Origin: a virus
DNA: 26,141 nucleotides
Direction: 5' to 3' (one strand)
Virus record (IMG/VR): IMGVR_UViG_3300025872_000267
Coordinates: 1 to 26,141 of that record
The notes beneath the pieces were generated by a model. That model had not been told where the DNA came from and made no database searches. It worked only from the letters and a program-made list of their open reading frames with translations. A program made the translations under genes and the position numbers. How positions within the stretch are numbered: the stretch's first letter is position 1; each line of letters starts with the position of its first letter. Below are positions 1 to 26,141 of the stretch, one piece after another.

Positions 1-422
1 ACGACAATAGCAATGAAGACCGCTGTGATGATGTCCACCAACTCGGCCATTTCCTTTTTGTGCTTGGCTTGTCGCGCTTTCTCTGCACGGGCTTCTTCAA
101 TCTCTGCCCGGTGCGCCTCGGCAACTCGGGCTTCAATCTTTTGCCAGACATCAGCATTGCCGGAATAAATAAACAGATTCTTGAGTTCAGCCTCAAAAGC
201 CTCCTGCTGCATCAGCTCCATTTCGATCTGAACAGCTTGGGCCATCGTGGACCCACCAGACTTCTTGGCCTGTGCAATAGCCTTTGTGGTCTGATGCTTA
301 GCTTCAAAGAACTTACCGACAAGAGGACCAAGAGACCTTACGTCATCGACGGTGGCCTTGGCTTTTTTGATCAGTGCTACGGCAGATTGGACCGCCGCAA
401 ATGCTGAAATCGGATCAATCAT
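1..422 (-). CDS. Membrane-associated phage protein, C-terminus cut by window edge
   Basis: An open frame starts at ATG 422-420 and runs through 140 codons without a stop to the left edge, so the C-terminus is missing. The start overlaps the TGA of the upstream gene as ATGA, which supports both the start and translational coupling. The protein opens MIDPISAFAAVQSAVALIKK. The middle is Lys/Ala/Glu-rich and helical, with EAR/AEK heptad-like stretches around residues 95-125 that could form a coiled coil. The last visible residues, from about 127 (ELVDIITAVFIAIVV), are hydrophobic and look like a transmembrane segment. I do not recognise a named family. Its place after the fibres and next to a one-TM protein is where lysis or membrane-interaction genes often sit, but no catalytic motif is visible and function is unknown. 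Confidence 0.75.
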   Translation of the reverse strand, partial: MIDPISAFAAVQSAVALIKKAKATVDDVRSLGPLVGKFFEAKHQTTKAIAQAKKSGGSTMAQAVQIEMELMQQEAFEAELKNLFIYSGNADVWQKIEARVAEAHRAEIEEARAEKARQAKHKKEMAELVDIITAVFIAIV

Positions 423-652
423 TTATCGGCCTTAGCATCGAGTTTGTTGAAAATTTGCTTGCAGATGTCTTTCAACTCGTCGATGTCACGCCGATAGTCT
501 TCCTTGGCTACATAAAACCGAGGCAGGTCTTCGCGGAGCTTTCCGAGATCAACTTTAAGCTCCTTGACCGCATCCCAAAGTTCTCGCGCAAACCATCCCA
601 ATGCCGCAAGAGCAGCACTCAATACAACATTGATGACAACTTGCGTTTCCAT
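419..652 (-). CDS. Small one-TM coiled-coil membrane protein (holin/XhlA-like candidate)
   Basis: This 77-residue protein has a short N-terminus, one hydrophobic segment at about residues 5-21 (VVINVVLSAALAALGWFA), then a charged helical tail rich in Lys, Asp, Glu and Leu that probably forms a coiled coil. A similar one-TM-plus-coiled-coil layout occurs in XhlA-type haemolysin-enhancer proteins and some small holin-associated phage proteins. Assignment to a lysis role is inference from size, topology and position after the tail fibres. A GAGTTGAAGA stretch directly before the ATG offers a weak ribosome binding site. It overlaps the next gene by 4 bp (ATGA). No endolysin is visible in the window to confirm a lysis cassette. 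It could equally be an unrelated virion or membrane protein. Confidence 0.7.
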   Translation of the reverse strand: METQVVINVVLSAALAALGWFARELWDAVKELKVDLGKLREDLPRFYVAKEDYRRDIDELKDICKQIFNKLDAKADK

Positions 653-683
653 TCTTCAACTCATAAAAATTAATTAAACAACT

Positions 684-1115
684 TTAGGGAGCAACAGGCC
701 AAATGATATCCCAAGGAAAATTGTCTTGTTTTGGTATATCGCGCAATTTTTGTCTGTAATCGGCCCATGCATTTTTATCAACGGGCACATCTGCAACTTG
801 AGTCCAATCAGACTCAGTCAACAACAAATTTCTACGCTCTCTAATAACTTCAATAGCTTGTTCAAGTGGCTTTCTTTCAACTCTCCAAGCCTGAGTCCAG
901 ACTTCATCTTTTTTAATTGGAGTTTCCCTAACCAGTACTTCTGTCATCGTGTTATATGATGGTTCTGGATCAACAATAACTGGAAAAACATTGTATTCAG
1001 CCAATAATGAATCTGGTAACCGTGTATTAGGCCAAGATACATTTTTATTTGCCCGAATTAAATCTGTTGCACTGTATGGAAATGTAATTTGATTATTGTC
1101 AATTTTGACGTACAT
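684..1115 (-). CDS. Phage tail fibre assembly chaperone (Phage_tail_APC-like)
   Basis: This 143-residue protein has the C-terminal signature typical of small tail-assembly chaperones: an Arg-rich helix (ERRNLLLTESDWTQ), then DVPVDKNAWADYRQKLRDIP and a terminal FPWDIIWP. The SDWTQ...D.P...W..YRQ.LRDIP...FPW..IWP pattern is characteristic of this family, which sits beside fibre genes and is thought to help fibre folding or attachment. The N-terminal half (residues 1-55) is less conserved in such proteins and may recognise the particular fibre. It follows the coiled-coil gene with a 1-bp gap, with TTGGGGGAATAA just before the ATG as a purine-rich ribosome binding site. It lies in the AT-rich distal part of the fibre block, so it may have travelled with its fibre. 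Confidence 0.85.
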   Translation of the reverse strand: MYVKIDNNQITFPYSATDLIRANKNVSWPNTRLPDSLLAEYNVFPVIVDPEPSYNTMTEVLVRETPIKKDEVWTQAWRVERKPLEQAIEVIRERRNLLLTESDWTQVADVPVDKNAWADYRQKLRDIPKQDNFPWDIIWPVAP

Positions 1116-1116
1116 T

Positions 1117-1362
1117 TTATTCCCCCAATTGCTGCAACATCACAGTTAACATTATTTTTTCTTTTGTTTGTTCAATTATGCTGCTTTTCAATAAAGAAGA
1201 TAAATGGTTTTTAAAATCTTTTAATTCTTCAATATTTGAGTAATTGCGATCAATTTCTTCAATAGCCAATTTATAGTTATCTATATTTATTTGATATTGC
1301 AAAATTTCTTTTTTTCTATAGTTTGCAGCTTCTTGTAAAATTTGTGTCTTATCTTGATTCAT
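1117..1362 (-). CDS. Very AT-rich short coiled-coil protein, unknown function
   Basis: This 81-residue protein is almost entirely charged or polar helix (Lys, Glu, Ile, Leu, Asn, Gln), with Leu/Ile spacing suggesting a coiled coil over residues 8-75. No signal peptide or membrane segment is visible. Bases 1141-1320 contain 38 G or C out of 180, about 21 percent, far below the rest of the window. A good ribosome binding site (GAGGAAT) lies about 7 bases before the ATG, in an 18-bp gap after the propeller gene. Its place between a probable receptor-binding protein and a fibre chaperone suggests a fibre accessory role, but this is context only. I do not recognise a family. Confidence 0.7.
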   Translation of the reverse strand: MNQDKTQILQEAANYRKKEILQYQINIDNYKLAIEEIDRNYSNIEELKDFKNHLSSLLKSSIIEQTKEKIMLTVMLQQLGE

Positions 1363-1380
1363 AATTTCAAATTCCTCAAC

Positions 1381-2493
1381 TTAATCAAATATTGAAAAGA
1401 AACGCACATCTCTTGATGTGCCTGCTGGCAAAATGCTTGGATTTGCATATTTAGTTCCAAATCCAGATGTGCTCCACGGGAATACCAAGACAAATGGACT
1501 ATTTCCAGATGAAATGGCTACAGTTGATGCGTCCGCTGTGAAGTCAACAGCGTATCCCCAATCAGTTAAAGATGTAGACGGATCACTAAATTTATTTCCA
1601 AATCCAGTTGAGGAACTCCATTCATAGGCCGCGACATACGGTGTTGCAGTGTTGGTACAAATTACTGCATTATCTGCTGGAGAAAAAGTAACTCCATTGC
1701 CTTGTGATGGAGGTAATACTGAAGGATTGCTATATTTGGTTCCAAAACCTGTTGTGTCATCCCACGGATATGCGGTTATATAAGGACTTCCCGGATGAGA
1801 AACAATGACGGCATCGCCAGCTTTAGTAATTGATACACCAAAACCATTTCCCGGAGGCAACGTACTTGGATTGGAATATTTAGTTCCAAATCCAGATGAT
1901 GACCATGCCCATGCACTTATTCTTGGCGATGTAACATGGGCAGCAATTAAAGCATTTGGATAACCACCTGTTGAATTTGGTGACCAAACAATATTTCTCA
2001 CAGCGCCAGCTGGAAGCGTAGAAGGATCACTAAGTTTTGTTCCAAAACCACCTGAACTACTTGAATCAAATTCCCATACAGTTATATATGGCGATGTATC
2101 ACTGCCAACCGCCAAATATTGCATTGAATCTGAATATCGTTTACTAAAATTTCCACCAAGCCCAAGTCCGGGCAAACCTGTTGCTGGATCGCTAAATTTA
2201 GTTCCAAATCCTGCTTTACTAAACGGCCAAACAGTAATATAAGGAGATGATGTTTGATTTGTAATGCCAATCGCATTACCATCTGTTGTTGAAGATGAAC
2301 CATTTAATTCGGTTACAACAACACCACGAAATAATCCAATATTTCCCGGAGATAATGTTGTTGGATTTGGTATTTTGCCATTGAATCCATTTTCATTCCA
2401 AGAATAAACGGTTAAATATGGTGAATTATAGTGACCAACAGCAATGTATTGGCTTCCATAATTTGTAACTGATGAAGTATTAGATGAAAACAT
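1381..2493 (-). CDS. Seven-repeat beta-propeller-like virion protein, candidate receptor-binding protein
   Basis: The protein (370 aa from ATG 2493) consists of seven tandem repeats of about 46-52 residues. Each has an S-P-Y-I-T-V/A-W/Y core, an aromatic residue, then GFGTK(Y/F)S(N/D)PSTLPxG. The regular blade-length repeats, ending at the C-terminus, are what a seven-bladed WD40-like propeller would look like. I chose MFSSNTSS rather than an upstream start at 2562 because the longer reading overlaps the preceding fibre gene and adds residues unlike the repeats. ATG 2493 lies 4 bp after that gene's stop, with AATAAG before it. Similar repeats are common in uncultured aquatic phage proteins. 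A sugar- or receptor-binding role at the fibre tip is inference. The gene is AT-rich relative to the head genes. Confidence 0.8.
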   Translation of the reverse strand: MFSSNTSSVTNYGSQYIAVGHYNSPYLTVYSWNENGFNGKIPNPTTLSPGNIGLFRGVVVTELNGSSSTTDGNAIGITNQTSSPYITVWPFSKAGFGTKFSDPATGLPGLGLGGNFSKRYSDSMQYLAVGSDTSPYITVWEFDSSSSGGFGTKLSDPSTLPAGAVRNIVWSPNSTGGYPNALIAAHVTSPRISAWAWSSSGFGTKYSNPSTLPPGNGFGVSITKAGDAVIVSHPGSPYITAYPWDDTTGFGTKYSNPSVLPPSQGNGVTFSPADNAVICTNTATPYVAAYEWSSSTGFGNKFSDPSTSLTDWGYAVDFTADASTVAISSGNSPFVLVFPWSTSGFGTKYANPSILPAGTSRDVRFFSIFD

Positions 2494-2497
2494 CTTA

Positions 2498-4570
2498 TTA
2501 CAAAATATAATTAAAGCCTGCGGTTGATCCAAACCAAAACGCACTACTACTTGTAAATACAAATTTATCGTACGAGCCGGAAGTTGCAGTTAATGTTGGA
2601 GCAACACCAGACGGCCATTCTACAGCTGTCGGCCAAGTAGCAGTATATCCAGATGATTGAATAAATAATATAAAAGATATTCCTGCTGTTGTTGATGGAA
2701 ATGTAAAAGTTGTATTTGCAAGAAGCGTAATAAAAAATATAGTTCCTGTCGTTAAATCAAATGTGTATGTTCCACTTGAAGTTGTAGAAACAACTGTTTC
2801 TTTATAATATCCGGTTAAAGAAAGTAATCCATTTAACGTGGCTGTACTTGTTGCACCAGAAACTGCTGATCCAATATTTATTGCTGTAGTTGATCCAGAT
2901 AATCCCGCTGTACCAATATTGATTGTTTTTGTGTTGCCAGATGCCGTTGCTCCAGCCTGAATATTGGTTGTTTGATTTCCAGTAGATCGCCCCAGAGTCA
3001 TTATACCGGTCTGCGAAGTTCCTCCAGCTGTCCAAGTACCAGATGATTGTGAGGTGCCAAGAGAAATATTGGTAGTAGTTCCAGAAAACGTAACGGTGGA
3101 TGATGCGCTGAGTGTAGTAAATGCACCTGTACTTGGTGTTGTTGCTCCAACTGTTCCATTGATATTTATGCTTGCAGTACCAGTAAGATTTGTTACTGTG
3201 CCGCTACTGGGTGTGCCAAGCGCACCACCGTTGACAACAAAAGCGCCAGCCGTTCCAGTATTAACTCCAAGTGCTGTTGTAACACCAGTGCCAGTTGTGA
3301 TTGTGGATGGGGCCACACCAGCACCACCACCAATCATTAAAGAATTCGCTGCTAAAGCAGCAGATGAAGCCCAAGTACTCGCACTAGAAAAATATGGAAT
3401 TCCACCAGAAGTTCCCGCTACTGTTAATGCTAGTGTCCCATTTGTAGTAACAGGTGATCCTGATACCGAAATCAGACCACCAGTAAAACTTTGACCTACA
3501 GAGGTTACGGTGCCACCAGAACCAGTTGCAGAAATAGTTATTGATCCAGCGCCATTAGTAATGTTGACGCCAGAACCAGCAGTCAATAATGCATTTTTCC
3601 AAAGACTGTTAGTTTCGTCATAAATCAGCGTATTTCCATTGACCGGAGTTGTGATCTGGACATCGTGGATTTCGTCCAGCTCGTAGCCGTTTTGGACTTT
3701 GACAAACAGTTTGCCTTGGGTAACGTGAGCATATTCAACCACCGCAACGTAAACCAAATGCGTTGGAGCTTTTGGCTTTGTGGATGTCAAAGTACCTGCC
3801 GTGGTGCCACTCAAATAAAGTTGAGCCCCATCGGTATAGGCAGAAGTATCAATGTTGGTGATCAGGCCAATAATGGTCACATAGCCATTGGCAGCGTTGG
3901 ATAAGTCAGCGTTAATAAGACCGAGCGTCTGGGCAGATGTGGAGTCGGCGCTTGCAAGAGCTTTTGAAACCGTTGGAATTTGACCCGTCGCCCCGCTGAT
4001 ATAAACGGCTGTACCCTTAGTTAGGGTCGCGCCCGTCATATTACGGACTTGCACAATGACGTTTGTGGTCGATGCCGCTACAGCAACCGACAAATCGCGG
4101 GTTGTGCCAGTGCCGGTAACTGTTACCGATCCATCGGTGGACGTAATTGATCCAATGCCACCAAGGTTGCTTAATGCAGTGGCAGCAGTTGTTGCCCCAG
4201 TGCCGCCATTAGCGACATTCAGGGTTCCGGCCATTGTGATAGTGCCAGAAGTGGTAACCGGGCCACCAGAAGTGGTCAAACCCGTGGTGCCGCCAGATAC
4301 ATCAACCGAGGTTACTGTTCCAGTACCGGCAGATGAATTAACCCAGCTTGTGCCGTTCCATGCAAGTGTTTGATTGGTCGTTGGCGATGTAACCGCAACG
4401 TCCCCCAAGGCTGTCAATTTCCCTGCACCAACTTGGACTATCGAGGTTCCGTTGTTGATGTAGACCTTTTGGTCTGCCATGTTGACGCCGATTTCGCCAG
4501 AAACGAGATCGGACGTGGTAGGTACTTTCGCAGCCGTTGAAGAACGCTTCGGCTTGATTACATTCGCCAT
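2498..4570 (-). CDS. Long tail fibre / virion appendage protein
   Basis: This 690-residue protein opens MANVIKPKRSS and continues with a P-T...L..GE...N..D.K.Y..N pattern, an N-terminal module common in phage appendage proteins and echoed in the neighbouring fibre. Then come an LAWNGTSWVN motif, a GGTTGLTTSGGPVTTSGTI stretch and LNVANGGTGATT, the classic phage tail-repeat motif. A beta-rich domain lies around residues 165-325 (VRNMTGATLTKGTAVYISG through VQNGYELDEIHD), also familiar from environmental phage fibres. The rest is low-complexity Gly/Ser/Thr and ends in a probable beta-structured tip (about residues 590-690). The 3-prime third is visibly richer in A and T than the 5-prime part, suggesting a chimeric gene. 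It precedes the propeller protein by 4 bp and may be its carrier. Exact receptor role is inferred. Confidence 0.85.
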   Translation of the reverse strand: MANVIKPKRSSTAAKVPTTSDLVSGEIGVNMADQKVYINNGTSIVQVGAGKLTALGDVAVTSPTTNQTLAWNGTSWVNSSAGTGTVTSVDVSGGTTGLTTSGGPVTTSGTITMAGTLNVANGGTGATTAATALSNLGGIGSITSTDGSVTVTGTGTTRDLSVAVAASTTNVIVQVRNMTGATLTKGTAVYISGATGQIPTVSKALASADSTSAQTLGLINADLSNAANGYVTIIGLITNIDTSAYTDGAQLYLSGTTAGTLTSTKPKAPTHLVYVAVVEYAHVTQGKLFVKVQNGYELDEIHDVQITTPVNGNTLIYDETNSLWKNALLTAGSGVNITNGAGSITISATGSGGTVTSVGQSFTGGLISVSGSPVTTNGTLALTVAGTSGGIPYFSSASTWASSAALAANSLMIGGGAGVAPSTITTGTGVTTALGVNTGTAGAFVVNGGALGTPSSGTVTNLTGTASININGTVGATTPSTGAFTTLSASSTVTFSGTTTNISLGTSQSSGTWTAGGTSQTGIMTLGRSTGNQTTNIQAGATASGNTKTINIGTAGLSGSTTAINIGSAVSGATSTATLNGLLSLTGYYKETVVSTTSSGTYTFDLTTGTIFFITLLANTTFTFPSTTAGISFILFIQSSGYTATWPTAVEWPSGVAPTLTATSGSYDKFVFTSSSAFWFGSTAGFNYIL

Positions 4571-4576
4571 ATGGCC

Positions 4577-4602
4577 CCCGCTTTCACCCTATATAGGGCG
4601 GG
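4577..4602 (-). other. Hairpin and 12-bp palindrome in front of the 690-aa fibre gene
   Basis: The 42-bp gap between the two fibre genes holds a perfect palindrome, CCCTATATAGGG, at 4587-4598. It also holds a possible 5-bp stem, CCCGC (4598-4602) with GCGGG (4577-4581). On the minus strand the 3-prime arm runs into the G-rich leader just before the ATG at 4570, so folding could limit ribosome access. The two structures overlap and could be alternatives. No U-run follows, so this is not a convincing terminator. A regulatory role is speculative. Confidence 0.35.
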
Positions 4603-4612
4603 AATTTTACTT

Positions 4613-6097
4613 TTAGAACGTGCCGCCGTCGATAGTAATCCCATCAAACGTGGTCAGATTTGTAATGCTACCACCAGTAATTGCGACACTGTTAGCATTC
4701 TGCGTGGACATTGTTCCCAAACCGGAAATGTCGGTATTGGGAATGGTCGCGCTAGCAGTAAATGCTGACGTTCCGTTGCCCTTGACATAGCCTGTCAATG
4801 TCGTGGCGCCTGTACCACCATTACCAACTGCCAAAGTGCCGCTGATATGGGTGGTCAGGCCAATCTTGCCGTAGCTTGGGGCAACGCCAACACCGCCGGA
4901 AATAAGCGCATTGCCGGTAGCGACATCAGCCAGTTTGGACAAGGCTGAAGTTGTTGAGGCGTACAGAATATCGCCAACAGCATAGCTAGTTTGCCCGGTG
5001 CCGCCCTTGTTTGCAGCGATTGCTGTGGCACTCCAAGTACCCGTGGCAACCGTGCCCAATGTGGTAATTGTATTTTGACCAACGTAGGCAGAAGAAATGT
5101 CAATGCCCGAGGCAGAAACACTGATTCGATTGGTTGTGCCAACAGCAGCAAACGTAGTGCCGGTCAGAGAAAGACCATCACCTGCCGTATAGGTTCCAGC
5201 ACCAGAGAATTGCGACCAAGTGACTGCCGTGGTCCCAAGAGTGCCACCAGCATTAACTGTACAAACCCAACCGGTATCTTGAAGTGTCGTGCCCTGTTCA
5301 ATGAACGTAAAGGCACTGATCAATTCATTCCAAGTATCGGCATCGGTTGTTCTGGTCCATGCTGTTGTGCTTGCAGCATAGATGCCGTTTTCTGCTGGAG
5401 CCGATTGGTTTTTAACCAAGACTCGCTGACCAGCAGTAACTGTCACACCATCAATGGTTTGCAAGCCTGACAGCGTGATGTTTGCTGTAGTGCCACACAC
5501 CACAGAAGCCTTGACATCAAGACCTTGTGCAACCGAGTCCACATAGTTCTTGGTGGCCGCATCTTGGGCATTTGACGGATCAGCAAGATTGGTAAGTTTG
5601 AAATTGCCAAAGCTGAAATCCGCTGTAGGCGCAGAGATTTCTGTCAGCGTTGCAGTCGCGCCAGCAGTGGCAAGACCCTTGGCATTAACAGTAATTTTTG
5701 TGTATGAGCCTGCACTGACGCCGCTATTGGCAAGCGTTGCAGTGGCCGATACGTTTGCCGAACCATCAACAGAAGACAGCGTTGCAGTGACATCACCGGT
5801 CAACGACAGGCTTCGTGCAGTGGTCCAAGTAGCCGCGCTGCCGCTAACGGAGCCAGCAATCGTATTGTTGAAGGTCTTGGTGCCGTCAATCGTCTGATTG
5901 GTAGACGTATCGACAAATGCACCATTACCAGCAATGGCGATAATGGACGTTGCCGAGCCTCCCGCGCCACCAGTTCCCGTACCGTAGTACAGGACATTGG
6001 TTTGTTCGTTAAAGGCCAGTTCAGCATTTTGGAGGGAAGTCGGCGCACCGGCACCACCACCATTTGCTCTGCGTTTGATTCGGATGGTATTTGACAT
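4613..6097 (-). CDS. Tail fibre protein with phage tail repeats
   Basis: This 494-residue protein begins MSNTIRIKRRANGGGAGAPT and shares the N-terminal plan of the downstream 690-aa fibre: basic start, Pro-Thr, L..AELAFNE....LYYG. The central part has FGNFKLTNLADPSNAQDAAT leading to KNYVDSVAQGLDVKASV, then a domain near residues 200-285 with SGLQTIDGVTVTAGQRVLVK, NGIYAAS and AWTRTTDADTW. That set is widespread in phage tail fibres. The C-terminal part has GGTGQTSY, GNGGTGATTLTGYVKGNGT and other tail-repeat motifs, and ends with a Gly/Thr/Ile strand-rich tail. AGAGGGA lies 6 bases before the ATG. It is probably a trimeric beta-structured side or tip fibre. Its shorter length than the downstream paralogue suggests division of labour, which is inference. 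Confidence 0.88.
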   Translation of the reverse strand: MSNTIRIKRRANGGGAGAPTSLQNAELAFNEQTNVLYYGTGTGGAGGSATSIIAIAGNGAFVDTSTNQTIDGTKTFNNTIAGSVSGSAATWTTARSLSLTGDVTATLSSVDGSANVSATATLANSGVSAGSYTKITVNAKGLATAGATATLTEISAPTADFSFGNFKLTNLADPSNAQDAATKNYVDSVAQGLDVKASVVCGTTANITLSGLQTIDGVTVTAGQRVLVKNQSAPAENGIYAASTTAWTRTTDADTWNELISAFTFIEQGTTLQDTGWVCTVNAGGTLGTTAVTWSQFSGAGTYTAGDGLSLTGTTFAAVGTTNRISVSASGIDISSAYVGQNTITTLGTVATGTWSATAIAANKGGTGQTSYAVGDILYASTTSALSKLADVATGNALISGGVGVAPSYGKIGLTTHISGTLAVGNGGTGATTLTGYVKGNGTSAFTASATIPNTDISGLGTMSTQNANSVAITGGSITNLTTFDGITIDGGTF

Positions 6098-6105
6098 GAT
6101 TCCCT

Positions 6106-6372
6106 CTAGTAATTTCCACCGTCGGTGATTTCAACTTGTGGTGTATTTGTCCAAGCTGCTCCATCAAACATCAGCACGTCATAAGCCTGTGCAGATGCAA
6201 CACTAATGGGCCAGCCTCCAATAGTGTTTGGTCCGGGTGGACCCATGATCCCTCGATCAATTGAAATGGTTTGATTCGGAGTCGGAACAATATTTACGAC
6301 TTGTGTCGCAGGCGGCAATATCGTGGCGTTGACATTGTTATTGTCAACAACAGTAATATTGATGTTTGCCAT
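6106..6372 (-). CDS. Small virion protein with short collagen-like motif
   Basis: This 88-residue protein has an Asn/Val/Thr-rich N-terminal half (ANINITVVDNNNVNATILPP), then RGIMGPPGPN, a short collagen-like Gly-Pro-Pro turn. It ends with a YDVLMFDGAAWTNTPQVEI segment that resembles the LAWNGTSWVN motif of the 690-aa fibre two genes downstream. No membrane segment is visible. It lies 5 bp after the preceding gene and 8 bp before the fibre, so it is probably made with the fibres and may join the tail tip to a fibre. No named family is recognised. Confidence 0.72.
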   Translation of the reverse strand: MANINITVVDNNNVNATILPPATQVVNIVPTPNQTISIDRGIMGPPGPNTIGGWPISVASAQAYDVLMFDGAAWTNTPQVEITDGGNY

Positions 6373-6377
6373 TTCTG

Positions 6378-6866
6378 TTACTCGACAATAATGCCGTCAG
6401 AGCGAACGAGAAATAGCAGGAAAATGATTGTGTCATCCTGCGGACTTGACCCGGCAGCAGGAAAGCTGATTTTGATTCGACCAGAAAAGCCGACGCAATC
6501 CACTGCGGCAATATTCAACTCGGGGTCCGAAGAAATAAGGCTCCAAGTGTTGTCATTGATGACAAGCGTAAAAGAACCTGTCGCGTCAACACGATTGGCG
6601 ATGGTCAGGGTAATCGGAGTTGGCGTCGGCGTGTAGTTGCCAATATCGAACGTCAATCCATTACGGGTGTCTTGCACATTCGTCAGTTCCCGACGAATGA
6701 TCTGTGCGCTGATGGTGGCTCCGGTCAAGTCGATGGGAGTGACGTTATCACTTCCCGTCAACGCGAAGTTCCAGTAGGTTTGCTGGTTCCACACCAATTC
6801 GCCAGCCAAGATCGGATTATCAAACCCGCTGACCTGCGTAAGCGCATTTTTGTTAAAGACAGCCAT
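6378..6866 (-). CDS. Beta-rich virion protein between tail tip and fibres
   Basis: With the ATG at 6866 the product is 162 residues, starting MAVFNKNALTQVSGF. A GAGG sequence about 10 bases upstream supports this start. A GTG at 6899 would add 11 residues but lies inside a G/C-rich hairpin leader and is less likely. The protein is rich in beta-type residues and reads like an immunoglobulin-like or BppU-type baseplate/fibre domain: an NFALTGSDNVTPIDLTGATISAQI segment followed by a long strand-rich half. The D-L-T-G-A motif and this layout are typical of N-terminal domains of phage receptor-binding accessory proteins, though I cannot name the family firmly. It is the first gene after the J-type protein and the first behind the candidate fibre promoter. 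Confidence 0.75.
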   Translation of the reverse strand: MAVFNKNALTQVSGFDNPILAGELVWNQQTYWNFALTGSDNVTPIDLTGATISAQIIRRELTNVQDTRNGLTFDIGNYTPTPTPITLTIANRVDATGSFTLVINDNTWSLISSDPELNIAAVDCVGFSGRIKISFPAAGSSPQDDTIIFLLFLVRSDGIIVE

Positions 6867-6892
6867 GTTCCCCAACCTCGGGTAGTGACGCA

Positions 6893-6913
6893 CCCCCACT
6901 ATCTCGCGGGGGG
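6893..6913 (-). other. G/C-run hairpin in leader of fibre block
   Basis: On the minus strand a run of six C (6908-6913) is followed by a 10-base loop and five G (6893-6897), giving a 5-bp all-GC stem. It lies between the candidate promoter and ATG 6866. There is no U-run, so it is not a typical terminator. It might stabilise the mRNA 5-prime end or influence the choice between GTG 6899 and ATG 6866. Confidence 0.35.
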
Positions 6914-6937
6914 ACGGATGTCTTGTCTTATAGCTGG

Positions 6938-6965
6938 ATCATACCACTTTAGGTGCCATTTTCAA
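6938..6965 (-). promoter_or_regulatory. Candidate sigma70 promoter for the fibre block
   Basis: On the minus strand TTGAAA (6965-6960) and TATGAT (6943-6938) are separated by 16 bases. Each matches 5 of 6 consensus positions. The elements overlap the last codons and stop of the J-type gene, and transcription would begin near 6931 and enter the gene starting at 6866. It sits at one of the few sizeable gene gaps (82 bp), at the border between conserved tail genes and the fibre block, which makes it more plausible. Found by eye and not tested. Confidence 0.45.
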
Positions 6966-9900
6966 CACTTAAAATCATGGTTCCAGACCCAACAATTGGG
7001 CTTCCGCTTGACGATGTGCTGATGTCATAAGAAAGTTGGCATTCATCCACACCAGTGGAAGACAGCGCCAAAGTCCATGCTTGATTTGAACTTAACGCCA
7101 ACCATGAGTCAAGCGTACCTGTGCTGGGCGTTGTGCCACTGATTTTAGAAACTTTCACCCAATACGAATTGCCAATATTGGTCGTTGTTGGGCTGTACCA
7201 ACTTTTGTATGTTGCATAAGCCCCAGCGTTTGCTTTGGAATAAACCGTACCGTCAGTTCTAAACTGTAGTCCAGCTGTGGCCGTTCCACTTGCTGCATAT
7301 GCATATTTAACCAATGTTTGGTTTTGAAGTACGCCAGCAATCGTCAAATTAGCTTGGTTAATAGTGACATATAAACTTGATCCATCCCAGAGCAATTTAT
7401 TACCAGAGGCATCTCCAATGCTTAATTTATAAGCACCACCGGAATAACCTAGGAAAAACCCTACACCTGTGTCGTATGCTGTTTGACCACCTTTAATAAA
7501 ACCAGATGAGTCAATAGTAATGGTGCCTGCTGTGATGGTTCCAAGATTTGCCGAAATTGCCGACAAACTACCAACTTTCAACGCAGAAATATAGGGTAAT
7601 CCCCAAACAGTGTTTCCAGTTGATGGGCTGTAAATACCATCAATTTGGAAAATTGACTCACCGGCCACATAGGTGGGAACTGTTCCTTGCCATACTTCGC
7701 TGCCACCCCAAGTGTTATTTGGTGGGAAAGAAGTCGATCCAGATGTGGTGTACGTTGTTGGAGTGTTGTTTAGGGTCGATCCAGTAACTTTGGCGTAAGC
7801 AATTCTGGCAGAAGCTCCATCCGTACCGTTTGTGCCATTTGTGCCATTTGTTCCGTTAGTCCCATTAGTCCCGTTAGTGCCAGCCGCACCATAAGCCAGA
7901 ACAGAAGCAGTGGTCCAGTTAATTGTGCTGGTGGTACTGGTCGCGCTAGATGTCAGATTTACGGTTGCCCCCCAGAGCGTATATCCCGCCGATGGCGATG
8001 TACCGGGAGTCAGTGACCAACCAGATGGGGCAGCACCAAACGAATTGGTTGCCCATGTATATGTTGCAGTACCACTTGGTCCTGTTGGAATGGTTGCCGC
8101 CCATTGATAAACAACCACATTGACTGATTGCGTACCATTAGCACCATCAGTGCCATTAGTGCCATTAGTGCCGTTTGAACCAGCATATCCAACCACATAA
8201 GCGGTGCTGGTTCCCCACGTTACTGTGGATGTTGCCGTTGTAAGCTGATCAGAATAATTTTGATTGCAAGCGTACAGCGTCTGACCGGGCGATCCAGCTG
8301 ACGGGGTTTGCGTCCAACCATTCAGCGTACCGGGATTTGTATAGGTAGCCGTTGCCCATGTATATGTTGAGGTGCCGGACGGGAAAGTTGTCGGGGTTGA
8401 TGTGGCCCACTGATAGATTTCCAGCATCGCAGTGCGATAGCCGTTTGATCCATCTGTGCCGTTTGTACCGTTGGTTCCGTTGGTTCCGTTCGTGCCGTTC
8501 GTACCCGCAGCGCCCAATGCGTATGTGACAGCAGTTGTCCATGTCACTACAGAAGTCGCACTTGTTCCGGTGTCGCTATATGACTGAGTGCAGCCCCAAA
8601 GCGTTTGCCCAGCAACAGCAGAACCCGGCAATTGCGACCATCCATTAAGCGTTGGCGATGTAAATGAATTCGTCGCCCACGTATAAGTGGATGTCCCACT
8701 TGGGAAAGTAGTCGGAGCATTGACGGCCCATTGGTAAACCTCTAATTGAGCTGTTCTAGTGCCATTAGCTCCATCAGTTCCGTTTGTTCCGTTAGTGCCG
8801 TTTGTTCCATTCGACCCGGCATATCCAACAACATATGTGGCCGAGGTGCTCCACGTAACGATTGATGTGGCCGTCGTGTTGGTGTCTGCATAGGTAACAG
8901 AGCAGGCATACAACGCATATCCGGGCGTGGATGTTCCGGGCGTTACTGTCCAGCCATTAGGTGTTCCGGGTGCAGTGAATGTGCCGTTAGCCCAAGTGTA
9001 GGTTGATGTACCAGAAGGGAACGATGTTGGCGCAGTCGCCGCCCATTGGTAAACCTCAAGAAACGCTGTTCGGGTTCCATTTGATCCGGGTGGTCCAACA
9101 GTTCCCGTTGGTGCCCATGTCAATCCTGCGCTTGTAGCTGACAGCGTTGAAGTTGCTTGTTCATTGGCGACTTGGAACGCAAAATAATATGTTGCAGCAG
9201 GCAGGCTGATGTCGGCAAATTTAACTGTACTGCCTTGAGCAAATACTTGCGAATTGGATGCGGTTTGAATGCTCCAAACTTTCCAATCAGTTGAAGACGG
9301 GGACGCAACAGTCGTGTAAAACAAAGTAACTGTTGTGACCCGTCCAGTAGAAGGCATCACACAATTGAATGCAAACGTCGGGATCGTTGCTGACGGAGCT
9401 TGATCCGTTACCGTTGGCGCAACCAGCGCCGGGAAGTAATATGGGCTGGGCAATGAAGAATTCGGTGCCGGTGAGAATTGAGTGATGCTTGCATCGTCAT
9501 AAACAGCAGCGTTGTATTCAGAGCATTCAATTCGAGCACCAAGATTTCCATCAGGCGTAGAAGCCTCTTGTACCTTCATCACCCGGAACAGCTTGGAAGT
9601 CCAGCCATAAACCGAGTTGGTAATGCTAATAACGTCGCCTGCGTTTACTTGAATGCCGGGATAGGCAGTAGTAAACGAAACAATCAAGTCTTCCCGAGCT
9701 TGTTCAAGAATACGATTTGCTAAATATGTTGCTTGAACTGAATCGTTTACTAGGTCAAAAGTTGTGCTGTATTTATTGACCGGTTCATTTGGATACAGCA
9801 ATGATGGATTCAAAACAGCAATATCAAGAAACACATATTCCGGTTGATCTTTGTTTGATTTGAACGGAAAAGACGCCTCAACTTGATTAATTGATGACGA

Positions 9901-10962
9901 AAGGTCAGTGACACTGACACGAATCTCACCAATGATGTTTGAGTCATCAAATGAAAACGAGCTGGATTCTGCCTTGTTAATAATGGGCGACCATTGCCCT
10001 GTTGCGGCTTGATAGGCAAGCCAGCAATCGCAGGCTGTAAGAATCTTATCTACGTTATTGAGAACGGTCTCTCCGGTATTGATGACTCCATTTATGCGGT
10101 ATCGAGCTTGAGTGGCCGATCCACCACCAGAAGGCGTATACGGAATTGTTGCGTCAGAATAAGTATTTAATGCGGCACATTGCGTGGAGTTGACATTTGC
10201 GGCTGGAACTGCGCCGCCATAAACAGTGTTGGTCAAATAGTCATACAAAACATCACCGGGCTTGGCGGCTCCAGTGCTGTTCAAATAATGAGAGCATTTG
10301 AAAGTCAATGCCTGCAAATTTGTAGTGCCTGCGTCACGGTTATAGATCAGCTTGACAATGGCAAAAGCCAATCCATTCATTTGCCGACCAGTAGACGGCC
10401 ACCGCAGACTTGCATCAATGTCTGAGCCGCCCATCACGCTTGATGGGGCAGCTGCACCATTTGTGGATGTAATTACACCGGCAACCGTAGATGTATACAG
10501 ATTGATGTAGAGATTGCCGCTAATGGATGTATCTTCATTTCCTGCGCCATCTGTTAATTTGGTGACTTTTGTTCTGTCAGTGTTGTCAAAAGTTACGAGT
10601 CGATCACCGTAATAAAAAACACTTTGATCGTAAGAAAACTGTCCGTTAGCTGAGATGTTGCTAATCGCCAGCACGTAATACATCGTCTTTTGATCGGTAG
10701 ACAGCACCGCATCGACAAACGTGCCACCCAGCCACGCATCGCCATAAACAACTGGCAAACTGTTAGTGGAATTGGGCGGGATTTGCTGTCTTACGCCGGG
10801 ATCAGTTTGGTTTGGAGGCTGGCTTCCAAAGATGCGAGTCACCACATATGACAACGCAAAATTGACTGCCAATTGAACAACTGCACTGGCCGTGTAAGCG
10901 GCAGCAGCAGCTTGAAAAGTTGCACTGATAAATGTCGCCAGTGACATTTCCAAAATTGGCAT
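6949..10962 (-). CDS. J-type tail tip / host specificity protein with four repeats and collagen-like linkers
   Basis: This 1337-residue protein starts two bases after the upstream stop, with GAGGT about 6 bases before its ATG. Residues 15-47 are hydrophobic and Ala-rich, as in many tail-tip proteins that contact the tape measure or membrane. Residues about 60-520 carry the central-tail hub part: LPVVYGDAWLGG, GLAFAIVKLIYN, the ILTACDCWLAYQAATGQW module and the NAGDVISITN region are typical of J-like proteins. A fibronectin-like segment (about 530-615) follows. Four repeats starting near residues 631, 736, 843 and 945 each open with a VYQW/IYQW motif and end in GTNGTNG-type collagen-like runs. 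The C-terminal part (about 1045-1337) includes LSAISANLGTITAGTITI, familiar from the ends of lambda J-like proteins. It would form the tail tip that recognises the host. Confidence 0.9.
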   Translation of the reverse strand: MPILEMSLATFISATFQAAAAAYTASAVVQLAVNFALSYVVTRIFGSQPPNQTDPGVRQQIPPNSTNSLPVVYGDAWLGGTFVDAVLSTDQKTMYYVLAISNISANGQFSYDQSVFYYGDRLVTFDNTDRTKVTKLTDGAGNEDTSISGNLYINLYTSTVAGVITSTNGAAAPSSVMGGSDIDASLRWPSTGRQMNGLAFAIVKLIYNRDAGTTNLQALTFKCSHYLNSTGAAKPGDVLYDYLTNTVYGGAVPAANVNSTQCAALNTYSDATIPYTPSGGGSATQARYRINGVINTGETVLNNVDKILTACDCWLAYQAATGQWSPIINKAESSSFSFDDSNIIGEIRVSVTDLSSSINQVEASFPFKSNKDQPEYVFLDIAVLNPSLLYPNEPVNKYSTTFDLVNDSVQATYLANRILEQAREDLIVSFTTAYPGIQVNAGDVISITNSVYGWTSKLFRVMKVQEASTPDGNLGARIECSEYNAAVYDDASITQFSPAPNSSLPSPYYFPALVAPTVTDQAPSATIPTFAFNCVMPSTGRVTTVTLFYTTVASPSSTDWKVWSIQTASNSQVFAQGSTVKFADISLPAATYYFAFQVANEQATSTLSATSAGLTWAPTGTVGPPGSNGTRTAFLEVYQWAATAPTSFPSGTSTYTWANGTFTAPGTPNGWTVTPGTSTPGYALYACSVTYADTNTTATSIVTWSTSATYVVGYAGSNGTNGTNGTNGTDGANGTRTAQLEVYQWAVNAPTTFPSGTSTYTWATNSFTSPTLNGWSQLPGSAVAGQTLWGCTQSYSDTGTSATSVVTWTTAVTYALGAAGTNGTNGTNGTNGTNGTDGSNGYRTAMLEIYQWATSTPTTFPSGTSTYTWATATYTNPGTLNGWTQTPSAGSPGQTLYACNQNYSDQLTTATSTVTWGTSTAYVVGYAGSNGTNGTNGTDGANGTQSVNVVVYQWAATIPTGPSGTATYTWATNSFGAAPSGWSLTPGTSPSAGYTLWGATVNLTSSATSTTSTINWTTASVLAYGAAGTNGTNGTNGTNGTNGTNGTDGASARIAYAKVTGSTLNNTPTTYTTSGSTSFPPNNTWGGSEVWQGTVPTYVAGESIFQIDGIYSPSTGNTVWGLPYISALKVGSLSAISANLGTITAGTITIDSSGFIKGGQTAYDTGVGFFLGYSGGAYKLSIGDASGNKLLWDGSSLYVTINQANLTIAGVLQNQTLVKYAYAASGTATAGLQFRTDGTVYSKANAGAYATYKSWYSPTTTNIGNSYWVKVSKISGTTPSTGTLDSWLALSSNQAWTLALSSTGVDECQLSYDISTSSSGSPIVGSGTMILSVENGT
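7805..9072 (-). repeat. Four ~105-codon tandem repeats with Gly-Thr-Asn linkers inside the tail-tip gene
   Basis: Repeats begin at 9072, 8757, 8436 and 8130 on the minus strand, giving spacings of 105, 107 and 102 codons. The shared core is (L/V)(E/V)(V/I)YQWA, an (S)GT(S/A)TYTWA motif about 15 residues later, GW..TPG, then a TLWG or ALYAC segment and VTW. Each unit ends in a Gly-x-x run made mostly of GTN, with GSN, GTD and GAN. The units before repeats 2-4 and after repeat 4 vary in the number of GTN triplets. The first unit is preceded by only a short GPPGSNG. The nucleotide sequences differ between copies, so this is not a recent exact duplication. Confidence 0.9.
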
Positions 10963-10964
10963 AT

Positions 10965-11402
10965 TTACCTCACAAAAGTCGTTTCAATTGGCCTGAAGCC
11001 TTTTGATTCAAAGTTCATTCTTGGACTTGATTCCATCAGCGTCATGGACATGAAATCAGCTCTTCCAACATCAATCAATTCTTGTGCGTACTTTTGAAAT
11101 CCAAGAAACAGTTTCCCACCCGTCAAGCCACCTCGATGTTCAGGCCGCACCCACCACGCAAGCTCTTTTACCTGCCTAATTTCTGGAATCCATAAATTCG
11201 GGACAATAGCCGCAACAATGATTCCTTTGCCTTCTTCAATCAATACGAATCCGCGCCCAGCAATGATGGACATCAACAATTCTTCAATGTACTGTTGATT
11301 GTGTTTTGTCTTATCTTTGAACGCATCAATTGGACCTTCCAAGGCATAGCTTTGCATCATCTCAAAGCATTCGGCAAGATCAAATTTGTTTGCTTTTCTC
11401 AT
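10965..11402 (-). CDS. GNAT-like N-acetyltransferase-family protein in the tail module
   Basis: This 145-residue protein reads like a compact GNAT fold: an N-terminal MRKANKFDLAECFEMMQSYA helix, a central strand GFVLIEEGKGIIVAAIVP, then ELAWWVRPEHRGG followed by LTGGKLFLGFQKYAQELID. That places a basic/Gly-rich loop where acetyl-CoA binding motif A (R/Q-x-x-G-x-G/A) lies, although the spacing is not canonical. A C-terminal segment with FESKGFRPIETTFVR matches the usual beta-6/7 ending. GNAT-like genes beside tail-tip genes are known in other phages, but their substrate is usually undetermined. It overlaps the upstream gene by ATGA and lies 2 bp before the J-type gene. It could modify a virion or host protein, or be a non-catalytic structural adaptor. 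Confidence 0.7.
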   Translation of the reverse strand: MRKANKFDLAECFEMMQSYALEGPIDAFKDKTKHNQQYIEELLMSIIAGRGFVLIEEGKGIIVAAIVPNLWIPEIRQVKELAWWVRPEHRGGLTGGKLFLGFQKYAQELIDVGRADFMSMTLMESSPRMNFESKGFRPIETTFVR

Positions 11403-12061
11403 GGGTTTACATCAAGACTGCCGCCATCTTTCCATTCGCCACCATTGGTTCCGTTGGATACAGACCCCCCAGAAGGTGGAGAACCAAAGTCAAAGAATTG
11501 ATTGGATATGACACTCACTCGATTCATTGATACATCACCGGAATACACAGACTGCCAGCTTTTTTGATTGGTTTTCATCCCGGCAATTCGCTGCTCAAGA
11601 ACTTTGCGCATCGAGCAACAAGACACCGTACAGGTAGCAGTTCTTGTACGTGCTTGGTCATTCCAATCTTCTGTGATTGATACGTTGTTAATGATGCCGG
11701 TGTAACGCTTAAAGAACTGGGTCGTTGGCGTAGTAATGATCTGGTTGTCAGCGTCCAAAAAACCGCGCCACACTTCTACGGAACTTCCTTTGATGTCTGC
11801 ACTTAAAAGCAAAGACACATTGGCCGGATCAATTCCCACCAAAGCAATCAAAAGATCATCAGAAGATGCTTTGATGTCTTGCTGTACATCTCCCAACGAC
11901 AAGAACGATCCCATGCCGTTAAAGGTAATACCGCTAACCGTTATGTTGCCAGCAGCATTGCAAAACGTATAAGTTGTTGGAGATGTCCTGCCAACAATCA
12001 TCCTGATAAATTCAGCTTGTCGGATGTTCGCGCTAGACAGCGCATTCATTGTTGTGCTCAT
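11399..12061 (-). CDS. Minor tail / baseplate-hub protein
   Basis: I take ATG 12061 as the start (MSTTMNALSSANIRQAEFIR, 220 aa). It forms an ATGA overlap with the upstream stop, while the longer reading to 12100 would lie inside the previous gene. The mid part, ADIKGSSVEVWRGFLDADNQ followed by FKRYTGIINNVSITEDW, and the later KSWQSVYSGDVSMNRVSVIS segment resemble minor tail proteins found between the tape measure and tip protein in lambda-like siphoviruses. The lambda L-type position (between tape measure and J) supports a hub role. Several Cys residues occur around 155-165 (TCTVSCCS), as in metal-binding hub proteins, though a cluster is not certain. Gene order is tape measure, 216-aa protein, this protein, GNAT-like protein, J-type tip. 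Confidence 0.75.
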   Translation of the reverse strand: MSTTMNALSSANIRQAEFIRMIVGRTSPTTYTFCNAAGNITVSGITFNGMGSFLSLGDVQQDIKASSDDLLIALVGIDPANVSLLLSADIKGSSVEVWRGFLDADNQIITTPTTQFFKRYTGIINNVSITEDWNDQARTRTATCTVSCCSMRKVLEQRIAGMKTNQKSWQSVYSGDVSMNRVSVISNQFFDFGSPPSGGSVSNGTNGGEWKDGGSLDVNP

Positions 12062-12708
12062 GGCGCGACATTCTCCCGAAACACAAACGGACCATCCCAA
12101 GCGACAAATGCGCCGCTAGTCATGGGCGTCAGCGTATACGTTGGGCATTGCTCTGCATACACAGGAAAGTACACCGCAGACCCAACCGCAGTCAATGTGC
12201 CTGTTGAGGGAGTTCCAATTACAGGTCGATGGATGCCTACGCTGATTGTTGATCCCGAGCCTCTCAGAACTTGCGCCGTGACTTTGTAGACATAGTTGCC
12301 AAGCTGCAAGAAGTCGCCAGCAGCAAAAACCACCGTTGTGGATGCCACCGCAGGAAGATTACCAATAGTCAAAGTTTGCGAATTGGTTGGCGGCACAGAT
12401 GCCAATGTCAGCGCAGCAGCCTGTACGCTTGTCAAACCGCCTTTGTACTCAGTGAACCACGACAATGTTGATCCGCTAAATGTGATGTTCTGAGCGTACT
12501 CACGATCTGAGTTGTCAATGGATTGGATTACATCTCGCACTTGCGGGTAATACAAGAAGTTGTGAGGCGTAATCGTAAAGACCCAAGGCACCGCATTTAG
12601 ATAGCCTGCCGTGCGAACTTGTCCACCACGACTTACCTGTTCACCAACAACCCGGCGATTGTTTACCGTCATTGATTGCTGGATGTTGACGATTGTTTGG
12701 AATGACAT
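12058..12708 (-). CDS. Minor tail protein downstream of the tape measure (distal-tail position)
   Basis: This 216-residue protein begins MSFQTIVNIQQSMTVNNRRV directly after the tape-measure stop and ends in an ATGA overlap with the next gene. The N-terminal part, with GEQVSRGGQVRTAGY and VPWVFTITPHNFLYY, is beta-rich. The middle has an inserted beta domain (TLTIGNLPAVASTTVVFAAG) and the end reads YTLTPMTSGAFVAWDGPFVF. The gene sits where distal tail proteins or lambda M-type minor tail proteins lie, so it probably forms the ring joining the tail tube to the tip. I do not recognise a family beyond this positional reasoning. Confidence 0.72.
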   Translation of the reverse strand: MSFQTIVNIQQSMTVNNRRVVGEQVSRGGQVRTAGYLNAVPWVFTITPHNFLYYPQVRDVIQSIDNSDREYAQNITFSGSTLSWFTEYKGGLTSVQAAALTLASVPPTNSQTLTIGNLPAVASTTVVFAAGDFLQLGNYVYKVTAQVLRGSGSTISVGIHRPVIGTPSTGTLTAVGSAVYFPVYAEQCPTYTLTPMTSGAFVAWDGPFVFRENVAP

Positions 12709-15147
12709 TTAGGCCCTCCCGCGGCCAACGGCCAGACTCTTTTGAGCGTAAGCATTTGCAGCCCAGACAGCATTTGGAGAAGACATCAGACGCTGTTCAA
12801 ACGATTTGGTATCAATGGCGTTGATGTAGTTATTTGTAATATTTGTCACGCCACCCATCGAGGCCAGTTGATTGTTTGGAATGATCGTGCCTGCTGTGCG
12901 TGGAATGAACAATTCAGGACCTCGTTCGCCAACTAGCGACAATCTATTGGCCGCAACACTTCCACCATTAGCGTGTGGTTCTGCCCAATTTGTCGGAGCA
13001 GTTCCGGGCGCATAGACATTACCGCTAGAACCAAATAAAGCAGATCCAAGAAACTTGAAAATTGCAAGAGCTTGCGATTTCATTTGTATCAAAAGCATAT
13101 CTTGAATAATGCTTCGAGCAAGATCTTTGAATGACAATTTACCAGTGCGAACAAAGTTTTCAAGTGCTTGAGACAAATTGTTCCAAACACTATCTGATAT
13201 TTCTTTAATTCTTGTCAATGAATCCGCAGTTGCTGCCAAACCTTTTTCCATTTCTCTTTGTCCAATAAGTCTTTGAATTGCATTTTCCTTGTCAAGATCA
13301 CTTATTGATGCTTTTTTAATCTCTTCAATTTTTTCAAGATATTTCAAATCAATCATTGCAGCATTAGTTTGCTGCTCTGTATAAAACAAACTTTCTTTTT
13401 GAAATTGCACTTTCTTGCGTTCTTTTTCTAATGAAATATCTGTTGCATTTGCTTCATTTATAACCGCTTTTAACTGAGCGTCAACAAATGCATTAAGCGC
13501 ACCTTCATCTTCATCAAGTTGCTTTCTCCATTCTTCCTGTGCAGTACGTAAATCTGCTTCACGCTTGCGATTTAAATCTCGCACTTTTACATCTAAATCA
13601 CGAAGAATTTTTAATTGATCTTCTTCGTATTTTTCTGCATTTTGTTTTGCAAAAACACCAGCTTCTTGAGCATTCTTTTTATCAAGTTCTAATTTAAGAA
13701 TTGCAAGTTTTTCATCAGCATCAAGTTTTAATTTGCCAATTTCATCGACATTACGTTTTTCAAATTCATATTTATTTTGTACTTCTAATTTTGAATATTC
13801 CAATGCAAGATCAAGACGTTTTTGTCCATTTTTTGCTTCGTCATTAATTCTGTCAGTTTCATTTTTCTTTAGCAGAATAGCTCTATTGCGAAGAAGAATT
13901 TGTTCATTTAAGACATCTGCTTTTTGTTGTTGTTCAGCTATTTTTGCATCAAAAAATGCTGCATTTGCACTTGGTCGTGCCTTTGCTTTTTGATAATCTT
14001 CAATTTGCTTTTGTACAGAACGCAACTTATCTTCAAGAGTAGTTTCTCGTCCAATACCAAGCATGGCATCCCATGCAGCAGAGGCAGATTCTTTAAGAGC
14101 ATTCCAAGATTTTTCAAGAATTCCTAATTCTCTTGTTTGTCCTTGAACTGAAGTATTAAAAGCATCCGCAGCAATTTTGGCAGATTCTTGAAGTTTGCCT
14201 TGCTTTTCCAAAGTTTCAATCTGTTTATATTGGGCAAGAGTCAAGAAATGATATTGATCATTAAGTCGCTTGGCGGAAGCCGCGGTGCCATCAAAAGCCG
14301 GAATCAGAGCTTTGGCAACTTCTTTTGATGTTTGACCCGTCAACTTTGATACATTCAAAATTGCTTGGGCAACAGAATCCATTGATTGACTAGTGAATTG
14401 ACCAGAAGACACCAGTTGAAATAACACTTCTTTTGTATCGCCAATTGATACATTGACATTTTTACTAATTACATTTGCCATGCGCTGAAAACTATCAGCA
14501 GTAATTTTGGCGTAATTATTTGTAAGAATTAAATCGTCTCTAAGTTTTGCAGATTCCATCGATCCTTTGTAAAACGCAATCGCCAATGTTCCAACTGTTG
14601 TGACCAATGCAGTCAATGCAACATTTACAGGCGTAATGAATCCACCAAGGATTCGGAACATATTGGTGAAGCCGCCCATCTGATCTTTTAATTGACCACC
14701 TTGCTGGAGCAAAGCAATCATTGCGTTTTGACCAGATGCGATCTGAGTAACAAGGTCGGTTGTTTGATATGTAAGGGCCAGACGCTGCTGCTCTGTCAAA
14801 CCACCAGTTGCGGCAACCTTGCTTTTTGCGGCTATGTCATCATAAGCCTTGGCTTGCTCACGAAGCCTTGCAATAACCGCTTGTCCTCCTTCACTTGAAG
14901 CAAGATTTTTATATCTGCCACTTTGTAATTCACGTTCAAGTTGAGTTACTCGGGTTATTGTTTTACCGTAATCTTCAGTAGCATATTTAAGAGTTTGAAT
15001 CTCTTTTTCTGCCGAGCGCATTTCACGCGCAATTGAATTTTTAAGTTTATTGGCTTCAAGAGCAACATTTGTTGCACCAGAAGTAAAACCTGCCGAATTT
15101 AATGCGGCTTGAACTTCAAGTTTTGCAATGGTTTGTGACTTAGCCAT
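12709..15147 (-). CDS. Tail tape measure protein
   Basis: This 812-residue protein is the largest helical protein in the window. Residues 1-60 are a charged N-terminal helix. The QQRLALTYQTTDLVTQIASG and GQLKDQMGGF segments (about 120-160) are typical of TMP_2-type tape measures. A hydrophobic stretch at about 166-194 could enter a membrane. A long Lys/Glu/Gln-rich coiled coil covers roughly residues 375-630. The C-terminus has IQDMLLIQMKSQALAIF and LSLVGERGPELFIPR followed by GTIIPNNQL, a familiar lambda-family tape-measure ending. At about 1.5 angstrom per residue, the family rule predicts a tail near 120 nm. It overlaps the gp10-like gene by 8 bp. The central coding region is AT-rich, as expected from Lys/Glu/Ile codons. 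Confidence 0.93.
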   Translation of the reverse strand: MAKSQTIAKLEVQAALNSAGFTSGATNVALEANKLKNSIAREMRSAEKEIQTLKYATEDYGKTITRVTQLERELQSGRYKNLASSEGGQAVIARLREQAKAYDDIAAKSKVAATGGLTEQQRLALTYQTTDLVTQIASGQNAMIALLQQGGQLKDQMGGFTNMFRILGGFITPVNVALTALVTTVGTLAIAFYKGSMESAKLRDDLILTNNYAKITADSFQRMANVISKNVNVSIGDTKEVLFQLVSSGQFTSQSMDSVAQAILNVSKLTGQTSKEVAKALIPAFDGTAASAKRLNDQYHFLTLAQYKQIETLEKQGKLQESAKIAADAFNTSVQGQTRELGILEKSWNALKESASAAWDAMLGIGRETTLEDKLRSVQKQIEDYQKAKARPSANAAFFDAKIAEQQQKADVLNEQILLRNRAILLKKNETDRINDEAKNGQKRLDLALEYSKLEVQNKYEFEKRNVDEIGKLKLDADEKLAILKLELDKKNAQEAGVFAKQNAEKYEEDQLKILRDLDVKVRDLNRKREADLRTAQEEWRKQLDEDEGALNAFVDAQLKAVINEANATDISLEKERKKVQFQKESLFYTEQQTNAAMIDLKYLEKIEEIKKASISDLDKENAIQRLIGQREMEKGLAATADSLTRIKEISDSVWNNLSQALENFVRTGKLSFKDLARSIIQDMLLIQMKSQALAIFKFLGSALFGSSGNVYAPGTAPTNWAEPHANGGSVAANRLSLVGERGPELFIPRTAGTIIPNNQLASMGGVTNITNNYINAIDTKSFEQRLMSSPNAVWAANAYAQKSLAVGRGRA

Positions 15148-15634
15148 TTTTCTTCTTTCTGTTCATTTTGTTTGTGTAAGCAAACACCAATTCCGTTAAT
15201 TCATCTCGAAGAATATCAATAACTTTAATTGCGTTATAAGCCAAAGCTGGCCGCAGAAATGGTTTTGCATCACGTCTAGAGGTGCCAAATTCATTAGCCA
15301 ATGACACGGCGCTTTTCTTGACAGAAACGGAGCCAACAGCGATATCGGCAGGCTTAAAGTAAACTGACTCTTGATCAGAACTGTTTGGCAACCTTGCATT
15401 GAGCCGAATCGTGTCCTTCATGTGGATCGGACGATAAGCGTCTCGCGGCTTTTCGTTGTCCACTGGGGCCATCATCAAGGCCGTCTCGTATACGGGCACC
15501 ATGGCTCGTTTAAGGGCCTTTACGGCGGTCTGCTGGACCATTGTGTCCACAGGAAATTCTTTTGCCAGCGCAAGCATTAATTGCTCAAGCTCATCAAAGC
15601 CTTCTTCGCTCCATGTGAAATCATGCTCAAACAT
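15140..15634 (-). CDS. HK97 gp10-like tail/neck protein
   Basis: This 164-residue protein matches the HK97 gp10-like pattern: an N-terminal helical part with ALKRAMVPVYETALMMAPVD, a short basic DAYRPIHMKDTIRLNAR segment, a core of VYFKPADIAVGSVSVKK, then LANEFGTSRRDAKPFLRPAL and a final helix. The EFGTS and PFLRPA motifs are the most telling. In HK97-like phages this gene usually lies before the tail tube genes. Here it follows the G/GT chaperones and precedes the tape measure. It overlaps the frameshifted reading of the chaperone by 8 bp and the tape measure by 8 bp, suggesting coupled translation. Confidence 0.85.
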   Translation of the reverse strand: MFEHDFTWSEEGFDELEQLMLALAKEFPVDTMVQQTAVKALKRAMVPVYETALMMAPVDNEKPRDAYRPIHMKDTIRLNARLPNSSDQESVYFKPADIAVGSVSVKKSAVSLANEFGTSRRDAKPFLRPALAYNAIKVIDILRDELTELVFAYTNKMNRKKKNG

Positions 15635-16420
15635 AGCTTGCCAACGCTTTCTGCGCTCCCGGCGCTTGGGACATGAACGCCAAAAGTTTCTCGCTGGCCT
15701 GCTGGGCCTGCTCTTCAGGCGTCAGTGGCGGGACAATGTAATCGTGCGTCGAAGGCAGCACATCTGCCATCTTGAACGGTGAAGCACCTTGTTTGAGCTT
15801 TGCGTTGAGATTACCTGTTGTCAGCGACGATAGGGCCACAAGGACTGCCTTGTTGCCTATGAACCCATCACTGAGCAGGATTTCAATATCACGCATTGCA
15901 TCGGCTGGGATTGTGTCAGGACATCCACCATGAGCGTAAATGTACGCCCGAGCTTGCCGATGAATGTCCCGAATTAGTTTTTTCGAGAGTCCTTATAACC
16001 GGGCTGAATCGCTTCAGAAATCTTTTCCAACATCTCAAGCTGAACGGCAAACGGCCATTCAGCCTCAATGTCTTCATAAGTCAATCCATCCAAACTGCCG
16101 TTTTCTGGCACCAGCAATTTAATGAACTCGACAATCCGATTTTCCATTTTCATGGCAGATTGCACAAGTTCTTTTGTAGAGCGGCCATCGACGATCACAT
16201 CGTCTTTTTTGATTTCCACTCCATCTTTGGATTCTTTGAAGCCAGCCACCGCTTTTTCGTAGCGGGTTTTGAATGCGGCTTGATCAATGACATCGCATCG
16301 AGCGGTCATTTCTTCGAGCTCTTTAGTCAAGGGGACGCGAACCTTAAACGTCATCCCGCCAAGCTCAAAGGTTTTGGTGCGGAGTTGTAGCGTATCTCCA
16401 AACGCGCCGGATAGTTTCAT
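15627..16420 (-). CDS. GT fusion tail assembly chaperone made by -1 frameshift
   Basis: If ribosomes slip by -1 at AAAAAAC (15983-15977), the 148 residues of the upstream frame are followed by 116 residues in the -1 frame. This frame stays open through 27 codons before its first ATG (15896) and ends at TGA 15627-15629, giving about 264 residues. The extension begins LIRDIHRQARAYIYAHGGCP and includes the MRDIEILLSDGFIGNKAVLV and PPLTPEEQAQQASEKLL segments. A short G protein plus a longer GT fusion immediately before the tape measure is the conserved arrangement in lambda-like tails, where the two coat the tape measure during tube assembly. A stand-alone 89-aa protein from 15896 is possible but less likely, as no good ribosome binding site is seen there. 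The frameshift is inferred, not measured. Confidence 0.85.
15917..15994 (-). promoter_or_regulatory. Programmed -1 ribosomal frameshift signal
   Basis: On the minus strand an SD-like AAGGA (15994-15990) precedes CG-A-AAA-AAC. The heptamer A AAA AAC occupies 15983-15977 in the zero frame, with TAA immediately after. Five bases later an 8-bp stem can form between CGGGACAT (15971-15964) and ATGTCCTG (15924-15917), with one G-U pair. Inside it lies a 7-bp hairpin, GGGCGTA (15949-15943), loop CATT, TACGCTC (15938-15932), also with one G-U pair. Slippery site, spacer of 5, structured RNA and upstream SD-like element are all hallmarks of bacterial -1 frameshifting. Confidence 0.88.
15974..16420 (-). 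CDS. G-type tail assembly chaperone (unshifted product)
   Basis: The 148-residue unshifted product starts with an ATGA overlap with the 76-aa gene and ends at TAA (15974-15976), directly after the slippery heptamer. An N-terminal beta-like part (TKTFELGGMTFKVRVPLTKE) precedes helical segments with RYEKAVAGFKESKDGVE and ENRIVEFIKLLVPENG, then a conserved-looking FAVQLEMLEKISEAIQPGY end. This size and position (after the tail tube genes, before the tape measure) fit lambda gpG. It should be made in large excess over the frameshifted form, as in lambda, but the ratio is not visible in sequence. Confidence 0.85.
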   Translation of the reverse strand: MKLSGAFGDTLQLRTKTFELGGMTFKVRVPLTKELEEMTARCDVIDQAAFKTRYEKAVAGFKESKDGVEIKKDDVIVDGRSTKELVQSAMKMENRIVEFIKLLVPENGSLDGLTYEDIEAEWPFAVQLEMLEKISEAIQPGYKDSRKN

Positions 16421-16647
16421 TGTCTTTTATTGTTGATGATCTTTTGGAAAATTGACTCGTTAACGTCAATGGCATATTGCACCACTTCGCTAGGAGTCAT
16501 CTTGTCTGCATGAGCTTTGGCAATTTCATGGGCCAAAGTGATGGCAGTCATGCGCTGCTGCAAAAAGCCAAACCAATCTTTTCGAGATTCAGCTTGGCTT
16601 ATGAGGTATTGCAGCAGGTCGTTGTTGTTTTGTATTGTTGTTGTCAT
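16417..16647 (-). CDS. Small helical protein upstream of tail chaperone
   Basis: This 76-residue protein starts MTTTIQNNNDLLQYLISQAE and is predicted helical with mixed charge (HEIAKAHADKMTPSEVVQYA). No membrane segment or motif is visible. It starts two bases before the stop region of the 55-aa gene ends (CATTAAATGACA, no overlap) and its stop overlaps the G gene start as ATGA, so it is clearly part of the translationally coupled tail cluster. Possibly an extra chaperone or tail-tube accessory factor. No family recognised. Confidence 0.75.
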   Translation of the reverse strand: MTTTIQNNNDLLQYLISQAESRKDWFGFLQQRMTAITLAHEIAKAHADKMTPSEVVQYAIDVNESIFQKIINNKRQ

Positions 16648-16815
16648 TTAATGATACTTGGCTAGAACATTAAGAACCACTGCCTCTGCTGTGTCGGCTT
16701 CCACCTCGGAAAGAGCTTCTTGAAGCTCCTCCGAGTCCACCACTTGAGCTTTAGCCGCTGCATCCAGATCGCCCCGAAGTTCGACCAGTTCATCCACGAT
16801 TTCTTGCAGCGTCAT
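16648..16815 (-). CDS. 55-aa acidic helical protein
   Basis: This short gene starts at ATG 16815 in an ATGA overlap with the second major tail protein and ends at TAA 16648-16650, immediately before the ATG of the next gene. The product, MTLQEIVDELVELRGDLDAA and onward, is 55 residues of acidic helix rich in Glu, Asp, Ala, Leu and Val, with heptad-like Leu/Val spacing. There is no membrane segment. Its exact fit between two coupled genes, leaving no unexplained bases, is strong support for it being real. Function unknown; a small coiled-coil adaptor or chaperone partner is only a guess. Confidence 0.75.
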   Translation of the reverse strand: MTLQEIVDELVELRGDLDAAAKAQVVDSEELQEALSEVEADTAEAVVLNVLAKYH

Positions 16816-17330
16816 GTGTTGCTCCAGCCGTATTGACCACCGCGGGGGTGGATGGTGAATGTGGCTTTTGCTTCGGCACCCGGCTGTGCATCGATCTGGA
16901 ATTGACCGACACGGGCATTGAAGGCATAAGCGATTGTGGTGGAGCCATCAACCGCAGCAATCACAAACGTGCGCTCAGTGACGCCAGAATAGGCATCAGA
17001 ACGGATTTGCAACAGTGCCGTATCAGACGGATTCCACGCAGCCGAAATCGTCAGTGACGTAGGAGCCGACTGTGATGGGATTTTGTCCGATTGACGTGAA
17101 CCTGCAACGGAGAACGATGCGACTGCGTCATCTTGTCCAAACGCAGGGATCGCCTCGACAACAAGCTGAGTACCAGCAGTGCCCGTGCCATTAGCTGCGG
17201 TTCCAACAATAGTGGCGACTTGAGCAGTCCAGACCGACAAATTGGCCGTACTAAGTGTCGTGGGAGTGGCCGCAGACTGCATCCAAAGCGATGCACTAAA
17301 GCCGGGAAGAATTTTGTTAGGTGCTGCCAT
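16812..17330 (-). CDS. Second major tail (tube) protein, paralogue B
   Basis: This 172-residue protein is a close paralogue of the gene immediately upstream. Residues 58-104 (VEAIPAFGQDDAVASFSVAG and onward) match the other copy at 45 of 47 positions, and a C-terminal block (YAFNARVGQFQIDAQPGAEA to HPRG) at 29 of 30. The N-terminal third and residues about 105-132 differ, and this copy has an extra Gly/Thr/Ala insertion near 43-54. The DNA of the matching blocks has many third-base changes, so the pair is old and under selection. It has a strong GAGGTGA ribosome binding site 8 bp after the first copy and is coupled to the 55-aa gene. Likely a tail-tube subunit or variant. Confidence 0.85.
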   Translation of the reverse strand: MAAPNKILPGFSASLWMQSAATPTTLSTANLSVWTAQVATIVGTAANGTGTAGTQLVVEAIPAFGQDDAVASFSVAGSRQSDKIPSQSAPTSLTISAAWNPSDTALLQIRSDAYSGVTERTFVIAAVDGSTTIAYAFNARVGQFQIDAQPGAEAKATFTIHPRGGQYGWSNT

Positions 17331-17338
17331 GATTCACC

Positions 17339-17833
17339 TCAAGCGTTGTTAGACCAACCGTACATATTTCCACGCGGATGCAGCGTGAATGTCGCTTTAG
17401 CTTCAGCACCGGGCTGTGCGTCAATTTGGAACTGACCCACGCGGGCGTTGAAAGCGTAGTAAACGATGTTCGAACCATCGGTCGCGGACACCACATAAGT
17501 GCGCTCAGTGATGCCGGAATAGGCGTCTGTGCGGACCTGTTGGATCACGGTATCCGAAGGGTTCCAAGCCGCCGAAATGGTCAGCGAAGTCGGTGCTGCT
17601 TGAGAAGGGATTTTGTCCGACTGACGCGAACCGGCCACCGAGAACGAGGCCACAGCATCGTCTTGACCAAAGGCGGGAACCGCTTCGACCAACAACTGAT
17701 TGCCAGAAACCGCGATGGCAGCAACAGAAGCCAGAGTGGACAACTGCGCCAGCGTCAGGGCCGTAGGAGAGGCTCCCGACTGAGCATAAATCGCAGCACT
17801 AAAACCCGGAAGAATTTTGCTTGGGAGAGCCAT
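17339..17833 (-). CDS. Major tail (tube) protein, paralogue A
   Basis: This 164-residue protein starts MALPSKILPGFSAAIYAQSG with an AAGGGA ribosome binding site, after a 33-bp gap from the tail terminator gene. The compact beta-rich sequence, with SQAAPTSLTISAAWNPSDT and a C-terminal RVGQFQIDAQPGAEAKATFT strand set, and the position right after the terminator gene, identify it as the tail-tube subunit. Tube proteins form stacked hexameric rings around the tape measure. No extra immunoglobulin-like C-terminal domain is present. It and the following gene form a conserved paralogue pair. Which copy is more abundant cannot be told from sequence. Confidence 0.88.
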   Translation of the reverse strand: MALPSKILPGFSAAIYAQSGASPTALTLAQLSTLASVAAIAVSGNQLLVEAVPAFGQDDAVASFSVAGSRQSDKIPSQAAPTSLTISAAWNPSDTVIQQVRTDAYSGITERTYVVSATDGSNIVYYAFNARVGQFQIDAQPGAEAKATFTLHPRGNMYGWSNNA

Positions 17834-17866
17834 TTTGAATCCCTTAAAAGAAGTTGAGAATTTGTC

Positions 17867-18280
17867 TTATGTTGGGATATCTAGCGTGCAATCGAGGAAG
17901 ATTTCTGCCATCTTTTGCTCGTTATTGTAGGAGTTGTATAACCAAAACACATCTGCTTTGGAAATCCAAAACCCAGTTGGCCCCCCGAACTGGCCGGTGT
18001 AGCCATGTAGTGATTGTAGTATCTGATTTGAAATTGTGAAACCATCTTCAATTACTTGCGTGAATATTGAAATTTGGAAGATTGGCCTGTCAATTCCCTT
18101 ATTGTTTTGGCTTGGTCCGGTATAAACCGGTTGATGGACGTTTCTAAGCTGCCAAGTGATGAACTTGGGTTGCGTTGCAAAGTTACGGTTGAATGAGGCA
18201 TAAACCGGCACAGGCGTGACAATGCTTTGCAGTTGGTACTGGATAGCCTTGCCATATTCAACCGGATTGTTCTGGCTCAT
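17867..18280 (-). CDS. Tail terminator / completion protein, DUF3168-type
   Basis: I choose ATG 18280 (MSQNNPVEYGKAIQYQLQSI, 137 aa) because it overlaps the upstream stop as ATGA. A start at 18310 would lie inside the previous gene. The pattern of an N-terminal helix, VTPVPVYASFNRNFATQPKF, ITWQLRN, and DRPIFQISIFTQVIEDG fits DUF3168-type gp17-like tail completion proteins, which cap the tail tube and join it to the head. The gene precedes the tail tube genes as expected. Confidence 0.82.
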   Translation of the reverse strand: MSQNNPVEYGKAIQYQLQSIVTPVPVYASFNRNFATQPKFITWQLRNVHQPVYTGPSQNNKGIDRPIFQISIFTQVIEDGFTISNQILQSLHGYTGQFGGPTGFWISKADVFWLYNSYNNEQKMAEIFLDCTLDIPT

Positions 18281-18618
18281 ACTGCCGTCGTCGGGTCTTG
18301 CCGGTAACACATCAGGAGCACAGTCATACGATCATCGGATTCCCGTGCGCTTTCAATTCGCCAATCAAAACCCTTCCATTTAATGGAATATAGGTTTTGG
18401 TTATCGATGATTTCTTTTGTGTTGGGCGTGTAGTTCAGCGTGAAATACGTCAAATCGTTATACAGACGATACTTATCTGCAATCTTGACTGTATTTGCTA
18501 CCGATGAAACTCGCGCCCTAGTGTTAAACCATTTAGCAATAGTTGTGCTCTGTTCGCCAAAATCACTTTTGCCAAACGTCAGTTCGTTAACAGTGATGTT
18601 TTCAAAACGAGCGACCAT
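18277..18618 (-). CDS. Head closure / head-tail joining protein
   Basis: This 113-residue protein has a central VYRLYNDLTYFTLNYTPNTK-like beta region (residues about 50-70 read KYRLYNDLTYFTLNYTPN) and a WKGFDWRIESARESDDRMTV end. The W.I.....SDDR..V..MC pattern is typical of the SPP1 gp16 / HK97 gp7-type head-closure fold. It overlaps the adaptor stop by one base (TAATG) and the tail terminator by four. Its position between adaptor and terminator is the standard neck order. Confidence 0.8.
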   Translation of the reverse strand: MVARFENITVNELTFGKSDFGEQSTTIAKWFNTRARVSSVANTVKIADKYRLYNDLTYFTLNYTPNTKEIIDNQNLYSIKWKGFDWRIESARESDDRMTVLLMCYRQDPTTAV

Positions 18619-19289
18619 TACATTACCAGCGGTTTGTATGGCTTGAGCAATTGCTCGAATCCAAACGGAATCTTGTGCTGAATAGGACCGGTGGTGTCTG
18701 AGCGGTTGTTATACAAATGCGTCAACAAAAGCAATCCAGCCTGTTGAACAACTGGATACTGAGCGATTGGGTTTGCAACTGTTTTGTACGTTGCAATGAT
18801 CGGCGCAGTCATCGAGTAGTTGATGTTGTCCGGCAAATCAGTCAACACAATCTTGTTGCCCGACGGGTCGTAGTAATACGTTGAAGATGACAGCAACGTA
18901 AACACAGACGGCGTTGAGTTGTTCCAATAACCCACCGATGTGATCGTTACCCCGGGCAACGTAGACACCGTGTTTTGCGAGACCTCTGGAAGATCAAGCG
19001 AAACCGGAACGCCCCACAAAGTCGAGGCGCAGTAGTACACGCGATACGTTACCGGAAAAATTGAAAGGCCAAGATAGTCTTCAACAGCTTGCCGCGTAGC
19101 AAGTTCTAAATTTTGAAGATAAATGTCTTGGCTTTCGTCATCAACAAGGTTCAGTTGTTCAGTGATTTGATTCAGTGACAACCATGAAGTTGAAATGTCA
19201 CGGGCGATCTGTTCAACCTTTTCATAGTTGAAGGGATTACGAGTACTTGCCAGATTTGGCGCATACGCTAACAGATCATTTGTAGCCAT
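18618..19289 (-). CDS. Head-tail connector / adaptor protein, gp6-like
   Basis: This 223-residue protein opens with about 30 variable residues. A helical SLNQITEQLNLVDDESQDIY segment then leads to LQNLELATRQAVEDYLGLSI, the hallmark of gp6-like connector proteins. A long beta-rich C-terminal part (YCASTLWGVPVSLDLP, TSVGYWNN, SSSTYYYDPSGN) and a terminal helical LLLLTHLYNNR segment complete the usual layout. It forms the ring under the portal. It starts one base after the stop of the second capsid gene, with AAGGT as ribosome binding site. Confidence 0.85.
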   Translation of the reverse strand: MATNDLLAYAPNLASTRNPFNYEKVEQIARDISTSWLSLNQITEQLNLVDDESQDIYLQNLELATRQAVEDYLGLSIFPVTYRVYYCASTLWGVPVSLDLPEVSQNTVSTLPGVTITSVGYWNNSTPSVFTLLSSSTYYYDPSGNKIVLTDLPDNINYSMTAPIIATYKTVANPIAQYPVVQQAGLLLLTHLYNNRSDTTGPIQHKIPFGFEQLLKPYKPLVM

Positions 19290-19290
19290 T

Positions 19291-20304
19291 TCAGACCTTC
19301 ATCCGCACACCGGCAAACGGGTCGCGCACCGAGCTGACCACACGTTTTTCAGCATAGAGGTTCACAAAACCGGGCATTGTTTGTTCCATCATCTGGACAG
19401 AAAATTCATTCATGTCACCGATGGTCAAAAAGCGCGGCCAATTCGCCAAATAAATCGGATATGTGCTTGACAAATATGGGTTCGGGATTACAGGCCACCC
19501 AAAGACTCGGCCAACCGCAGCACCGTCTTCGTCGCCTGTTTCCAAAAAGATTGGCAGACCTTGGTTATCAGTCAGATTACGCAAGGTAGTGATCATGGTG
19601 GGATTCATGTGCCACGCTGTTCCGGGAAGCGCCCAATATTGACCCGGCAATTTATTGGCCGTATTGACAATGTCGTTGTATGCAACAGAAACGCCGGAAT
19701 CAAGCGTTGCAATCGTGTGGATGCCATTTGTCATGGCCGTGCCGCTTGAACCAAATGCAGACGCAGCGCCATCAACGTACATATCCAGCCCACGCAAGCC
19801 AGAAGTCGCGCCTGTGGTCGTTGTGGTGCTTCCGGCTTGATCATCATTGATCGCCATGCTTGCGCCTTCGAGTTGCGCAAATTCCAGCATCAAGTCTTCG
19901 ACCAATTCGGTAGGAAGATTATTGACATCGCCCAACACAGCCGAGCGAATCGGCAGTTGAGCGGTAATTGCTCGAACCGGCAGTTGCCAGATCGAAGTGT
20001 TTGTTCCGGGAGAACCGGTGTCGTTTGCAACTGGATAGCCCCAAGGATTTCCAGCTTGATTAGTTGCGTTACCTGTCTTGGCAACGAACTGCATATCAGA
20101 GCCCATCACAGGCACTTGACGCGATCCCATACGAAACGGGTTCGCATAACGCAGAGCAGCAAAAGCATCATCGAAAATAACATTACCACCGACGCCGGAG
20201 CCGGAACCAGTAAGCAACGAGGCTTCAGTCAAATCAATCTTGATTTGTCGCTGCTCGTGAATGGATTGTTTGATTCCGTCAAGGATTTTTTCGGTGATGC
20301 TCAT
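19291..20304 (-). CDS. Second HK97-fold major capsid paralogue lacking the scaffold (delta) region
   Basis: This 337-residue protein is clearly homologous to the capsid gene upstream. Shared features in order are ASLLTGSGSGVGG (residues 28-40), FAALRYANPFR, the WGYPVANDTG and TSIWQL motifs, LPIRSAV, GLRGLDMY, NGIHTIATLD, PGQYWAL, FGWPVIPNPYLS and a C-terminal SVRDPFAGVRMKV. Only 27 residues precede the junction motif, against about 99 in the other copy, so the coiled-coil scaffold is missing. AGGA about 9 bases before the ATG is a good ribosome binding site. It probably needs the longer protein, or another scaffold, for assembly. Roles as vertex protein or mixed-shell subunit are possible. 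The family is clear but the role is inferred. Confidence 0.88.
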   Translation of the reverse strand: MSITEKILDGIKQSIHEQRQIKIDLTEASLLTGSGSGVGGNVIFDDAFAALRYANPFRMGSRQVPVMGSDMQFVAKTGNATNQAGNPWGYPVANDTGSPGTNTSIWQLPVRAITAQLPIRSAVLGDVNNLPTELVEDLMLEFAQLEGASMAINDDQAGSTTTTTGATSGLRGLDMYVDGAASAFGSSGTAMTNGIHTIATLDSGVSVAYNDIVNTANKLPGQYWALPGTAWHMNPTMITTLRNLTDNQGLPIFLETGDEDGAAVGRVFGWPVIPNPYLSSTYPIYLANWPRFLTIGDMNEFSVQMMEQTMPGFVNLYAEKRVVSSVRDPFAGVRMKV

Positions 20305-20323
20305 GGTGTATTCCTAGTGAAAG

Positions 20324-20353
20324 CGAAAAGAGGGGGAAGGTTTCCCTCCCCCC
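20324..20353 (-). terminator. Terminator-like hairpin between the two capsid genes
   Basis: On the minus strand, just after the stop of the 440-aa capsid gene, GGGGG-G-A-GG (20353-20345) pairs with CC-T-T-CCCCC (20340-20332) around a GAAA tetraloop. That is nine pairs, including one G-U. A short T-rich run TCTTTT (20331-20326) follows. This resembles a rho-independent terminator with a weak U-tract, so partial termination or mRNA 3-prime end stabilisation could make the upstream capsid protein more abundant. The gene gap is only 56 bp, and the ribosome binding site of the next gene lies beyond it. Confidence 0.6.
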
Positions 20354-20360
20354 ACTTCTA

Positions 20361-21683
20361 TCAGGTCGCAGTGCCTGTCGAGCGATAACGCACACCGGCG
20401 TTGGGGTCGCGCACACTGGTTGCCAGACGTTTTTCCCCGAACATCGTTATGTAGCCGGGGGCTGTCTGGTCGTATCTCCGCAGAACCATGTTGAGGCGAT
20501 CAACGATGGTGTGGAAGCGCGACCAATCAGCAAAGTACATCGGATACAAGCTGTTCGTGCCAGCAGAACCAGAGGTCGTTTGGCTAGGCGTGTCGAGATA
20601 CTTGTTCATCACGACATCGAAGCCCAACATCTGACCGATGATGCCATCGGGGTTCAGCGACTCGACAGAGTTGAAGATCGGGCGACCGTTGGTGTCTTGC
20701 AGGCCACGAATGGCTTGAGCAAGAATCGGGTTCACCATGAACTTCGCGTCCTTGGTCCAGTACTGCTGAGGCAGTGCGTAGATCAGGTTGATCACATCCT
20801 TGTACTGGATGTTGTTCGCGCCAACGGTGTTAGCGTTGGTGGTCAACTGGTCATACGTTGCCAACGAGTGCAGGCCAGAAGAGCTGCCGGTGCCAGACGA
20901 ACCGAATGCAGCAACCGACGAAGTGCCACCTGCATAGGTAGCATTTGCGCCAGCGTACTGATCCAGACCGCGCAGACCGTTAGAACCACCGTAGGGCAAG
21001 CTAGTAGCACCTTGGTCGTTGTTCTGCACCATGCTGAGGGCCTCACTCTGGGCGAAGCTGGCGAGCATATCATCAACGATCACAGCCTCCAACCCGTCGA
21101 TGTCATCCAGAGCCGCAGTACGGATCGGGAATTGCACGTTGAGGTCTTGCAGCACCAATTGCCAAATGCTTGTGTCTTCAGTCGTGGCCGCTGTGTTGTT
21201 CACAATCGGGTAGCCCCAGCCTTCACCGGGGTTGCCCACGCGCACGCGAAACTGATAGCTTGAGCCATCAGTAGCAACAGTACGCGACAGACCGCGCATC
21301 GGGTTCAGCAGACGCAGGGCCGTGAAGGTGGGGTCATAAGCGGTGCGACCGCCCTTGCCATCACCACCACCGGTCAACTGCGATGCTTCCTTCATGTAGG
21401 CATCGTATTGGCCTTCATCGTCAAACATCTTCAGTTCTTTTTCAAACTGAGGCTTGCCACCGATGTACTCTTTGACTTGCTCTTTGACCTTGCGGTTCAC
21501 GTCTTGACGAACGCTTTTGGCGATCGGTTTGACGATAGCGGGAGCTTGCACAGAAGCAACTTTGGCTTCCAGAGCAGCAACCTTCTCAGAAAATTCGGCC
21601 TTGACCGCTTCAACGGACTCGGCAACTTTTGCGAGTGTGGACTCTTGAATAGCGTCCAGCTTTTCCATAATAACTTGAGACAT
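20361..21683 (-). CDS. HK97-fold major capsid protein with N-terminal scaffold (delta) domain
   Basis: This 440-residue protein has a long N-terminal charged coiled-coil region (residues 1 to about 100, SQVIMEKLDAIQESTLAKVA onward), the usual delta domain that acts as scaffold and is removed by the prohead protease. The shell part begins near ASQLTGGGDGKGG (100-112) and continues with FTALRLLNPMRG, GWGYPIVNN, TSIWQLVLQDL, FPIRTAALDD, GLRGLDQY, QQYWTKDAKFMVNPI, GQMLGFDVVMNKYL and SVRDPNAGVRYR. The portion after the junction is about 337 residues, a normal mature size. It lies two bases after the protease gene, with AAAGG as ribosome binding site. It is probably the main shell subunit. Confidence 0.92.
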   Translation of the reverse strand: MSQVIMEKLDAIQESTLAKVAESVEAVKAEFSEKVAALEAKVASVQAPAIVKPIAKSVRQDVNRKVKEQVKEYIGGKPQFEKELKMFDDEGQYDAYMKEASQLTGGGDGKGGRTAYDPTFTALRLLNPMRGLSRTVATDGSSYQFRVRVGNPGEGWGYPIVNNTAATTEDTSIWQLVLQDLNVQFPIRTAALDDIDGLEAVIVDDMLASFAQSEALSMVQNNDQGATSLPYGGSNGLRGLDQYAGANATYAGGTSSVAAFGSSGTGSSSGLHSLATYDQLTTNANTVGANNIQYKDVINLIYALPQQYWTKDAKFMVNPILAQAIRGLQDTNGRPIFNSVESLNPDGIIGQMLGFDVVMNKYLDTPSQTTSGSAGTNSLYPMYFADWSRFHTIVDRLNMVLRRYDQTAPGYITMFGEKRLATSVRDPNAGVRYRSTGTAT

Positions 21684-21685
21684 GA

Positions 21686-22486
21686 TTAGCCTTTCAAACG
21701 GGCGTTGAGGAGTTCGAGAAGCTCGCGCTCTTCGAGAGCAGCAAGAATCTCTGCTTCGGTCGCTTCCGCATCAGAATCACTCTGCTGCGTCGCAGGTTCA
21801 ATCACTTGTTTCACAGCATCACGCTGCTCCAACACTTGCTTGAACGTAGATGCGGCAGCGACCGCATCCTTCTTTGAAAGCCCAACATCCCGCAGAGCTT
21901 GCTCAAGAACTTTTAGATCGGCAGAACCATCAGCACGGAAATATTCGAGCTTTTGAACTTCGGCCATCGGATTATTTGGGTGCATCACAACGGACACTTC
22001 ACGCAAACCACCTTTGGTGATTTGGAAATAACCGTCTTCATATGAATCATCAGACCCAACAGTCATTGGTGTGCCGTCTTCTTTGACCCACTGATATTCA
22101 TCAGCGTAAGCACCAACAGAAACCCCGCCAAACATAGCAGGGCTTTCAGTCATTATTTGATAAAGGTCGGAGCCGGTAGTAGTGTTGACATACATACGAC
22201 CGCACGCAGTCATACCAGTATCGTCAAACTCGAAAGAAGTCCATTCGCCAACAGGAATCGCGCTTGATTCGTGATTGACATACATCGGCAAAGGACGGCC
22301 AGCTTTAGAAAACTCTTCAGCCCATTGCATAAAGCCTTCGGGCTGATAATTGAATTTACGTCCGTCTGCGCCTTCGCGTGCGCCCCAAGTCGTTACCCGA
22401 GCCTCAATTTTGCCGGTCGGTTCTGCGTGGTCTGCCTCTTTTTCGAGGTTCAGGCGTGCTTCGCAGACAATCTGGACTTGTTTCAT
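21686..22486 (-). CDS. Prohead protease, S78 family
   Basis: This 266-residue protein has the His-Ser-Glu arrangement of HK97 gp4-like proteases: H72 in YVNHESSAIP, S123 in GGVSVGAYAD and E163 in GGLREVSVVMHP. Residues 1-35 are the usual N-terminal strand region and the C-terminus (about 200-266) is a Glu/Ala-rich helical tail, probably removed by autoprocessing. It trims the delta domain from the capsid protein during head maturation. AGGGGT before the ATG is a good ribosome binding site. The first 83 coding bases overlap the small AT-hook-like ORF in another frame. Confidence 0.9.
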   Translation of the reverse strand: MKQVQIVCEARLNLEKEADHAEPTGKIEARVTTWGAREGADGRKFNYQPEGFMQWAEEFSKAGRPLPMYVNHESSAIPVGEWTSFEFDDTGMTACGRMYVNTTTGSDLYQIMTESPAMFGGVSVGAYADEYQWVKEDGTPMTVGSDDSYEDGYFQITKGGLREVSVVMHPNNPMAEVQKLEYFRADGSADLKVLEQALRDVGLSKKDAVAAASTFKQVLEQRDAVKQVIEPATQQSDSDAEATEAEILAALEERELLELLNARLKG

Positions 22487-22592
22487 TTATTACCCCTACC
22501 ATTTTAGATTGGTCAATGTCTTGTATTTTAGGGGCTTTTGCTTTGACCATTTTTGCCAAAGCTAGCATATATCTTGTATCAATTTTGCCCAT
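22404..22592 (-). CDS. Small basic AT-hook-like ORF between portal and protease
   Basis: This 62-residue frame starts three bases after the portal stop and ends inside the protease gene, overlapping it by 83 bp in a different frame. The N-terminal half is helical and basic (LALAKMVKAKAPKIQ), followed by SPDCLRSTPEPRKRGRPRR. KRGRPRR at residues 51-57 matches the AT-hook core (RGRP) seen in minor-groove DNA-binding proteins. GGAAAG sits about 11 bases before the ATG, a weak ribosome binding site. It may be real, because the portal-protease gap would otherwise be 109 bp in a very compact region. The large overlap lowers confidence. Confidence 0.55.
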   Translation of the reverse strand: MGKIDTRYMLALAKMVKAKAPKIQDIDQSKMVGVINETSPDCLRSTPEPRKRGRPRRTDRQN

Positions 22593-22595
22593 ACG

Positions 22596-23993
22596 TCAAG
22601 TCTTTCCAATATTGGCTCGACGTTGCTGATTCCCGCCGCCGCCGCCAGTATCTTGCGGGGATGAGCCGGGGGTCGGTTCAGCCTTTTTGGCGTCTTCTTT
22701 TAGCTTGTCGCCGCCCTCAATCGAAGGCATACCCAAATATTCTCGGGCCTCATTTGGAGTCATTATGCCACCGCTGACAGCTGCGGACACAAAGTTAACT
22801 TGGTCCAGCGGAGCACCTTTTAGGAAGTTCCGAGTATCAAATTCGATATGCAAAGACGGATATCCGTTCAAAAGTGCCAATTTCAGCTTTTGCTGGATAT
22901 TGGTAATGATCGGGAACATAGTGGACTTATAAAACTCGTCCAACAGCGTCTGAGTATTATTGTATTTTTGGTCTTGAATGCCAATCATTGCAGGCGGCAC
23001 GCCAAACAGACCACAAATGCGCTTCATTGTTTGCAGCTTGAGCTCCCGGGCGTCAGCGTCTTGCAGGTTGAGCATATTCAGTGGCTCATACTTCATCCCA
23101 GAGTCCAGCAACATACCTTGACCGGGTTTTGAAGGGTCAGTCTGTCGAGAACTGGTCATCGAGGCCCAAGCCTCCTTGAGTCGAGCGGCAATTTCTTTGT
23201 ATTTGCCGTCTGGAATGACTTGCTCAGTGACAAACATACCCGAGGGCTTTGCGCCGTTCAGCATGATGTAGTTGGCGTATAGGTCGATATCTTGGTCAAG
23301 GCTGACCAATTCGACCGCCAAAATACCACGGTTAAAGCCAGCGGAGCCCTGCCACGGGGCTTCTTTGATATGCATGACTTGATGGGCCTGCAATGGCTCA
23401 TCTTTGCTGAAGCCATACGAAGGCGTGCTCAAGCGGTATTGTGGATATCGCGTGGGCGTAATTTGGACCGCAATCAACGTGGAGTCCAAGATGTACATCT
23501 CGATAGGCGTCTGCGTGGCATTCGCTTGGTCTTTGCGCCACCAAAGGGTAAACGCCTCGCCCGTCAGGTCGTGCCACATCAACCACTGATACCAAAACTC
23601 GTATTGCGACTGAAAGGCGTTTGGAGCCTGCAGAAGATTCAGTACTTGATTGGCCTTAGTAGAGTTGTGCTTTGATACCTTGTCAGACGTTGTTGCATCG
23701 ACAAAAGTGCCATCTTCCAGCTTGCACATAATGCGAACTGGGAGCTGAGACAAAGCACGCGCCTTGGTCGAAACGCAGGCCATTACGGTTGAATTGCGAC
23801 TCAAAACCGAAATATCAATGAGCCTGCCTGCCTGATTGACCGAAGACGTGGTCACATACAGAATCTGAGTGTTTACCGTGGGCTTTTTATTGTCGCCTTG
23901 GTATACGATGTTATTACCAAGAGCAGTCTGTCCAAACAGCGTATTGCTCTCGGTTTGGTCAGATTTTTTACGGAAAATGTCCAGAATTCCCAT
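22596..23993 (-). CDS. Portal protein, HK97 gp3-like
   Basis: This 465-residue protein has the layout of HK97-type portals: STVMACVSTKARALSQLPVR near residue 70, YEFWYQWLMWHDLTGEAFTL near 130, KPSGMFVTEQVIPDGKYKEI near 250, and GLFGVPPAMIGIQDQKYNNT near 345. The C-terminus (from about 400) has the typical IMTPNEAREYLGMPSIEGGD segment and ends in a Gly/Gln-rich tail (GGGGGNQQRR). The 12-subunit ring forms the DNA entry vertex and docks the terminase. GGGAG lies a few bases before the ATG, in a 23-bp gap after the large terminase. Confidence 0.94.
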   Translation of the reverse strand: MGILDIFRKKSDQTESNTLFGQTALGNNIVYQGDNKKPTVNTQILYVTTSSVNQAGRLIDISVLSRNSTVMACVSTKARALSQLPVRIMCKLEDGTFVDATTSDKVSKHNSTKANQVLNLLQAPNAFQSQYEFWYQWLMWHDLTGEAFTLWWRKDQANATQTPIEMYILDSTLIAVQITPTRYPQYRLSTPSYGFSKDEPLQAHQVMHIKEAPWQGSAGFNRGILAVELVSLDQDIDLYANYIMLNGAKPSGMFVTEQVIPDGKYKEIAARLKEAWASMTSSRQTDPSKPGQGMLLDSGMKYEPLNMLNLQDADARELKLQTMKRICGLFGVPPAMIGIQDQKYNNTQTLLDEFYKSTMFPIITNIQQKLKLALLNGYPSLHIEFDTRNFLKGAPLDQVNFVSAAVSGGIMTPNEAREYLGMPSIEGGDKLKEDAKKAEPTPGSSPQDTGGGGGNQQRRANIGKT

Positions 23994-24016
23994 GATTGCT
24001 CCCGTTTTAGAGCATT

Positions 24017-25696
24017 CTATAACTCAAGCGACCGAAATCCAAATGCATTTGACACAAAGACGTTGTCCAAATGGCAGTGTACAGCCATAATCATTGAAAT
24101 GATTCCGTCCACCTTTGCGGAAGGATCACTTTCGTTCTTTCGAACCTTGATATTGCCATTTACGTCGGTATAAACCTCGCAATTGCCCAATTGCCAGCCA
24201 ACAAACGGATTGCCGTCATGCTTAATGGCCTTTTTCATTATTAGCTGCTCAGTGGCCTTGGATGGGCTACTTAGCATCGCCATGCCCTGTCCAATCTTCT
24301 TTACCGGTAGCCCATCGGCGTACAGGTTGGCGACCAAATTGGTGGCATTGTAGGGGTCATAGCCGATTTCCTTGACCTTGTAGGCCGCGCATTGAGCTCG
24401 GACATAGGTCTCGATTTCGTTTGTGTCCGTTACATTGCCCTGCGTCAATTTCAAAATGCCGGTTTTAACAGCCTGTAGGTAAATACCCTTATAGTGGTTG
24501 GGCACCAAATCGAGCGATTCCTCGGGCAAGAAGAATTGGAACTTTGCGTAGAAGTCTTCTTCGTCGTAGCGGAAAAGCGTGCAGACCGCATTCAAATCTC
24601 GGGAATACGCCAAGTCAAATGCCACAAAAACGCTTTCTGGCTCTGCGGTCGGAAACTCGGCAATCGAGTCATCCCAGAAAGCTCGATTTAGCCAAGCAGA
24701 GTTGGCAGAAACGTAAATATTGAGCTGCTTACAAAGAAACTCGTTCAAGCTGGCCGGTTTGGCAGACGCCTCCTTTGCCATTTGAGAAATGTGCTCTTCA
24801 GAAACCGAAATCCCAAGCATTGGATTGGCTTTGCCCCATGTCTTGGGGTCGGCCCAATTGTCGCCTTGGTCAATCGAGTACAGAAGGCCAAACCACTTAA
24901 ATGTGTCTTCCGATGTGCCTCGAAGCACGGTTCTAAAGTGAGACAAATCCTCGAAGAACTTGGTTTCCTTGGTAAAGCTCGCCGTTGTCATGTACAACCG
25001 CAGCGGGTTCTTGCGAGCGCCCATACCGGAATGCAGCACTTCAATTGAGGACCGCTCGGTAATCTGAGCTGCCTCGTCAATCATCGCGCAGGACGGATTC
25101 TTGCCGTCGCCGGTCTTGCGGTTTTCCCGAGATAGTGCCCGGTAGGTAGAAGTCGAGTCACCCTGCTTTTTGATCTCTGAGCGATACATCAAAAACTTGG
25201 CCGCAAGGTTTTCGTCCATCGCCTCGACAATGGCCTTCGAGGAGTCAAAGCAAATAGATGCTTGGTCTCGATTGGTCGCCAGCGTGAAGATTTCAGAACC
25301 TGCGTCCCCAAACTGAAGCTCGTAAAGCCCGATAATCGAGGCCACAGTAGTCTTGCCCGACTTACGCGGCACGAACAGGATAACGTCAGTCACCCAGCGT
25401 TTAGAGTGGTCCCTGCGATCCCTGAAACCATAAATGCCAGCCAAGAACAGAATCTGGAATGGCTGTAATTGGATTGGTTTTCCAGCGTCAGGCCCTTTAA
25501 CGTGCTTACAGAACTTGACAAATTTGAGGATGTGCTCCGCTTTGGCAGGAACAAATTCATAAGCGGCGTCTTTGCGCTCGGCCATGTCCAGAAACCTCTG
25601 GCACGCTAGCCGAACATCCTCACACGCTACAACATCCCCGCGGCATACGCTCGAAGCGTACTGAAAGGCTGGCTCAAGCAGTGGCGAATAATTCAT
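24017..25696 (-). CDS. terL: Terminase large subunit
   Basis: This 559-residue packaging motor has a Walker A motif VPRKSGKTT at 109-117, Walker B AMIDEA at 204-209 and a coupling motif TTAS at 237-240. The C-terminal nuclease half shows acidic residues D361 (FDLAYSRDL), D447 (IGYDPYN) and D530 (AKVDGIISM), with the family hallmark CEVYTDVNGNIKVRKNE nearby. It matches the Terminase_1/HK97-type family and has a normal length. It couples ATP hydrolysis to DNA translocation into the prohead and cuts the concatemer. The start at 25696 overlaps the small subunit by 23 bp with only a weak AGAAGT ribosome binding site, so translation is probably coupled. Confidence 0.95.
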   Translation of the reverse strand: MNYSPLLEPAFQYASSVCRGDVVACEDVRLACQRFLDMAERKDAAYEFVPAKAEHILKFVKFCKHVKGPDAGKPIQLQPFQILFLAGIYGFRDRRDHSKRWVTDVILFVPRKSGKTTVASIIGLYELQFGDAGSEIFTLATNRDQASICFDSSKAIVEAMDENLAAKFLMYRSEIKKQGDSTSTYRALSRENRKTGDGKNPSCAMIDEAAQITERSSIEVLHSGMGARKNPLRLYMTTASFTKETKFFEDLSHFRTVLRGTSEDTFKWFGLLYSIDQGDNWADPKTWGKANPMLGISVSEEHISQMAKEASAKPASLNEFLCKQLNIYVSANSAWLNRAFWDDSIAEFPTAEPESVFVAFDLAYSRDLNAVCTLFRYDEEDFYAKFQFFLPEESLDLVPNHYKGIYLQAVKTGILKLTQGNVTDTNEIETYVRAQCAAYKVKEIGYDPYNATNLVANLYADGLPVKKIGQGMAMLSSPSKATEQLIMKKAIKHDGNPFVGWQLGNCEVYTDVNGNIKVRKNESDPSAKVDGIISMIMAVHCHLDNVFVSNAFGFRSLEL

Positions 25697-26057
25697 CTAC
25701 TTCTGTTGGCTTGTTTTGTTTTTTCGGGCGACCCTTGGCAACCAATGCTAGTTCACCAAGAATCTTGATCACTTTGTCCGTTGAATCATTTCGAGTTTTG
25801 ATCCAAGGACTCTGTGCTGGCCCCGAATTGTAGTCAACAACCAAACCATCAGAATTAACCCGAGTCTGCGCATCAAGCAAACTTTCCATTTGCAGCAAAA
25901 GCATTCCAATCAGGGTTTCGTCGCTTGCACTGATAGTACCGGTCGAGTTTTCAACCTCTGCTCGAATCGCAGTTTCAAATGCCAACGAATCCCATGTGGA
26001 TGGGTCCCTCAAATAACCAATGATGTGGCGGGGAGGGCCATTTTTACGTTCAGCCAT
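25674..26057 (-). CDS. terS: Terminase small subunit (P27-like)
   Basis: This 127-residue protein lies just before the large terminase. Its middle is a helical region with ASDETLIGMLLLQMESLL, followed by PAQSPWIKTRNDSTDKVIKI and a Lys/Pro/Gln-rich basic C-terminus. The SPW..TRN...K.I..LG pattern is typical of P27-type small terminases, which bind the packaging site and regulate the large subunit. AAGGG is the ribosome binding site. The protein is short, and the family call rests mainly on the SPWxxTRN motif and position. Confidence 0.82.
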   Translation of the reverse strand: MAERKNGPPRHIIGYLRDPSTWDSLAFETAIRAEVENSTGTISASDETLIGMLLLQMESLLDAQTRVNSDGLVVDYNSGPAQSPWIKTRNDSTDKVIKILGELALVAKGRPKKQNKPTEVDELFATA

Positions 26058-26058
26058 C

Positions 26059-26068
26059 GGGAATTCCC
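26059..26068. other. Palindrome GGGAATTCCC overlapping the small terminase ribosome binding site
   Basis: A perfect 10-bp palindrome lies one base upstream of the small-terminase ATG and contains the GGG of the AAGGG ribosome binding site. In RNA it is too tight to fold as a hairpin with a normal loop, so it is more plausible as a protein-binding dyad, or as chance. Confidence 0.3.
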
Positions 26069-26084
26069 TTAAAGTTGTCTTGTA

Positions 26085-26115
26085 GGGGGGAAAATATAGC
26101 AGTATTACCCCCCCC
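26085..26115 (-). other. G8/C6 homopolymer inverted repeat around the late promoter
   Basis: On the minus strand eight G (26115-26108) are followed by a 17-base A/T-rich loop and six C (26090-26085). Six G-C pairs could form with the -10 element in the loop. It could act as a DNA or RNA structure at the start of the late operon. Such homopolymer runs are also prone to length variation, which could change promoter spacing. Confidence 0.45.
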
Positions 26116-26121
26116 TGTATA
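26093..26121 (-). promoter_or_regulatory. Candidate extended -10 promoter for the late operon
   Basis: On the minus strand TATACA (26121-26116, 4 of 6 to TTGACA) and TATATT (26098-26093) are spaced by 17 bases. A TGC directly before TATATT gives an extended -10. The spacer begins with eight G, and the start point would lie near 26086 inside a run of six C. This is the only long non-coding stretch (84 bp) and lies directly before the first gene of the operon, so a promoter is expected here. Confidence 0.45.
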
Positions 26122-26135
26122 TACCCTGCCCGGAA

Positions 26136-26141
26136 TTGACA
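26136..26141 (+). promoter_or_regulatory. Perfect TTGACA at the right edge, divergent orientation
   Basis: The last six bases of the window are TTGACA on the plus strand, the exact sigma70 -35 consensus. They lie upstream of and divergent to the late operon promoter. The expected -10 lies outside the window, so this is only a hint of a divergent transcription unit. Confidence 0.25.

Follow-up and report, generated by a model that had tools for sequence, protein, structure and literature searches.

A conserved A_AAA_AAC site suggests programmed -1 frameshifting in an unannotated family of predicted phage tail assembly chaperones

Frameshifting between the G and T reading frames is described in a review as widely conserved in long-tailed dsDNA phages (PMC5009743). 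For Acinetobacter phage Loki, an AAAAAAC motif adjoining the gp12 stop codon has been published, with an identical motif given for IME_AB3 (PMC5313236). The article presenting PRFect takes X_XXY_YYZ for the sole slippery motif that the literature has identified; it also states that most frameshift overlaps lack it (PMC10274946). Here we analyse a whole virus record of 26,141 bases (hereafter the window), which contains packaging, head and tail genes. Two overlapping reading frames on its minus strand, referred to below as G and T, very probably give rise, from a single start site and through programmed -1 ribosomal frameshifting, to two tail assembly chaperones. This reading rests on sequence elements, their conservation, coding in the -1 frame, constraint on RNA structure and synteny, from which we infer both the shift and the chaperone function.

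Like lambda G/GT, the locus sits between the genes for the major tail protein and the tape measure, and has two overlapping frames with a -1 shift, here a predicted one, near the end of G (PMC5009743). It differs from lambda in the tail-completion-like gene that lies here between T and the tape measure gene. The slip sites are also different, since lambda uses G_GGA_AAG whereas the site described here is A_AAA_AAC with a flush stop codon. Like this locus, the gp12/gp13 sequence of Loki has A_AAA_AAC flush before TAA and a -1 frame of 116 aa; a stem follows the site, and a tail completion gene precedes the tape measure gene. In Loki, however, the predicted stem starts 8 nt past the heptamer and is organised differently. 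As A_AAA_AAC followed by TAA is published in Loki, the type of frameshift is already known; what is new is its occurrence in an unannotated family of predicted tail assembly chaperones. When the alignments of G and T were compared by hhalign with lambda G/T and Loki gp12/gp13, no detectable similarity was obtained, and among the titles listed in searches of non-subscription literature, none on a frameshift of this G-T family or of its nearest named phage, P19250A, was found.

Table 1 Positions of the G-T locus elements and of the neighbouring tail genes in the window
Feature	Positions	Strand	Basis
Zero-frame ORF "G", 148 aa, predicted tail assembly chaperone (short product)	15974..16420	-	ORF list, synteny, weak fold match to 2OB9
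Slippery heptamer A_AAA_AAC, in phase with G	15977..15983	-	Sequence and relatives
Zero-frame stop TAA, flush with the 3' end of the heptamer	15974..15976	-	Sequence and relatives
-1-frame "T" coding region, 116 codons and stop	15627..15977	-	Sequence; relatives match from residue 1
First -1-frame ATG (T residue 28), choice of a simple gene caller	15894..15896	-	ORF list
SD-like AAGGA, 6 nt 5' of the heptamer	15990..15994	-	Sequence; same spacing in 28/41 representatives
Outer stem, 5' arm	15958..15972	-	RNA fold; 8-bp core conserved
Outer stem, 3' arm	15916..15930	-	RNA fold and consensus
Inner stem, 5' arm (GGGCGTA)	15943..15949	-	RNA fold and consensus
Inner stem, 3' arm (TACGCTC)	15932..15938	-	RNA fold and consensus
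Major tail (tube) protein, paralog 1	17339..17833	-	PHROG 158 major tail protein, 8.9e-5
Major tail (tube) protein, paralog 2	16812..17330	-	PHROG 158 major tail protein, 6.1e-7
Tail completion/neck-like protein between T and tape measure	15140..15634	-	PHROG 5, 1.6e-7
Tape measure protein	12709..15147	-	Pfam TMP_2, 1.1e-49, and Tape_meas_lam_C

G starts with an ATG at 16420 and ends in ...CGA AAA AAC TAA; from 16000, the minus strand reads 5' to 3' ggttataaggactctcgAAAAAACtaattcggga... An earlier reading of this DNA, made from its letters alone (the sequence-only reading), had proposed that ribosomes shift at an A_AAA_AAC heptamer lying in phase with the zero frame and followed at once by TAA. 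Both elements indeed occur, on the minus strand, and the frameshift interpretation is well supported. The motif by itself is not rare: the window has four copies of AAAAAAC, below an expectation of 11.25. An in-phase X_XXY_YYZ within the last five codons is found in 2 of the 102 ORFs of at least 60 aa in the window, and the other case, an AAACCCA at the 3' end of ORF 11399-12100, was rejected as an ordinary ATGA gene overlap. The weight of the site rests on its phase, its place and its conservation, and not on the occurrence of the motif. No Rfam match was obtained at the slip site, and no tRNA gene was found in the window.

Relatives were collected with two queries. A search of virus contigs with T gave 150 confirmed relatives, the best 80 of which were kept; their T is 60-88% identical and matches from residue 1, and all 80 loci have an in-phase X_XXY_YYZ at the same spot followed by an open -1 frame (76 AAAAAAC and 5 GGGAAAC when the window is counted). 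Because the T query contains the extension upstream of the ATG, and is therefore biased towards loci having it, a G-only alignment, which is devoid of the T side of the site, was used as a control. The best 80 of at least 556 confirmed relatives found in this way likewise all carry AAAAAAC and an open -1 frame, which in two of them (L093 and L127) is readable over only 12 and 72 codons, the stretch apparently ending there. The two sets overlap, and with the best matches kept, distant relatives are unevenly sampled. Together they make up 85 distinct regions, one being too short for the representatives and for the counts of ATG and SD-like sequences (hence 84), and 41 representatives below 93% identity were drawn from the 84 full-length regions. 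The heptamer is AAAAAAC in 82 of the 85 regions and GGGAAAC in the remaining three, with no other form; 78 regions have the zero-frame stop flush with it, and in 7 the stop lies one codon further on. The slippery site and the open -1 frame thus accompany each other in every relative of the window clade examined, and the sequence-only reading, which had named their absence from relatives as grounds for rejecting it, is not refuted by this test. Moreover, AAAAAAC flush before TAA, again with an open -1 frame, was found in both of two MAG contigs retrieved by one genome-collection scan. One of these contigs is labelled as a betaproteobacterium and the other (L164, gene pair around 5900-6001) as Candidatus Nitrosotalea; the assignment of this phage tail gene pair to an archaeon is probably due to mis-binning of the contig.

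After a one-base slip, T would read CTA ATT CGG GAC ..., up to a stop at 15629-15627. As had been claimed, the -1 frame is open for 27 codons before its first ATG, the ORF started there is 89 aa long, and the fusion of G with the whole of T amounts to 264 aa (148+116). A simple gene caller would list proteins of 148 and 89 aa and drop 27 residues; the predicted frameshift would restore a gene that automatic annotation would cut in two. Alternatively, T could be a gene of its own whose translation begins at the ATG at 15896, or through re-initiation past the TAA, the overlap and the heptamer then being incidental. Gene callers would annotate it so, the residue-28 ATG is found in 66 of the 84 distinct regions, and the record of P19250A is annotated with two separate coding sequences, both hypothetical proteins. 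In the 27 codons before this ATG, however, differences among the 41 representatives at the three positions of the -1-frame codons are 0.191, 0.153 and 0.484 (relatedness not corrected), and none of the 41 has a stop in the -1 frame, whereas the other two frames are interrupted in 41/41 and 40/41. This pattern indicates that the extension evolves as a -1-frame protein. Furthermore, residue 28 is CTG, TTC, TTT, TGG, TTG or CTT in the remaining 18 regions, and an SD-like sequence upstream of it is absent in 84/84. These three observations make a separate initiation of T unlikely, and with the heptamer and the RNA structure also being conserved, we consider an independent T gene very improbable.

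Two further elements surround the putative slip site. The AAGGA reported just 5' of the heptamer is present, and across the 41 representatives the upstream element is AAGGA in 28, GGAG in 2, AAGG in 2 and missing in 9. Where this position encodes Lys-Asp/Glu, the lysine codon is AAG in 28 cases and AAA in 8, as compared with 22 AAG and 67 AAA at the other Lys-Asp/Glu sites of G (Fisher p 5.8e-8, relatedness not corrected). This excess of AAG favours a selected SD-like stimulator. In dnaX the SD-like stimulator stands roughly 10 nt from the slip site, so the spacing here is closer.

Downstream, an outer stem of 15 bp, G-U pairs included, and a hairpin of 7 bp nested in it are formed by the 77 nt 3' of the heptamer. 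The energy of this fold is -27.8 kcal/mol, with z = -3.41 against 200 dinucleotide shuffles, 1 of which folds equally well. The sequence-only reading is right on the inner stem of 7 bp and in its other numbers, except that its outer stem of 8 bp is 15 bp long in the single-sequence fold, 8 bp being the length of the core conserved in the representatives. The stem starts 4 nt past the heptamer in the fold of the window and 6 nt past it in the RNAalifold consensus of the 41 representatives, which comprises 8 pairs of the outer stem, another 3, and 4 of the inner stem; several of these pairs alternate between A-U, G-U and G-C. Against 100 synonymous resamplings, the mean z is -2.47 and all 41 representatives are negative (relatedness not corrected); in 33 of them at most 5 of the 100 resamplings are as stable as the native stem, and for the window itself z is -2.1, with 2/100 as stable. 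As native stems outdo resamplings that keep the protein unchanged, the RNA fold appears to be selected beyond the protein.

These features also bear on the two remaining explanations. The frame could be changed by transcriptional slippage on the run of six consecutive A, and not by the ribosome. Six A is short for polymerase slippage, though, and the three GGGAAAC regions have no such run but keep the frame and the position; G_GGA_AAC loses the A-run yet would retain the re-pairing of the tRNAs, and hence its slippability. In addition, a conserved downstream stem and an upstream SD-like sequence act on ribosomes, which leaves to transcriptional slippage a still smaller chance than to an independent T. 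Finally, an assembly or sequencing error splitting one continuous gene, as might be suspected for a homopolymer in a metagenomic virus record, can in practice be dismissed, since 85 distinct regions from many contigs are split alike, with stop codon and RNA structure conserved.

According to programmed ribosomal frameshifting, most ribosomes would translate G and terminate at the TAA. A minority, delayed by the two-part stem and aided by the upstream AAGGA, would slip back by one base, the Lys and Asn tRNAs presumably re-pairing on AAA AAA, and continue through ...RKN-LIRD... to yield the G-T fusion. If the pair acts as in lambda, the tape measure protein would be coated by the G part, and the T part would bring in subunits of the tail tube, allowing the latter to polymerise to a set length. 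As A_AAA_AAC is described in the review as much less shift-prone than A_AAA_AAG in E. coli (PMC5009743), efficiency in the host of this phage may be low.

The identity of the pair was approached through its neighbours and the predicted fold of G. G and T lie downstream of two tube protein paralogs and upstream of the tape measure gene, with small ORFs in between. No Pfam or PHROG family was found for either protein, and a DNA-level search of phage records gave no match. Among solved structures, the one that comes first in both rankings for the predicted structure of G (pLDDT 86) is 2OB9, the tail assembly chaperone of HK97, a weak resemblance (Foldseek E 0.36, rank 1; VIA Z 5.8, rmsd 4.1 over 100 residues, 15% identity), and several annotated tail assembly chaperones are among the weak matches of G in a viral structure library. 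The model of T is of low confidence (pLDDT 72, pTM 0.40). Synteny and this weak best fold match point to a tail assembly chaperone of the lambda G/GT type, which would provide a likely function for an unnamed family present in many metagenomic virus contigs. The two adjacent tube genes, whose products are 71% identical, arose by tandem duplication, and the T domain may accordingly have a partner in each of the two tube proteins.

Among named phages, the nearest is Methylophilaceae phage P19250A, whose portal is 69% identical, and a betaproteobacterial host is therefore plausible for the virus of the window. Its gp13 and gp14 are orthologous to G (44% identical) and T (26%), and T is there also in the -1 frame, but the X_XXY_YYZ heptamer is absent. 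When P19250A T was used as query, the best 80 of 171 relatives had A_AAG (79/80) or A_AAA (1/80) before the stop, X_XXY_YYZ in none (0/80), and the slip site flush with a TAA or TAG in all 80. With P19250A G (best 80 of 102 relatives), the A_AAG/stop site was seen in 39 of 41 distinct segments, P19250A included. The two segments in which it was not shown, L233, which reaches the end of its stretch, and L244, were left out of the stem analysis; L244 (from 2001) has an in-frame stop early in G, which is either a nonsense change or a sequence error. A consensus stem of 10 bp lies 6 nt downstream of the site (14 representatives), with z against synonymous resampling averaging -1.9. A_AAG is given in the review as a known minimal -1 site (PMC5009743).

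Judging from these sequence comparisons, the slip site in this gene appears to differ between the window and P19250A clades. That they have fixed different modes of recoding at one and the same position, namely a tandem slip of two tRNAs on A_AAA_AAC or G_GGA_AAC in the window clade and a slip of a single tRNA on A_AAG or A_AAA at a flush stop in the other, is a proposal to which we give an even chance. While the stop can sit one codon further in the window clade, it is always flush in the best 80 of the 171 P19250A-T relatives, and the waiting stop codon itself may therefore be a stimulator in the latter. If the proposal holds, the pair of clades would represent a natural experiment on the interchange of frameshift mechanisms. 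The family provides in any case an extensive natural alignment for a -1 signal based on A_AAA_AAC, together with a sister clade having a different slip site.

Two other features of the window were observed. Two adjacent capsid proteins (19291-20304 and 20361-21683, minus strand) both match Pfam Phage_capsid and are 37% identical, the longer one having an extra N-terminal stretch. A 1337-aa protein (6949-10962, minus strand) contains collagen-like Gly-x-x repeats, for which arrays of 9/18-base repeats code.

Follow-up and report, generated by a model that had tools for sequence, protein, structure and literature searches.

Two adjacent predicted tail-tube genes of freshwater-type phages with inner faces changing in lockstep

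Phage tail tubes are, to our knowledge, treated as homopolymers. The tubes of lambda (gpV), SPP1 (gp17.1), 80alpha (gp53) and the GTA (Rcc01691) each come from one gene, whereas the viral record analysed here carries two co-evolving genes, A and B, at the corresponding place. Why would a phage keep two tail-tube genes? Is the second copy decaying, does it serve at a tube end or in other virions, or do both proteins build the same tube? We have addressed these questions in the whole record IMGVR_UViG_3300025872_000267 of IMG/VR (26,141 nucleotides, the window) and in its relatives.

The minus strand of the window has the ORF order of a siphophage head-tail operon: TerL, portal, protease, two capsid-fold proteins, connectors, A, B, a small acidic ORF, a gpG/GT-like pair, the tape measure and tip genes. 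The features concerned are:

19291-21683, minus strand: neighbouring capsid genes of the HK97 fold, 440 aa and 337 aa long, sharing about 40% identity
17339..17833, minus strand: tail-tube protein A (164 aa), copy of the ancestral type, an intact ORF (PHROG 158, AF2 model)
16812..17330, minus strand: tail-tube protein B, 172 aa, the paralogue with a 9-aa insertion between b1 and b2, an intact ORF (PHROG 158, AF2 model)
16648..16815, minus strand: acidic ORF of 55 aa, its ATG overlapping the B stop codon (ATGA)
15627..16420, minus strand: gpG/gpGT-like tail assembly chaperone with a -1 frameshift (from sequence and fused translation)
12709..15147, minus strand: tape measure protein, 812 aa (from position and length)
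6949-10962, minus strand: central tail protein, 1337 aa (from translation)

Between the A and B ORFs lie a stop codon and 8 nt. Judged by ORF order and the -1 frameshift chaperone, their place between the connector genes and gpG/GT plus the tape measure is that of siphophage major tail genes, as it is for the genes of lambda gpV, SPP1 gp17.1, 80alpha gp53 and GTA Rcc01691. The slippery heptamer A AAA AAC lies near 15974-15985 (minus strand), immediately ahead of a TAA stop, and fuses ORFs 15974-16420 and 15627-15896; a slippery heptamer closing an open frame downstream of the tube genes is present in 118/174 relatives. The site of the 55-aa ORF is occupied by another small ORF in single-copy relatives. 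The central tail protein has about five repeat modules of the TRTAFLEVYQWAATAPTSFPSGTSTYTW type with collagen-like GTN repeats in between.

Both proteins match the PHROG 158 profile 'major tail protein' (A, E 9e-5; B, E 6e-7). Pfam gave no match for A or B themselves, Phage_tube_2 being matched weakly by 20/78 members of the alignment, and a sequence search of the PDB gave none. The AF2 monomer models (pLDDT 77 for A, 75.5 for B) are beta-sandwiches with a flanking helix and a long b2-b3 loop, and lambda gpV and tail tubes related to it are their best structural matches (A, VIA Z about 10, rmsd about 7 Å; B, VIA Z about 12, rmsd 4-5 Å; some 130-145 residues aligned). The b2-b3 loop of A is mostly below pLDDT 50 in the monomer model, and the same fold with a loop disordered in the monomer is found in lambda gpV, SPP1 gp17.1, 80alpha gp53 and Rcc01691. 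By profile and predicted fold, A and B are thus siphophage tail-tube proteins of the lambda-gpV type, as a sequence-only reading of the locus had proposed in calling them tandem tail-tube paralogues.

The two are identical at 122/163 shared positions (74%) in the alignment. That reading had described two near-identical blocks, and these are present, VEA[V/I]PAFGQ...AAWNPSDT matching at 45/47 positions and YAFNARVGQF...HPRG at 29/30; the differences it placed in the N-terminal third and a loop region fall in the N-terminal third and the stretch 95-129. The codon changes it saw amount to different codons at 70/122 identical residues, and NG86 dS between A and B is about 3, which is saturated. 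The parts of the pair that matter below are:

17178..17204, minus strand: B-only 9-residue insertion GTAANGTGT, B residues 43-51 (from the alignment)
17585..17677, minus strand: long b2-b3 (inter-ring) loop of A, residues 53-83 (AF2 model, element assignment)
17372..17446, minus strand: second concerted block, b5.2, b5-b6 loop and b6.1 (inner sheet, ring face), A residues 130-154

Among 82 B copies most positions of the insertion GTAANGTGT are invariant or nearly so. The structural mapping uses monomer models in which the key loop is of low confidence, with element boundaries set by analogy with other tubes; on this mapping the divergent A/B regions lie on the predicted outer face, in agreement with the earlier suggestion that they are exposed.

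How old is the pair? Scans of viral contigs, with single-copy homologues as queries besides A and B, supplied the loci; five bacterial-genome loci were added and duplicates removed. Because many loci are partial contigs, B was scored absent only with at least 700 bases in view on both sides. In this collection, which is skewed toward close relatives (best 80 per scan), the A-then-B tandem occurs at no fewer than 124 non-redundant loci, the window included, and therefore is not a chance arrangement; an A-type gene only occurs at 75 or more. Among the matches listed for these loci, B was never seen without A. The phage family with the pair is of the freshwater type. In a tree of the outer region the B sequences of the first set form one clade (82/82, support 1.0), and A and B from the same genome are never sisters. 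Independent duplications are unsupported, B being a single clade with its own insertion. Orthologues of A have a dN/dS of 0.079 and those of B 0.096, so pseudogene-like decay of one copy is ruled out. Both copies are constrained across relatives, with no relaxation of selection in either, and the long-term selection on the core that had been suggested is borne out. The A/B pair is old and maintained. On capsid-gene trees the pair/single state switches about 8-10 times, which indicates that B has repeatedly been lost or exchanged; as A alone suffices in many relatives, B is not generally required.

If A and B had diverged independently after duplication, they should be no more alike within one phage than across phages. 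For the inner barrel together with the ring loops, identity is instead 0.933 for A-B within genomes, against 0.831 for A-B between genomes and 0.839 for orthologues; the best of 3000 permutations reached 0.849, and 42 further pairs replicated the difference (0.929 within genomes vs 0.842). The proportion of A-B mismatch that is removed within genomes is 0.70 for the b2-b3 loop, 0.75 for the b5-b6 loop, 0.59 for b3, 0.56 for b5.2, 0.32 for b6.1 and 0.31 for b2, and only 0.01-0.03 for b1, the b1-b2 insert, the helix, b5.1 and b6.2. In the b2-b3 loop (A residues 53-83) A and B are 97% identical within genomes vs 90% between genomes. The outer sheet, the helix and the B-only insert keep their paralogue identity (60% A-B vs 77% for orthologues), and the ten most paralogue-specific residues are all in outer elements.

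The lumen of published tubes is lined by b2, b3, b6.1 and b5.2, with b2-b5.2 making the lateral contact and the b2-b3 loop the ring-ring contact (PMC8718954). Set against that review (PMC8718954), the concerted elements are the inner sheet and the inter-ring loop, and the non-concerted ones are the sheet and helix on the outside. At 18 sites, 99 same-residue, same-branch co-substitutions were counted where about 17 would be expected, a count that is descriptive only because the 18 sites were picked as concerted; the permutation and the replication are the tests. In the inner region of 25 independent sister-genome pairs, double changes are matched in 8 cases and unmatched in 3. Close sister genomes have 48 inner sites changed in one copy only, so the matching is not immediate. 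The inner faces of A and B have changed in lockstep, without homogenisation of the DNA. The earlier picture of a conserved core and a divergent surface overlooks the chief feature: the core is not static and changes in step in both copies.

A and B are probably both bulk subunits of one non-contractile tail tube, and from their sequences we infer that they touch within it, since proteins meeting in one tube would have to match each change at a shared contact. Both would derive from one duplication, each keeping a lambda-gpV-like tube fold. Selection on contacts would keep the inner beta-barrel and the ring-stacking loops matched in every phage, a contact residue altered in one protein being followed in the other, and the tube would owe two different outer surfaces to the outer sheet, flanking helix and b1-b2 insert. 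With inner and ring faces kept matched, rings of A and of B, or rings containing both, could stack and line one channel. The distinct outer faces are a candidate reason for having two genes, and the second face may help with bending, make longer tails more stable or set surface properties. A tentative picture, somewhat short of an even chance, is a widespread family with a hetero-polymeric tube of mixed A/B rings, in which identical inner and ring interfaces are selected, each subunit has its own outer surface, and the A:B ratio would tune the outer pattern or mechanics and leave the channel untouched.

Must the rings be mixed? Pure A and pure B rings, zoned or alternating in one tube, would be a sub-case of the same co-assembly; this is unlikely, although the strongest concerted elements are ring-ring loops (0.70, 0.75) and paralogue identity is kept in the outer parts, both of which speak for it. 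Pure rings would not need the concerted change of the lateral strands b2 and b5.2 (0.31, 0.56), and mixed rings are somewhat favoured because of it, with the qualification that both strands are turned toward the lumen and the tape measure as well.

B might instead form one or a few special end rings (initiator, terminator or baseplate-proximal) that stack on A and share its ring face. Minor tube proteins of the AFP/PVC type are found at the tube ends of contractile injection systems, and such a role would suit both the relatives in which A alone makes the tube (75 at least) and the lack, among the matches listed, of any B without A. Codon bias argues against it. With C in two-fold NNY codons as the measure, and each gene set against the other structural genes of its genome, the values are +0.135 for the first capsid gene (MCP1), +0.076 for A, +0.064 for B, +0.019 for the second (MCP2) and -0.067 for the tape measure. 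Only MCP1 ranks above A and B, which lie well apart from the tape measure, and this indirect measure of expression fits two high-copy proteins rather than a tube protein and an end ring; the bias of B is equal to that of A and unlike that of the tape measure, protease and connector 2 genes. Furthermore, the ring loop of B seems to match that of A on both contact sides, where an end ring would be expected to match on one face only. An end-ring role is distinctly improbable.

Less probable again is that A and B serve in different virions or conditions and are pulled alike by having to fit one set of shared partners, namely tape measure, chaperone and tube-end proteins. The concerted elements do include lumen-facing strands, and a gpG/GT-type chaperone is likely common to both, but the b2-b3 loop contacts mainly tube subunits in known tubes (PMC8718954). 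Moreover, the genes are adjacent, SD-like sites precede A at 122/124 and B at 113/124 loci, and codon bias is equal, so there is no sign of alternative use of A and B.

Gene conversion between the tandem genes, with selection holding the outer parts apart, is hardly credible as the source of the matched core: tandem repeats favour recombination and one locus (L179) carries a 92-nt identical A/B run, yet core fourfold sites match at 0.35, about chance (0.336), matched Ser/Leu/Arg residues use different codon boxes at 73/293 sites, and the sequence flanking recent matched changes shows no copying, a rejection that covers tracts longer than a few bases. Around nine matched changes (8 inner, 1 outer) the flanking third positions are orthologous (0.7) and not A-like-B (0.4-0.5). 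With A-B synonymous sites saturated, the match is not explained by copying of DNA. Nor would older conversion suffice, because by the time the synonymous signal of a conversion has faded, identity would be expected to sit at the orthologue level; at comparable synonymous divergence core identity is 0.83 for orthologues and 0.92-0.94 for A-B within genomes, which exceeds the orthologue median at equal synonymous divergence in 76/78 genomes. Taken together, synonymous sites, flanks and codon boxes largely exclude that conversion made the cores identical. The run in L179, at the 3' ends of the genes, is the sole clear recent A/B conversion seen. The capsid pair provides a negative control from the same genomes, its identity being 0.400 within vs 0.397 between genomes; it does not evolve in concert, and the A/B effect is therefore not a genome-wide bias.

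A tube of A and B together would have partial parallels. In SPP1 two forms come from one gene, the longer by a translational frameshift. Both of these major tail proteins, gp17.1 and gp17.1*, occur in the SPP1 virion and have the same tube core, as is proposed for A and B; the title of reference 22 in PMC8718954 gives the presence of the two proteins. A and B differ in being two genes with their own SD sites and no extra domain: no SPP1-type frameshift form was seen in the pair, which consists of two complete ORFs with separate starts and, in most relatives, SD-like sites. T5 pb6 forms a trimeric ring from two duplicated tube domains fused in one protein (PMC5717097), giving a ring with two kinds of duplication-derived domain, as proposed for A/B. 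No such fused double domain is present in A/B, where a stop codon intervenes between the two ORFs, and separate genes would leave the stoichiometry free. Heterohexamers of Hcp2 and Hcp3 of the Bacteroides T6SS are mentioned in PMC13323088, and their structure, PDB 9vne, was listed in the structure search. These paralogous tube proteins are a precedent for mixed hexamers, in an effector-loading secretion tube rather than a phage tail. The nearest isolated relative among the matches listed, Methylophilaceae phage P19250A (KX815270), has the same gene order and an MCP pair, and one tube gene only, vs A and B in the window. No isolated phage among the matches listed carried both tube genes. A two-gene family with many one-gene relatives offers a natural comparison for what a second subunit does to length, bending, stability and outer surface. 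A and B are also an unusual and clean example of paralogues whose proteins stay matched on their contact surfaces without gene conversion.

Is tail length the reason for the pair? The median tape measure is 804 aa in pair phages vs 597 aa in single-tube phages. PGLS on the MCP1 tree gives a pair effect of +125 aa (t=3.3), and on the tape-measure tree the effect on tape-measure length vanishes. Tail length as the reason is thus only suggestive, and the association appears partly explained by relatedness.

The sequence-only reading had also linked the tube pair to the capsid pair as a joint doubling of both shell subunits, and this is not supported: two complete MCP genes are present in 30 single-tube loci, as in P19250A, so the capsid duplication is a separate, older event. 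In four other single-tube relatives (L146, L140, L158 and L154) tblastn found only the first capsid gene with the region in view. The second capsid gene has a shorter N terminus and weaker codon bias; its bias suggests that MCP2 is less abundant than MCP1, and it may encode a minor capsid protein.

Follow-up and report, generated by a model that had tools for sequence, protein, structure and literature searches.

Tandem HK97-fold capsid paralogues in the head operon of small aquatic siphoviruses, with a candidate scaffold-less vertex subunit

In most tailed phages a single capsid protein supplies both the hexamers and the pentamers of the head, T4 being the textbook exception. The two-protein T4 shell is described as exceptional among well-studied phages (PMC9958956, PMC3185693); its hexamers are built of gp23 and its pentameric vertices of gp24, HK97-fold paralogues of which one is thought to have been duplicated from the other, and gp23 loses 65 N-terminal residues where gp24 loses only 10 (PMC9958956). 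A comparable partnership exists between the capsid protein (CP) of Staphylococcus phage phi12 and its HK97-fold homologue Ccm, which makes the pentamers of SaPIbov5 procapsids and has a shorter delta domain than phi12 CP (mature start at 88 vs 129; PMC8569155), and a non-viral one in the Family 2B encapsulin of Streptomyces lydicus, whose two HK97-fold shell proteins Enc1 and Enc2 are encoded together and co-assemble (PMC12407261). Two-protein HK97-fold shells are thus already known; the pair described here is new for its siphovirus lineage, as is the covarying terminator-like hairpin that follows its first gene. The openly accessible literature searched contained no described second major capsid protein in siphophages and no capsid pair in this lineage.

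The window analysed (the whole 26.1 kb of virus DNA in IMG/VR record IMGVR_UViG_3300025872_000267) carries its head and tail genes on the minus strand: terminase small and large subunits, portal, protease, capsid A, capsid B, connector, and tail. Capsid A (20361..21683, minus strand, 440 aa; PF05065 1.5e-26) is an HK97-type major capsid protein with an N-terminal delta-like domain, and capsid B (19291..20304, minus strand, 337 aa; PF05065 4.5e-17) is an HK97-fold paralogue with a short N-terminal peptide. Both exceed the curated cut-off of 24.2 bits for Pfam Phage_capsid (A 93.9, B 62.8), which was the sole Pfam match at E 0.001, and both match PHROG major head protein families; neither matched the T4-type capsid family. 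The two proteins share 37% identity over 380 columns (BLASTP, E = 5e-69), so their resemblance is not due to chance. The pair lies between the prohead protease (Peptidase_S78, 21686..22486, minus strand; PF04586 7.2e-08), directly upstream of A, and a head–tail connector directly downstream of B (18618..19289, minus strand; PHROG head-tail adaptor, PF05135), with the portal protein (22596..23993, minus strand; PF04860 5.3e-60) and terminase large subunit (24017..25696, minus strand; PF20441 and PF03354) beyond. Each gene has a Shine–Dalgarno-like sequence just upstream (AAAGG at about 21690–21694 for A, AGGA at about 20312–20315 for B), and a core of at least 3 nt precedes A in 189 and B in 187 of 195 pairs from the window and its relatives.

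A and B are confirmed as homologous HK97-type capsid paralogues in a single head operon. The coordinates, strand, lengths, motifs and motif order given in the original prediction all held, as did its claims that each gene has its own ribosome binding site and that a head operon with a pair of intact HK97-fold paralogues is unusual for a siphovirus. Its wording of both proteins as "major" capsid proteins did not, the evidence set out below pointing to unequal expression.

Structure prediction had been proposed as a check, and for B it bears out the HK97 fold: the AlphaFold2 model (pLDDT 65, pTM 0.68) finds its best HK97-fold match in the RcGTA capsid (Foldseek E 2e-15, VIA Z 20.6). The model of A reached a pLDDT of 44, and its HK97 fold is assigned from sequence families. 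The RcGTA major capsid protein (Rcc01687) is also the only clear sequence-profile relative of the pair among solved structures (A 4e-09, B 3e-07), although its entries list one major capsid protein and its identity to B is under 20%.

The principal difference between the two proteins lies at the N-terminus. Residues about 1–99 of A (21387..21683, minus strand) form a putative delta (scaffold-like) region, upstream of a junction, E-A-S-x-L-T, that is common to A and B; the E-A-S of this junction falls near residue 27 in B vs about 99–107 in A. The roughly 100 residues ahead of it in A are predicted, at low confidence, to be mostly helical, whereas B has in their place a short N-terminal peptide (residues about 1–26; 20227..20304, minus strand), the delta region being largely absent from B in alignments. 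These features fit a delta domain carried by A and nearly absent from B. Beyond its N-terminus B is a full HK97 subunit, and 59 positions are nearly invariant and identical across the A and B groups. Divergence is greatest in the parts of the A-domain around the capsomer axis (consensus identity 35–43%), with the N-arm, E-loop and P-domain more alike (48–65%); the limits of these segments were set by us from the secondary structure of the model. In HK97-type phages the capsid N-terminus is expected to be cleaved by the adjacent S78 protease, and by this analogy the Peptidase_S78 protein would be expected to cut A, and perhaps B.

Set against the described systems, the arrangement resembles that of T4, whose N-terminal regions of 65 and 10 residues are paralleled by about 100 (A) and about 26 (B). 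T4 differs in being a 171-kb prolate myovirus with gp23/gp24 identity of about 20% (vs 37% for A and B), whereas A and B match PF05065 only and belong to small siphovirus-type genomes. The gene for Ccm lies on a parasitic island, and its product redirects capsid size; the gene for B adjoins that for A in the same phage genome. Enc1/Enc2 does not belong to a virus and differs further in its variable composition and irregular tiling; to our knowledge, it has no portal, protease or delta domain.

The pair is retained throughout its relatives. Profile searches run over 277 capsid-bearing loci (window included) detected A together with B in 262; each of the remaining 15 has less than 300 bp between its single capsid gene and the end of the contig, and no single-gene locus occurred among those of the 277 with at least 300 bp of adjoining sequence. 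Loci were fetched with A and with B as separate queries, and the pair was seen in both sets, which shows that the pairing is not an effect of the query used; such searches return the closest matches, and distant single-gene relatives could be missed. Absence or disruption of the second gene in all close relatives, which would have told against the original prediction, is thus not what these loci show: among the 262, only L009 and L056 have an interrupted B, and operon order is identical in all loci compared. One relative, L003, is 87% identical to the window in B, 84% in portal and 82% in protease, yet only 69% in A, which looks as though recombination had replaced A separately from B.

Among 50,697 phage records searched at E 1e-5, the only genome matching A or B was that of Methylophilaceae phage P19250A (KX815270), an isolated phage whose gp5 and gp6 form the same pair in the same order (A 60%, B 55% identical) and which differs from the window in nothing essential. 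Its B gene is annotated "hypothetical" and the pair is not described in its record, an annotation that a capsid role for B would correct. IMG/VR holds many more relatives of A and B than the phage records do, and the two-capsid lineage is one of widespread small aquatic tailed phages. A contig of the family (L189, JAHEYD010000010.1) has been assigned to a genome bin labelled Nitrosotalea, which is an archaeon; this is probably a binning error. Methylophilales phage Venkman (MT375522), described as similar in synteny to P19250A (PMC8163748), was considered as a relative of the pair and rejected: its annotated head genes are of another type, a single capsid gene and a separate scaffolding gene, and neither A nor B found a match in it.

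Trees of 42 A and 42 B sequences are divided by a single branch that parts all A from all B (support 100 without an outgroup). With five outgroup capsids added, clade support is 98 for A and 85 for B, but with two it drops to 57 and 78; the root is unstable because the outgroup capsids are far away. The simplest reading of these trees is one duplication before the lineage diversified, and since A and B match PF05065 and not the T4-type family, that duplication would have been independent of gp23/gp24. No intermediate between the A/B family and single-capsid phages was found in the phage matches, the next of which beyond P19250A are partial (about 20–38% identity). Five phage records examined have one capsid gene at the corresponding place; in ST64B, sb5 is labelled "major head protein" yet stands at the protease position. 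A and B are under similar purifying selection (median dN/dS about 0.14 for each), with B the faster in amino-acid change (mean distance 0.39 vs 0.29 for A), and the correlation of A and B distances was no higher than that between neighbouring gene pairs.

The gap between the two genes, usually 37–94 nt (195 distinct complete pairs), contains a terminator-like hairpin (20331..20353 in the window, minus strand), a G/C-rich stem followed by CTTTTC. It has the G/C-rich hairpin and the T tract on the transcribed strand by which intrinsic terminators are recognized in sequence, and no other site in a 19-kb scan has as many stem pairs. A strict search found a terminator-like site in 163 of 187 gaps vs 122 of 3740 dinucleotide shuffles (3.3%); the remaining gaps, about 13%, fail this test, and in the L013 group the hairpin lacks a T tract. 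The relatives present 98 different hairpin sequences. For eight of the nine stem pairs at least one relative has both partners altered; 92% of cells are paired, and covariation scores higher than in any shuffle or any slid control. Seven loci have a longer gap (339–574 nt) with an extra ORF after the hairpin; the hairpin remains at the end of A, and hence belongs to the 3′ end of that gene. The ORF between hairpin and gene B is of about 100 aa in L122, L126, L128, L132, L133 and L151, and in L146 (4426–5000) it resembles, by eye, a GIY-YIG homing endonuclease. By what is generally known of such elements, the hairpin would be expected to stop some of the transcripts, so that B probably lies behind a leaky terminator.

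Codon usage offers a second, likewise indirect, hint that B may be made in fewer copies than A. The effective number of codons (taken in 150-codon samples; lower values denote stronger bias) is 39.4 for A, 42.3 for the tail tube, 43.3 for B, 48.4 for the connector, 49.9 for portal, 50.1 for protease and 51.5 for TerL, ranking bias as A, then tail tube and B together, then connector, portal and protease, then TerL. The window taken by itself shows only a weak contrast (A 44.8, B 52.5, portal 53.4). If bias tracks expression, B would be produced more abundantly than portal and connector but less so than A.

In the reading that we consider best supported, A bears the scaffold and forms the lattice, and B is a shell subunit of lower copy number, most likely the one at the pentameric vertices; we assign this a probability of about one half. 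As major capsid protein and carrier of the delta domain, A would build the hexameric lattice and drive prohead assembly; B, derived from the same ancestor through one old duplication and having lost most of the delta domain, would co-assemble with A at lower copy and most likely supply the pentamers of every vertex except that of the portal (some 55 copies, should the shell be T=7). The protease would then trim A of its delta domain and B perhaps of its short N-terminal peptide. The hairpin after A would let only part of the transcripts through to B, the connector and the tail genes, so that transcription would account at least in part for the A:B ratio, with B translated from its own ribosome binding site. 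We infer the presence of B in virions, and by analogy its vertex location; termination with read-through at the hairpin, the T number and the cleavages are likewise deduced. The original prediction had offered a relationship like that of gp24 to gp23 as one option, and this is now favoured by the loss of most of the delta domain from B, the conserved hairpin and the intermediate codon bias, the vertex site itself being taken from analogy. A lower dose of B would suit other minor roles too, and Ccm keeps a delta domain, so loss of that domain is not needed for a vertex role. The more specific proposition, that these siphoviruses of ~38 kb independently evolved a vertex protein that shed its own scaffold domain and left the scaffold to the major subunit, the ratio of the two being governed by a conserved leaky terminator, we hold tentatively, at somewhat less than even odds.

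Two other readings would also place B in or on the same particle as A. In the main rival, both proteins would share one lattice, in mixed hexamers or an irregular tiling for which the two-component Family 2B encapsulin provides a precedent (PMC12407261). The A-like consensus residues kept in the N-arm, E-loop and P-domain of B (48–65%) would suit such mixing, and a codon bias like that of the tail tube protein suggests that B may be abundant; the conserved terminator-like hairpin and the weaker bias of B relative to A nonetheless point to unequal amounts, and B lacks most of the domain that would help every hexamer position assemble, making a mixed shell unlikely in our judgement. A little less likely again is a minor shell-associated or assembly protein with no regular lattice position, such as a portal-vertex adaptor, a determinant of size or shape, or a surface-bound subunit. 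This would accommodate the low-copy signals of hairpin and codon bias, and Ccm shows that an HK97-fold homologue can redirect capsid size (PMC8569155), but B shows stronger codon bias than the genes for the 12-copy portal and connector, and it keeps a whole HK97-type subunit, with 59 residues invariant across the A and B groups, which is more than peripheral binding should need.

That A and B are instead interchangeable, one or the other being used according to condition or particle size, had been raised in the original prediction and is at odds with their strict co-retention and with the same operon order everywhere. Both genes are intact and under purifying selection, as alternative capsids would be; B, however, is without most of the delta domain and has no obvious separate scaffold gene beside it, and we regard this reading as improbable. 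The faster amino-acid change of B and its interruption in L009 and L056 might suggest that B is a degenerating duplicate of little or no use, an interpretation that a dN/dS of about 0.14 and an intact B in nearly all of the 262 loci leave with scarcely any credibility. Should the division into lattice and vertex subunits hold, these small, environmentally common siphoviruses would furnish a second, independent T4-like case, with P19250A as an isolate; the split of one capsid protein into hexamer and pentamer specialists would become testable, as would the ability of a scaffold-bearing subunit to recruit a scaffold-less one and the means by which their ratio is set.

The window contains another tandem pair among its structural genes, two major tail protein paralogues of 164 and 172 aa (17339–17833 and 16812–17330, both minus strand) that are 71% identical and both match phrog_158. 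Among the 70 relatives whose sequence extends far enough, both copies occur in 17 and a single copy in 53, and P19250A too has a single copy; this is apparently a second tandem duplication of a structural gene, either more recent or often lost. An acetyltransferase-like protein is also encoded among the tail genes (10965–11402, minus strand; phrog_1249, 8e-09).
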